Notes under the pieces: generated by a model
Databases searched by the model: none
What the model was told of the DNA's origin: nothing
The model's input: only the letters and a program-made list of their open reading frames with translations
Made by a program: the position numbers and the translations under genes
Origin: Bacteroidales bacterium
GTDB taxonomy: Bacteria; Bacteroidota; Bacteroidia; Bacteroidales; VadinHA17
Reading direction: 5' to 3'
Length of the DNA stretch: 52,323 bases
Assembly: GCA_025358455.1 (NCBI GenBank)
Contig: JANYJP010000127.1
Coordinates: 1 to 52,323 of the forward strand
Shown: positions 1 to 52,323 of the stretch, one piece after another
How the letters are laid out: each line of letters begins with the position of its first letter
Position numbering within the stretch: the first letter of the stretch is position 1

Positions 1-340
1 ATGGAATTGAAACAGAATTAATATTATTGCATATGTCACAGCGTGGCTCCTCCCAATCGCACCATGATGGAATTGAAACAATAGAATTGATTCCCTGGTA
101 TGGGGCGTAACTTACTCCCAATCGCACCATGATGGAATTGAAACAATATACTTGATAACTACCTTCTTAGGTTGATTGGCTCCCAATCGCACCATGATGG
201 AATTGAAACACGTGATTTATAGTTCCTTCCATTTATACTCGATAACTCCCAATCGCACCATGATGGAATTGAAACAAAATAATGCGAGATGGGAAGCAGG
301 GGACGTTCTCCTCCCAATCGCACCATGATGGAATTGAAAC

Positions 341-376
341 TGCTGTCGGCCCGGAGGGGATCGAACCCTCGAATCC
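341..376. other. CRISPR spacer 6: matches the 3' end of a tRNA (T-arm and acceptor)
   Basis: Read on the minus strand, this spacer contains GAGGG-TTCGATC-CCCTC: a perfect 5-bp T stem with a canonical 7-nt T loop. It is followed by seven bases (CGGGCCG) fitting the 3' acceptor strand and then A. The implied first base pair is C1-G72. The tRNA identity cannot be fixed from this segment. It does not match either tRNA-Leu gene in the window. Confidence 0.8.
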
Positions 377-406
377 CTCCCAATCTCACCACAATGGAAT
401 TGAAAC

Positions 407-441
407 AATATCAGAGCACCTGACTCTTAATCAGGGAGTCA
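407..441 (+). other. CRISPR spacer 7: matches a tRNA-Lys(CUU) anticodon arm
   Basis: The spacer contains AGAGCA (3' side of a D arm), then CCTGA-CTCTTAA-TCAGG, a 5-bp anticodon stem with a 7-nt loop and anticodon CTT, then GAGTC, which fits a variable loop. This is the normal layout of bacterial tRNA-Lys. No complete tRNA can be folded here because repeats flank it, so it is a captured fragment and not a gene. Confidence 0.82.
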
Positions 442-545
442 CTCCAAATCTCACCACAATGGAATTGAAACGTTTAAACAACTGGGGGAATCTGTTAAAA
501 CGTGTCTCCCAATCGCACCATGGTGGAACAGAGAACTGGCAGGAA

Positions 546-1250
546 TTATATAACCGAAGAGTGGGGAAATAAAACTTTATTCAGTTCCTTTTTAATTATC
601 TGTTTCCAGACTTCATATCCCTTTTCAGTGAGATGTAGTTTATCGGCTCTGAATAATTCATCCTTTGGTAATCCATTCTCATTCATGAAGGCATAACCGG
701 TTTTTATAAAATAAGTATTTCTTTGTTTATCACAAATATCTTTTATCAGCGCATTAGCTTTTTGGATTTCCGGCCATACTTTCCATCTGGATGCCGTAGG
801 GGTGATCTCTATCCAGAAAACAGGTGTAACAGGATGTAATTTATGGATGGATTTAAGAACATTTTTGAATAATGAGGCAACTTCTTCAGGTGTCTTGTCC
901 TGATTTGAACCAGTGATATCATTTGCAATAAACAGCACAATTGCCTTGCACTGGTGAGGATCAAAGATACGGTCAGCATAAACGACAAAATCGCTTAGGT
1001 TGGCACCACCGTATCCTCTCTGAATTATAGGATATGGAGCCATATCTCTTTCAAGAGTGGTCCATAACCTTATACTTGAACTTCCTGCAAAAAGAATCGC
1101 ATCATACGGATAGGTTTCAGTTTTATCGAGTTGTTCAAATTTCTGAATATCATTTTCCCATGCCTTAACCTCAGGGAGATTCTGGTATTTCCTGATCGGA
1201 GAACAGGATAGTAAAGCTAATGCAATCAACAAAAGTATATACCTGCGCAT
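546..1250 (-). CDS. SGNH/GDSL-type hydrolase, predicted lipoprotein
   Basis: A 234-residue protein. The chosen ATG at 1250 gives a short lipoprotein signal peptide with lipobox LLSC (Cys16). SGNH blocks are visible: block I AGSSSIRLW near residue 55 (Ser in place of the usual Asp of GDS), block II Gly in GYGGAN, block III Asn in IANDITG, and block V DxLHL near the C terminus. The family comprises esterases and acyl-hydrolases, often on carbohydrates or lipids; the substrate here is unknown. An upstream extension to 1313 is possible but would overlap the likely -7 box at 1274-1281. The stop lies 10 bp from the last CRISPR repeat, and the two converge. Confidence 0.85.
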   Translation of the reverse strand: MRRYILLLIALALLSCSPIRKYQNLPEVKAWENDIQKFEQLDKTETYPYDAILFAGSSSIRLWTTLERDMAPYPIIQRGYGGANLSDFVVYADRIFDPHQCKAIVLFIANDITGSNQDKTPEEVASLFKNVLKSIHKLHPVTPVFWIEITPTASRWKVWPEIQKANALIKDICDKQRNTYFIKTGYAFMNENGLPKDELFRADKLHLTEKGYEVWKQIIKKELNKVLFPHSSVI

Positions 1251-1273
1251 GTTATCTTGATTTATTTCCAACC

Positions 1274-1281
1274 CAAAAATA
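1274..1281 (-). promoter_or_regulatory. -7 promoter box of the SGNH gene
   Basis: TATTTTTG on the minus strand fits the Bacteroidota -7 consensus TAnnTTTG. A TTTG at 1298-1301 lies 16 bp upstream, shorter than the usual 19-21. The position supports the start at 1250. Confidence 0.45.
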
Positions 1282-1414
1282 CATTTAAAATGTTCCCCAA
1301 ACAGGATAATCAATAATTTAATATAAATGATTCCCGATTCACTTATAATTTATTTGAAAAAAAAGTTACGTTTGTATTAATTATACTTTGATCCCAAATA
1401 TTTAATCAGACAAT

Positions 1415-3013
1415 ATGTCAAAAAGCCGGCTATTTATCACTAAACCATTGCCCCAGTTATTCAGTGAATCAAAGGAGTCCGATGGTTTAAAAAGAACTCT
1501 GACTCCGCTGAATCTTACAACATTAGGAATCGGAGCTATAATAGGTGCCGGGATATTTGTTCTTACAGGGCAGGCAGCCGCACAATATGCCGGACCGGGT
1601 ATTGTATTATCATTTATTATTTCCGGACTCGCATGTGGTTTCGCCGGATTATGCTACGCGGAGTTTGCATCGATGATTCCGATAGCAGGAAGCGCTTATA
1701 CATATTCATATGCCACCCTTGGTGAGTTTCTGGCATGGATCATCGGTTGGGATCTGATCCTCGAATATCTTTTTGCCGCATCAACTGTTGCAGTTGGTTG
1801 GTCAGGCTATGTAGTGAGTTTCCTGAAAGACCTTCATATATTTATACCGCCGCAGTTTACAGGGGCCGTGGGCTCTGTACTGGTTGATGTTCCAAATATG
1901 GGATGGAAGCCGCTTACCGATGCATTTGCCCAGACATTGGCTACTTCAGGCATACAGGTTGCCACACTTACACACGTGACCTGTGTTCTGAATCTTCCTG
2001 CAATGTTCATTGTTGCTGTACTTACAATACTGTTGGTAATAGGTATCCGTGAATCGGCCAATTTTAATAATGTTATGGTTATCACCAAAGTGTCGGTAAT
2101 AATTCTGTTTATTGCTATTGGGTTTATGTTCATCAAATCAGCGAACTGGCATCCGTTCATTCCTGTAAATAAAGTTGAAGCTGCACCCATTTCTCAGTAT
2201 GGTTCCTTGTGGGGCTGGCTTAAGGCATATAGTCATGAGTTTGGAAAATTTGGAATAAGCGGAGTATTAAGAGGTGCCGGAGTTATCTTCTTTGCATATA
2301 TTGGTTTCGATGCAGTATCAACTGCTGCACAGGAAGCTAAGAATCCGCAACGTGATATGCCAATTGGAATCCTTGGGTCGTTGAGTATTTCTACTGTTCT
2401 GTACATACTTGTTGCAATAGTTTTAACCGGTATAGTAAGTTATACAACTTTAAATGTTGCTGATCCTGTTGCAGTTGGTGTTGATGCTATGGGGAAGGGA
2501 ATGTTCTGGCTCCGACCGATTGTGAAGATAGCTGCAATTGCAGGATTAAGCTCTGTGATACTTGTTATGCTCCTTGGCCAGCCCAGAATTTTTTACTCAA
2601 TGTCAAAAGATGGATTATTGCCACCTGTATTTTCAAAGGTTCATCCTAAATTTAAAACACCTTATGTAAGTACAATCATAACCGGTACAGTAGCAATGAT
2701 AATCGCCGGAATACTACCAATTAGTATCCTTGGGGAGCTAGTCTCAATAGGAACTCTATTGGCATTTATTATTGTATGCATCAGTGTTATGGTTTTAAGA
2801 AAATCAAAACCTGAAATTGAGCGTCCATTTAGAACTCCGTGGGTACCTCTTGTACCAATCCTCGGTGCATCAATATGTTTTATTCAGATGGCAGCCTTGC
2901 CTTTGGATACCTGGTTAAGGCTTATAGTGTGGATGGTAATCGGATTTGCTATCTATTTCTTCTATGGTATAAAACATAGTAAGATCAGACAAAATATCCC
3001 GAAAGAGGACTAA
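1415..3013 (+). CDS. APC-family amino acid permease
   Basis: A 532-residue polytopic inner-membrane protein. The N-terminal helix carries the APC signature GIGAIIGAGIFVLTG, followed by AGPGIVLSFIISG and a CYAEFASMIP motif. The length and the short hydrophobic extra helices after residue 430 resemble the cationic amino acid transporter (CAT/YfnA) branch, which has 12 to 14 membrane segments. Substrate specificity cannot be read from the sequence. It is transcribed alone and converges on lysA with a 48-bp gap. A possible -7 box TACGTTTG is at 1367-1374. Confidence 0.88.
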   Translation: MSKSRLFITKPLPQLFSESKESDGLKRTLTPLNLTTLGIGAIIGAGIFVLTGQAAAQYAGPGIVLSFIISGLACGFAGLCYAEFASMIPIAGSAYTYSYATLGEFLAWIIGWDLILEYLFAASTVAVGWSGYVVSFLKDLHIFIPPQFTGAVGSVLVDVPNMGWKPLTDAFAQTLATSGIQVATLTHVTCVLNLPAMFIVAVLTILLVIGIRESANFNNVMVITKVSVIILFIAIGFMFIKSANWHPFIPVNKVEAAPISQYGSLWGWLKAYSHEFGKFGISGVLRGAGVIFFAYIGFDAVSTAAQEAKNPQRDMPIGILGSLSISTVLYILVAIVLTGIVSYTTLNVADPVAVGVDAMGKGMFWLRPIVKIAAIAGLSSVILVMLLGQPRIFYSMSKDGLLPPVFSKVHPKFKTPYVSTIITGTVAMIIAGILPISILGELVSIGTLLAFIIVCISVMVLRKSKPEIERPFRTPWVPLVPILGASICFIQMAALPLDTWLRLIVWMVIGFAIYFFYGIKHSKIRQNIPKED

Positions 3014-3061
3014 GAAACAAAGAGACAAAGAATCAGATTTGGGCGGTAAAGGAGAAACGCA

Positions 3062-4210
3062 TTACAGATCGTCAGAAAACACTGATTTTGCAAGGTCCCT
3101 CATATTATATCTTGAGGCCATTGCTTCTCCATAAGCTCCTGCAGATCTGATTGCTATAATATCCCCCCGATGAGTTTCCGGAAGCTCTATGAATTTTCCA
3201 AAAGTATCCGCTGATTCACACACCGGCCCTACAACATCATACCTGTAGATATTTCCTTTTGATGTAAGGTTTTCAATTTTATGGTGAGCCTGGTAGAGGG
3301 CAGGCCGGATAAGGTCAGTCATGCCGGCATCAATAATTGCAAACATTGTATTACTGCCATTCTTGATAAACAGAACTCTTGATATCAGGCTTCCGCATTG
3401 TCCGATAATTGAACGGCCGGGTTCGAGATGTAGTATCTGCCCCGGAAGAACATCAATAAACTCATTTAACAAAGAGAAATACTCCTGGAACCTGGGACCT
3501 TTTTCCGGATTCTCATAATCAATGCCCAGTCCTCCGCCTACATTAATAATCTCAAGCGGAATGCTTCGTGAAGTAAACCATTCCTGCAATTCATTGATTC
3601 GTGTACAAAGGCTTTTGAAAACTGACATCAGGGTTATCTGGGAACCGATGTGAAAATGCATTCCGATAAGTTTGACATTATTAAATGAGGATACTCTTTT
3701 AACCACCTCTTCAATTTCCCAGGTATTGATCCCGAATTTACTCTCTTCAATTCCGGTGGTAATATATTTATGCGTATGAGCTTCTATATATGGATTTATC
3801 CTTAATGCAATACGTGCAGTTTTATTCTGCCGCGAAGCAAGCTGATCAATAACCTCTATTTCAGGCATCGATTCGCAGTTGAAACAAAAAATATTATCAC
3901 GGAGCGCTGCAGAAATATCTTTATCTGTTTTTCCGACTCCTGCAAATACAATTTCTGAAGGTTTAAATCCGGCAGAAATGGCACAGGAAATTTCGTTCCA
4001 GCTGACACAATCAGCACCAAAACCATAGGAGGAAATAATTTTCAGGATTCTTGGATTTGCGTTTGCTTTTACTGCATAATGTACCTTATAGCCTGCCAGT
4101 TCCGATTCTTTCTTAACCAGATCAAGAGTGCACCTTAGAATATCAAGGTCATAGTAATAAAATGGAGTTTCAATATCCCGGAATTTGTCGAGTTTTATGT
4201 TATTAATCAT
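3062..4210 (-). CDS. lysA: Diaminopimelate decarboxylase
   Basis: A 382-residue PLP enzyme of the alanine racemase/ornithine decarboxylase fold-III group that converts meso-diaminopimelate to lysine. The PLP lysine is in HYAVKAN (Lys48). The glycine-rich phosphate site GGGLGIDY and the later GPVCES and SAGAYG motifs are present. It follows lysC with a 4-bp gap, so the two are co-transcribed. Its role is the last step of lysine synthesis, which fits aspartate kinase next to it. Length is slightly under the usual 400-420 residues, but all motifs are present. Confidence 0.93.
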   Translation of the reverse strand: MINNIKLDKFRDIETPFYYYDLDILRCTLDLVKKESELAGYKVHYAVKANANPRILKIISSYGFGADCVSWNEISCAISAGFKPSEIVFAGVGKTDKDISAALRDNIFCFNCESMPEIEVIDQLASRQNKTARIALRINPYIEAHTHKYITTGIEESKFGINTWEIEEVVKRVSSFNNVKLIGMHFHIGSQITLMSVFKSLCTRINELQEWFTSRSIPLEIINVGGGLGIDYENPEKGPRFQEYFSLLNEFIDVLPGQILHLEPGRSIIGQCGSLISRVLFIKNGSNTMFAIIDAGMTDLIRPALYQAHHKIENLTSKGNIYRYDVVGPVCESADTFGKFIELPETHRGDIIAIRSAGAYGEAMASRYNMRDLAKSVFSDDL

Positions 4211-4214
4211 TTTA

Positions 4215-5528
4215 CTAATTAAAAAGGTGTTTGCTGAGTAATCTCAATGCTTCAATTTTGTTGGATGTATCAATAAGTAGTGAAAGACTGTTCGGACTTC
4301 CACCGTAAGAGATCATTTTTAAAGGTATTGTATTCAGTGCTTCAAATATCTCAGGAGCAGAGCCGGTACGTTCAGTACGGAAGTCCCCGACAATACAGAC
4401 GATTGTCTGATTTTCCTCAACCTCCACAGTACCAAGTTCTGTAAGGTCCTTGGCAATCTGTTTTAACGATACGGGATTATCTATTGTTATAGAAACAGCG
4501 ACCTCGGAAGTCGTTATCATATCGATAGGAGTACGGTAAGCTTCAAATATTTCAAATACTTTGCGAATGAATCCGTATGCCATGAGCATCCTGTCAGATC
4601 TGATTCTCAGCACAGAAATCCCGTCTTTTGCAGCCACAGCTTTGTAATCCTGAAGTACTGATGTTGATGTAATAAGAGTACCTGCATCCTCAGGATCCAT
4701 AGTGTTTTTAAGCCTGACAGGTATATTCTTCTCCCTGGCAGGATTTACACTTGAAGGGTGTAGTATCTTTGCTCCAAAATACGCAAGTTCAGCAGCTTCA
4801 TCGAACGACAGTTCTCTTATCACACTTGTGTTTTCAACAAATCGTGGGTCGTTATTATGGAAACCATTAATATCTGTCCATATCTGAATTTCTGTAGCGT
4901 TTATAGCTGCTCCAATAATTGATGCTGTAAAATCGCTGCCTCCACGCTTCAGGTTATCTATTTCTCCATAAGCATTCCGACATATAAAACCCTGAGTAAT
5001 AATAAGATTATCTGATGAATAGTTTTTTAATTCTCTTTTAATGTTTTCTTCAATATAGAATGAATCAGGTTCCCCGTCTTTGTCAACTCTCATAAAACTT
5101 AAAGCGGGCAGTAGAATTGATTTTATATTTGATTCCTGAAGAAGAAGGTGAAATAATGAGGTTGAAATGAGTTCTCCCTGTGCGAGAATAGCTTTTTCCT
5201 GAAGTTTGGTAAATACCCTCAGCGTAAAATTCCTGATATATTCAAAGTGAGAATCGATAAGTTCATGCCCCGATTTCTTAAAGGTATCCGTTGAATAGAG
5301 TTCCTCTGTAACCTGGTGATATGTTTTTCTTAAAGCTTCATTTTTTAATGAAGCCTCATTGATATTGTCTGCGTATAAAAGGTTGGTAATCTCTACCAGG
5401 CTGTTCGTAGTACCCGCCATAGCTGACAATACCACAATTTTCCTTTCATCGTCACTGATTAATGGTATCAGAGCTCTCATCCTGTCGGGATTTCCTACTG
5501 AGGTACCTCCGAATTTCATTATTTTCAT
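4215..5528 (-). CDS. lysC: Aspartate kinase
   Basis: A 437-residue monofunctional aspartokinase, the first step of the aspartate family pathway. The N terminus KFGGTSVG is the kinase signature. GGSDFTASIIGA and WTDINGFHNNDPR are substrate-binding and ATP-binding motifs. After about residue 295 come two ACT-like regulatory modules (one around VFEIFEAYRTPIDMITTSE). There is no homoserine dehydrogenase domain, unlike thrA. The operon partner lysA suggests the enzyme serves lysine/diaminopimelate supply. A terminator-like hairpin lies 16 bp upstream of the start codon. Confidence 0.93.
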   Translation of the reverse strand: MKIMKFGGTSVGNPDRMRALIPLISDDERKIVVLSAMAGTTNSLVEITNLLYADNINEASLKNEALRKTYHQVTEELYSTDTFKKSGHELIDSHFEYIRNFTLRVFTKLQEKAILAQGELISTSLFHLLLQESNIKSILLPALSFMRVDKDGEPDSFYIEENIKRELKNYSSDNLIITQGFICRNAYGEIDNLKRGGSDFTASIIGAAINATEIQIWTDINGFHNNDPRFVENTSVIRELSFDEAAELAYFGAKILHPSSVNPAREKNIPVRLKNTMDPEDAGTLITSTSVLQDYKAVAAKDGISVLRIRSDRMLMAYGFIRKVFEIFEAYRTPIDMITTSEVAVSITIDNPVSLKQIAKDLTELGTVEVEENQTIVCIVGDFRTERTGSAPEIFEALNTIPLKMISYGGSPNSLSLLIDTSNKIEALRLLSKHLFN

Positions 5529-5544
5529 ACCTGTCTTCTTTTTT

Positions 5545-5572
5545 AAAAAAAAACCTGCATCACTTTGCAGGT
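5545..5572 (-). terminator. Leader terminator (candidate attenuator) upstream of lysC
   Basis: On the minus strand, ACCTGC (5572-5567) pairs with GCAGGT (5558-5553) across an 8-nt loop, followed directly by eight T residues. It lies between the presumed promoter and the lysC start, so read-through is needed to express lysC-lysA. Confidence 0.65.
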
Positions 5573-5593
5573 CCGGCTATCTTGATTCTTCAT

Positions 5594-5671
5594 CTAATTG
5601 CAAAAAGATAATGAGGACCTGTTATAAAGGTGCTTAATACACTTTAATAAATTATTACTCTGTTTAACCAT
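5594..5671 (-). promoter_or_regulatory. Possible leader peptide and antiterminator of the lysC-lysA operon
   Basis: A 25-codon open frame begins with ATG at 5671 and ends with TAG at 5594-5596. It has lysine codons at positions 3, 10 and 13. The segment CAGGTCC (5621-5615, codons 17-19) is exactly complementary to GGACCTG (5574-5568), which includes the 5' arm of the terminator hairpin. Pairing of the two would block the terminator, so translation of this frame could control lysC expression. The layout resembles amino-acid attenuation, but the frame is not rich in lysine and its translation is unproven. Confidence 0.4.
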
Positions 5672-5689
5672 TTATTCTGATTCTGTGGG

Positions 5690-5697
5690 CAAAAATA
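5690..5697 (-). promoter_or_regulatory. -7 promoter box for the lysC leader
   Basis: TATTTTTG on the minus strand. It would give a 5' untranslated region of about 155 nt containing the leader frame and hairpin. No convincing -33 box is at the expected distance. From here to 5922 I see only AT-rich sequence without a gene. Confidence 0.4.
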
Positions 5698-5922
5698 TAC
5701 TTTTAATCAATACGGAACATTTAATTGGTGTATTTTTTGTTAACATATAAAAAATCTAATAGTTTCAATAAAAACGATGAAAAATGAAGAAAACTGTTTT
5801 TATAAAAATGGGATTTCTGGTTGTAATTCAAACGGTAAAATATTGGTAAATTTCAGATATTAGCATCGCAAAGCACACCAAATACCGTATATTAATTAAT
5901 TTGATAAATCCATTTTGACCTA

Positions 5923-5952
5923 TTGCCTATTGATAAAAATTTTTTACTTTTG
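5923..5952 (+). promoter_or_regulatory. Promoter of the tRNA-Leu pair
   Basis: TTG at 5923-5925, a 19-bp spacer, and TACTTTTG at 5945-5952 match the Bacteroidota -33/-7 pattern. Transcription would start near 5960, about 60 nt before the first tRNA. Confidence 0.6.
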
Positions 5953-6020
5953 CACCCGCTGTGAACAATTATTATGCGGCAAGTTCTTTTTTTGTAGCCC
6001 GGGATTTTTTTCCCGAACCC

Positions 6021-6104
6021 GCCCAGATGGCGAAATTGGTAGACGCGCTAGTTTCAGGGACTAGTGTCAGTAATGATGTGCAGGTTCGAGTCCTGTTCTG
6101 GGCA
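6021..6104 (+). tRNA. tRNA-Leu (anticodon CAG)
   Basis: The acceptor strands GCCCAGA and TCTGGGC pair fully and are followed by A. The anticodon arm CTAGT-TTCAGGG-ACTAG puts CAG at 6055-6057. A long variable arm is present, as expected for leucine, and the T arm is GCAGG-TTCGAGT-CCTGT. The terminal CCA is not encoded (ACAA follows). Confidence 0.95.
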
Positions 6105-6164
6105 CAAAAATGGCGCAGTGCATAGTGCACAGAGAACAGGGCAAGAGACCCTGAGTTATTTTAC

Positions 6165-6251
6165 GCCCAGATGGTGAAATTGGTAGACACGCCAGCTTGA
6201 GGGGCTGGTGCTCGCAAGGGTGTGCAAGTTCGAGTCTTGTTCTGGGCACCA
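6165..6251 (+). tRNA. tRNA-Leu (anticodon GAG)
   Basis: It has the same acceptor stem as the preceding gene. The anticodon arm CCAGC-TTGAGGG-GCTGG puts GAG at 6199-6201. It has a long variable arm with a paired core, and a T arm GCAAG-TTCGAGT-CTTGT. The bases CCA follow the discriminator A (6249-6251), in contrast with its neighbour. The two genes are 60 bp apart and probably share a transcript. Confidence 0.95.
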
Positions 6252-6258
6252 AAAACAG

Positions 6259-6297
6259 AAGCCAGATTGTAATATACAGTCTGGCTTTCTTATTAAT
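6259..6297 (+). terminator. Terminator after the tRNA-Leu genes
   Basis: AAGCCAGA (6259-6266) pairs with TCTGGCTT (6280-6287), with two more weak pairs inside, followed by TCTTATTAAT. The T tract is interrupted, so strength is uncertain. Confidence 0.6.
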
Positions 6298-6389
6298 AAT
6301 AAACAAGATTCTGGAAAATGTTTTGATACAAGACACTACAAAACTTAAATAATACTTTTCCGTTAGTCTTGGGTCGTGAGTCTAGCATC

Positions 6390-9353
6390 CTATTTCTTTA
6401 TCGAATCGTATATCGACTGAAGTATTTCCGATCTTATATTCAAATCAGAAACCAGATTGTTGTTTCGGGTCGGAAAAACCCTGTTGCATAAAAACACATA
6501 ACTAATTTCATTTACCGGATCCACCCAAACAAATGGACCGGTATAACCTGAATGTCCAAAGCTTTCAGGCGATGCGCTTTTAGCAGGGTATGCATCGCTT
6601 TCTGAAAGTTGGGAGTTATCAGGAAGCGGCTTGTCAAAACCAAGTCCTCTTCTGTTTTTGTTCTCAGGAAATTGTACCCTGGAATACTCCTTCATAACAT
6701 CTCTGCCTATCAGTTGTTCCCCGCCATATTCTCCCATTCTTCTATATAGCTCCATAAGTTTCATCAGATCATTTGCAGTGGCGAAGAGTCCTGCATGCCC
6801 GGAAATGCCACCCAGCATCGCTGCTCCTTCATCATGAACTGTGCCATGCAATTGCTGCTTTCTGAACAGCGAATCATACTCAGTTGGAACAATCCGGTCA
6901 GGATTATATTTCCGGTATGGGTTAAACCCGATATCAAAGGCTCCAATCTTGTTGTATATATTTGTAGTTACATAATCGGACCATTTCTGCCCCGTTAGTT
7001 TTTCAATTATTTCCGGAGCAATAATAAATGTAAGATCAGAATAAACGTACTTCTTTTCACCAAGCGGGCTTTTCTTAATTTCTTTGAACATCTTCTTCCT
7101 GTAGTTCTTGTTTATATAAAGGCCGGATGCAACTTCTAACGGATATCTCTGTGAATACCCCGTACTGAATATTCTCCGCTTAAACTTTCCGTTCTTATTT
7201 ATAGTTTCTTTCCAGAATTGTATATAAGGAGTAAGTCCTGCCTGGTGGGTGAGAAAATCTCTCATGCCTATATTTCCCTTATTGGTTTTTCTGAAATCGG
7301 GGAGGTAATAACCTAAAGTTTCATCAGGTGAAAACTTTCCTTCCGTGTTAAGAAGCATTAATCCGGCAAGTGTGGAAGAAATCTTGGTAACCGATGCAAG
7401 ATCATAAAGATCATCTTCCTGCACGTGGATCCTGTTATCATATGTCTGATAACCATATGTTTTATGAAAAACAACTATGCCTTTTCTTGCAATCATAACC
7501 TCACATCCCGGAAATGCTCTGGCTGTCAGTCCAATATCTACAATGGAATCAATCTTCCTGTTAAGGATTTCTGATGACATACCGGCATTTTCAGGCAGGC
7601 CGTACTGTAACCTGATATTTCCCTGGGTCATGATACCGAAGCCATAGGGCCATTTCTCATTTATTGTTACAGGAAGATTTCCTGTTGATCCGATACCTCC
7701 GAAGATAAGCTGGGCTGACAGATCCTGTGTATATTCATTCTCCTGATAGGCAAGAACCAGGGCATCTGCTTTCTGAAGCGATTTCATTCTGTCAATTCCA
7801 TAAGGGTTTCCAAACCAGGTTATTACTGACCTGTAACTGCCCTTTAGACTGTCAAGGAAATTGATTAATTTCTGATCAATCCCGAAATCCATATTTGGTC
7901 TCTGGTCCAAACCGAAAACTCCGGTAATGACAATATCATAATCCGGAAGTTTTTTTAAGAGCTTAGTGCAGGCAGCAGTGTCGGAAGTATTCAGAAAATA
8001 ATTGTCAGCAGGATGATACTTTTCTATTCTTTGCTGGAATGATGAAAGTCCGTTTCGGTTGATCGCGATTGTTGCAATTCTTATATTCTGAAGATTTTTT
8101 ATCGGAAGCAGATCCTGATTATTATTCAGAACAGTCAATGCATTGGCATAAAGTTCACGAATTAAAGCCTTATTAGATGCAGGAGAAAGTTCCATGACAA
8201 TGCTTTCTTTTTTTACAGGCTGAAGTCTATTCAATCCCGACCAGTATTTCATCGCGAGAATCTTCCGGCATTTCAGGGCAATTTCCTCTGTGGTCAGTTT
8301 TTTCAGTGAAATATAGTTTTTCGTTTCTCTGATTGTTGCTTCAATGTCAGTCACAAACTCAGCCACGTCGTTTCCTCCCTCAAGTGCTTTTGCATCAGCT
8401 TCACCTGGTTTAAAGTATTTGGTAACTGCCTGCATATTCATTGCATCAGTAATTACAAGTCCTCTGAACCCGAGATCATTTTTAAGCAGACCCTTAATTA
8501 TAACCGGAGAGAGAGTTGATGGAAGTCCCGAGGTAGTATCGAGTGATGGCAGGTGGAGGTGGGCTGTCATTATACTGCCGATACCTTCATTTATCAGTCT
8601 GCGAAAGGGATATAGTTCAATACTATCCAGCCTGGCCCTGGAATGTGTAATTACCGGAAGATCAAGATGTGAATCAACATTTGTATCACCATGGCCCGGG
8701 AAGTGTTTTCCGGTAGCCAGAACGCCGTTATCCTGCATTCCTTTCATATATAATGTGGTTTTCACGGCAACATTTTCCCTGTTCTCACCAAATGATCTGT
8801 AATTGATAACCGGATTTGCTGCATTGATATTAATGTCAGCAACAGGGGCAAGATTCATTTGCATACCCAGTCTTTTAAACTGAAGGGCCACTGCCTTACC
8901 GAACTGATATATGAGGGAGTCATTTTTTATTGCTCCCAGGGTCATCTGAAAAGGAAATTTCTCAACATTATCAAGTCTCATTCCAACACCCCACTCAGCA
9001 TCGAGTGTAATAAGCAGGGGTACTTTTGATATGCTCTGGTAGTAATTGGTAAGTTCAGCCTGTTTTTCAGCGGTTCCCTGAAAAAATACAATACCTCCTA
9101 CACCATATTTCCTGATAATATCAGAAACCTCAACTTCGTGTGAAATATCCCGGTTGGAATACCCTGCAATCCAGATACATTGACCTATCTGTTGTTCGAG
9201 AGTCAGCGTATTCATAACTGAATCGACCCAGGGCTGGTTCATGTATTTCAGGAATGGAGGATCTGCCTGTTGGGCAGCTGTTTCAATATTAGTTGAAAAT
9301 GAAACTGAAATTGACAAGAACAAAAATACTAATACGGACTTAACTAAATTCAT
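6390..9353 (-). CDS. Exported glycoside hydrolase family 3 (NagZ-like) fused to a serine beta-lactamase-like domain
   Basis: A 987-residue protein with an N-terminal signal peptide (hydrophobic residues about 4-19). Residues 40-375 are a GH3 domain with the NagZ motif KHFPGHGDT (216-224) and the D-S-H of the catalytic loop (227-229). Asp303 in ITDAMNM is the likely nucleophile. This family removes beta-N-acetylglucosamine from muropeptides. A GH3 C-terminal-like linker follows, then from about residue 595 a class C beta-lactamase/esterase fold with SVTK (654-657), YSD (771-773) and HSG (934-936), matching SxxK, YxN and HxG. The fusion is known in Bacteroidota. Unlike cytosolic E. coli NagZ, it should act in the periplasm or outside. 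It points away from the nagX-amgK-murU group, with a 209-bp shared upstream region. Confidence 0.9.
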   Translation of the reverse strand: MNLVKSVLVFLFLSISVSFSTNIETAAQQADPPFLKYMNQPWVDSVMNTLTLEQQIGQCIWIAGYSNRDISHEVEVSDIIRKYGVGGIVFFQGTAEKQAELTNYYQSISKVPLLITLDAEWGVGMRLDNVEKFPFQMTLGAIKNDSLIYQFGKAVALQFKRLGMQMNLAPVADININAANPVINYRSFGENRENVAVKTTLYMKGMQDNGVLATGKHFPGHGDTNVDSHLDLPVITHSRARLDSIELYPFRRLINEGIGSIMTAHLHLPSLDTTSGLPSTLSPVIIKGLLKNDLGFRGLVITDAMNMQAVTKYFKPGEADAKALEGGNDVAEFVTDIEATIRETKNYISLKKLTTEEIALKCRKILAMKYWSGLNRLQPVKKESIVMELSPASNKALIRELYANALTVLNNNQDLLPIKNLQNIRIATIAINRNGLSSFQQRIEKYHPADNYFLNTSDTAACTKLLKKLPDYDIVITGVFGLDQRPNMDFGIDQKLINFLDSLKGSYRSVITWFGNPYGIDRMKSLQKADALVLAYQENEYTQDLSAQLIFGGIGSTGNLPVTINEKWPYGFGIMTQGNIRLQYGLPENAGMSSEILNRKIDSIVDIGLTARAFPGCEVMIARKGIVVFHKTYGYQTYDNRIHVQEDDLYDLASVTKISSTLAGLMLLNTEGKFSPDETLGYYLPDFRKTNKGNIGMRDFLTHQAGLTPYIQFWKETINKNGKFKRRIFSTGYSQRYPLEVASGLYINKNYRKKMFKEIKKSPLGEKKYVYSDLTFIIAPEIIEKLTGQKWSDYVTTNIYNKIGAFDIGFNPYRKYNPDRIVPTEYDSLFRKQQLHGTVHDEGAAMLGGISGHAGLFATANDLMKLMELYRRMGEYGGEQLIGRDVMKEYSRVQFPENKNRRGLGFDKPLPDNSQLSESDAYPAKSASPESFGHSGYTGPFVWVDPVNEISYVFLCNRVFPTRNNNLVSDLNIRSEILQSIYDSIKK

Positions 9354-9408
9354 GACCCTGAGTAATTTAATTGAAATTAATTAAAAAATTTAATCTTTAT
9401 ATTCTTCC

Positions 9409-9416
9409 CAAAAGTA
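9409..9416 (-). promoter_or_regulatory. -7 promoter box of the NagZ/beta-lactamase gene
   Basis: TACTTTTG on the minus strand, 55 bp before the start codon. No clear -33 box. Confidence 0.45.
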
Positions 9417-9562
9417 ACATTTTAAAATATGAAAATATTATAATCCTTTCCGTAGATTGATACGATAATTGAAGATCTTTATTGTTAATCTGCGATATTG
9501 CCCGTAACCAATTAAAATCGGCTTTAATTATTATTTTTACAAAATATAATTTGTAATCATCT

Positions 9563-10672
9563 ATGGCAAAAAGCAGTGGCAGATTGGTTTCTCTTGATAT
9601 CTTCAGGGGATTGACCGTCGCGTTCATGATAATAGTAAATACTCCGGGGAGCTGGGAATATGTCTATCCACCTCTTAGACATTCAAACTGGGATGGGTGT
9701 ACCCCAACCGACCTTGTATTCCCGTTTTTCCTCTTTATTGTAGGCGTGTCAACTTTTTTCTCTCTCAAAAAATACGGAAGTGAGCTCAACTGGAACTCTT
9801 TTTTAAGAATATTCAGGCGGATGGTGTCAATTTTCGCGATCGGTTTGTTCCTGAATATCTTTCCATATTTCGGAAGAAATTATGACACTCTGAGAATAAT
9901 GGGCGTTTTACAGCGTATTGCGCTGGCTTATGGTATAGGCGCCATCATATGCCTGGCTGTAAGGCGCGAATATCTTTGGATTGTAATTGCTGTGTTATTG
10001 CTGGTTTACTGGGGATTATTGGCATTTTTAGGAGGAACGGACCCTTTTAGCCTTGGAGGAAATTTTGCACTTAAAACAGACCTGGCCATCCTTGGAAAAA
10101 ATCATATGTATACTGGATTTGGTATCCCATTTGAACCCGAAGGATTGCTGAGCACAATTACATCTGTCTGCACTGTGATAATCGGATATTTTATCGGTGG
10201 GATGGTAGCACAGGGTTCAGCAAGTGGGAAAACTGTATTGAAACTTTTATTATTTGGTGTTGCAGCCTTTGGTCTGGGTTATTTATGGAATATGATATTT
10301 CCATTAAATAAACCTTTATGGTCAAGTTCCTATGTATTATATACTGCTGGCCTGGCAATGACAGTACTGGCAATAATATACCTGATAGCCGACGTTATAA
10401 TGTTCCAGATCTGGGGGGCATTTTTTATGGTTTTCGGAACAAACGCACTTTTCGTCTATTTTCTGTCCGGGATCTGGACCAGACTAATGCTTTTTATTCA
10501 GATTCATTCAGGTATCGGAAAAATCAGTCTTTATGATTGGTTTTATACAAAAGCGTGTGTACCACTTGCCGGCAACCTTAACGGGAGCCTGATGTTCGCA
10601 GTAATACAGATGTTGCTTATCTGGATTGTTGCGCTTATACTCTACAGGAAGAAAATTATGATAAGACTTTAA
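9563..10672 (+). CDS. HGSNAT/NagX-like membrane acyltransferase family protein
   Basis: A 369-residue polytopic membrane protein with about ten hydrophobic segments. The N terminus SLDIFRGLTVAFMIIVN and the block RHSNWDGCTPTDLVFPFFLF are hallmarks of the DUF5009/heparan-alpha-glucosaminide N-acetyltransferase family, whose conserved His lies in the first loop. Bacterial relatives (NagX) are found with amino-sugar genes. The neighbours here (NagZ-like upstream, AmgK- and MurU-like downstream) suggest a role with peptidoglycan sugars, as acetyltransferase or transporter; neither is proven by sequence. Confidence 0.85.
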   Translation: MAKSSGRLVSLDIFRGLTVAFMIIVNTPGSWEYVYPPLRHSNWDGCTPTDLVFPFFLFIVGVSTFFSLKKYGSELNWNSFLRIFRRMVSIFAIGLFLNIFPYFGRNYDTLRIMGVLQRIALAYGIGAIICLAVRREYLWIVIAVLLLVYWGLLAFLGGTDPFSLGGNFALKTDLAILGKNHMYTGFGIPFEPEGLLSTITSVCTVIIGYFIGGMVAQGSASGKTVLKLLLFGVAAFGLGYLWNMIFPLNKPLWSSSYVLYTAGLAMTVLAIIYLIADVIMFQIWGAFFMVFGTNALFVYFLSGIWTRLMLFIQIHSGIGKISLYDWFYTKACVPLAGNLNGSLMFAVIQMLLIWIVALILYRKKIMIRL

Positions 10673-10837
10673 AAGTAAAAAGATAAAAGACAAAAGTAAA
10701 AAGACAAAAGTAAGAATGCAAAATGCCTACGGGCAGGCAGGAATGCAAAATGCAAAAGTAAAAAGTAAAAGACTGCAAGACTGCAAGACTGCAAGACAAT
10801 AGACGATAGACAATAGACAATAGACAATAACAAGGTA
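10673..10837 (+). repeat. Purine-rich intergenic short-repeat block
   Basis: This 165-bp gap consists of short direct repeats: AAAAGTAAAAAGACAAAAG variants, then GACTGCAA three times in tandem, then three to four copies of a 7-bp CAATAGA unit. It contains no gene. The same vocabulary recurs at 21650-21690, 25982-26073 and, inverted, at 32281-32320. Confidence 0.85.
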
Positions 10838-11878
10838 ATGAGTGAGATAGACATTATATCAGAAGGCTACCGAGAGTTATTTGGAGATTCGGATCTTAAC
10901 ATAACGGCTTTACCAAAATCAGGATCTGACAGAAAATATTTCAGAATTTTTGACGGCGATAAAAGTGTCATTGGAGCGCATAATCCAAATCCGGAGGAAA
11001 ACGAGGCATTTATAGGGTTTACAAAACATTTTATTTCAAAAGGACTTCCTGTACCTGAAGTCTTTGGCTATTTACCTGAGAAATATATCTATTTTCTTAA
11101 AGATCTGGGTGATGTGAACCTTTTTACCTGGCTTCAAAAGAAACAAACCGGAGCCGGATTTGATAAAGAAGCCGAGGTATTCTACCGGAAAGTTCTTGAC
11201 AAGCTAATACGTTTTCAGATTAATGGAATTGATGGGTTGAACCTTGACTTATGTTACCCGCATAGAAGCTTCGACAGGCAATCGATGATGTGGGACATGA
11301 ATTATTTTAAATACATGTTTCTAAAACTGATTGCTGTTCCATTTAGTGAAAAGAGACTTGAGCACGATTTTAACCTTCTGGCTGATTTTCTCCTTGAAAC
11401 GGGGCAGGATTATTTTCTTTACCGTGACTTTCAATCGGCTAATGTAATGATAGTTGAAGGAGAACCATGGTTCATAGATTACCAGGGCGGCAGGAAAGGA
11501 GCCCCGCAATATGATGTTGCTTCATTACTTTATGATGCGAAAGCACATATACCGCAAAATACCCGTCAGGATCTTCTTGAATATCACATTGATAATTTCT
11601 GTTCAGAATCAGGAGAAAATAAAAACACGTATAAGGGATATTTTGCCGGATTCAGCATGATTCGGCTCATGCAGGCACTTGGAGCATTCGGATTCAGGGG
11701 CTTGTATGAAAAGAAGCCGACATTTACCGGAAGCATCGTACCAGCTGTTAAGCTATTAATTGAGCTAATTGAATCAGAGCAGCTGCCTGTTCAGTTAACA
11801 GAGTTATTTCAGACTGTCCGGTTAATCCCCGGGTTAAATATATATATCGAGCTCGATCAGGATAAATCGTTTAATTAA
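10838..11878 (+). CDS. amgK: AmgK-like amino-sugar (MurNAc/GlcNAc) anomeric kinase, APH fold
   Basis: A 346-residue phosphotransferase of the aminoglycoside-phosphotransferase fold (COG3178 type). It shows the N-lobe SGSDRKYFRI, the hinge YFLKDLGD, the catalytic loop YRDFQSANVM and the metal-binding IDYQGGRKGAPQYDVASLLYD. AmgK phosphorylates MurNAc and GlcNAc at C1 for direct re-use in cell wall synthesis. The next gene is a sugar-1-phosphate nucleotidyltransferase of the MurU type, the partner step, which is the main support for the specific name. Other small-molecule kinases of the same fold cannot be excluded. Confidence 0.75.
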   Translation: MSEIDIISEGYRELFGDSDLNITALPKSGSDRKYFRIFDGDKSVIGAHNPNPEENEAFIGFTKHFISKGLPVPEVFGYLPEKYIYFLKDLGDVNLFTWLQKKQTGAGFDKEAEVFYRKVLDKLIRFQINGIDGLNLDLCYPHRSFDRQSMMWDMNYFKYMFLKLIAVPFSEKRLEHDFNLLADFLLETGQDYFLYRDFQSANVMIVEGEPWFIDYQGGRKGAPQYDVASLLYDAKAHIPQNTRQDLLEYHIDNFCSESGENKNTYKGYFAGFSMIRLMQALGAFGFRGLYEKKPTFTGSIVPAVKLLIELIESEQLPVQLTELFQTVRLIPGLNIYIELDQDKSFN

Positions 11879-11931
11879 TATTTTATATTCATTATTCAAA
11901 ATTTGAGGGCAAACGGCTAATATATAAATTA

Positions 11932-12654
11932 ATGAAAGCAATGATATTTGCGGCAGGACTGGGTACGCGGCTTGGGAAAATAACAGAAAATATTCCCAAG
12001 GCTCTCGTTGATATCAATGGAAAGACTGCACTTCAGCTGGCAGTTGAAAAATGTTCCTCATACGGATTTAATGATATAATTATAAATGTTCACCATTTTG
12101 CAGATATGGTTGAAGAGGAGGTTAGCAGACTAAATAAAAAAGGATTCACTGTTTCCGTTTCTGATGAAAGGGATAAACTTCTGGAAAATGCAGGAGGATT
12201 GTATAAAGCCAGGGGATTTTTTGACAAACGCCCTTTCCTTCTTTATAATGTTGATATAATTTCTGATTTTGATCTTTCTGCTTTATATCGATTTCATCTT
12301 GAAAAGAAGGGCCTGGCTACACTTGCAGTGAGGAAACGCCCGGGAAAAAGATTCTATCTTATTAATAATGATGGTTTGATCAGAGGTTGGCGAAACATAT
12401 CCACAGGCCGGCAGATACTTTCAGTAAATACAGAAGAGGAGCTTACGGAAATTGCATTTTCAAGTATGCATATTGCAGAACCTGAGATGTTTGAATATAT
12501 GTATGAGGGGATCTATTCGTTCACAGATCTATATCTGAAACTTGCTGAAAAGCATAATATTTACACTCTGAGACGGGATGAAGGTTACTGGTACGATGTG
12601 GGAACTCCTGAAAACCTTGAAGATGTCAGCAGGTTTTTAAACTCAGGGAGCTAA
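11932..12654 (+). CDS. murU: MurU-like sugar-1-phosphate nucleotidyltransferase
   Basis: A 240-residue single-domain nucleotidyltransferase. The N terminus contains AAGLGTRLG with PKALVDINGK, the nucleotide-binding and catalytic signature of the family. YNVDIISD is the metal-site motif, and a C-terminal WYDVGTPE is typical of MurU/RmlA-like enzymes. It lies 53 bp after the AmgK-like gene on the same strand. The pair would convert MurNAc to MurNAc-1-phosphate and then UDP-MurNAc, bypassing de novo synthesis. A GlcNAc- or mannose-type substrate is an alternative. Confidence 0.72.
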   Translation: MKAMIFAAGLGTRLGKITENIPKALVDINGKTALQLAVEKCSSYGFNDIIINVHHFADMVEEEVSRLNKKGFTVSVSDERDKLLENAGGLYKARGFFDKRPFLLYNVDIISDFDLSALYRFHLEKKGLATLAVRKRPGKRFYLINNDGLIRGWRNISTGRQILSVNTEEELTEIAFSSMHIAEPEMFEYMYEGIYSFTDLYLKLAEKHNIYTLRRDEGYWYDVGTPENLEDVSRFLNSGS

Positions 12655-12698
12655 ATAACACTATATTAATTGCCTGTGTCTCAGTCTCTCAGTTTTTC

Positions 12699-14144
12699 CT
12701 AAATCTTCCAGAAAGTCCTGGTAAAGATTGTGAAGACAGTTATAATTTCAAGTCTTCCGATTATCATAAGCAGACTCAGAATAACCTTACCCGCTTCAGG
12801 GATATGAGCAAAATTACTCATGGGCCCAACGGTGCCTAAGCCTGGTCCGATTCCTGCCATACAAGTAGCTACGGAACTTGAGGCTGATACCGGATCGACA
12901 CCTGTTGCCACAACAAATATGGTTCCGAGCATAAAAATGAAAAGATATAAGACAACAAATGACAGGATTGAGATATTTGTACTTTCCCCAACGCTTTTAC
13001 CATTTAATTTTATGAAAGTAATTGATTTAGGATGGTTAAGTTTATGAAAGACATTCCTGATATTTTTAATTACAATCAAATGTCTGGCCATCTTTATTCC
13101 TCCACTTGTGGAACCGGTACTTCCACCTGCGAACATAAGAAGAAAGATAAGCAAACCGGCTGATACGGGCCAGAGAGTATAATTGGCTGATGCAAACCCG
13201 GTACATGTTATAATTGATATAACCTGAAAATAGCCGGCCCGGAATGATTCCTCAAATGTTCCGGTTGAATTTGCGAGAAGAATTATTGTTGCTATTGCGC
13301 CTGCCATTATCACAACAGCAATATAGAACGATAGTTCCTCATTCTGTTTCACCTTTTTGAAATTGAATTTTATAAGGTAGTAATAAATAACCTGGCTAGT
13401 GCCTGCAAGGAACATAAATATCATTACAATGTACTGACTATAAGGCGAGTAGTACATGAGGCTTAGGTTCTTGGTAGAAAAACCTCCTGTGGCTACAGTA
13501 CCAAAAGAATGACAAATACTGTCAAATAGATTCATATCACCCAGGCTCAGAAGAATTATTTCAGCAATGGTAAGTGCCAGGTATATAAGTAATATTCTGA
13601 ATCCAATCCCTTTGGTTTTTGGATGAATCTTTTCTTTCATCGATGATTCAAGACTGAATAGCTGATACCCGGTAACCTTAAGCGATGGAAGAACTATTAT
13701 TAGCAGTATTATTATTCCGATTCCCCCGACCCAGTGCGTCAGACTTCGCCAGAATAGTATTGAATATGGCAGCGCTTCAACATCTGTTAATATTGATGAT
13801 CCGGTTGTGGAAAATCCTGAGGTTGATTCAAAAAAAGCATTAATAAATGATGGTATGGTTCCGCTTATTATATATGGCAATACCCCTAAAACAGAAAAGA
13901 GAACCCATGATATTGTGACAGACAGATATCCATCCCTGTTGCTGAATTTATCGGGATCGGCTTTCCTTGAGAAGAGATAACAAAAAAAAGACAAGGCTAT
14001 AGTTATTGCCGCTGACCAGTAAAATGGAGCCGGCGCTTCCTTATAAATATATGCAACAGGAAGGCAAAACAAATACGCAATTGTCTCTAACAGGAGAACC
14101 GTACTTAGTATCCGAAGGATCAGCAAAGGGTTGATAAGCTTCAT
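12699..14144 (-). CDS. trkH: Potassium uptake protein TrkH
   Basis: A 481-residue polytopic membrane protein with four pore-loop repeats typical of the TrkH/KtrB family. These include ESTSGFSTTGSSIL in the first loop, SFGTVATGGFSTKN in the second and ITCTGFASANY in the third. WRSLTHWVGGIGIIIL is the strongly conserved TrkH block. It moves K+ into the cell with a TrkA-type regulatory subunit, but no trkA is next to it here. It converges on the murU-like gene. A -7 box lies at 14170-14177. Confidence 0.93.
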   Translation of the reverse strand: MKLINPLLILRILSTVLLLETIAYLFCLPVAYIYKEAPAPFYWSAAITIALSFFCYLFSRKADPDKFSNRDGYLSVTISWVLFSVLGVLPYIISGTIPSFINAFFESTSGFSTTGSSILTDVEALPYSILFWRSLTHWVGGIGIIILLIIVLPSLKVTGYQLFSLESSMKEKIHPKTKGIGFRILLIYLALTIAEIILLSLGDMNLFDSICHSFGTVATGGFSTKNLSLMYYSPYSQYIVMIFMFLAGTSQVIYYYLIKFNFKKVKQNEELSFYIAVVIMAGAIATIILLANSTGTFEESFRAGYFQVISIITCTGFASANYTLWPVSAGLLIFLLMFAGGSTGSTSGGIKMARHLIVIKNIRNVFHKLNHPKSITFIKLNGKSVGESTNISILSFVVLYLFIFMLGTIFVVATGVDPVSASSSVATCMAGIGPGLGTVGPMSNFAHIPEAGKVILSLLMIIGRLEIITVFTIFTRTFWKI

Positions 14145-14169
14145 AGTCAGGTTCGGAAAATTCAGGATA

Positions 14170-14177
14170 CAAATATA
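14170..14177 (-). promoter_or_regulatory. -7 promoter box of trkH
   Basis: TATATTTG on the minus strand, 25 bp before the start codon. No -33 box at the standard distance. Confidence 0.42.
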
Positions 14178-14308
14178 AACAGATTTAGCATTGTTCTGAT
14201 TAAACTTTAATGAAGTATAAATCAGACCTACTATCTTTAATCATTACTGGCTCCTCTGCGTAACTCCGTGGGTAATAAGTTTTTGTCGGGCTGCCTGCCG
14301 AATATCCA

Positions 14309-14338
14309 TTGATGGGTCATTTTTATGTCTTATATTTG
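14309..14338 (+). promoter_or_regulatory. Promoter of the carboxyspermidine genes
   Basis: TTG at 14309-14311, a 19-bp spacer and TATATTTG at 14331-14338, giving a leader of about 90 nt. The 290-bp gap between trkH and the next gene holds this, the trkH promoter box and no credible gene. Confidence 0.55.
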
Positions 14339-14434
14339 GATCAGCTTTTTTGATGATATTCCGGAGTGAAAATAGATTTATTTTATCTATGCCGGATTCA
14401 AGAGTTATAACAAACCTGTTAATATATTGCATTT

Positions 14435-15628
14435 ATGGGAAAAGTCTTAGTTATAGGTGCCGGAGGAGTCGGAACTGTTGTGGTTCATAAAATGGCTTCA
14501 CTGCCGGATGTTTTTACAGAAATAATGTTAGCCAGTCGAACAAAGTCCAAGTGCGATGCTATTGCCGCTAAAATAGGAAAGGACCGGATTAAAACTGCTC
14601 AGGTTGATGCAGATAATGTACCTCAACTGGTAAGGCTGATCAAATCATTCAATCCGGATATTGTTGTAAATGTGGCTTTACCATATCAGGATCTGCATAT
14701 AATGAATGCTTGTCTTGAAACAGGAGTAGCTTACCTTGATACTGCAAACTATGAACCTCTTGAAGAGGCAAAGTATGAATATGGCTGGCAGTGGGCATAT
14801 ATGGACAGGTATAAGAAAGCAGGGATAACTGCTATTCTAGGTTGTGGATTCGATCCGGGGGTAACCTCAATCTACACAGCTTATGCCGCCAAACACCATT
14901 TTGATGAATTGCATTATCTCGATATTGTGGATTGTAATGCAGGAGATCATGGGAAACCTTTTGCAACAAATTTTAACCCTGAAATTAATATCAGAGAAGT
15001 TACTCAGAAAGGTAAATACTGGGATAACGGCAAGTGGGTTGTAACAAAACCTCATGAAATTCATAAACCCCTGAACTATCCTGACATTGGCCCCAAAGAG
15101 TCATATTTGATATATCACGAGGAACTGGAATCGCTTGTTAAAAACTATCCTACTCTGAAAAGAGCCAGATTCTGGATGACATTTGGGCAGGAATATCTTA
15201 CCCATCTGCGTGTAATTCAGAATATTGGGATGGCAGGAATTGAACCTGTAATGTATGAAGGCAGGGAGATAATCCCTATACAATTTCTTAAGGCTGTACT
15301 TCCTGATCCGGGTGGCCTTGGTGAAAATTACACCGGCTGGACGTCAATTGGGTGCCGGATCAAAGGAATTAAGAATGGGAAAGAAAAAACATATTATGTT
15401 TATAATAATTGCAGTCACGAGGCAGCTTATAAAGAGACAGGCTCACAGGGAGTCAGTTATACAACAGGAGTGCCTGCTGCAATTGGTGCTATGATGTATC
15501 TTAAGGGAATCTGGAAAAAGCCCGGAGTATTTAATGTTGAGGAATTTGACCCCGATCCCTTTATGGCCGAACTGAACCGGCTTGGGTTACCATGGGTTGA
15601 ACTTCATGATGTGAACCTGGAACTTTAA
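14435..15628 (+). CDS. Carboxy(nor)spermidine dehydrogenase, saccharopine dehydrogenase family
   Basis: A 397-residue NAD(P)-dependent enzyme. The N-terminal Rossmann motif VIGAGGVGTVV is clear. The blocks NVALPYQDLHIMNACLETGVAYLDTA and GCGFDPGVTSIYTAYA are typical of the saccharopine dehydrogenase-like carboxynorspermidine synthases. It condenses aspartate semialdehyde with putrescine or diaminopropane to give carboxyspermidine or carboxynorspermidine. The next gene on the same strand is the matching decarboxylase, so the two form the alternative spermidine pathway common in gut and environmental Bacteroidota. Aspartate semialdehyde derives from the LysC step, also encoded in this window. 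Confidence 0.88.
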   Translation: MGKVLVIGAGGVGTVVVHKMASLPDVFTEIMLASRTKSKCDAIAAKIGKDRIKTAQVDADNVPQLVRLIKSFNPDIVVNVALPYQDLHIMNACLETGVAYLDTANYEPLEEAKYEYGWQWAYMDRYKKAGITAILGCGFDPGVTSIYTAYAAKHHFDELHYLDIVDCNAGDHGKPFATNFNPEINIREVTQKGKYWDNGKWVVTKPHEIHKPLNYPDIGPKESYLIYHEELESLVKNYPTLKRARFWMTFGQEYLTHLRVIQNIGMAGIEPVMYEGREIIPIQFLKAVLPDPGGLGENYTGWTSIGCRIKGIKNGKEKTYYVYNNCSHEAAYKETGSQGVSYTTGVPAAIGAMMYLKGIWKKPGVFNVEEFDPDPFMAELNRLGLPWVELHDVNLEL

Positions 15629-15688
15629 TAAAAAAGCACACAGCACAGAGCTCAATGCGCAGGGCAAGAAACAACATAACGATTCAAA

Positions 15689-16828
15689 ATGTCTATAGAT
15701 TATTCCAAGATTCCGTCTCCTTGTTACGTTATTGATGAAGAAAGATTCCGTAAGAACCTCTCACTTATTAAACGTGTATCAGATGAATCAGGGGCTGAAA
15801 TAATCCTTGCATTCAAAGGATTTGCCATGTGGGGCGTATTCCCGATTCTCAGGGAATATGTTGCAGGCGCCGCGGCAAGCTCAGTTGATGAAGCACGTCT
15901 TTGTTCAGAGGAGATAGGATCACCGGCCCACACATATTCGCCTGTATATAAGGAAGCTGATTTCAAATCATTTCTCAAGTACAGTTCTCATGTAACTTTT
16001 AACTCTCTTTCGCAATACCGGAAATATTCTTCTGAATTGAAAAAGTATCCAGATTACGTTTCCGCTGGAATCAGAATAAACCCCGAATATTCTGAAGTGA
16101 GCCATGGAATTTATAATCCCTGTTCTCCCGGATCGCGACTTGGAGTAATTGCCGATGATCTTAAGAATGGTTTGCCTGACGGAATCGAGGGACTTCATTT
16201 TCACGTTCTGTTCGAATCTGATTCATATGCGCTTGAAAAAGTTCTGGAAATTGTTGAAACGAAGTTCGGCAAGTATTTTCCAAAACTAAAGTGGATCAAT
16301 ATGGGTGGGGGGCATCTGATTACCAGACAAAATTACGACATTGACCATCTTATAAATATTCTTATAAAATTCAGAAAAAAAACTGGTCTTCATGTTATAC
16401 TCGAACCCGGAAGCGCATTTGCATGGGAAACAGGAGAACTTGTTGCAACAGTTGAAGATATAGTTGAAAATAAAGGGATTAAGACAGCAATTCTCGATGT
16501 TTCATTTACGGCCCATATGCCCGACTGTCTTGAGATGCCATATAAACCACAGATTGCTGGTGCAACTGATGCTGTTACCGGTAAACCCACCTACAGGATT
16601 GGGGGTAACTCCTGTCTGTCAGGCGACGTGATGGGGGAGTGGTCATTTGATAGTGAACTTAAACCAGGAGACAGGATTATATTCTTGGATATGATACATT
16701 ATACCATGGTGAAAACGACTACATTTAATGGTGTTCACCACCCATCAATCGGTATCTGGACCAGGGATAATAAATTCAGATTAATCAGGGAATTCGGATA
16801 CGAAGATTATAAAAACAGGTTGTCGTAA
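15689..16828 (+). CDS. nspC: Carboxy(nor)spermidine decarboxylase
   Basis: A 379-residue PLP enzyme of the alanine racemase fold, related to LysA but with the nspC-type N terminus (IPSPCYVIDEERFRKNL). The PLP lysine is in ILAFKGFAMWG, and the phosphate-binding glycines are in WINMGGGHLI. GGNSCLSGD and the C-terminal FNGVHHPSI are characteristic of this branch. It makes spermidine or norspermidine. It follows the dehydrogenase by 60 bp; the short gap contains AGCACAGAG-type words also seen between the tRNA genes. Confidence 0.9.
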   Translation: MSIDYSKIPSPCYVIDEERFRKNLSLIKRVSDESGAEIILAFKGFAMWGVFPILREYVAGAAASSVDEARLCSEEIGSPAHTYSPVYKEADFKSFLKYSSHVTFNSLSQYRKYSSELKKYPDYVSAGIRINPEYSEVSHGIYNPCSPGSRLGVIADDLKNGLPDGIEGLHFHVLFESDSYALEKVLEIVETKFGKYFPKLKWINMGGGHLITRQNYDIDHLINILIKFRKKTGLHVILEPGSAFAWETGELVATVEDIVENKGIKTAILDVSFTAHMPDCLEMPYKPQIAGATDAVTGKPTYRIGGNSCLSGDVMGEWSFDSELKPGDRIIFLDMIHYTMVKTTTFNGVHHPSIGIWTRDNKFRLIREFGYEDYKNRLS

Positions 16829-16886
16829 TGCCCTTCGGGTTGTCTCTTAAGTCTTTACGCCCTTTGGGCTGTCTTTTAAGTTTTTA
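16829..16886 (+). repeat. Two tandem 29-bp repeats with small hairpins
   Basis: Two imperfect copies of a 29-bp unit (16829-16857 and 16858-16886), each holding a CCCTTYGGG mini-hairpin, GTCT and CTTTTAAG-like sequence. They directly follow the nspC stop codon. Their GCTGTCTT is complementary to AAGACAGC of the neighbouring 16-bp repeats, so the two blocks can fold on each other. Confidence 0.75.
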
Positions 16887-16905
16887 TGCACTTCAACGAA
16901 GCATC

Positions 16906-16992
16906 AAGACAGCAAAGCGTTAAGACAGCAAAGCGTTAAGACAGCGAAGCGTTTAGACGGCAAAGCATCAAGACAGCAAAGCATCAAGACAA
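16906..16992 (+). repeat. Tandem 16-bp repeats (AAGACAGCAAAGCGTT)
   Basis: Five full units at 16906, 16922, 16938, 16954 and 16970, plus a partial unit reaching the stop codon of the convergent SDR gene. The variants differ at one to four positions (GCGTT or GCATC ends). Noncoding; may act as a bidirectional transcription end between two converging genes. Confidence 0.9.
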
Positions 16993-17697
16993 CTATTTTT
17001 TCCTGTTGATCGTAATATCCGTAACAAACAGCTTATCAGTTACAAGGACGGCATTTACAATTTTTTCTGCAACCTCAGCTGGATCCATGAAATTACTTGT
17101 GTCGCGGTTTTGGCCGGGAATCTTCCAGAAATCAGTTCTCATTCCTCCAGGATAAACAGCAATGATATTGCGTTTTGTACCTTTCAGTTCCGTTCTCAAT
17201 GCTTCGGTATAACCTCGTGCTCCCCATTTTGCAGCACAATAAATGGTCTCTTCAGCTCTGCCAAGTAGCGCGGAGGTTGACATTATATTTACTATTGTCA
17301 ACTCTGATTCTTCAGGAGTTATCCTGAGGATTTCAGATGTCAGAAGAATCATTCCCTTTAGATTGGCTTCAAAAACCATGTCAATCATCGCAGAAGTTGA
17401 TGCAGCTGCTTTGACGAAAAGCCCCATCCCTGCATTATTGAAAAGATATTCGACAGAGAATTTATTTTTGTTCAGATAATCACCAACATTCTGCACATCT
17501 TTTTCTTTGCCAATGTTGCAGAATAATATTTCGGCTATATTGTTTTTTGCCAATTTCTTTAGTCTGGCAGAAACTGAAGCTAACTTCTCACTGTTTCGTC
17601 CAAGGATCATTACATTTTTCCCCGATTTTAAGAGGATTATGGCAATTTCCAATCCAAGTCCGCTCGTACCTCCACTTATTACAGATATCTTTTCCAT
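16993..17697 (-). CDS. Short-chain dehydrogenase/reductase
   Basis: A 234-residue classical SDR from the ATG at 17697. It has the cofactor motif SGGTSGLGLE, NNAGMG in the middle, the catalytic Ser in NIMSTSALLG and the YCAAK active site (YxxxK). The family does NAD(P)-dependent oxidation or reduction; the substrate is unknown. An in-frame TTG at 17712 lies inside the likely -7 box (17710-17717) and was therefore not chosen. The gene is divergent from the DMT transporter. Confidence 0.88.
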   Translation of the reverse strand: MEKISVISGGTSGLGLEIAIILLKSGKNVMILGRNSEKLASVSARLKKLAKNNIAEILFCNIGKEKDVQNVGDYLNKNKFSVEYLFNNAGMGLFVKAAASTSAMIDMVFEANLKGMILLTSEILRITPEESELTIVNIMSTSALLGRAEETIYCAAKWGARGYTEALRTELKGTKRNIIAVYPGGMRTDFWKIPGQNRDTSNFMDPAEVAEKIVNAVLVTDKLFVTDITINRKK

Positions 17698-17709
17698 CTC
17701 AGTTTTTTT

Positions 17710-17717
17710 CAAATATA
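17710..17717 (-). promoter_or_regulatory. -7 promoter box of the SDR gene
   Basis: TATATTTG on the minus strand. The leader would be only about 6-10 nt. It helps decide the ATG start at 17697. Confidence 0.45.
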
Positions 17718-17756
17718 TCCAAAAATCTTTTGTTTTTAAGCATCGCTATAAATCGA

Positions 17757-17787
17757 TTTGCAGGTTCACCTGCTTTTACTACTTTTG
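17757..17787 (+). promoter_or_regulatory. Promoter of the DMT transporter
   Basis: TTTG at 17757-17760, exactly 19 bp, then TACTTTTG at 17780-17787: a full match to the Bacteroidota promoter pattern. The start codon follows 17 bp later. Confidence 0.7.
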
Positions 17788-17804
17788 CCCCTCAATTTCT
17801 GAAT

Positions 17805-18713
17805 ATGCATAAGAGCCGGATAAAAACCTGGGCACATCTTTCACTGCTTGCCGCAAATATTATTTATGGCCTTAATTACTCTATAGCTAAAGCAGTAATG
17901 CCTGACTATATCAAACCGTTTGCTCTTGTTTCATTAAGGAGTGTAATGACAGCAGGGTTATTCTGGATTACCAGCCTCTTTATACCAAAGGAACCTGTTA
18001 AACATAAAGACCTGTTATTCCTTTTTGGCGTCTCGTTTTTTGGTGTAGTTATAAACCAGACTCTCTTCCTGGTCGGATTGAGTCTCACAACTCCTATAAA
18101 CTCATCAATAATTCAGTCAACGAATCCGATATTTGCTTTTGTATTCGCGGCGCTTATTCTTAAAGAGAAAATCACGTTCCTGAAAGGGACAGGACTTGCA
18201 ATTGGCCTTGCAGGAGTAATGCTGCTGATACTGCAAAATGGAACTCCTGATTTAGGCAGCTCGACTTTTTTAGGTAACATTTACACCCTGGGTAATAACG
18301 TGAGCTGGGCCTTCTACACGGTGATTATTAAAAGGATGCTTGAAAGGTATCACCCTGTTACTGTTATGAAATGGACTTTTTTCTTCGGAATGTTCACTAA
18401 TATACCCTTGGGATACAGCCAGTGGAGTACAATGAATTGGTCATCCATTCCTGTGACTGCCTGGCTCGAAATCGGCTTTGTTGTAGTATTTGCCACATTC
18501 CTGGGATATCTTCTTCTTTCATTCGGACTCAGACGGCTAAGCCCCACAATTGTGAGCACTTATACTTATACCCAGCCAATAATTGCCGCATATCTTGCTT
18601 CACTCATGGGACAGGATCATATTGATCTTGTAATGGTTATATCTGCTTTACTGATATTTACAGGGGTCTTCGTTGTCAGCAGGCAAAGAAACAATATATC
18701 AACAGTTAATTAA
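17805..18713 (+). CDS. EamA/DMT-family transporter
   Basis: A 302-residue protein with ten predicted membrane helices in two EamA repeats (about residues 10-145 and 155-295). NIIYGLNYSIAKAVM and QSTNPIFAFVFAALILKEK are typical of the first repeat, and SFGLRRLSPTIVSTYTYTQPI of the second. Relatives export amino acids or other metabolites. A much longer reading frame extends upstream to 17547, but it is low in membrane features and covers the promoter, so the start MHKSR at 17805 was chosen. Confidence 0.87.
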   Translation: MHKSRIKTWAHLSLLAANIIYGLNYSIAKAVMPDYIKPFALVSLRSVMTAGLFWITSLFIPKEPVKHKDLLFLFGVSFFGVVINQTLFLVGLSLTTPINSSIIQSTNPIFAFVFAALILKEKITFLKGTGLAIGLAGVMLLILQNGTPDLGSSTFLGNIYTLGNNVSWAFYTVIIKRMLERYHPVTVMKWTFFFGMFTNIPLGYSQWSTMNWSSIPVTAWLEIGFVVVFATFLGYLLLSFGLRRLSPTIVSTYTYTQPIIAAYLASLMGQDHIDLVMVISALLIFTGVFVVSRQRNNISTVN

Positions 18714-18729
18714 AGAGGAAATTATTTTC

Positions 18730-18761
18730 TTGTAATAGTGCCCGTATATTATGTAAGTTTG
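18730..18761 (+). promoter_or_regulatory. Promoter of the M1-like peptidase gene
   Basis: TTG at 18730-18732, 21-bp spacer, TAAGTTTG at 18754-18761. It argues for the ATG at 18785 over the TTG at 18764. Confidence 0.45.
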
Positions 18762-18784
18762 ATTTGAAAAAAGTACGATTCCAT

Positions 18785-20380
18785 ATGAGAAATGTTTGTT
18801 GTTTTTTTCTTTTGTTCCTGGTAATTCCTGTTGTCTCAGGAATTGACAAATATCCCCGTAATTTCAATGCAGATGTACTTCATTATGACTTTTCAATTGC
18901 GCTAAATGATTCAACAAACCGGATTGTGGGAAAAACTTTGATAAAAGTAAAAATCTTAAATATTGCCGATTCAATCTCTTTTGATCTTAAAAATAGAAAC
19001 AGTGAAGGAAAGGGTATGGAAGTCACTGGTGTATCAATGAATTCAAAAGAAACAAAATGGAGACATGTAAATGACAGATTAACAATATACTTCAGAGATG
19101 CAGTAAATAGAAATGATACATTGGAACTTGTTATTAATTATAATGGGATTCCAGTTGATGGTTTGATTATTTCTAAAAATAAATTTGGCAACCGGGTCTT
19201 TTTTGCCGACAACTGGCCGGACAGAGCTCATAATTACCTTCCTTGTACCGATCATCCTTACGACAAAGCATCAGTTGATTTTATAATTACAGCGCCTGAT
19301 GTTTATAAAGTAGTTGCAAATGGTAATATGATTGAAGAGTCCGATCTGACCGGAAATATGAAAATTACACATTGGAGAGAATCAGTTCCTCTGGCAACCA
19401 AGGTGATGGCTTTTGGAGCAGCCCGATTTGCTGTCCAATTGTCAGGAACACCCGAAAATGTACCGGTCTGGTCATGGGTTTATCCTGAAAATCGTTCCGC
19501 GGGTTTTTCTGATTATTCAGTAGCTGTTAAACCATTGATTTATTACAGCAGTATTATCGGAAAGTTTCCTTACCCAAAACTTGCGAATGTTCAATCAAAA
19601 ACAATTTATGGTGGTCTTGAGAACGCAGGCACAATCTTTTATTCTGAAAGCTCCGTGACAGGATCAGGTACAGCTGAAGGACTTATTGCCCATGAGATTG
19701 CGCATCAGTGGTTTGGCGATTGTGTAACCGAGGCCGACTGGCATCATGTATGGCTAAGCGAAGGATTTGCAACTTATCTTACTTCAATGTATTTTGAATC
19801 GACCCAGGGAAGCGGCAGACTTAAATCTGATATGAAATCAACCAGGGCAAGAGTTTTAAAATATTATGAAAAAAATTCAAAACCTGTTATCGATACAACA
19901 ATAGTTAACCTGATGGATCTTCTTAGTGTCAATTCTTATCAGAAAGGAGCCTGGGTGCTGCATATGCTCAGACATGAAGTGGGTGATAAAAATTTTCTGA
20001 TTGGACTTCAGTTGTACTATAAACGTTTTTATAATTCCAATGCTCTCACAAATGATTTTATGAGTGTTATGGAGGAAGTGAGCGGTAGAAATCTTGAGCA
20101 GTTTTTTAAGCAATGGATTTATCAGGGTGGTCAGCCGGAGCTAAGAATCTGGCATGAGCCCGGGAAGAAAAAAGGAACAGTTGAAGTAATTATTGAGCAA
20201 AAGCAGGAACATCTTTTTATATTCAATCTCGAATTACTGATTAAAGATTCATCATCAGAAAAAACTATTAGTATCCCGGTAAAAGAAAAGATTACTAAAA
20301 CTGTAATTAGCTCTGAGAATGATCTGGTCATAATTCCGGACCCAAACGTAAATCTTCTGTTTAGATTTATCTTAATATAA
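18785..20380 (+). CDS. M1-family metallopeptidase (aminopeptidase N-like), exported
   Basis: A 531-residue protein with an N-terminal signal peptide (RNVCCFFLLFLVIPVVSG). The N-terminal beta domain is followed by YGGLENAG, the counterpart of the GxMEN substrate motif. The zinc site is HEIAHQW with the downstream Glu in WLSEGFATYL (HExxH-18-E). It lacks the long C-terminal helical domain of E. coli PepN and resembles the shorter LTA4-hydrolase-like or Bacteroidota forms. It probably trims peptides in the periplasm or at the surface. It converges on mnmA. Confidence 0.9.
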   Translation: MRNVCCFFLLFLVIPVVSGIDKYPRNFNADVLHYDFSIALNDSTNRIVGKTLIKVKILNIADSISFDLKNRNSEGKGMEVTGVSMNSKETKWRHVNDRLTIYFRDAVNRNDTLELVINYNGIPVDGLIISKNKFGNRVFFADNWPDRAHNYLPCTDHPYDKASVDFIITAPDVYKVVANGNMIEESDLTGNMKITHWRESVPLATKVMAFGAARFAVQLSGTPENVPVWSWVYPENRSAGFSDYSVAVKPLIYYSSIIGKFPYPKLANVQSKTIYGGLENAGTIFYSESSVTGSGTAEGLIAHEIAHQWFGDCVTEADWHHVWLSEGFATYLTSMYFESTQGSGRLKSDMKSTRARVLKYYEKNSKPVIDTTIVNLMDLLSVNSYQKGAWVLHMLRHEVGDKNFLIGLQLYYKRFYNSNALTNDFMSVMEEVSGRNLEQFFKQWIYQGGQPELRIWHEPGKKKGTVEVIIEQKQEHLFIFNLELLIKDSSSEKTISIPVKEKITKTVISSENDLVIIPDPNVNLLFRFILI

Positions 20381-20437
20381 CTTGTGTCTTCTGGCCATTA
20401 CATCTTTGCGCTGCTGTTCCATTGCGCCGTTATGGCG

Positions 20438-21637
20438 TTACTTATCTATTACACCCGACCCGATAACTTCATCGCCGTAATACCAGGCCGCAAACTGGCC
20501 GGGGGTAATACCCCGCTGAAGTTTATCGAATATGATATATATTCCATTATCAGTGCAGAATAGACGTGCTATCTGAAGTGGTTGACGGTACCTTATTCTA
20601 ACCATATAGTCGCGAATTTCTCCATTAACCATTGGAATATCCGTCCTGATCCAGTGTATTTCTTCTTTCCTGATAAACAGTCCTTTACGGTTCAGGCCCG
20701 GGTGTTCCTGACCTTCACCCACATAGACAATATTATTCACTACATCGGTAGCAATCACAAAAAGCGCTTCTTTATGCCCGCCGACGTTCATGCCCTTTCT
20801 CTGTCCAATTGTAAAGAAATGAGCTCCGTTGTGTGTTCCTATAACCTCTCCATCCGAGGCTTTATATTGAAATGGATCTGTGAGTTCAGAAAGTAACTTT
20901 TCCGTCAAGCCTTTTTCCGGCAATCCTTCTGACAGGTCAGGGAATAATTTCGGATCTTTTATTTCAATTATATTTCCCTTTTTTGCCTGCAGTTTCTGCT
21001 GCAGAAAAGTGGGTAAATGCACTTTTCCAACAAAACAGATCCCCTGTGAATCTTTGCGTTGCGCTGTTGCGAGCCCAAGTTTTTCAGCTATCTGCCTTAC
21101 TTCGGGCTTTGTAAGGTTCCCGATCGGGAATAATGCCGTGGCAAGTTGTTTCTGACTTACCTGGCAAAGGAAATAACTCTGGTCCTTATTATTGTCGGCA
21201 CCGGCGAGGAGCCTGTAAATAGTTTTATCATTTGTCTTAAGTTCATCCTTACGGCAATAATGGCCCGTGGCCACGAAATCGCCGCCTAACTTCCGGGCCT
21301 CATCAGCAAATGAATCGAATTTTATCTCGCGGTTACAGAGTACATCAGGATTCGGAGTACGTCCTTTTTCATATTCAGCGAACATATAATCAACAACTCT
21401 CTCACGGTATGGTCCGCTGAGATCAACCTGGTGAAAAGCTATTCCAATCTTTTTTGCAACCATTTCCGCAAACATTAGATCATCTTCCCAATGGCACTCA
21501 CTCTGGATCAATCCTGTTGTGTCATGCCAGTTCTTCATAAACAGGCCGGTAACTTCAAATCCCTGTTCCTTCAGAACCCATGCCGCCACACTGGAGTCCA
21601 CCCCGCCTGATAAACCAACTACTACTTTCTTTTTCAC
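20438..21637 (-). CDS. mnmA: tRNA-specific 2-thiouridylase MnmA
   Basis: A 399-residue PP-loop enzyme that installs the 2-thio group on U34 of tRNA-Lys, -Glu and -Gln. It has the PP-loop GLSGGVDSSVAAW at the N terminus, MKNWHD, the catalytic Cys in NPDVLCNREIKF and the second Cys in SQGICFVG. The C-terminal domain carries VGEGQEHPGL- and GQFAAWY-type motifs. Translation appears to start at GTG. A -7-like box TATCTTTG at 21642-21649 is only 4 bp upstream, which would give an almost leaderless mRNA. Confidence 0.94.
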   Translation of the reverse strand: MKKKVVVGLSGGVDSSVAAWVLKEQGFEVTGLFMKNWHDTTGLIQSECHWEDDLMFAEMVAKKIGIAFHQVDLSGPYRERVVDYMFAEYEKGRTPNPDVLCNREIKFDSFADEARKLGGDFVATGHYCRKDELKTNDKTIYRLLAGADNNKDQSYFLCQVSQKQLATALFPIGNLTKPEVRQIAEKLGLATAQRKDSQGICFVGKVHLPTFLQQKLQAKKGNIIEIKDPKLFPDLSEGLPEKGLTEKLLSELTDPFQYKASDGEVIGTHNGAHFFTIGQRKGMNVGGHKEALFVIATDVVNNIVYVGEGQEHPGLNRKGLFIRKEEIHWIRTDIPMVNGEIRDYMVRIRYRQPLQIARLFCTDNGIYIIFDKLQRGITPGQFAAWYYGDEVIGSGVIDK

Positions 21638-21649
21638 GGCGCAAAGATA

Positions 21650-21690
21650 ATTAAAAGATAAAAGACAAAAGGCACAAGATAAATGTTAAG
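21650..21690 (+). repeat. Intergenic AAAAGATAAAAGACAAAAG-type repeat
   Basis: A short low-complexity stretch between divergent mnmA and addA, using the same words as 10673-10720 and 25982-26010. Confidence 0.6.
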
Positions 21691-21737
21691 AATTTTCTTT
21701 GAAAAATAAATTAAGAAAGCCAGAGACACTTTTCTTA

Positions 21738-21745
21738 TACTTTTG
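21738..21745 (+). promoter_or_regulatory. -7 promoter box of the addA operon
   Basis: TACTTTTG, 68 bp before the start codon of addA. No -33 box found at 19-21 bp. Confidence 0.4.
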
Positions 21746-21812
21746 TCTTTCAATCTGAAATTTATTAAGTATCCAAATTGCATTTACAGATTTAATTTAG
21801 ATAATTTTACCA

Positions 21813-24800
21813 ATGATGGGAAAAGGTACACTAACGATATACAGCGCCTCGGCAGGATCTGGTAAAACCTACAAACTTACGGGTATTTACCTTACAACCC
21901 TTTTCACATCGAGGTTCAGCTACAGAAGGATTCTTGCAGTGACGTTTACCAACAAAGCCACAGCAGAAATGAAATCGAGGATCCTTGATAACCTTCAAAA
22001 GCTGGCTGTTGGCGAAAACTCTGAATACCTCGGGGGATTGATAAAAGAAACAGGCAAAACCGAAGAATGGATAAGGAATGAGGCAAAGGAGATTCTGAAT
22101 TCAATTCTGCATGATTTTTCAAGGTTCTCTGTAACAACAATTGATAGTTTTTTTCAGAAAGTACTTAGGGCTTTCGCAAGGGAGGCAGGACTTCATTCCG
22201 GATTTAATATCGAGTTGGATCATAGTGAAATACTATCTTCTGCAGTAGATGAAATGATAGCTTCCGCATCAGACGATGTTCAACTGAAGAACTGGCTGAC
22301 TACTTATGCTTTATCCAATATTGATGAAGAGAAAACATGGAATCTGAAAGCCGGAATTGTAACTCTGGCTGGAGAAATATTTAAAGAAAAATTTAAGATA
22401 CTCTCAAACTCTGAAAGGTCCAATCTTGAAAATAAAAAATTCCTTCTCGGTTATATAGAAAAAATTAAATCAGTATCCTCTTCATTTGAAAAGAAGATGG
22501 TTGAATACGGGAATATCGCCATGATGATATTCTCCACTTTTGAACTTACTGATGATATGTTCTACCACAAGGCACAGGGAGTGCCTAAGTTCATAAGATC
22601 ACTTGCCGGTGGTATAATTCCTGTACCAAACAGTTATGTTCGTGAGGTAATGAAAGATCCGCCCCGCTGGTCAACCGGAGCGGCTGCACCGCAGCTAATG
22701 GCCGCAATTAACGATGGACTGGAAAATATACTTAGAGAAGCACTTAATTTTTACGATGAAAATATAATTGCTTACAATAGTGCAAAGGCCGTACTTTTAA
22801 ACATTTTTGCGCTGGGCATTTTATCGGATGTGTCGTATAATGTTCATAAAATAACGACATCGGAAAACAGTTTTCTTCTTTCTGATGCAGGTGAGCTTCT
22901 TAACCTTATTACTATGGGAGATCAGTCTCCCTTTATCTATGAAAAGGTTGGGAACAGGTACGAAAATTACATGATTGACGAATTTCAGGACACTTCAACA
23001 ATACAATGGAATAATTTCCGGCCGTTGATCGAAAACAGTATGGCAGAAGGCTTTGATAATCTGGTTGTCGGTGATGTCAAACAGTCAATCTACAGGTGGA
23101 GAAACAGCGACTGGCAAATACTTGGAGTGGAACTCGATGGCATGGTGGACAATGACCGTATTACCAGTCGGCCATTAAAAACAAACTGGAGGAGCTTTTC
23201 TAACATCATACAGTTCAATAATACATTGTTTACAATCATTCCTGAACAGGTTGATCAGACTCTTACCAACGAGGCTCTGCCCGTGAGTTTTAAAAAACTA
23301 TATTCTGAGGCAGTGCAGACGGATCCCGGAACAAAGCCAGGTGGATATGTCAGACTTGAATTCATCGAAAATGAAAAGGAGAAAAACTGGCAGGATACTG
23401 TTCTTGAACGAATTCCCGCTATCCTGGAATCATTTCAGGATAAAGGCTATTCTGCATCAGATATCGGAATAATTGTGAGAGACGGGAAGGAGGGTGCCAG
23501 TGTATTGAAGACGATTATCGATTATTCAAATAATTGTCATGAGCAACGTCGTAAGATTTATAACTATAATGTCGTCTCAAACGATTCTCTTTTGCTGTCA
23601 AATTCCCATGTTATAAATTTCCTGATCGCAGTCATTTCGGTAGTTAATAACCCTTCAGATATGATAAGCAGGGCAGCAATGTTAAGATTCTACCTTCTTG
23701 CAACCGGAAATGAAAATGCAGATAAAGCCACCCTCATCAGCGATAATCTTATAGAAGGGTCGCGGAATTATTTTCCTGAAGGTTATAAACACTTACTTGA
23801 ACAGATCAAACAAATGCCTTTATTTGAGGCAATTGAAGGAATCATTTGTTTTTTTGGTTTGGGAGAATATTCGTGGAATGTAGCCTATCTTAATACTTTT
23901 CAGGATTATGTAGTAAGTTTTACCGGGAATAAGAATTCGGATATTCAATCTTTTCTCGACTGGTGGAAGATAACCGGTAAAAAGAAATCAGTAGTGCTTC
24001 CCGGAAACCAGCAAGCAATGAGAATTCTTACAATTCATAAATCCAAAGGCCTTGAATTTAAAGTGGTGATCCTGCCATTTCTATCCTGGAATCTTGATCA
24101 TATACCTTCCAAACAGCCTGTGTTGTGGGTTAAACCTTCTGAACCTCCTTTTAATGAACTTGGAATAGTTCCCATAAGGTATGGCAAGGAATTATCCAAC
24201 ACAATTTTTGCAGAATATTATAAGGAAGAAAAATACTCTGTTTACCTTGATAATATAAATCTTTTATATGTTGCCCTTACCCGTGCCAAAGTTGCTATTT
24301 ACGGCTTTTCTGTTAATAATCCACGATCAGAAAACTCGATTGCGGGTATTTTGAAGAATGCAATTAGTAATAATTCAGGCTTTGTTTTAGAATCAGGAAT
24401 AGCCCTGAACAATCTGTATAATGATGAAAGTCATGTGTTTCAGTTTGGTGAGGTGCCTGTGACCAAAAAAGAAATGACTGAAAAGATTGGTCTATCCTCT
24501 TCAGTATACAGGGTAAGTCAGTCGATGGAATCTTTGAAACTGAAATTACACGGAGAGAATTATTTCTCCTCCGGTGATATGGCATTAAGGAAAAAGATAA
24601 ACTATGGAAAGCTTATGCACGAGGTATTCGAAGGCATTAATTCCTCTTCGGATATTCCCTTAGCAATCCGTAAACTGGTTCTGGAAGGCAAATTACCTGA
24701 GGAGGAAGCATGCGAAATCGAGAAAAAGATTCATACGCTGCTCAGTTTACCGCAGGTTGCAGAATGGTTTAATCCGAAAAATGAAGTTTTGAAGGAGGCC

Positions 24801-25013
24801 GGAATATTACTAACCTCCGGTTCTACAAAAAGACCCGACAGGATAATTTTTAAAGACGGTAAAACCATAATCATAGATTTTAAGTTCGGGGAAGAGAATG
24901 ACCATTATATTGAACAGGTCGATCTTTATCGCCGTTTGCTTCTCGATATGGGATACAATAATATAGAAGCTTATATCTGGTATGTTGATAAAAATAAAAT
25001 AGTATCTGCTTAG
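21813..25013 (+). CDS. addA: AddA/RecB-like helicase-nuclease (UvrD family)
   Basis: A 1066-residue superfamily 1A helicase with a C-terminal nuclease. Walker A is SAGSGKTYKL at the N terminus. TFTNKATAEMK is motif Ia, DEFQDTST is Walker B, VGDVKQSIYRWR is motif III, ILTIHKSKGLEF is motif V and LYVALTRAK is motif VI. The C-terminal RecB-type nuclease has GKLMHEVFE and RPDRIIFKDGK...IIIDFKFG. It should form the AddAB double-strand-break resection complex with the nuclease gene at 26074. Start is ATG at 21813 or the adjacent ATG at 21816. Its stop codon abuts the next start codon. Confidence 0.92.
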   Translation: MMGKGTLTIYSASAGSGKTYKLTGIYLTTLFTSRFSYRRILAVTFTNKATAEMKSRILDNLQKLAVGENSEYLGGLIKETGKTEEWIRNEAKEILNSILHDFSRFSVTTIDSFFQKVLRAFAREAGLHSGFNIELDHSEILSSAVDEMIASASDDVQLKNWLTTYALSNIDEEKTWNLKAGIVTLAGEIFKEKFKILSNSERSNLENKKFLLGYIEKIKSVSSSFEKKMVEYGNIAMMIFSTFELTDDMFYHKAQGVPKFIRSLAGGIIPVPNSYVREVMKDPPRWSTGAAAPQLMAAINDGLENILREALNFYDENIIAYNSAKAVLLNIFALGILSDVSYNVHKITTSENSFLLSDAGELLNLITMGDQSPFIYEKVGNRYENYMIDEFQDTSTIQWNNFRPLIENSMAEGFDNLVVGDVKQSIYRWRNSDWQILGVELDGMVDNDRITSRPLKTNWRSFSNIIQFNNTLFTIIPEQVDQTLTNEALPVSFKKLYSEAVQTDPGTKPGGYVRLEFIENEKEKNWQDTVLERIPAILESFQDKGYSASDIGIIVRDGKEGASVLKTIIDYSNNCHEQRRKIYNYNVVSNDSLLLSNSHVINFLIAVISVVNNPSDMISRAAMLRFYLLATGNENADKATLISDNLIEGSRNYFPEGYKHLLEQIKQMPLFEAIEGIICFFGLGEYSWNVAYLNTFQDYVVSFTGNKNSDIQSFLDWWKITGKKKSVVLPGNQQAMRILTIHKSKGLEFKVVILPFLSWNLDHIPSKQPVLWVKPSEPPFNELGIVPIRYGKELSNTIFAEYYKEEKYSVYLDNINLLYVALTRAKVAIYGFSVNNPRSENSIAGILKNAISNNSGFVLESGIALNNLYNDESHVFQFGEVPVTKKEMTEKIGLSSSVYRVSQSMESLKLKLHGENYFSSGDMALRKKINYGKLMHEVFEGINSSSDIPLAIRKLVLEGKLPEEEACEIEKKIHTLLSLPQVAEWFNPKNEVLKEAGILLTSGSTKRPDRIIFKDGKTIIIDFKFGEENDHYIEQVDLYRRLLLDMGYNNIEAYIWYVDKNKIVSA

Positions 25014-25988
25014 ATGTCAGTAACTAACAAACAGAACAGGGTCTACCCGTGGGGACATGAACGCAGGTTCAATGCCTACTCCAATTATTTCAGGGGGATC
25101 TATGGAGCACGTGTTCAGAAAGTTTCGATCGATGCCGGATTCTCTTGTCCGAACCGCGACGGGACAATAGCATCAGGAGGCTGTACATATTGTAATAATG
25201 ACGCGTTTAATCCTTCTTATTGCACAACTGATAAAACCGTATCGCAACAGATTGCTGAAGGCATAGAATTTCACAAATGGAGATATAATGAAGCGGTCTC
25301 ATATTTAGCATATTTCCAGGCATATTCAAATACATATGCGCCTCTCACAACCCTCAAAAAACTATACGGGGAGGCCTTAAGTTACCCGGGTGTAATCGGA
25401 CTTATTATAGGTACCCGCCCAGATTGCATAGATGATGAAAAACTTGCTTATTTAAAAGAGTTGTCCCGGGAGGTTTATATTGCTGTTGAGTATGGAATAG
25501 AATCTTGTTATAACAAAACTCTTGCAAGGATCAATCGTGGTCACTCGTTTGAAGATGCTGTTTCGGTGGTTAAAAAAACCGCTGAACTTGGAATTAATAC
25601 AGGGGCCCACTTTATATTCGGATTACCCGGGGAGACAAGAGAAGAAATGTTGAATCAGGCTGAAATAATTTCTTCCCTTCCTATTAAAACAGTTAAGTTT
25701 CACCAGCTTCAGATAATCAAGGGAACGAGGATGGAAAAGGAATATCAGGATAATCCTGATGATTTTGAGCTTTTTAAGTGGGAGGAATATTTAGATTTCT
25801 TTATCAGTTTCCTTGAAAGACTCAATTCTGCAATTGTAGTGGAAAGATTCACAGGCGAGGCGCCACCACGGTTTCTGACAGGAGTGGGATGGGGTAAAAA
25901 ACGATCCGATCAGATCGTAAGCCTTATTGAAAAACGCCTCGAAGAACTTGATACATGGCAGGGTAGGCTGTATCAAGACAAAAGATAA
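25014..25988 (+). CDS. TIGR01212-type radical SAM protein (YhcC-like)
   Basis: A 324-residue radical SAM protein. The motif CPNRDGTIASGGCTYCNN supplies the three cluster cysteines in the extended CxnCxxC spacing typical of the YhcC/TIGR01212 group. GTRPDCIDD, YGIESCYNKTL and GLPGETREEM are further family blocks. The reaction is not known to me. It begins on the base after the addA stop and lies between addA and addB, so it is part of that transcript. Confidence 0.9.
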   Translation: MSVTNKQNRVYPWGHERRFNAYSNYFRGIYGARVQKVSIDAGFSCPNRDGTIASGGCTYCNNDAFNPSYCTTDKTVSQQIAEGIEFHKWRYNEAVSYLAYFQAYSNTYAPLTTLKKLYGEALSYPGVIGLIIGTRPDCIDDEKLAYLKELSREVYIAVEYGIESCYNKTLARINRGHSFEDAVSVVKKTAELGINTGAHFIFGLPGETREEMLNQAEIISSLPIKTVKFHQLQIIKGTRMEKEYQDNPDDFELFKWEEYLDFFISFLERLNSAIVVERFTGEAPPRFLTGVGWGKKRSDQIVSLIEKRLEELDTWQGRLYQDKR

Positions 25989-26073
25989 AAGTAAAAAGAC
26001 AAAAGTATAAATTAAAAAGACTTCAAGACTTCAAGACAGCAAGACTACAAGACAACCAGACACCAGACACCAG
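25982..26073 (+). repeat. Purine-rich intergenic repeat block before addB
   Basis: AAAAGATAAAAGTAAAAAGAC, then 8-bp GACTTCAA/GACAGCAA/GACTACAA units in tandem, then ACCAGACACCAGAC. It shows the same design as 10673-10837. No gene. Confidence 0.8.
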
Positions 26074-28971
26074 ATGACGTACTTTCTCGAAAATATTGCA
26101 CAATCACTTCTTAAGGAGTTTGGAAATACCCTTAATCGTCATTGTCTTGTTTTTCCAAATCGTAGAGCCGGATTATACTTCCTGAAATACCTGGCAGCAA
26201 GAATTGAAAAACCGGTATGGGCTCCATCTGTATTAACAATTAATGAACTATTCAGATCATTTTCTTCAAAGCAGACCGCGGGAAATGAAATACTTCTATT
26301 TGAGCTCTATAAGGTTTACCGCAAAATTAAAAAACCACCCGAAAGTTTTGATGACTTTTATTTTTGGGGCGATATGCTGTTAAATGATTTTGATGATGTG
26401 GACAAGTATCTGGTTGATGCATCTCTTTTATTCCGCAATGTTAAGGATATTAAGGCTATAGATCAGCTATTCGGCGGTTTGACTGACTCCCAGAGAGACA
26501 TTATCAGGAGGTTCTGGATAAATTTTGAGTCAGGCAAACAAACAAGTGAAAAAGCAGGATTTATAAGTATATGGTCAGTGCTTTATGATCTCTATTCAGG
26601 TTTCAGATATTCGCTTACTGAACAAAATCTTGCTTATGAAGGAATGATCTTCAGGGAACTTGCAGAAAATCCTGAAAAGGATCTGATAGCAGGCAACCGA
26701 TGGGATATGTTACATTTCATAGGTTTCAATGCATTGAACGAATGTGAGAAGGTGATAATGACAAGGTTTAAAAAAGCAGGGAAAGCCCGTTTTTACTGGG
26801 ATTATGACAATTCGTATATTAAGGATAGTAATCTCAACTCTGCCGGCTATTTCATGCGGAATAATCTTAAAGTCTTCGGAAATAATATGCCTGCTGACTG
26901 GAGTTATGATACGATGCTAAATTCATTTCCACCTAATGTCAGACGTCGGGTTATTGAAACTTCATCTGACGTTGCCCAGGTTAAGCTTATATCGCAATTG
27001 ATTGATGAGCTGCCCGGCCTTACATCAGGAAATGCCCATCATACTGCCGTTGTTCTTGCTGATGAGAATCTCCTGATGCCTGTTCTGACAAGCCTGCCTG
27101 AAAATATTGGTGATATAAACATCACTATGGGACATCCTTTGAAACATACACTTGTTTACACTCTTGTGAGGCATATTATGGATCTTCAAAGGAGAGCTGT
27201 TTTTACTAATCGTGTCGCGTGGTTCAATTTCCGGGATGTGTTAAGTATCCTCAGACACCCATTGATGGAAGGTTTGTTTGCTGAATCGGATAGTATACTG
27301 ATTAGTGAATTATCAAAATCAACCAGTAAATGGTTATCATCTGAACGATTGGTCGATTCTGAAAATCTTTCATGGATATTCAGAAAACCTGAAAACACAG
27401 CTTTACTTTCTGATTATTTTAAAGAAATTCTTTCGCTGATAGCTCTGAATGATGTATCATCTGATAAAAACCTTCCAAATAATCCGGTTCGGCGAAGTAT
27501 ACTGAATGAATATATTTACAGGATTGTATTATCAATTAACAGACTGGAATCTATTGTCAGGAGCCCGGAAGTTACTATGACTACTGATACTTACATAAGG
27601 ATTCTTGACAGAATGTTGAGAATTCAGTCTGTTCCGTTTTCAGGGGAACCATTATCGGGGGTTCAGGTTATGGGCATACTTGAAACCAGGGCTCTGGATT
27701 TTAAGAATCTGATAATTCTTTCAGTAAATGAGGGTGTTTTACCTGCTGTTTCTTCAGGTTCGTCATTCATCCCGTTTAGTTTGCGTGAAGCATTTGGACT
27801 ACCTTCCATAAATCACCAGGAATCAATTTATGCCTATCACTTTTACCGGCTTCTTCAAAGGGCAGAAAATGTGACTTTTACCTATAATTCCAACTCAGAG
27901 GGATTAAGAAGCGGAGAAATGAGCCGATTCCTTATTCAGATGAAGTATGACAAAACGCTCAGACCTGAATTTCTGAATCTGAGTTTTGAGATAAAATCAA
28001 ACACTGGAATAGGAGAGGTACTTGAAAGGAATGAAGAACATTCCCGGCAGCTTAGGTCTCAGTTTATTAATAAGGATAAAGGAAGAATATTATCACCTTC
28101 AGCCATAAATACATGGTTGAATTGCAGGATGAAATTCTATTACCGTTATGTTAACAGGCTACAGGAACCTGACAAAGTCTCTGAAGATATTGATCCTGCA
28201 ATGTTCGGAAATATTTTGCACGAAATAATGAGGAGTCTTTACACGGGTTATAAAGGTCAGATTATAACCGGAGAAATTCTTGATATGATCACCTTCAATA
28301 AAGTTTTGCTGCAAAGTGCTATTGATCAGGCTATCAACGAAAAATTCAAAGACGGTACTGTTGGATTGATAACAGGAAACGAACTGATTGTAAGGGATGT
28401 ACTGATGGCTTATCTGTTAAGAATCCTTAAGGCTGATAAAATTTTCAGCCCGGTTACTATTCTACATCTTGAGGATCAATTCAGTTTTAATATAAGTACT
28501 TTGAGTGACGGAACCAATATTGACGTCAGGATAGGGGGAATGGTCGACAGGGTTGATGTTATTAATGGGGTTACCAGAATTGTAGATTACAAGACAGGAA
28601 ATGTTTCTGAAACAATTGGCTCAATTGGCGATCTCTTCACTGAAGATCGAAAAAAAGATTCTGACGGATGGCTTCAGACATTGCTTTACTGCGAAGCTTA
28701 CATGGCAACTGATCAGCCCTCTGTATTACGGCCTTCAATTTATAAAATTAAGAAATTAACCGGTGGTTTATTCTCCGACATGCTCAGGTTGAAAACAGAT
28801 ATCAGGAACGAATTGGTAGTTGATGATTATAACAAGGTGAGAGAGGAGTTTATTTATGGTCTCAAAGAAGTTATTTCCTTGATATTCAGTGATAATGAAT
28901 CATTCAAAATGACAACTGATATAAGGAGTAAATGTACATATTGTCCATACAGGGTATTATGTATGCGATAA
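26074..28971 (+). CDS. addB: AddB-like PD-(D/E)XK nuclease
   Basis: A 965-residue protein. The N terminus VFPNRRAGLYFLKYL and the middle region (ETRALDFKNLIILSVNEGVLP) are typical of AddB proteins with an inactivated helicase fold. The C-terminal nuclease shows GNILHEIMR, GGMVDRVDV...IVDYKTG and QTLLYCEAY. Four cysteines (one in WLNCRMKFYY, three in CTYCPYRVLC) fit the AddB iron-sulfur staple. Its partner AddA is encoded two genes upstream. Function: end resection for recombination repair. Confidence 0.9.
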   Translation: MTYFLENIAQSLLKEFGNTLNRHCLVFPNRRAGLYFLKYLAARIEKPVWAPSVLTINELFRSFSSKQTAGNEILLFELYKVYRKIKKPPESFDDFYFWGDMLLNDFDDVDKYLVDASLLFRNVKDIKAIDQLFGGLTDSQRDIIRRFWINFESGKQTSEKAGFISIWSVLYDLYSGFRYSLTEQNLAYEGMIFRELAENPEKDLIAGNRWDMLHFIGFNALNECEKVIMTRFKKAGKARFYWDYDNSYIKDSNLNSAGYFMRNNLKVFGNNMPADWSYDTMLNSFPPNVRRRVIETSSDVAQVKLISQLIDELPGLTSGNAHHTAVVLADENLLMPVLTSLPENIGDINITMGHPLKHTLVYTLVRHIMDLQRRAVFTNRVAWFNFRDVLSILRHPLMEGLFAESDSILISELSKSTSKWLSSERLVDSENLSWIFRKPENTALLSDYFKEILSLIALNDVSSDKNLPNNPVRRSILNEYIYRIVLSINRLESIVRSPEVTMTTDTYIRILDRMLRIQSVPFSGEPLSGVQVMGILETRALDFKNLIILSVNEGVLPAVSSGSSFIPFSLREAFGLPSINHQESIYAYHFYRLLQRAENVTFTYNSNSEGLRSGEMSRFLIQMKYDKTLRPEFLNLSFEIKSNTGIGEVLERNEEHSRQLRSQFINKDKGRILSPSAINTWLNCRMKFYYRYVNRLQEPDKVSEDIDPAMFGNILHEIMRSLYTGYKGQIITGEILDMITFNKVLLQSAIDQAINEKFKDGTVGLITGNELIVRDVLMAYLLRILKADKIFSPVTILHLEDQFSFNISTLSDGTNIDVRIGGMVDRVDVINGVTRIVDYKTGNVSETIGSIGDLFTEDRKKDSDGWLQTLLYCEAYMATDQPSVLRPSIYKIKKLTGGLFSDMLRLKTDIRNELVVDDYNKVREEFIYGLKEVISLIFSDNESFKMTTDIRSKCTYCPYRVLCMR

Positions 28972-29041
28972 GTACCGGTAATATATTTTACGGCTATCAT
29001 TTTTTTTAATAAATTGGCTTAACTTTAGTAAAACAGAACAG

Positions 29042-30790
29042 ATGGTCACAGGGTATTCAAATTATCAGATAGAGGTAAAAAACGTTAAGTTCATTGCCGA
29101 CGATGGCAGAACTTGTCCCCGGACTGCGATTGTAACATTCAACAATGAGGAAGGTGAGGAGATTGGTTCTGAATTATTTGGAGCTATCGATATTAACCAG
29201 ATTTATGAAATGATAAAGGAGGGCAGGGATATAATTCTGGATAATTATTATATTCCTGAATTCTCTCTTTCTTCATACAGGCGGCATAATGGAATTGATA
29301 AAAAGGAACTGGTCAGATTTAAAAGTTTTTCTGCGAAGGGTGCTTTTTTTGAAGCCAGGGCTTGTACTGATTTTACTTATTCATCATTTTCCGATGGCGA
29401 GGTAACCTTTGACAGTAGTCATTTTGCCAAAGGTAAAGTACTTTTTAATGGTTCTGTTTTCGGAAAGGGGAATGTTATTTTTTCAAATACTCTTTTCAGA
29501 AACGGCAATATTGAGTTTACAGGGTCCGTCTTTGGTGAGGGAGATTTCATGTTCAAGAATGCTATTGTAAAAGATGGCGTAAAGGATTTCCAGGATATTC
29601 AGTTCGGAAATGGAGAAGTCAGCTTTGCAAATACCGAATTTAACAGTGGGGAGCTTTTGTTCATTAACACCCGTTTTAATAGTGGAAGATTTAATTTCAA
29701 GATAACAAGGATAACCGGAGGTAAAGTTGATTTTCACTATTCAGTGTTTGGCGATTGTGAAATAATGTTTGAAAGAACTGAATTCGGAAATAGCAGGGTT
29801 GACTTCCGAACGGTTGATTTTGGCTCAGGAAGAATAAATTTTAACCGTTCGGTTTTTGGAAATGGCGAAGTTAATTTTGAGGGTGCCTCTTGTAAATCAG
29901 GTAAAATTCAGTTTAAAAAGGCTGAGATGGGCTCAGGTCCAAAGAATTTCAACCTGATGGAAATGAATGATACCGACATAAGCTTTGAAAGGACCGAGTT
30001 TGGTGATGGCGATGTAAGCTTTTATGAATCAAAATTTCATGTCATTTCTCTAAAATCCTGTCATCTCGATCATTACTTTGATCTCCGGATTTCGAATGCC
30101 GATGTGCTCGATGTTTCCGATACTATTGTGCGTGATATTGTTGACCTTGAACCTTATGATTTCCCTGTTCAGATTAAAACACTTGACATGTCAGGGATGA
30201 GACTTCTCGGTAAACTTTATATTGACTGGAGACACAACAAGTGTAATGAGATCATAGTTAACCAGGAAGGAACAACTTTACGACAAAAAGCCGAACAGTT
30301 CAGGATTCTCAAAGAAAATTTCAGTGGCACAGGTAAATACGAAGACGAAGACGAGGCCTATATTATGTTCAAACGTTATGAAGCAAAATCATGGCTTACC
30401 GAACAAAGGGAAAAAGGCGGAATTACAAAAGTCGCCAGTTATGTTCCTCATGGTTTTCAATGGCTTGTGTTTGATAAAATAGGGCTTTATGCGACCTCTC
30501 CGGGAAGGGTTCTTCTGAGTGTGGTTATATTCTGGGTATTTTTTGGATCAATCTTTTTTGTTATTGATTTATCAGGTCTTGGAAAAACAGTATCTGCCGT
30601 TGGCAATCCTGATCATATGTCGGCCTTTCTTCAGTCGTTCTACCATAGTGCAATTACGTTCTTTACTATTGGATACGGAGATGTTTATCCGATGGGACTG
30701 AGCCGTGTGATTTCCGGTCTTGAGGGATTCATGGGAGTATTTATGATGTCATACTTTACCGTAGCTTTTGTACGGAAAGTTCTCAGATAG
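29042..30790 (+). CDS. 12-residue-repeat solenoid fused to a 2TM potassium-channel pore
   Basis: A 582-residue protein. Residues 116-331 are 18 uninterrupted repeats of 12 residues with the pattern F-G-x-G-x-V-x-F-x4; the first position falls at 116, 128, 140 and so on to 320 without a single insertion. A linker follows with a charged, helix-prone segment (412-455). Residues about 488-508 and 557-577 are membrane helices flanking a pore helix and the selectivity filter TIGYGD (542-547). This is the KcsA/Kir-like 2TM layout, so a K+-selective tetramer is expected. There is no signal peptide; the solenoid should be cytosolic. The spacing is not the pentapeptide-repeat spacing. I do not recognise a named family for the solenoid. 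It converges on ribH with a 2-bp gap. Confidence 0.85.
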   Translation: MVTGYSNYQIEVKNVKFIADDGRTCPRTAIVTFNNEEGEEIGSELFGAIDINQIYEMIKEGRDIILDNYYIPEFSLSSYRRHNGIDKKELVRFKSFSAKGAFFEARACTDFTYSSFSDGEVTFDSSHFAKGKVLFNGSVFGKGNVIFSNTLFRNGNIEFTGSVFGEGDFMFKNAIVKDGVKDFQDIQFGNGEVSFANTEFNSGELLFINTRFNSGRFNFKITRITGGKVDFHYSVFGDCEIMFERTEFGNSRVDFRTVDFGSGRINFNRSVFGNGEVNFEGASCKSGKIQFKKAEMGSGPKNFNLMEMNDTDISFERTEFGDGDVSFYESKFHVISLKSCHLDHYFDLRISNADVLDVSDTIVRDIVDLEPYDFPVQIKTLDMSGMRLLGKLYIDWRHNKCNEIIVNQEGTTLRQKAEQFRILKENFSGTGKYEDEDEAYIMFKRYEAKSWLTEQREKGGITKVASYVPHGFQWLVFDKIGLYATSPGRVLLSVVIFWVFFGSIFFVIDLSGLGKTVSAVGNPDHMSAFLQSFYHSAITFFTIGYGDVYPMGLSRVISGLEGFMGVFMMSYFTVAFVRKVLR

Positions 30791-30792
30791 AA

Positions 30793-31281
30793 TTATTTCT
30801 CAATATCGCGCAGCAGGGCCGCCATTTTTATAGCAGTCACAGCTGCTTCATCGCCTTTATTTCCATGTATGCCTCCTGATCTGTCAATAGCTTGCTGCTG
30901 TGTACGCGTGGTCAGAACGCCAAAAATAAAAGGAATATTATATTCCATATTAAGTTGGGTTATTCCCTGAGTTACCCCCTGACAAATGTATGTAAAATGA
31001 GGTGTTTCGCCCTGGATCACACAACCCAGACAAATTATTGCATCCATATCATCGTATTCTGCAAGGAACTGAGCACCGAGAGTAAGTTCAAAGCTTCCCG
31101 GAACATGTTTGATAATAATATTCTTATCAGAAGCGCCATGTTTTTTCAAAGTGGCGGCAGCGCCGTCCATTAATGACCATGTAACTTCTCTGTTCCAATC
31201 AGAAACTACAATACCAAATCGCATTTTACCAGCATCCGGAACACTATCCGGATCATAGTCAGATAAATTGGAAGTGCTCAT
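30793..31281 (-). CDS. ribH: 6,7-dimethyl-8-ribityllumazine synthase
   Basis: A 162-residue enzyme that makes the riboflavin precursor lumazine from the pyrimidine and dihydroxybutanone phosphate. Conserved blocks are [36 protein letters not shown] (with the catalytic His) and GVLTT with the C-terminal GNKGDEAA. It is probably co-transcribed behind the TPR gene, as commonly seen in Bacteroidota. No FMN riboswitch is visible. Confidence 0.95.
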
Positions 31282-31305
31282 AATGATATTTTTTATTAAA
31301 ATGAA

Positions 31306-31343
31306 AACGCATCAGTCACAGAAAGAAGTGAGCCGGATGCGTT
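31306..31343 (-). other. Hairpin between the TPR gene and ribH
   Basis: AACGCATC (31306-31313) and GATGCGTT (31336-31343) form an 8-bp stem with a 22-nt loop in the 95-bp gap. It lacks a following T tract, so it may be a processing or stability element and not a terminator. Confidence 0.4.
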
Positions 31344-31376
31344 CTGATAATGATGCCGGGCAGATCTTCCGGATAA

Positions 31377-32063
31377 TTATTTCATCAAAAGTTTTACCCT
31401 TGCAATATACTTTTCAATTGTTGTTCCTTCAGTACTCTCAGGATACTGACTCTCAATTCTTTCGTAGATTTTAAGTGCATCCGGATATTTGCCTTTCATC
31501 TCATATAATTCACCGGCTTTCATCAGGAATATTGGTGTGTTAAATGAATTTACAGCATAATCTGCAGCTTCAATATATTTTGTTACTCCCTTATCAGGAT
31601 CACCCAGTTCGACATATGCATCACCCATTGCCCCAATAGCTAATGAACCTACAACTTTATCTTTTTTGGAATATTTATTAAGCTGAATTATTGCTTCCTG
31701 GTAATTTCCAAGATGAAGATAGCAAATACCAGCACCGTAACGTGCAAGATTTCCTGAGTTTGTAAATTTGTAATCTTTTATTATATCAAGAAAACCAAGA
31801 TAGTTACCATCACCGTTAAGGGCTAGTTTTAAAGAATCCAGTTCAAGATATTTTTCTGCCTGATACATTTGCGACTGGGCCTCATCGTTTCTCTTGCTTA
31901 AATAGAGCTTACTAAGCCAGAATAAGCCTACGATTACAACTATAACTCCTAATCCTATCAGCAGGTTCTTATAATTCTCTTCAAGAAACTGTTCTGTTCT
32001 TGACAGGGTTTCCTCAACGCTTGAAATGGTCTGTGGATTTTCATCCTTTTTATTCTTAGCCAT
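31377..32063 (-). CDS. Membrane-anchored tetratricopeptide-repeat protein
   Basis: A 228-residue protein with a cytosolic N terminus, one membrane helix (about residues 34-53, LLIGLGVIVVIVGLFWLSKL) and TPR-like repeats after it (GICYLHLGNYQEAI, GDAYVELGDPDKG, GELYEMKGKYPDAL). The layout resembles YfgM-like periplasmic TPR proteins involved in envelope protein handling. The function here is not known. A -7 box TACTTTTG is at 32101-32108. Confidence 0.85.
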   Translation of the reverse strand: MAKNKKDENPQTISSVEETLSRTEQFLEENYKNLLIGLGVIVVIVGLFWLSKLYLSKRNDEAQSQMYQAEKYLELDSLKLALNGDGNYLGFLDIIKDYKFTNSGNLARYGAGICYLHLGNYQEAIIQLNKYSKKDKVVGSLAIGAMGDAYVELGDPDKGVTKYIEAADYAVNSFNTPIFLMKAGELYEMKGKYPDALKIYERIESQYPESTEGTTIEKYIARVKLLMK

Positions 32064-32100
32064 ACTGGTCTTTACTGTTTAACTTCAAAATTTACCATCG

Positions 32101-32108
32101 CAAAAGTA
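32101..32108 (-). promoter_or_regulatory. -7 promoter box of the TPR-ribH transcript
   Basis: TACTTTTG on the minus strand, 37 bp before the TPR start. No -33 box at the usual distance. Confidence 0.42.
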
Positions 32109-32268
32109 ATTTTTTTCGGGTAATTATAAAACATTTAATTTAATGAATATCAATTCAGGCGTAAAATAATTGGTATGTAATTGAATATCAATAAATATAT
32201 TATGATTTTTCTGAAATTTTATTGAAATTTCATTTAAAGTATTAGTAAGTATCGTCTGTATCTTTTTC

Positions 32269-32320
32269 TAACTTTGAGCTTTTGACTTTAGTCTTTATAC
32301 TTTTATCTTTTATCTTTTCA
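32269..32320 (+). promoter_or_regulatory. recF -7 box with inverted short-repeat leader
   Basis: TAACTTTG at 32269-32276 fits the -7 pattern. The following 40 bp (CTTTTGACTTTAGTC, then CTTTTATCTTTTATC) is the reverse complement of the AAAAGATAAAAG repeats found in other gaps, so here the repeat runs in the opposite direction to the gene. The remainder of the 260-bp gap is AT-rich without a gene. Confidence 0.4.
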
Positions 32321-32323
32321 TAA

Positions 32324-33454
32324 ATGTACCTGAAAAAGCTGACACTTACCAATTTTAAAAACTATGAGCTTAATGAGCTTGAGTTTTCGCCTAAGGTAAA
32401 CTGTTTCACCGGGAATAATGGTGTTGGCAAAACCAATATTCTCGACGCAATTCACTATTTATCGCTTACCAAGAGTTTCTTCAATAATATTGACAGCATA
32501 AGTGTCAGGCATGGCGAAGACTATTTCATAATACAGGGAACATTTGACAGGAATGGAGAAGAGGATCAGATTTACTGTGCTTTTCAGCGCCAAAAACAGA
32601 AATTACTAAAGCGAAACGGAAAAGAGTATCAGAAACTTTCTGACCATGTCGGCAGATACCCTGTTGTAATGATTTCACCTGCCGATAGTGCTCTTATTAC
32701 AGAAGGGAGTGAAGATCGCAGAAGATTTATGAATAAAATTATAAGTCAGTACAGTGCCGAATATCTCGATTCTGTTCTTAGATATGGCAAAGCACTTCAA
32801 CAGAGGAACAAACTCCTTAAGGATTTCAGATCTTCAGGCAAATTCGACAATGATGCACTGTCGATATGGGATGCCCAACTCGTTAAATATGGAAGTTATG
32901 TTTATAATGAACGAAACATTCTTGTGAATGAGCTTATTCCTGTTTTCCAGGAATATTATTCCCTTATTTCATCCGGAAAAGAAAGTGTAAAACTCAAATA
33001 CAGGTCGCATCTTGCTGAGGGCGATTTCCAGGAAGCTCTTAATGGCTCTCTGGCAAAAGACAGGTTCCTTGAGTATACCACCGTGGGGATTCATAAAGAT
33101 GATCTGTTGCTTGAGCTAAACGATTTCCCTGTGAAATCACTTGGTTCCCAGGGGCAACAGAAGACGTACCTTGTAGCCCTTAAACTTGCAAAATTTGATT
33201 ATATTAAAAGAAAAGCAGGATTTTCTCCGGTATTATTGCTTGATGATATATTCGATAAATTTGATGCTGAACGTGTTGAGCAGATAATAAGGCTTGTGGG
33301 TAATCAACGGTTTGGTCAGATCTTTATAACTGACACCCATCAAAACCGCTTACAGGAAATATTAATATCACACAATACCCGGTATAAACTTTTCAGCATT
33401 GCAAATAATGCAGTGGAGGAAACATATACTAAAAAACAAAATGAGACGAAGTAA
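32324..33454 (+). CDS. recF: DNA replication and repair protein RecF
   Basis: A 376-residue SMC-like ATPase that loads RecA at gaps. Walker A is TGNNGVGKTNILDAIHYL near residue 30. The signature region SLGSQGQQKTYLVALKLA and Walker B LLLDDIFDKFD are near the C terminus. It overlaps the DUF721 gene by 14 bp, a common pairing in Bacteroidota. Confidence 0.95.
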   Translation: MYLKKLTLTNFKNYELNELEFSPKVNCFTGNNGVGKTNILDAIHYLSLTKSFFNNIDSISVRHGEDYFIIQGTFDRNGEEDQIYCAFQRQKQKLLKRNGKEYQKLSDHVGRYPVVMISPADSALITEGSEDRRRFMNKIISQYSAEYLDSVLRYGKALQQRNKLLKDFRSSGKFDNDALSIWDAQLVKYGSYVYNERNILVNELIPVFQEYYSLISSGKESVKLKYRSHLAEGDFQEALNGSLAKDRFLEYTTVGIHKDDLLLELNDFPVKSLGSQGQQKTYLVALKLAKFDYIKRKAGFSPVLLLDDIFDKFDAERVEQIIRLVGNQRFGQIFITDTHQNRLQEILISHNTRYKLFSIANNAVEETYTKKQNETK

Positions 33455-33731
33455 AACAATATCACTTGCTGAAGCAGTAAATGACTATATCAGGGAAATG
33501 AATCTTGGTGGTAAGTTGAGTGAAGTTGGTGTGATAAACTCGTGGGAAGAAATTGTGGGCAAGGCAATCAGTTCACGTACATCAAATATTTATATCAAGG
33601 ATCATATACTTTATGTCCATCTGAATTCATCAGTTGTCAGAAATGAGCTACTGATGCTGCGTGAAGTCCTTAAAGAAAAGATTAATCAGAAAGCCGGATC
33701 AGAAGTGATTAAGGATATTGTTTTACGCTGA
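33441..33731 (+). CDS. dciA: DUF721 protein, DciA-type helicase loader
   Basis: A 96-residue protein starting at MRRSKT, inside the end of recF. It has the DUF721 core: WEEIVGKAISSRTSNIYIKDHILYVHLNSSVVRNEL. DciA is the ancestral loader of the replicative helicase in bacteria without DnaC/DnaI. An upstream in-frame start at 33399 would overlap recF by 56 bp and is less likely. Confidence 0.82.
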   Translation: MRRSKTISLAEAVNDYIREMNLGGKLSEVGVINSWEEIVGKAISSRTSNIYIKDHILYVHLNSSVVRNELLMLREVLKEKINQKAGSEVIKDIVLR

Positions 33732-33755
33732 AATTGATCCGCGAACTTAATAAGC

Positions 33756-35504
33756 CTATTTGATAATGTAACTTCCCCGGGAGATGCTGATATGTTGTGA
33801 TAACGCTTTATGTGAAATGAAGTGATAGTTGCGTCCATCGCAAGTTAAAACAACTTTTTTGTGGTCGATTTCAATTAAAACTGTAGAAGTATTATCATTA
33901 TGCATCAGAAAATCAGCGAGTAACAAAGCTTTTTCGATTCCGTCACCTCGCTTGAAGTTCCAGACTTCATCAGGCAGGGCTAACCTCTTTCCGTCATAAA
34001 TTGATTCATCAGGCAATGTTTTAAGAATATTCAGGACTTCTTCTGTTGTTTTTCCTTCAAGATCGGTGAAACAGACCGGGTTTCGCTCGATTGCTGCCTT
34101 TATGAACGGACGCCAGTCGATCTTATCCATCTGCCGGTAAGCATAAAGAGCCAGTTTAGCTTGTTCTGACTTATCCGAATGCTTGTTTATGAGAGATATA
34201 ATTTTTTCGCGGCTGTCATCAACGGTTATCTGAAGCCTGTCGGTAATTTGATATTCCTTTCTGGAATCCGGAATCTTCGGATCAGTGAAGATAAAATCGT
34301 TCAGATCAATAAACATTTCACGAATGATATCACTGAATTGAATACCGGCGGCTACAATAAATTCAAGTTCAAGATCATAGAGGGTTTCAACCGGGTGTGT
34401 ACTCAGTATATCTTCAATATCATTAAGCAGTATTTTTCCCTGTATCGGACTCAAATGAAAATCATCTCCCTCAATTTCTTTTACCAGCATTTCGCGAAAC
34501 TCAGGCGCCACACTGAATTTACTGTTGTGCTCGTATTCAAACATTTTTTCGAGCAATATATACCTCTTGGTTCCGGCACTGTCGTATTTGTATTGAAAAA
34601 GAGTTTTATATTTTGATTTAAAACGCAGGAAATTAATGAAAATAAGATTGGTTAAATCTGTTACCAGGAATTCTTTAAGTTTTATAGCAAAATGATCATA
34701 TGCCTCCTTGTTAATGGTTGCTTCATTATACAGGGTATGGATATAGCCTGAAATATGGGAGACAATTGTTACTTTCTCGTTTTCCATAGCACGGCGGGCT
34801 CTTTCTGACAGTGAGGTTCCGTTGTACCACATATTCTTTGTTACTATTCTTCGGTTATTGGTGATTAAGCCATCCTTTTCCATAATGAAGTTCTGCGAAT
34901 GGAGTGGGGTGGCTATGAGAAATATCTTTTCCAAAGGCACTTTTCCGACAACAAACATTGCGGATGCATATAGAGCTGACAACGAAACACATTCTCCTGC
35001 ACCTGTGGTAAATTTATCTTTATGCCTGAAAGCTCCCATCGCCTCAATAGTCTCAGTTTTCCAGTAAGGAATAATATCAGAATCAAATTTGTCGAGACCA
35101 AAATGTTTCCTTATGTCGATATCGAAGTAATATTTGTCTCCTTCATAACCAAAGAGAGCATTTGATTGCTTTAGCATCTCCATGTCGAAAAAATCACTGA
35201 ACCTTGCTATTTCAGCTGTTTTAGAAGTCAGCCCCCATGTTGACAGATCCAGGTTGAACACATAGTTCTGTATTATATATTGCTTTATACGGTTAGCTTT
35301 GGTAGTGAAGCTCTTCTTATCAATATCTTTAAACCAGGGATCTTCTCTCCATTTCCATAATTCAGGGGACATTATATCAGCAAGAATAAGCGGGTAAAAA
35401 AGATCCGGAAAAATAAAGATCTCCATATCTGAAAGGGTAAAAGCCGATGAATACTTTTCTAAAGTTTTTCTATCGGAAAAGTCTTGTTCGAATATTGAAT
35501 CCAT
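33756..35504 (-). CDS. Uncharacterised protein with transglutaminase-like domains
   Basis: A 582-residue protein that I cannot name. Residues about 165-215 read TGAGECVSLSALYASAMF...PLHSQNFIMEKDG, which fits a transglutaminase-like Cys (172), His (202), Asp (211) triad. The last 65 residues (from 518) repeat the layout as RGDGIEKALLLADFL...DHKKVVLTCDGRNYHF, with Gly522 where the Cys would be, so this copy would be inactive. There is no signal peptide or membrane helix. Between them is a helical region. It is flanked by convergent dciA and by ndk upstream. Confidence 0.6.
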   Translation of the reverse strand: MDSIFEQDFSDRKTLEKYSSAFTLSDMEIFIFPDLFYPLILADIMSPELWKWREDPWFKDIDKKSFTTKANRIKQYIIQNYVFNLDLSTWGLTSKTAEIARFSDFFDMEMLKQSNALFGYEGDKYYFDIDIRKHFGLDKFDSDIIPYWKTETIEAMGAFRHKDKFTTGAGECVSLSALYASAMFVVGKVPLEKIFLIATPLHSQNFIMEKDGLITNNRRIVTKNMWYNGTSLSERARRAMENEKVTIVSHISGYIHTLYNEATINKEAYDHFAIKLKEFLVTDLTNLIFINFLRFKSKYKTLFQYKYDSAGTKRYILLEKMFEYEHNSKFSVAPEFREMLVKEIEGDDFHLSPIQGKILLNDIEDILSTHPVETLYDLELEFIVAAGIQFSDIIREMFIDLNDFIFTDPKIPDSRKEYQITDRLQITVDDSREKIISLINKHSDKSEQAKLALYAYRQMDKIDWRPFIKAAIERNPVCFTDLEGKTTEEVLNILKTLPDESIYDGKRLALPDEVWNFKRGDGIEKALLLADFLMHNDNTSTVLIEIDHKKVVLTCDGRNYHFISHKALSQHISISRGSYIIK

Positions 35505-35554
35505 AAATTGATTTAAAATCTACACAACTATTAACACAGAAAGAAAAATAAAGT

Positions 35555-35977
35555 TTAGTAGAACCTCTCTATCCCGGAAAAGAAAAAATTCGCTTCAATA
35601 ATGGCATTTTCCACACTGTCAGAGCCATGCACCGCGTTCATCTGAACCGATACGGCAAATGCTTTTCTGATTGTTCCAGGCTCGGCTTTCTTCGGATCTG
35701 TGGCACCGATTAGCTTTCTGAAATCCTCAACAGCATTTTCGTGCCTTAAAATCATAACAACAACAGGCCCCGATGTCATAAACTCAATCAATCCTTCGAA
35801 GAATGGTTTACCTTTATGAACTGAATAAAATGATTCGGCCTGCGGAAGCGTCAGCTTAACCATCCTCATTGCAGCAATTTCAAATCCACCCTCATTGATC
35901 ATTGCAAGAATTGGCCCGGTTTTTCCAGTCCTGACGGCATTTGGCTTAATAATAGAAAAAGTAAAGTCAGTATACAT
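35555..35977 (-). CDS. ndk: Nucleoside diphosphate kinase
   Basis: A 140-residue kinase that transfers phosphate between nucleoside di- and triphosphates. It shows SIIKPNAV at the N terminus and the active-site His in NAVHGSDSVENA. It has the usual length. It is in the same direction as the transglutaminase-like gene with a 50-bp gap. Confidence 0.96.
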   Translation of the reverse strand: MYTDFTFSIIKPNAVRTGKTGPILAMINEGGFEIAAMRMVKLTLPQAESFYSVHKGKPFFEGLIEFMTSGPVVVMILRHENAVEDFRKLIGATDPKKAEPGTIRKAFAVSVQMNAVHGSDSVENAIIEANFFFSGIERFY

Positions 35978-36062
35978 AAAAAGCTAATTTTGATTGGTAA
36001 CAATAAAATTGGTCTTCAGGAATATTTTTTATCTTTAGCAACTTATAAAAACAGTAGCAAAA

Positions 36063-37088
36063 GTGATAGAATTATCCAAATATACGAAAGAATTATCGAA
36101 ACTTATTTTATCATCTGAGAATATATTGCTTATCTGTCATATCAATCCAGACGGTGATGCAATTGGCTCACAATTAGCATTTTATCATTATCTCATTTCG
36201 AAAGGTAAAAACGTAAAAATGCTTGCTCCTAATAACCTTCAGGAGTTCCTGAAATGGATGGATGGAACAGATCTGATAAATATCTTCATAAAAGAGAGAA
36301 AAAAATGCAGAATACTCATTGAGGAGGCCGATCTGATTGTGATGTTCGACTTTAATCAGTCAAACAGGTTGGGTGAAGCAGAAGATTTTGTTAAATCCTC
36401 ACATGCCAGGAAAGTTATTATTGACCACCATCTCGATCCGCGGGGATTTGCTGATTTAATTATTTCCGTACCGTCAATGTGTTCTACATCGGAGCTTGTC
36501 TATGAACTTGTCAGTGAAATGAACGGAGTGCAGTTCATCAACAAATCATATGCTGAATGTCTCTATGTGGGCATAATAACAGATACAGGTAACTTTGAAT
36601 ACGGATCTTATACTTCCGGAACTTTCAGAATTGTAGCAGAACTTATTGATACAGGCCTCGATAAGTTTAAGATTCTGAATATGATATATAATAATTTTTC
36701 GAGTGACAGAATGAAGCTGCAGGGCTTTGCTTTGAACAAACGAATGGTTGTTATGCCAGAATTTAAAACTGCTTATATCTTTCTTACAAAGGATGATTTA
36801 AAGGAGTATCACCATGTTAAAGGCGACACAGAAGGATTTGTTAACTTGCCTTTATCTATCAAAGGGATATTTTTTTCAGCACTCTTTATTGAAAAAGACA
36901 ACTTTATAAAATTATCGTTTCGATCAAAAGGACTTTTTCCCACCAATGAATTTGCAGCCAGATTTTTTTCTGGAGGTGGGCATCTCAACGCTTCAGGAGG
37001 AGAATATACTGACACACTCCAAAATACAATTGACTATTTCCTGAAAGCTCTTAAAGAAAATGAATGGAGATTTGAAAATAGAATGTAA
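36063..37088 (+). CDS. nrnA: DHH-family phosphoesterase (NrnA-like oligoribonuclease/pAp phosphatase)
   Basis: A 341-residue protein starting at GTG. The DHH domain has HINPDGDAIGS, MFDFNQSNRLG and IIDHHLDPRG (the DHH motif), plus the following TSELVYEL. The DHHA1 domain ends with FSGGGHLNASGG, which binds substrate. Relatives degrade 2- to 5-nt RNAs and dephosphorylate pAp. Two FKBP lipoprotein genes follow directly. Confidence 0.88.
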   Translation: MIELSKYTKELSKLILSSENILLICHINPDGDAIGSQLAFYHYLISKGKNVKMLAPNNLQEFLKWMDGTDLINIFIKERKKCRILIEEADLIVMFDFNQSNRLGEAEDFVKSSHARKVIIDHHLDPRGFADLIISVPSMCSTSELVYELVSEMNGVQFINKSYAECLYVGIITDTGNFEYGSYTSGTFRIVAELIDTGLDKFKILNMIYNNFSSDRMKLQGFALNKRMVVMPEFKTAYIFLTKDDLKEYHHVKGDTEGFVNLPLSIKGIFFSALFIEKDNFIKLSFRSKGLFPTNEFAARFFSGGGHLNASGGEYTDTLQNTIDYFLKALKENEWRFENRM

Positions 37089-37098
37089 ATGTGTTCCG

Positions 37099-37611
37099 GT
37101 GAAATATTTACTCATTGTATTTCTATCCGTTGCATTCCTTTCGTGCAGGAATAATTCTGTAAAACCTGTTCCGAACACCAAACCCGGAAAAAATGAAATG
37201 GCTGATCTGAACCGGTATATGGTGCAGAAAGACAGGGAAAGAATTCAAAACTATATCGAACGAAAGAACCTTAAACTGAATGAATCGCCTACCGGACTCT
37301 GGTATAAGATCATAAAGGAAGGAGAGGGAACTGCTTTTACTGATAATAATAAAGTAATTTTTGAATACAACTGCTCACTTCTTGATGGCACTAATTGTTA
37401 TTCATCCAAAACACTGGGACCAAAAGAAGTCATTTTAGGCAGGAGTGAAATGGAACCAGGACTAAATGAAGGTCTCCGTTTACTTAAACCCGGGGCTGAA
37501 GCTATCTTTATTCTGCCTCCGTTTCTGGCTTACGGGTTAAGAGGTGACGGAAAAATGATTCCTTCAAGAGCCGTTATTGTATATAATGTTAATATCTTGC
37601 GCGCCAGATAA
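37099..37611 (+). CDS. FKBP-type peptidyl-prolyl isomerase, predicted lipoprotein
   Basis: From the GTG at 37099 the protein is 170 residues and begins MKYLLIVFLSVAFLSC, an ideal lipoprotein signal with Cys16. The FKBP domain covers about residues 60-170 (GLWYKIIKEGEGTAF, MEPGLNEGLRLLKPGAEAIFILPPFLAYG). An ATG at 37060 is in frame but lies inside nrnA and would add charged residues before the signal. Resembles GldI-type folding lipoproteins. Confidence 0.83.
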   Translation: MKYLLIVFLSVAFLSCRNNSVKPVPNTKPGKNEMADLNRYMVQKDRERIQNYIERKNLKLNESPTGLWYKIIKEGEGTAFTDNNKVIFEYNCSLLDGTNCYSSKTLGPKEVILGRSEMEPGLNEGLRLLKPGAEAIFILPPFLAYGLRGDGKMIPSRAVIVYNVNILRAR

Positions 37612-37671
37612 TATTATGGAGCGCTTCATCGTTATTTGTCAGTGATCAAAACTTAATTTAACTTTAATTCA

Positions 37672-38163
37672 ATGAACAAAGGAAATATTAAAACAGGCTG
37701 GCTTTTCTTATCTATTATTTTATTGATTTCACTGGTATCCTGTAATCCGGGCAGACAATATGAAAAGGAAGAAAAAGCAAAAATACAAAATTACCTTTCT
37801 GCAAATAGTACCCTGGACTTTGTACGCCAGGCGAGTGGTCTGTATTATCTTGAAACTTTGAAAGGTACAGGGTTTACTCCAGTAGCGGGCGATTCAGCTT
37901 TTGTCAGATATACAGGCATGTTCCTTAACGGTACTATTTTCGATTCGAATGCGACTTCCGCTAAGCTTTATAGTTTTGTTGTCGGAGATAACATTTCCGG
38001 ATTTGATGAAGGAATAGCATTGATTGCAGTCGGAGGCAAAGCAACCTTACTTTTACCGTCTTCTCTTGGATATGGAACTTTTGGTTCTTATCCTATTGCA
38101 GGTTATACTCCTCTGTTATTCGATATTGAGCTGGTTGGTGCAAAGCGAGCCCCCGTAAAGTAG
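37672..38163 (+). CDS. FKBP-type peptidyl-prolyl isomerase, predicted lipoprotein
   Basis: A 163-residue lipoprotein (LLISLVSC, Cys24). The FKBP domain reads SGLYYLETLKGTGFTP, VRYTGMFLNGTIFDSN, GFDEGIALIAVGGKATLLLPSSLGYG. It is related to its upstream neighbour and probably arose by duplication. A possible promoter lies at 37635-37666 (TTTG, 20 bp, TAACTTTA). It converges on the methylase gene with a 2-bp gap. Confidence 0.87.
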   Translation: MNKGNIKTGWLFLSIILLISLVSCNPGRQYEKEEKAKIQNYLSANSTLDFVRQASGLYYLETLKGTGFTPVAGDSAFVRYTGMFLNGTIFDSNATSAKLYSFVVGDNISGFDEGIALIAVGGKATLLLPSSLGYGTFGSYPIAGYTPLLFDIELVGAKRAPVK

Positions 38164-38165
38164 AA

Positions 38166-38864
38166 TTACTGCATTACAAATACAACAAGTCTGTCATTTA
38201 ATAATGGCAAATCTCTTTTCCATTCGGATATGCTCATTGTCCTTATAGATTCAGATGGCAGTGTAACGTCTGATGCAATACAGAGTTTTGTATCGTTATG
38301 ACAGGTGGCAATAATGGTTTCAAACAATTTCTGATTGCGATAAGGAGTTTCCATAAATATCTGTGCAAATCCTTCACCTGCCTTATTTTCGAGGTCCCTG
38401 ATTTTGGCTGCCCGTTCTGCAGGTTTTATTGGAAGATAGCCGTTAAATGTAAAATTCTGACCATTAAGTCCTGAAGAAATCAGAGCAAGAATAATTGAAG
38501 AGGGACCGGATAATGGTGTAACAGTGATCTTCTTTTGATGGGCAAGTGCCACAATACGGGCACCCGGATCCGCTATACCGGGAAGTCCGGCTTCACTCAT
38601 TACCCCAATATCGAATCCTTTCAGAATTGGCTCAAGGTAATGTGCAATATCAGTTTCTCCTGTATGTTCATTTAATTCAAAAAATACAGTATTATCAATA
38701 GGAAACTCTTTGTCAATGAGCCTTAAAAACCTTCTTGCACCGCGTAGATCCTCGACAATGAAGAATCTTAAACTTTTTGTAAGACTGATCACTTTTTCAG
38801 GGATGACTTTTAAAAAATCATCTCCGCCTAATGTTACGGGTATAAGATAAATTTTTCCGTTCAT
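38166..38864 (-). CDS. Tetrapyrrole-methylase-family SAM-dependent methyltransferase (RsmI-related)
   Basis: A 232-residue protein from MNGKIYLIP. It carries the family features VEDLRGARRFLR, DIGVMSEAGLPGIADPGARIVALAH and PLSGPSSIILALISSGLNGQNFTFNGYLP, as in the 16S rRNA 2'-O-methyltransferase RsmI group. It is shorter than E. coli RsmI (286) and the N terminus is atypical, so the target is uncertain; many Bacteroidota carry this as a second RsmI-like gene. A start at 38894 is ruled against by the -7 box at 38883-38890. Confidence 0.85.
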   Translation of the reverse strand: MNGKIYLIPVTLGGDDFLKVIPEKVISLTKSLRFFIVEDLRGARRFLRLIDKEFPIDNTVFFELNEHTGETDIAHYLEPILKGFDIGVMSEAGLPGIADPGARIVALAHQKKITVTPLSGPSSIILALISSGLNGQNFTFNGYLPIKPAERAAKIRDLENKAGEGFAQIFMETPYRNQKLFETIIATCHNDTKLCIASDVTLPSESIRTMSISEWKRDLPLLNDRLVVFVMQ

Positions 38865-38882
38865 TTCAAAATATTGTTTATT

Positions 38883-38890
38883 CAAATATA
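38883..38890 (-). promoter_or_regulatory. -7 promoter box of the methyltransferase gene
   Basis: TATATTTG on the minus strand, placing the start of transcription near 38876 and supporting translation from 38864. Confidence 0.45.
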
Positions 38891-38936
38891 ACAATTAAAC
38901 AACCAGCTGATGATGCAACAAAAATTAAACTATCTG

Positions 38937-38966
38937 TTGTCATTTAATGTTTTTTGTATAGGTTTG
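38937..38966 (+). promoter_or_regulatory. Promoter of the MBL hydrolase gene
   Basis: TTG at 38937-38939, 19 bp, TAGGTTTG at 38959-38966. The GTG start codon follows 18 bp later. Confidence 0.55.
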
Positions 38967-38984
38967 TCATGAAATATATGTATT

Positions 38985-39752
38985 GTGAAAATAACATTTC
39001 TTGGTACGGGCACTTCACAAGGCGTACCAGTAATAGCCTGTGAATGTAATACTTGTCTTTCTTCCGACAAATACGATAAGAGACTGCGGACCTCTCTTCT
39101 TCTGGAGGCAGACAATACAACCCTGCTTTTTGATGCCGGTCCCGACTTTCGTCAGCAGATGCTTAGAGAACATGTGACCAAACTTGATTCAATTCTTCTG
39201 ACCCATGAGCATAAAGATCATATCGCCGGTCTCGACGATGTACGCGCATTCAACTATAAAAGTCAGGAAGCTATAGATATTTATGCTGAAGAACGGGTGC
39301 AGAAGGCTATCAAAAAGGAATATTCATATGTGTTTTCAGAGTATCAGTATCCCGGAATTCCTAAAATGAGTTTAATCGATATTCCTGATAATAAGTTTAT
39401 TCTTAAAGGTATCGAAATTGAACCTATCAGAGTTTTCCATTACAGGCTTCCTGTATACGGATTCAGAATTGGCAACTTTGCATATATTACCGATGCTAAC
39501 TATATACCAGAAGAAAGTAAGGAGAAGCTATTTGGTGTTAAGTATCTGGTTATTAATGCACTTAGAAAAGAGAAACACATTTCTCACTTCAGCCTGAGAG
39601 AAGCTACTGATTTTATAAGAGAAGTATCACCTAAAAAAGCATTTATAACACACATTAGCCATCAGATGGGTTTACATGCTCAGATTTCAAAAGAGTTGCC
39701 TCAGGGAATATTTCTTGCCTATGATGGTCTGACTATTTTGTTGGATGATTGA
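38985..39752 (+). CDS. MBL-fold metallohydrolase (PhnP-like)
   Basis: A 255-residue protein starting at GTG. The N terminus KITFLGTGTSQGVPV and the metal motif LTHEHKDHIAGLDD, plus later YITDANY and THISH, place it with PhnP-type cyclic phosphodiesterases of the MBL superfamily. Cys residues near the N terminus (ACECNTC) fit the extra zinc site of PhnP. Substrate unknown; no phosphonate genes are near, so the PhnP role itself is unlikely. Confidence 0.88.
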   Translation: MKITFLGTGTSQGVPVIACECNTCLSSDKYDKRLRTSLLLEADNTTLLFDAGPDFRQQMLREHVTKLDSILLTHEHKDHIAGLDDVRAFNYKSQEAIDIYAEERVQKAIKKEYSYVFSEYQYPGIPKMSLIDIPDNKFILKGIEIEPIRVFHYRLPVYGFRIGNFAYITDANYIPEESKEKLFGVKYLVINALRKEKHISHFSLREATDFIREVSPKKAFITHISHQMGLHAQISKELPQGIFLAYDGLTILLDD

Positions 39753-39769
39753 CAGCCTGAATATAATTC

Positions 39770-39976
39770 TTATTTTTTCCTGAAGGTGGAATTTAGTTTT
39801 TTCTGGTAACCAGGAGAAAAATAATACCTGTTTCTTCCCAGTTGTTCCGTACTTACATGCGAAGATTTCTTTCTTTTCTGATAGTAAGTATTCTTTTTGG
39901 TCGGAGAACAGGAGGTAACCATTGCAACCAGAAGTAAGATAAAGAAATATTTTAGTATTTTGATTGCTTTAGACAT
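39770..39976 (-). CDS. Small basic lipoprotein
   Basis: A 68-residue protein with a lipoprotein signal (LLLVAMVTSC, Cys23) and a Lys/Arg-rich mature part ending in RNRYYFSPGYQKKLNSTFRKK-like sequence. Function unknown. The signal and the absence of overlap with another gene support it as real. Confidence 0.6.
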   Translation of the reverse strand: MSKAIKILKYFFILLLVAMVTSCSPTKKNTYYQKRKKSSHVSTEQLGRNRYYFSPGYQKKLNSTFRKK

Positions 39977-40263
39977 AACCTCATCGGGTTTTTTAATCCA
40001 ACTTTTAAAAGTACAACATATTTACTTAATAGAAAAAAAATGGATTAAGAATCTAACTTAAACCTAACTCAGACTACCGTCTTGCAGACCAGGGCTCCGG
40101 GGTTAAGATTTAATTTATCCCTTATACGTTGAAGTTGTCAAAATTGTTTCTTTAAATCTGTTTATCCTGAAAGTAAAGATATTATGAAGGTCAAATAACG
40201 AAACCATTTTTTTAATGGTTTGTATGTTTTATCTTGCAGCAGGGACTAATCAATTTTTTAATA

Positions 40264-43068
40264 ATGAAGACTTACGTAAAAATACTTCTGCTATTTAATT
40301 TGTTTATACCTTCATTTTCAGCGTATTCTCAAATATTAAAAAATGTTGTATTCGCTGAAAAGGCAGGACTAAGCGCTGAAAATTTTATTCTTGCCGATAG
40401 CAGTACAATACTACTGTCAAAGAGCAAACCATTGTTCACCTTCCTGTTAAATAGTAAACTGCATAGTTCTGCCGAAATTAATGCAGGAAGGAACGGGGGG
40501 CTGTTTTCTCAAACATTTGAAAACGTTATGAGAGTGACCTTTGAATTAAAAGACAGTTCCTCAACAGGTTTAAAAGCAGAAATAGTTTTTGAAAATACTG
40601 GTTATGATACAGTTTCTATAAGCAATGTTGTTCCGTTTGGAGAAGATATCAATTCCGTCTGCATAACAGGTAAAGGACCCGTGGATCTGGCCAGAGCATG
40701 GTTGTTTCGCCCTGGTTACAGACCGGTCAGAGTGATCCTTCCTGATAATGCCTGGGAGTTAGGTTATTCATCATTTTTCGCCGGTCGTGAACTTTCTGTC
40801 TGCGCACTTGCACGGAGAACAAAGATTATCGGAGGACAAAGGAAGCGATATGAAACAGTATTGCCGCCAAAAACAAAGGTTTCTTATACTGTTTATGCAG
40901 AAGTTTTTAAAGGTGAATGGCAAAATGGTCTCCGGTTGATGTTCAGAGACAGATACCTGCACGATCTTGAGAAATTTGACAACACTATGTTCGCGAGAGA
41001 GGATCTTAAATGGATAAAAGAGAGCTATATTATTGTTCTTGAGATGGCATGGGACCGGGAGTTTTATGACAGAACTTTAGGGAAATATAATTATCCTGAT
41101 GTAATCAAAAAAGGGATTGAACTTTTTGGAAATATCGACGTTTTTGGAATTTGGCCCACATGGCCGCGCCTGGGCCTTGACCAGCGAAACCAATGGGATT
41201 TATACGGAGAATTGCCAGGAGGAACAAGTCAGCTCAGGAGCTTCGCAAGATTGTCACGCCAGTCCGGGACTAAGTTTTTTATTGCATATAATCCATGGGA
41301 TACCAGTACGAGAAAGGAAGACCATTATAAAGGTATGGCTCAGCTAATTGCCGAAACAGAAGCTGATGGTGTAGTTCTTGATACCAGGGGAAGCTCAAGC
41401 TTCGAACTACAATCTGCCGCAGATAGTGTCAGAAAAGGGGTAGTAATGTATTCCGAAGGGATGGCTATTGCAAAAGATATGCCGGGTATTATTTCAGGAC
41501 GTGTTCATAATGCTATTTTCTTAAGTCCTGAATTGAACCTGAATAAACTTATAAAACCGGATTTCTCAATTTTCAGGGTTTGTGATGTGGGAGAGGACCT
41601 GATACATCGCGAAATCGCGATCGCCTTCTTTAATGGCTATGGTACAGAATTGAATATGTTCCGTCCGGGAGGAAGAGATGATAATTATCGCGAGGATCTA
41701 AATTTTCTCGCCCGAACCACCTTTACCCTGCGGCAGAATAACGACGCATTTTTAGATAATGACTGGACTCCGATGGTTGAAACAACAATTGACAATGTAT
41801 TTGTAAACCGATGGAAATCAGGGGATAAAACTATTTATACTGTTCTTAACATGAGACCGGAAGGGTTTAATGGAAGCCTGTTTAAAGCGGGAAGTACTGT
41901 CGGCAAACACTATGTATCTTTATGGAATCATGAAAACCTCTTACCTTTAATTGAAAAAGGAATTTCGTATATCAGCGGAAATGCTACAGGCTGGAACCCT
42001 TCATATGCAGGAACAAGAAAAGAAGGATCGGTCGATTGTATTGCTGAATTTCCTGATTTAATAAAATCAGTTATTTCAGGCGATTCACTAAGCATCGCAG
42101 GAACTAATAATGGCATGGCACTTATATGGAAGGGAAATCCATCATATCAGGCTGATTATAAAGAGCTGAAAATTTTAAGTGATACTATAATAAGAATAAA
42201 GGATTTGTTTGGCTTTTATGAAGGCAGGATAGTTATACAGCTAATTGAAAATAAGAGGTTAAAAGATGAAAATATTCTGGTTTTTAAAGGTGGAAAACCA
42301 TGGATTATAACCAGGGTTACGCCAACCAAAAGAGCTTCTGGTTTACAGAAAGACATGGTTCTGGTGCCAGGCAACCTTTTCTCTTTTAATGTTTCAACCG
42401 GTGAGGATTTCATGCCCTATCCTGATGTTAGCGGGAAAGTCGTTAAGATTGACAGTTTCCTGATAGATAAATACCCTGTTACCAATGAACAGTATTACAA
42501 TTTTTTAACTAACTCAGGCTACCGCCCGGCAGATACTTTGCAATATCTAAGACATTGGCAATCAGGAATATATAAAAAAGGACAGGAAAAATATCCTGTC
42601 GTGTATTTAAGTTATGAAGATATGAAGGCGTATGCAAAATGGTCAGAAAAAAGATTACCTACACAGGCTGAATGGCAGCTGGCAGCGCAGGGAACTGACA
42701 AGCGAACATGGCCATGGGGTAATGAATTTCATGGTGCATATTGTAATAATTCATTCGACAGACCAACACCTGTTGATGCATTTACAAAAGGCCAGAGCCC
42801 TTACGGTGTTTTTGACATGGTAGGCAATATCTGGCAAATGACTAACGACATGTATTTTAATGGAACAAACTATCTGACCATAATCCGTGGAGGAAGTTAT
42901 TACAAACCGGAATCAAGTTGGTGGTATATTCAGGGAGGCCCTCAATCGCTGGATAAAACACAGATACTTCTATTGGTATCCCCCGGATTTGACAGATGTT
43001 CAACAGTGGGCTTCAGGTGTGTTAAGGACATTGATAGCAAGGGTTTTACAGACAAGAAACAGAAATAA
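40264..43068 (+). CDS. Glycosidase-like domain fused to a C-terminal SUMF/FGE-like domain, exported
   Basis: A 934-residue protein with a signal peptide (MKTYVKILLLFNLFIPSFSA). The first about 230 residues look like a beta-sandwich. A TIM-barrel-like region follows (about 255-490) with VFGIWPTWPRLGLDQ, DGVVLDTRGSS and MYSEGMAIAK, whose Asp and Glu could be catalytic. From about residue 698 is a SUMF1/FGE-like domain: MVLVPG, DKYPVTNEQYYNFL, RLPTQAEWQLAAQG, WPWGNEF, IRGGSYY and GFRCV. The paired active-site Cys of true FGE after GGS is replaced (KPESSWW), so sulfatase activation is unlikely; the domain may bind or serve another role. An in-frame TTG at 40234 was not used. The 287-bp gap before it holds nothing recognisable. 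Confidence 0.75.
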   Translation: MKTYVKILLLFNLFIPSFSAYSQILKNVVFAEKAGLSAENFILADSSTILLSKSKPLFTFLLNSKLHSSAEINAGRNGGLFSQTFENVMRVTFELKDSSSTGLKAEIVFENTGYDTVSISNVVPFGEDINSVCITGKGPVDLARAWLFRPGYRPVRVILPDNAWELGYSSFFAGRELSVCALARRTKIIGGQRKRYETVLPPKTKVSYTVYAEVFKGEWQNGLRLMFRDRYLHDLEKFDNTMFAREDLKWIKESYIIVLEMAWDREFYDRTLGKYNYPDVIKKGIELFGNIDVFGIWPTWPRLGLDQRNQWDLYGELPGGTSQLRSFARLSRQSGTKFFIAYNPWDTSTRKEDHYKGMAQLIAETEADGVVLDTRGSSSFELQSAADSVRKGVVMYSEGMAIAKDMPGIISGRVHNAIFLSPELNLNKLIKPDFSIFRVCDVGEDLIHREIAIAFFNGYGTELNMFRPGGRDDNYREDLNFLARTTFTLRQNNDAFLDNDWTPMVETTIDNVFVNRWKSGDKTIYTVLNMRPEGFNGSLFKAGSTVGKHYVSLWNHENLLPLIEKGISYISGNATGWNPSYAGTRKEGSVDCIAEFPDLIKSVISGDSLSIAGTNNGMALIWKGNPSYQADYKELKILSDTIIRIKDLFGFYEGRIVIQLIENKRLKDENILVFKGGKPWIITRVTPTKRASGLQKDMVLVPGNLFSFNVSTGEDFMPYPDVSGKVVKIDSFLIDKYPVTNEQYYNFLTNSGYRPADTLQYLRHWQSGIYKKGQEKYPVVYLSYEDMKAYAKWSEKRLPTQAEWQLAAQGTDKRTWPWGNEFHGAYCNNSFDRPTPVDAFTKGQSPYGVFDMVGNIWQMTNDMYFNGTNYLTIIRGGSYYKPESSWWYIQGGPQSLDKTQILLLVSPGFDRCSTVGFRCVKDIDSKGFTDKKQK

Positions 43069-43095
43069 CATTTTTACCCGCGGGGGAGGCAGACT

Positions 43096-44259
43096 TTATC
43101 CTATCTTTCTTGCTCCGTCGCCAATCTCAGGCTGATAGAAGTCAGGTACCAGTCCGGTTTTCTTTTTGTAAGCCTCAGACAGGTCAGTCATGAATTTTAT
43201 AGTATCAGCTTTTTTGACAATACTAACAGTGCAACCTCCAAAACCTGCTCCGGTCATTCGGGAACCAATTACACCGGGGAGCTTTCTCCCTTCATACACG
43301 AGGGTATCCAGCTCAAGGCCTGTAACTTCGTAGTCCTCCTTCAGTGAATCGTGAGAAAGATTCATGAGTTCACCAAAACGGACTATATTGTTTTCCTTCA
43401 ATACTTTTACTGCTTCAATTACTCTTCCGTTTTCACTGATGACGTGCCTGGCTCTTTTCCTGACAACAGGGTCTTTGATAAATTTTTCAAGTATACCTGA
43501 TTCGTCTGATTTAAGTTCGCTCAGATTACGTATCGGTTTATATGCCTGAAGCAATTCAACTGCCTTGTCGCATTCCCTTCGTCGCTCATTGTACTTTGAA
43601 TCAGTCAGCCCTCTTCTTTTGTTGGTGTTTGTGATTATCAGAGAATAATCATTAAGGACTATCGGTACGTTTTCGTAAGTTAAAGTATCGCAGTTAAGAA
43701 AAATTGCATGGTTTTTTTTACCAAAACCCACTGCAAACTGATCCATGATTCCGCAGTTCATCCCAACAAATTCATTTTCAGCTCTCTGACTCATTTTTAC
43801 CTGTTCAAGTGTATTCAGCCCGGCATTAAATAAATCATTCAGGGAAACAGAAGTAACCATCTCAATAGATGCAGAAGAGGAGAGACCTGCTCCGTTTGGA
43901 ACATCACCGTAATAAAGAAATTCAAGTCCGGATAATTCAACACCCTTTTTAAGGAACTCGTTTATAACACCGAGCGGATAGTTAATCCATTTCTTGCTTT
44001 TATTCTGGAATAATCCATTGATCCCGGTTTCTATATCATCATTAAAGTTGATAGTGCTGAATTTTAGAGTTTTCTCTTTTATCTTACGAATAAGAAGATA
44101 GGTTCCGTAATTTAATGCACAGGGAAAAACAAATCCTCCATTATAATCAGTATGTTCTCCTATGAGATTAACTCTTCCGGGTGAGAAAAAAAGAGCAGGC
44201 TTTTCATTCCTGTTCCCGTATTTTTGAAAAAATTTCTCAAAGAAACTATTAATGTCCAT
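43096..44259 (-). CDS. galK: Galactokinase
   Basis: A 387-residue GHMP kinase. The N-terminal signature is SPGRVNLIGEHTDYNGG, the ATP motif is GAGLSSSASIEM, and the C-terminal motif is SRMTGAGFGGCTVSIV. It phosphorylates galactose in the Leloir pathway. It begins 2 bp after the dnaA stop codon, so the two are probably on one transcript; no galT or galE is nearby. Confidence 0.95.
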   Translation of the reverse strand: MDINSFFEKFFQKYGNRNEKPALFFSPGRVNLIGEHTDYNGGFVFPCALNYGTYLLIRKIKEKTLKFSTINFNDDIETGINGLFQNKSKKWINYPLGVINEFLKKGVELSGLEFLYYGDVPNGAGLSSSASIEMVTSVSLNDLFNAGLNTLEQVKMSQRAENEFVGMNCGIMDQFAVGFGKKNHAIFLNCDTLTYENVPIVLNDYSLIITNTNKRRGLTDSKYNERRRECDKAVELLQAYKPIRNLSELKSDESGILEKFIKDPVVRKRARHVISENGRVIEAVKVLKENNIVRFGELMNLSHDSLKEDYEVTGLELDTLVYEGRKLPGVIGSRMTGAGFGGCTVSIVKKADTIKFMTDLSEAYKKKTGLVPDFYQPEIGDGARKIG

Positions 44260-44261
44260 TA

Positions 44262-45692
44262 CTAAACTTTTAACTTTTTCTCAATTTCATTTATCTGGTT
44301 TCTGAAATGTTTGTCGGTGTCAATAAGATTATTAACAGTCTTGCAGGCATGCAATACCGTAGCATGATCCTTACCTCCGATATGCGAACCTATGCTCGCG
44401 AGAGATGCCTTGGTCATACTTTTTGAAAAATACATCGAAACCTGCCTGGCCTGAACAATTTCTCTTTTTCTGGTTTTTCCCTGAATAAGATCAATAGGAA
44501 TCTTGTAATAGTCGCAAACTATTTTCTGAATATATTCAATTGTTATTTCGCGTCGGGCTGTACTTACTAGTTTTTCAACCATCAGTCTTGCCAGATCAAG
44601 AGTTATCTCTTTTCTGTTAAGTGTTGATTGAGCATAAAGTGAAATTAGCACTGCTTCAAGTTCCCTGATATTGTTCGAGATGTTTATTGCAAGGTATTCG
44701 AATATTTCTTCCGGCAACTCAATACCGTCATTATAAGCTTTTTTCTTTAGAATGGCCAGCCTTGTTTCGTAATCAGGTTTCTGAAGGTCAGCCTGAAGCC
44801 CCCATTTAAAACGGGAGAGGAGCCTTGCTTCCATTCCCTGAAGCTCAACCGGAGGTCTGTCGCACGTAAGTATTAGCTGTTTCCCGGACTGATGGAGATG
44901 GTTGAAGATGTGGAAAAAGGTATCCTGTGTTTTTTCCTTACCGGCAAATTCGTGCACATCATCTAGAATAAGGACATCAATCATCTGATAGAAATGAAGA
45001 AAATCATTTTTATTATTGTTTCTGACTGACTCAACAAACTGGGTTTGAAACTTATTCGCGTTGACATACAGGACAGTCTTGTCAGGATGTTTTTCCTTAA
45101 CAAGTATTCCGATGGCCTGGGCAAGGTGAGTCTTGCCAAGTCCTGAATCACCATAAACCATAAGCGGATTGAATGCAGTTCCCCCGGGGTTGTTTCCCAC
45201 CGCTATTCCTGCTGACCTCGCCAGTCTGTTGCATTCACCCTCAACATAGTTGCTAAAATTATAATCCGGATTTAGCTTAGGATCGAAATGTACTTTTTTA
45301 ATTCCCGGAATGACGAAAGGATTTTTAATTGATGGTTGTGTAATATCGAAAGGAACCTGTACCGGCTTATTATTAAGATCAGTTTTATTTCTTGAAGGAT
45401 ATCTGACAGTATATGGTTTGCCATCCGAATAATTTGTATTCTCCATAACTACGTTATACTCGAGCTTGGCATCAGACCCTATCTCGCGTCTAAGGGTCTT
45501 CCGGAGAATGTCAATATACTGTTCTTCCAGATACTCATAAAAAAACGGGCTTGGTACCTGAATTGTCAGAATATTATTTTCAAGTTTCATAGGAATGATC
45601 GGTTCAAACCAGGTCTTGTAACTAATGGATGGAATAATATCTCTTATTATTTGCAGACAGTTATTCCATACGTCATTATGTGACTTATTCAT
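44262..45692 (-). CDS. dnaA: Chromosomal replication initiator DnaA
   Basis: A 476-residue initiator. Domain I covers residues 1-80. Walker A is GDSGLGKTH (181-188), followed by LILDDVHEFAGKEKTQDTFF (Walker B) and DRPPVELQGMEARLLSRFKWGL (sensor and Arg finger). Domain IV has the DnaA-box reading helix HIGGKDHATVLHAC. The AT-rich 339-bp region upstream may be part of oriC. Confidence 0.97.
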   Translation of the reverse strand: MNKSHNDVWNNCLQIIRDIIPSISYKTWFEPIIPMKLENNILTIQVPSPFFYEYLEEQYIDILRKTLRREIGSDAKLEYNVVMENTNYSDGKPYTVRYPSRNKTDLNNKPVQVPFDITQPSIKNPFVIPGIKKVHFDPKLNPDYNFSNYVEGECNRLARSAGIAVGNNPGGTAFNPLMVYGDSGLGKTHLAQAIGILVKEKHPDKTVLYVNANKFQTQFVESVRNNNKNDFLHFYQMIDVLILDDVHEFAGKEKTQDTFFHIFNHLHQSGKQLILTCDRPPVELQGMEARLLSRFKWGLQADLQKPDYETRLAILKKKAYNDGIELPEEIFEYLAINISNNIRELEAVLISLYAQSTLNRKEITLDLARLMVEKLVSTARREITIEYIQKIVCDYYKIPIDLIQGKTRKREIVQARQVSMYFSKSMTKASLASIGSHIGGKDHATVLHACKTVNNLIDTDKHFRNQINEIEKKLKV

Positions 45693-46031
45693 GTAGGTTG
45701 GTTTTTTAAAAATTTCTAGGTTGGAATCAAACCGATTCGCTTAGCAATATTTGTAAAAAAAAAGCTAATAAAAAAAATTTATTTTGCTTGACTTTGTCAT
45801 AAAAAGTATATGTTTTTAATCATCAGCAACTTATGGATTAATTTTTTTTTTAATATTTTAATATCCTGAATATCAGTATATTAATAAAGACAATAATGGT
45901 TTGTCAGTGTATAACAACTCATTATGAAATCATGCTCACAATTTAACATGGAGTGTCTAAAACAAGGACAATTTTGCTATAGATTCAGATTCCAAATTTA
46001 AGATCAAGATAATCTGAATTTTAGAAAATTC
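45693..46031. other. AT-rich gap upstream of dnaA, possible origin region
   Basis: There is no gene in this 339-bp gap. It contains long A/T tracts (45755-45785 and 45840-45865) and one near-consensus DnaA box, TTATACACT on the minus strand (45906-45914, one mismatch to TTATNCACA). Other 9-mers resembling boxes are weak. It may hold the dnaA promoter and an unwinding element. A single good box is too little to call oriC. Confidence 0.35.
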
Positions 46032-46985
46032 CTATTTGGACGGAGTACTTTTTTTGCCAAAAACTGAAAAGTGAACATATCTCTTAGGATTTGCTTTCAT
46101 ATCCTGTAAAAGTACATTTAAGCTTTCAAGACTATTGGTAAGATTTGTATAAAGTGTGTCATTTTTGAGGAACTGCCCGGCACTTCCTTTGCCATTGTTC
46201 ATATTATCTATCATCAGTGCGGTTTTTTCCAGGCTTTTTTTCAGGTTCGTTACAGTAGCATAAATGTCAGCAGAGGCCAGTGTATCGGTAATTGACTCAA
46301 GATTACTGAATGTTTTACCCATCTTGCCGGAGTTATCAGAAAGCATCTTTGCGAACTTATCTAAATTCTCAAGTGTAGATTTAAGTTCCTTTTCTTTAGA
46401 TCCTATTATATTATCGAGGCTCTTAGTGGTTTTGTTGAGGTTCGAAAGAGTACCATTAAGGTTCTTTTTAAATTCAGGATTCATTATGTCGTTTACTGAA
46501 CTTATAACAGTATCGAGCACAGCGAGAAGATTTGTGATCTTATCTTTTACAGGAAGGAGCTCTGCCTCTACTTTGTCAATTATTGATTCTGCAAGCCTGC
46601 CAGGAATGGTATCATGTTGTGCATAACTTCCAGGTCCTTTTCCATAAACAAATTGAACTTTCATGCCGCCTAAAAGTGAAACAGGTACAATTTCAGCTAC
46701 AGTATTTTTCGGCAGTTTAAAATGCTTGTTAACTGAAAAGACAACCAGGAGTCTGCCACTTTGAGCATCAATAAAATGGATTGACTGAACAACGCCTACT
46801 CTGAACCCATTGACTTCAACAGGGCTGGATTCCTGCAATCCTCCAACTTTATCATATACGGAGTAATAAATTGCAGTACTTTTTAAAAAATCTTTTCCCT
46901 TTAGAAAACTGAATAGCCAGATGAATACTATTATAGTTAATAATGCTGTTACGCCTACCTTTACTTCGTTAGAAATTTTTTTCAT
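46032..46985 (-). CDS. MlaD/MCE-domain protein
   Basis: A 317-residue protein with an N-terminal membrane helix (about residues 10-28) and an MCE domain (about 36-115: VYDKVGGLQESSPVEVNGFRVGVVQSIHF, VSLLGGMKVQFVYG). A long coiled-coil-like region follows, rich in N, L and K. MCE proteins shuttle phospholipids between the two membranes, normally with the MlaE permease and MlaF ATPase, which are not in the window. It follows the amidase gene by 12 bp. Confidence 0.88.
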   Translation of the reverse strand: MKKISNEVKVGVTALLTIIVFIWLFSFLKGKDFLKSTAIYYSVYDKVGGLQESSPVEVNGFRVGVVQSIHFIDAQSGRLLVVFSVNKHFKLPKNTVAEIVPVSLLGGMKVQFVYGKGPGSYAQHDTIPGRLAESIIDKVEAELLPVKDKITNLLAVLDTVISSVNDIMNPEFKKNLNGTLSNLNKTTKSLDNIIGSKEKELKSTLENLDKFAKMLSDNSGKMGKTFSNLESITDTLASADIYATVTNLKKSLEKTALMIDNMNNGKGSAGQFLKNDTLYTNLTNSLESLNVLLQDMKANPKRYVHFSVFGKKSTPSK

Positions 46986-46997
46986 TTATTGTTATGT

Positions 46998-48155
46998 TTA
47001 TTTTGTCTTTTTCTGATCAAGGGCTTGCTGCAAAGGTACAATTTTGTTGTCTTTAACTGCTATTACAAAGGCATCAGGATAAATATCCTTTAGTTTTTTT
47101 CTGTAATTGACGGCTGCAGAAAATTCTGAAAACCGCCCGGTAGCATATTTAAACCAATCCTGGCCATTTAACTCAATAACTTCCTTTAATCCCTTAAAAT
47201 TTTCAGCCTTAATCTCAGTTTGTGATGATGATGATGCAATCTGTACCATAAACATTGTTTCTCCTGATGAAGTATTTAGATGCGGGAGAGTATCTTCTGA
47301 AGTTTGTGGGTTACTGTTTCTTCCTGATAGTCCGACACTCTTACTGTCAATTTCATTAATATATTCGGAGCATGCACGGAATATTGATGAGGCTATATTA
47401 TCCTGCCCTTCTTTTGAGTTAAGATATTTCTCTTCAACCGGACTGGTAATAAACCCGGTTTCAACAAGAACGCTTGGCATTTTAGTTGTATACAGCACCC
47501 AGAATCCTGCCTGCTTAACATCGCGGTCATTTCTATTTAAACGGTCTCTGAACTGTGTTTGAATTTTTGAAGCCAGGTCGGTACTTTGTTCATGGAAGAC
47601 TTTCTGACTTAAAGAGAACATAATATACGATTCTGATGATTTTGGATCAAATCCTTCATATTTCGTTGAAAAATCATTCTCAAGAAGCATAACTTCATTC
47701 TCTTTTTTTGCAACCTCAAGATTCGCCTCATCCTTCGCAATACCCATGATAAATGTTTCAGCTCCGTTCACATTCTTTGATTTCGCCCAGTTGGCATGTA
47801 TTGAAATAAATAGATCAGCATTATTTTTATTAGCGATATTTGCACGCTCCTTAAGCTCAATAAATGTGTCATTCTTCCTGGTGTATATCACAGTTACATT
47901 CTTGATATTCTGTTCAATATATTCTCCTGTTTTAAGAGCAACTGCCAGGGTGATATCCTTTTCCTGACTGAAAGATCCACGTGCACCGGAGTCTTTTCCG
48001 CCATGCCCTGCATCAATTACTATTACCCATCCCTTTTCATTCTTATTGTCTGATCCTGAGGCTGCAACAGATATCAACAAAAGATAAAACAAAATCAATT
48101 TTATACTATATATATTAATGGTATGAAGTTTGCCGTTTTTAAGTCCAGTACTCAT
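46998..48155 (-). CDS. N-acetylmuramoyl-L-alanine amidase with SPOR-like domain
   Basis: A 385-residue amidase_3 protein with an N-terminal membrane segment or signal (LILFYLLLISVAASG). The zinc ligands are His in DAGHGGKDSGA, Glu in SFSQEKDI and His in SIHANW, and the catalytic Glu is in VETGFI. The C-terminal about 80 residues (MFMVQIASSSSQTE...FSEFSAAVNYRKKLK) form a SPOR-like domain, which would direct it to denuded septal glycan. It cleaves stem peptides from glycan during division. Divergent from lptD. Confidence 0.9.
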   Translation of the reverse strand: MSTGLKNGKLHTINIYSIKLILFYLLLISVAASGSDNKNEKGWVIVIDAGHGGKDSGARGSFSQEKDITLAVALKTGEYIEQNIKNVTVIYTRKNDTFIELKERANIANKNNADLFISIHANWAKSKNVNGAETFIMGIAKDEANLEVAKKENEVMLLENDFSTKYEGFDPKSSESYIMFSLSQKVFHEQSTDLASKIQTQFRDRLNRNDRDVKQAGFWVLYTTKMPSVLVETGFITSPVEEKYLNSKEGQDNIASSIFRACSEYINEIDSKSVGLSGRNSNPQTSEDTLPHLNTSSGETMFMVQIASSSSQTEIKAENFKGLKEVIELNGQDWFKYATGRFSEFSAAVNYRKKLKDIYPDAFVIAVKDNKIVPLQQALDQKKTK

Positions 48156-48174
48156 TTAGTTAATCTTTTTTAAT

Positions 48175-48222
48175 TAGTTTTGCGCTGGCATACCAGTATC
48201 ACACAAAAACCATACAAAAATA
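48175..48222. promoter_or_regulatory. Overlapping divergent promoters of the amidase and lptD genes
   Basis: TATTTTTG on the minus strand at 48215-48222 faces the amidase gene, and TAGTTTTG on the plus strand at 48175-48182 faces lptD. Transcripts would overlap in a 76-bp gap. No strong -33 boxes. Confidence 0.38.
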
Positions 48223-48231
48223 GTATTTAAG

Positions 48232-50910
48232 TTGTATTTTTTTAAAGAAAAGCGGTTCCTTGTAATGTTCCTGGTAATGATCCAGCCTTTTTTGCTATTC
48301 TCACAGGAAAGCAAAATCGTAAGGGATTCATTACTCGTTCAAAAGGATTCTGTCAGAGTTGATACCATCCTTCCGAAGCCAAAGAAAGCCTCCTCAAATA
48401 CAATTGATGCAAAAGTAACATATTCCGCAGTCGGATATAAAAAGGTTGATATAATTAACAAGAAGGTTATCCTTGTTGAAAAGGCTGTAGTAACTTATGG
48501 TGAAATTGAAATCAAAGCTGATTCCATTCTTATTGATATGGATAAGAATCTTCTCTATGCAATAGGAAGAAAAGATACCACAGGAAAGGTAATTGGGAAA
48601 CCGGTTTTTAAGGAGGGTACCCAGGAAATAAATGCGGATAAATTCATTTATAATTTCAAAACGAAAAGGGCCATAGCTACAAACATCATCACAAAACAGG
48701 ATGTCGGATTGTTGCATAGTCAGTTTACAAAGCTCCTCGACGATGGTACCTCAAATATTTCAAAGAGTACCTATTCAACCTGTGATGCCGATACTCCACA
48801 TTTCTATATTAATCTCCCAAGGGCTAAAATATACCCTGGGAAAAAGGTGGTTTCCGGTCCGGGGAACCTTGTAATAGAAGGTATCCCGTTACCACTCATC
48901 ATTCCTTTTGGGTATTTTCCTGTCCAGACCAAAAGAGCTGCATCAGGAATACTTATACCACGTTTTGGACAGGAAAACATAAGGGGATACTCACTTACCG
49001 ACGGGGGATATTATTTCGCAATTAACAACTATTTTGATCTGTCAGTAAAGGGTAATATTTACTCGAATGGAAGCTGGATGGTCACTACAGAAACTGAATA
49101 CAGGAGACTTTACAGATATAGCGGAAATTTTTCATTTAATTTTGCTGATAATATAACCGGACATAAAGGATTACAGGATTTTGGAGAATCAAAAAACTAC
49201 AGGTTAGGATGGACATACAACCAGGATGCAAAGGCTACTCCCGGTTCCAGATTCTCTGCCAGTGTAAATATGAGCTCAAGCGGCTTTGACAAAAACAACA
49301 GTTATGTAGTTGCAGAACATGTTAATACAACGCGGCAATCAAGTGTAAGCTATTCCAAAACATGGGAAGGAACTCCTTTTAATTTCTCTGCAAGCATGAA
49401 CCATAGTCAGAACATGGTAACCAAGAAAGTTGCTCTCAACCTTCCTAAAGCCAATTTTAATGTAGGCAGAATATATCCATTTAAGGGTAAAGATAATGCC
49501 GGCACCCCGAAATGGTACCAGGAACTTCAGCTTTCTTATACTGCTACTCTTGATAATCAGATTGATACATACGATACGCTGTTATTTACCCACAATGTTT
49601 GGAACAATATGAGAAATGGTTTTCAACATTCGGTTCCATTAAGTTTCCAGCTTCTCCCGTTCAGACAATCTTCCGGCCCGCTCAGAAACTTTTCTATCTC
49701 TCCATCTTTGACCTACACAGGGGTTGGTTATACCCAGGAGATTATAAGAAACTGGAATCCGGATACCAAATTAGTTGAAACTAAAACAGTAAAAGGCTTT
49801 TTTTATGGACAGGCCATAAGCCCTGCAATAAGTGCCGGCTTTACACCTCAGATTTTCGGAATGTTCAATTTTAAAAATCCGAATTCAAGAATTCAGGCTA
49901 TACGGCATGTTATAAAGCCTTCTGTGGGTTTCAGCTTTATACCCTCTTTTAGCGGACTTAGTACAAGAAATATGTACAGACAGTATCAGATTGATACATT
50001 AAAAAACTTGAGTGCTTTATACTCAATTTACGAAGGCAATATATTTGGAACACCCTCATTATCAAGTAAAAGTGGTAATATTTCGTTAAGTCTGGTAAAT
50101 ATTCTGGAGGCAAAAGTCTTTGAGAAAAAGGATACTACCGGAAAGCCCAAAAAAGTTAAGATTATTGATAATTTTGGTATAAATACTGCCTATAATGTTT
50201 TTGCCGATTCAATGAACTGGGCTCCCGTTACAATGCAGGTACGAACAACCCTTGCTAATAATATCAATGTTTCAGCAAACAGTAACTTTTCCATTTATGG
50301 AATAAATAGTCGGGGTAACCCTATTGGCACTTTAGCTTTTGTACAGAGTGGAAAACTCATGAGGCTTACCAGTTTTACAACGAGTCTGGATTTTAGCCTG
50401 AGCGAATTGCTAAAAGGAAAGAAGGATAAGAATAAACCAAATCCAAACTCCAATACAAATACATCGCAGAATGCCCTGGCACAAGGTGTTACAGGTATTG
50501 AGGGAACGCCCAAATCAAATGATCTGTCTCAGTCAAATAAAGGAGCAGGACTTAGAGACATTTACGGATATCCTGTCTTCAATGTACCATGGACCATGAA
50601 TATAAGTTACAGCCTTAATTATTCCAAACCTGCCTTAAAATCCTCTATTACCCAGGCGTTGATTGTAACCGGTAATGCCTCTATTACTAAAAAAATGTCC
50701 TTTACGTATACCACGGGTTATGACTTCACAGGAAAACAAATCACAATGACTCAGATCGGGATATCGAGAGACCTTCATTGCTGGGAGATGAATTTTAACT
50801 GGGTGCCAAACGGAACGATGAAAATGTGGAATTTTACTATCAGAGTTAAAGCTTCAGTCCTCTCTGATCTGAAGTATGAGAGAAGAAAGGATTATCATGA
50901 TACTTACTAA
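48232..50910 (+). CDS. lptD: LptD-like LPS assembly outer-membrane protein
   Basis: An 892-residue protein with a signal peptide. An OstA/LptA-like N-terminal region (about 60-200: KADSILIDMDKNLLYAIG, NADKFIYNFKTKRAIATN) is followed by the LptD core with CDADTPHFYINLPRAKIYPGKKVVSGPGNL and a long beta-barrel region rich in alternating aromatic residues. It inserts LPS in the outer leaflet. The TTG at 48232 gives the charged KEKR before the hydrophobic signal and is preferred; the ATG at 48265 is an alternative that removes it. A ridA remnant follows. Confidence 0.86.
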   Translation: MYFFKEKRFLVMFLVMIQPFLLFSQESKIVRDSLLVQKDSVRVDTILPKPKKASSNTIDAKVTYSAVGYKKVDIINKKVILVEKAVVTYGEIEIKADSILIDMDKNLLYAIGRKDTTGKVIGKPVFKEGTQEINADKFIYNFKTKRAIATNIITKQDVGLLHSQFTKLLDDGTSNISKSTYSTCDADTPHFYINLPRAKIYPGKKVVSGPGNLVIEGIPLPLIIPFGYFPVQTKRAASGILIPRFGQENIRGYSLTDGGYYFAINNYFDLSVKGNIYSNGSWMVTTETEYRRLYRYSGNFSFNFADNITGHKGLQDFGESKNYRLGWTYNQDAKATPGSRFSASVNMSSSGFDKNNSYVVAEHVNTTRQSSVSYSKTWEGTPFNFSASMNHSQNMVTKKVALNLPKANFNVGRIYPFKGKDNAGTPKWYQELQLSYTATLDNQIDTYDTLLFTHNVWNNMRNGFQHSVPLSFQLLPFRQSSGPLRNFSISPSLTYTGVGYTQEIIRNWNPDTKLVETKTVKGFFYGQAISPAISAGFTPQIFGMFNFKNPNSRIQAIRHVIKPSVGFSFIPSFSGLSTRNMYRQYQIDTLKNLSALYSIYEGNIFGTPSLSSKSGNISLSLVNILEAKVFEKKDTTGKPKKVKIIDNFGINTAYNVFADSMNWAPVTMQVRTTLANNINVSANSNFSIYGINSRGNPIGTLAFVQSGKLMRLTSFTTSLDFSLSELLKGKKDKNKPNPNSNTNTSQNALAQGVTGIEGTPKSNDLSQSNKGAGLRDIYGYPVFNVPWTMNISYSLNYSKPALKSSITQALIVTGNASITKKMSFTYTTGYDFTGKQITMTQIGISRDLHCWEMNFNWVPNGTMKMWNFTIRVKASVLSDLKYERRKDYHDTY

Positions 50911-50927
50911 ATCCTATACTTGAAATT

Positions 50928-51081
50928 ATGAAAAAGATTTTCAGTACATCGAAAGCCCCTGCAGCTATAGAGCCTTATAGTCAGGCAGTTGAAAAAAATA
51001 ATATTTAAGGATCTTCCAATGGGTGCATTAATTGAGATCACATCTTCTGGTCGCGTTAACGAGAGATCTGCATCTAAATAA
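50928..51081 (+). pseudogene. ridA: ridA remnant with a large internal deletion
   Basis: The first reading frame (50928-51008) encodes a typical RidA/YjgF N terminus: MKKIFSTSKAPAAIEPYSQA, then VEKNN. The typical RidA C-terminal motif continues in the next frame (51007-51081) as DLPMGALIEI, followed by about 14 unrelated residues. Normal RidA is about 125 residues; roughly 80 between these pieces are missing and the frame is shifted. RidA commonly lies downstream of lptD in Bacteroidota, so this is a decayed resident gene or an assembly collapse. No function is expected as it stands. Confidence 0.75.
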
Positions 51082-51127
51082 TCTGAGTACTTGTTTTCAC
51101 GATTAAAGGATATTATGAGGAATTTCC

Positions 51128-51160
51128 AAAAAAAAAGGTTTCCTCGTACTGAGAAAACCT
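51128..51160 (-). terminator. Terminator of the rpsF-rpsR-rplI operon
   Basis: AGGTTTTCTC (51160-51151) pairs with GAGGAAACCT (51145-51136) in a 10-bp stem with a 5-nt loop, followed by nine T on the minus strand. Strong intrinsic terminator 26 bp after rplI. Confidence 0.9.
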
Positions 51161-51185
51161 CTTTAGGTATTATTTAAGGATATTT

Positions 51186-51632
51186 TTATTCTCCTTTGAT
51201 CTCAAATTCAACTTCAACTCTTACTTCCCTGTGAAGTTTGATAATAGCTTTATAGTTGCCGACTTCTTTGATCTGATCTTCCGGAAGAGTAATATTCTTA
51301 CGGTCTATATCAAATCCTTTTTCTTTCAGTGATTCAGCTATCTGAATAGTGTTGACTGACCCGAAGATTTTACCTGAAGTACTTGTTTTTGCTCCTACAA
51401 CGATTTTTAATCCAGCCATTCTGCTTGCAATTTCCTGGGCAGCAATTTTGATTTTCTCTTCTTTATGAGCTCGCTGTCTGAGATTCTCAGTATGCATCTT
51501 TTTTGCTGATTGTGTTGCAGCAACGGCAAACCCTTTGGGTATCAGAAAGTTTCTTCCGTATCCGTCTTTAACATTAACTAAATCGTCCTTTTGACCAAGT
51601 TTATTGACATCCTGTATTAATATAATTTCCAT
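51186..51632 (-). CDS. rplI: Ribosomal protein L9
   Basis: A 148-residue protein with the N-terminal RNA-binding domain DVNKLGQKDDLVNVKDGYGRNFLIPKGFA and a long connecting helix. C-terminal part KNITLPEDQIKEVGNYKAIIKLHREV is standard. Third gene of the operon, 12 bp after rpsR. Confidence 0.97.
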   Translation of the reverse strand: MEIILIQDVNKLGQKDDLVNVKDGYGRNFLIPKGFAVAATQSAKKMHTENLRQRAHKEEKIKIAAQEIASRMAGLKIVVGAKTSTSGKIFGSVNTIQIAESLKEKGFDIDRKNITLPEDQIKEVGNYKAIIKLHREVRVEVEFEIKGE

Positions 51633-51644
51633 ATTTTATCCTCC

Positions 51645-51914
51645 TTATTTTAAAAGGTCAGTAACGTAAGGAAGAAGAGCAATGTGACGGGCCCTCTTAA
51701 CAGCTTTTGCTACTTTCCTTTGATATTTTAATGAAGTCCCTGTAATTCTGCGTGGCAGAATTTTACCCTGGTCATTTAAAAACTTTTTAAGAAACTCCGG
51801 ATCTTTATAATCGATATAACGGATCTTGTTTTTCTTAAATCTGCAGTATTTCTTTTTCTTGATCTCTACCGTCGGGGGAGTCAAATATCTGATTTCTGAT
51901 TCGTTCTGCGCCAT
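51645..51914 (-). CDS. rpsR: Ribosomal protein S18
   Basis: An 89-residue protein with the family block [31 protein letters not shown] (only key parts: RRITGTS, KAVKRAR). It lies 3 bp after rpsF; the usual Bacteroidota order without ssb between. Confidence 0.97.
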
Positions 51915-51917
51915 GTC

Positions 51918-52271
51918 TTATTCCTCCTTCGATTTTCCTGATTCTTTTTGTTTTCTTTTCTTTTCTGCATATTCGACGGCAAATTTCTCCATCCTGAAAG
52001 TCAAAAACCTGATAATCCTTTCGTCTCTCCGATATTGGAGTTCAAGTTTCTCAATTAGATCGCCTGTGCCTTTAAATTCAACCAGATAATAGAAGCCTGT
52101 AGACTTCTTCTGGATGGGATAGGCCAGTTTTTTTAAACCCCAGTTCTCTTCATGAACGATCTCGCCGCTGTTATCGGTAATGACCTTCTTGAATTTCTGT
52201 ACCGCTTCCTTCATCTGGTTCTCAGATAAAACGGGAGTTGCAATGAAAACGGTTTCGTACTGATTCAACAT
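51918..52271 (-). CDS. rpsF: Ribosomal protein S6
   Basis: A 117-residue protein, beginning [16 protein letters not shown], with [19 protein letters not shown] and [12 protein letters not shown] as typical S6 strands. First gene of the operon. Confidence 0.97.
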
Positions 52272-52309
52272 AGTAATTAATTGTTTATTAGTAATATGAT
52301 TTCGGTCGG

Positions 52310-52317
52310 CAAAAGTA
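52310..52317 (-). promoter_or_regulatory. -7 promoter box of the rpsF operon
   Basis: TACTTTTG on the minus strand, 38 bp before rpsF. The -33 box would lie outside the window. Confidence 0.5.
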
Positions 52318-52323
52318 CAACTA

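Follow-up and report, generated by a model that had tools for sequence, protein, structure and literature searches.

A gene coding for a 582-aa protein was identified on the forward strand of the window, the whole stretch of 52,323 nucleotides from a Bacteroidales bacterium which was analyzed here. It probably encodes a stand-alone ligand-gated K+-type channel of the HalA build, in which a cytosolic solenoid crown would gate the pore. HalA is the DNA-gated effector channel of the Hailong anti-phage system (PDB 9nyi; NCBIfam NF051894). It binds oligodeoxyadenylate, which holds the channel shut, and its partner HalB is a nucleotidyltransferase. The observations behind this reading are the repeat, the solenoid model, the order of the parts, the likeness to HalA and the pattern of conservation. 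The gene comprises the following parts:

29042..30790, forward strand: whole gene of the 582-aa solenoid-crowned 2TM channel (open reading frame, Pfam, AlphaFold)
29042..29314, forward strand: N-terminal cap, mixed alpha/beta, residues 1-91 (DSSP of the AlphaFold model)
29387..30034, forward strand: 18 repeats of 12 residues, residues 116-331, about nine predicted coils of 24 residues (periodicity, AlphaFold/DSSP)
30035..30241, forward strand: irregular beta coils, residues 332-400 (DSSP)
30242..30484, forward strand: helical linker, residues 401-481 (model, invariant columns)
30500..30574, forward strand: first pore-domain helix, residues 487-511 (Pfam, model)
30623..30667, forward strand: pore helix, residues 528-542 (model)
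30665..30682, forward strand: selectivity filter TIGYGD, residues 542-547 (translation, alignment)
30698..30784, forward strand: second pore-domain helix, residues 553-581, with the conserved end VRK(I/V)LR (alignment, model)

The repeat rod and its relatives

An earlier note on this DNA had described 18 repeats with an exact period of 12 over residues 116-331, and this period was borne out. In residues 101-350, 66 identities were counted at lag 12, where 2000 shuffles gave 17.7 on average and 33 at most (z 12.3), with lag 24 at z 11.8 and a further peak at lag 36. The five-residue period of the pentapeptide class was not found, as lag 5 reached a z of just 2.4. Phenylalanine recurs at a spacing of 12 from F111 to F327, at 19 places with none missing; the longest such run in 2000 shuffles was 10, with single misses allowed. 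The consensus given in the note was also right, being strongest for F at position 8 (18/18) and G at position 4 (15/18), followed by F at position 1 and V/I at position 6 (13/18 each), and weakest for G at position 2 (9/18).

That the repeats form a solenoid is supported by the AlphaFold prediction, which was built on 26 sequences and has a mean pLDDT of 88.6 and a pTM of 0.76. In blocks of ten residues, the pLDDT is 92-97 over residues 91-330 and 58-92 over residues 401-582. The strands of the rod show an autocorrelation of 0.74 at period 24 vs. 0.36 at period 12 and should therefore be arranged with two repeats per coil, giving about nine coils for the 18 units. Beyond the rod, the model continues with irregular coils up to residue 400 and four helices up to residue 481, followed by the pore.

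The pore itself, which the note had placed directly behind the repeats, was confirmed by a match to Ion_trans_2 at residues 494-580 (E 3e-11, 43.5 bits, Pfam cut-off 22.5). The filter T(I/V)G(Y/F)G(D/E) was present in all 30 family rows counted and reads TIGYGD in the 582-aa channel. The direct succession does not hold, since residues 332-481 intervene and about 155 residues separate the repeat rod from the 2TM pore. For the N-terminal cap no Pfam match was obtained in the 582-aa channel; among the 35 family rows, UB2H (at the N terminus of L055), Ssb-like_OB and DUF3857 each matched weakly in a single row. A scan for promoters and terminators gave counts close to those of shuffles.

The note's separation of the repeat from the pentapeptides is not supported. 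Pentapeptide_3 (PF13576) matches 16 of the 35 rows of the channel family at E ≤ 0.01, the best at 2.9e-16, and the L055 protein reaches 37.9 bits at a cut-off of 27. The 582-aa channel itself gave no PF13576 match at E ≤ 10, and its best pentapeptide match in Pfam is Pentapeptide_4 at E 9.1. A tblastn search against plasmids matched 110 records, 68 of them from Streptomyces, and the matched feature was annotated as 'pentapeptide repeat-containing protein' in 36 of the 40 rows listed. Two Streptomyces proteins have the 12-residue unit in the same register as the channel rod, match PF13576 at 5e-29 and 7e-36, and show no channel match. A new repeat class was thus rejected, as Pfam files the same unit in Streptomyces proteins under Pentapeptide_3. 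Streptomyces plasmid proteins with long, near-perfect 12-residue repeats (L105:2353-3999 and L107:2479-4038) carry, judged by eye, two hydrophobic segments at the N terminus before the repeats, and recombinase genes are located close by.

Furthermore, two haloarchaeal proteins combine PF13576 and Ion_trans_2. Neither the repeat nor the kind of fusion is therefore new, since both exist in Streptomyces or haloarchaeal proteins. According to the note, its reading would fall if the repeats belonged to an already well-described family fused to a channel in this way. This applies by half: the kind of fusion is known, and a literature search of limited coverage on pentapeptide channels and 12-residue solenoids yielded nothing on point. 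The gene family is probably a new one within a known kind of channel, in which a pentapeptide-type solenoid is joined to a 2TM channel in a HalA-like build. The particular feature of the 582-aa channel is a near-perfect 12-residue rod joined to a channel pore.

Distribution of the family and its insertion site

The solenoid channel is well supported as a real family, with matches at E ≤ 1e-3 in 26 of 60 related genomes. Within the genus, the full-length channel was found in 17 of 36 genomes, including the own one, and a further genome has a piece of 76 residues; the other genomes of the order show long matches in 3 of 24. In 5 genomes just the pore or the pore end matches. The search of genome contigs yielded 29 loci, all titled as MAGs of Bacteroidetes, Bacteroidia or Bacteroidales. 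In the class sample, 198 of 395 genomes match at E ≤ 1e-3 and 26, including the own one, have a long match at E ≤ 1e-130; the other matches listed cover the pore or the linker and pore, besides further pieces of genes with long matches. In the phylum sample, 4 of 395 genomes match at E ≤ 1e-10, with a long match in the own genome only.

The period is kept throughout, with lag-12 z values from 8.1 to 15.0 across 30 rows. These rows represent 29 distinct proteins, and the 35 rows of alignment A5 represent 34, because L056 and L060/L108 are one gene. The 30-row sets omit L065 and L073 (the genes also contained in L113 and L121), which were missed by the pore pattern; both have TVGYGD and lag-12 z values of 12.2 and 13.4, respectively. 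The length of the rod differs by whole units, with 84 additional columns (7 units) in L020 and 24 fewer (2 units) in L056. Alignment A5 includes the L048 row, which was entered without its pore, so that Ion_trans_2 is counted in 34/35 rows and no pore column is invariant. For this reason, linker and pore were compared on alignment A2 with 12 rows. The alignments leave out L052, L053, L042 (start uncertain) and L058 (fragment). In L052 and L053 the channel gene appears split over two frames, by sequencing error or decay.

In the window, the channel gene is surrounded by the following genes:

21813..25013, forward strand: RecB/AddA-like helicase (context; linked in genus-type loci only)
25014..25988, forward strand: MnmL radical SAM protein (301.9 bits, cut-off 180)
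26074..28971, forward strand: AddB-like PD-(D/E)XK nuclease, ending 70 bp before the channel
30793..31281, reverse strand: ribH-like gene, bordering the insertion site from the other side (named by eye)

Both the AddA-like and the AddB-like gene stay under their NCBIfam cut-offs, and recF was, like ribH, named by eye. The gene mnmL, related to tRNA modification, lies between the addA-like and addB-like genes here as well as in related loci. A gene on the reverse strand (33756-35504) codes for another 582-aa protein, for which Pfam gave no match at E ≤ 0.001, and stays beside recF in those genus-type loci whose contig reaches there.

The addB gene is located upstream of the channel on the same strand in all 24 loci with a contig long enough to include it (L031-L052, L054, L057), adjoining it in 23 and lying about 1.8 kb apart in L039. 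The ribH gene follows the channel in 25 of 25 loci, L058 included. In 32 more distant loci (L053, L055, L056, L059, L108-L135), of which L056 and L108 are one contig and several have short flanks, none of the neighbors from the window was found in the stretch examined. Besides the channel itself, no neighbor family is common to more than 5 of 30 loci.

Of the 18 genus genomes without a long channel match, 15 yielded addB, on 17 pieces. In 10 of these pieces ribH directly follows addB without a channel in between (L170-L174, L176-L178, L180, L181), and L175 and L182 contain neither channel nor ribH in the stretch examined. In the remaining 5 the contig ends at or shortly past addB. When the presence of the channel is mapped on a tree built from 32 AddB proteins, it requires 6 changes, compared to a mean of 9.4 after shuffling (a value this low was reached in 5 of 500 shuffles). 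L031, which has the channel, is the sister of L170, which does not. The tree comprises the window, 20 of the 24 channel loci and 11 of the 17 channel-less pieces, with AddB frames of more than 900 aa; owing to long branches (L050 with L180) and open forks, the number of changes is approximate. In the genus, the channel gene is accessory and was gained or lost about six times at a fixed site flanked by addB and ribH.

Possible function of the crown

In alignment A2, 17 of 81 columns are invariant in the linker and 30 of 101 in the pore domain, compared to 26 of 216 in the rod and 5 of 69 in the irregular coils. The linker is thus nearly as conserved as the pore, which fits the expectation for a coupling element. 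Across 35 rows, its invariant residues are Q408, Q419, L423, K424, G431, Y433, E436, D437, Y440, and R445. In the middle of the rod, positions 235, 245, 256, 264, 268, 269, 288, and 292 are basic in at least 80% of 30 rows and are interleaved with conserved acidic ones. These positions could form a putative binding surface or salt bridges between the coils.

The N terminus of 2TM channels usually faces inward. No signal peptide was visible by eye in the 582-aa channel, and the rod precedes the first pore helix, so the rod should be cytosolic and is probably situated on the inner side of the membrane. Each subunit would then begin with a cytosolic N-terminal cap and continue through a long pentapeptide-related beta-solenoid and the conserved helical linker to a 2TM pore, which carries the K+ filter. 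As in HalA and other 2TM channels, such subunits would by analogy assemble into a tetramer whose four solenoids form a cytosolic crown. A cytosolic ligand could bind this crown and the signal would pass via the linker to the pore. The cytosolic side, the tetramer, the conduction of K+ and the gating by the crown are what we infer from the observations above. HalA is the top structural match of the channel model, by a clear margin, and through this likeness the gating device proposed in the earlier note becomes a likely role of the rod.

The main rival is a solenoid which serves as an anchor or scaffold, positioning the channel or recruiting a partner, with the pore gated otherwise or constitutively open. 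The change of rod length by whole repeats is spacer-like, and such repeats occur in the two Streptomyces proteins without a channel match. However, the linker between rod and pore comes close to the pore in conservation, and the structural match to HalA covers the end of the rod, the linker and the pore together. A scaffold is rather unlikely. The whole-unit changes in rod length offer a natural series for the question of gate vs. spacer.

An anti-phage effector like HalA was considered as well, in which the crown would be kept shut by an oligonucleotide until the channel is freed by nuclease attack or degradation of DNA, so that growth stops. The likeness to HalA, the gains and losses at one site, the eight basic positions in the middle of the rod (235-292) and the location behind a RecB/AddA-AddB-like nuclease pair in the genus-type loci are consistent with it, but the basic positions are interleaved with conserved acidic ones and the searches for the Hailong proteins gave no match over the cut-offs. 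The HalA model NF051894 (cut-off 250 bits) gave no match for the 582-aa channel at E ≤ 10 and none in its own genome. It matches one of the 35 family rows at E 0.0057, and 10 of 15 chosen genomes holding the channel at E ≤ 10, none of them over the cut-off. Weak matches to the HalA model occur in 202 of the 395 genomes sampled across the phylum, all of them below the cut-off, and also in 5 of 14 control genomes. HalB was sought in the own genome only (95.7% complete), where NF051895, a model which weakly matches 12 of 14 control genomes, reached at best 22.9 bits at a cut-off of 190. Membership in the Hailong system was rejected, as the channel did not reach the HalA cut-off and its own genome gave no HalB over the cut-off.

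The neighbors do not point to defense either. Ten upstream neighbors were chosen from loci of other families. Eight of them match Pfam families of an ordinary kind (asparaginase twice, PorP/SprF, thioredoxin-like, EamA, TerC, response regulator, 2-oxoacid dehydrogenase), the remaining two lack a Pfam match, and PADLOC gave no hit at E ≤ 1e-5 for any of the ten. The 582-aa channel itself has neither a PADLOC match nor a match to a phage record. An anti-phage effector is thus unlikely. The AddA-like protein matches the GajB helicase models of PADLOC, best at 1.8e-29, which is taken as a likeness among UvrD-type helicases and not as a sign of a defense system. A mobile or phage gene was rejected, as no phage record matched and the neighbors examined are ordinary.

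A more far-reaching reading would be a group of chromosomal nucleic-acid-gated K+ channels without a dedicated synthetase. Their long crown would directly bind oligonucleotides of the cell or single-stranded DNA, read the turnover of the cell's own DNA (in this genus beside AddAB) and alter the membrane potential upon a shift in this turnover, for instance during phage attack or DNA damage. This seems improbable; if it were true, HalA would be a shortened, specialized branch of a wider class of solenoid-gated channels. Finally, joint work with AddAB, with the channel transcribed after addB and reporting DNA end processing or nuclease products, would fit the upstream addB-like gene in 24 of 24 loci and the gap of 70 bp in the window, but addA and addB were absent from the stretch examined in all 32 more distant loci and close relatives keep addAB without the channel, so that such a partnership is very improbable and, being unseen beyond the genus-type loci, was rejected as a general rule.

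Comparison with known channels and repeat proteins

If the channel is gated by a solenoid crown, the crown-gated pore of HalA is no one-off but a member of a wider class with pentapeptide-type crowns, with members in Bacteroidia and, less regular in form, in haloarchaea. Its stand-alone channels would offer a concrete set in which further cytosolic ligands could be sought and the origin of HalA examined.

A second channel family was observed in the class (L089-L095, L097, L098, L101, L102, with L088 being the gene of L090). By eye, its N terminus is mostly signal-peptide-like; behind it come an irregular beta domain, a hydrophobic segment, a polar stretch and finally the pore, which has TLGFG or TLGYG. 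A genuine signal peptide would place the beta domain on the outer side of the membrane, opposite to the arrangement in HalA. In one member, L092, the HalA model gave a match at E 0.028. A 517-aa protein (L099:695-2245, the gene also being in L086) has a different N-terminal part and a TLGYGD pore, and possibly represents a further type of crown.

By sequence, HalA was not found among solved structures with profile A3, L099, the L092 linker piece or the Haloarcula protein, some of these searches covering the best 60 rows only, mostly channel pores. With VIA-align and the full model, HalA was not among the best 50 rows. Positions ~42-130 of the HalA model pick up pentapeptide proteins, four of which were inspected and are Qnr-like by eye, and therefore the HalA crown seems to be pentapeptide-related too. 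The weaker NF051894 matches examined also come through pentapeptide-like positions.

According to the model, the channel shares with HalA the fold and the order of beta crown, linker and 2TM pore. It differs in its length (582 aa compared to 338 model positions), in its much longer rod with a 12-residue period, in lacking a family-level sequence match and in a genome without HalB. With the 2TM channels Kir, KcsA and NaK it has the pore fold and the filter in common. Channels of this type are not known to have a solenoid, and the large cytosolic domain of Kir comes after the pore. With the pentapeptide-repeat proteins (PF13576) the family shares the 12-residue unit and register of the two Streptomyces proteins, and 16 of 35 rows match. 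The coil of pentapeptide helices comprises 20 residues, whereas the channel rod has a period of 12 instead of 5 and a modeled coil of 24. The proteins of Haloarcula (WP_324760430) and Halorarius (WP_255152795) likewise unite Pentapeptide_3 and Ion_trans_2 in one protein and in the same order, but they are only ~23-24% identical to the 582-aa channel, have less regular repeats and are encoded beside other neighbors.
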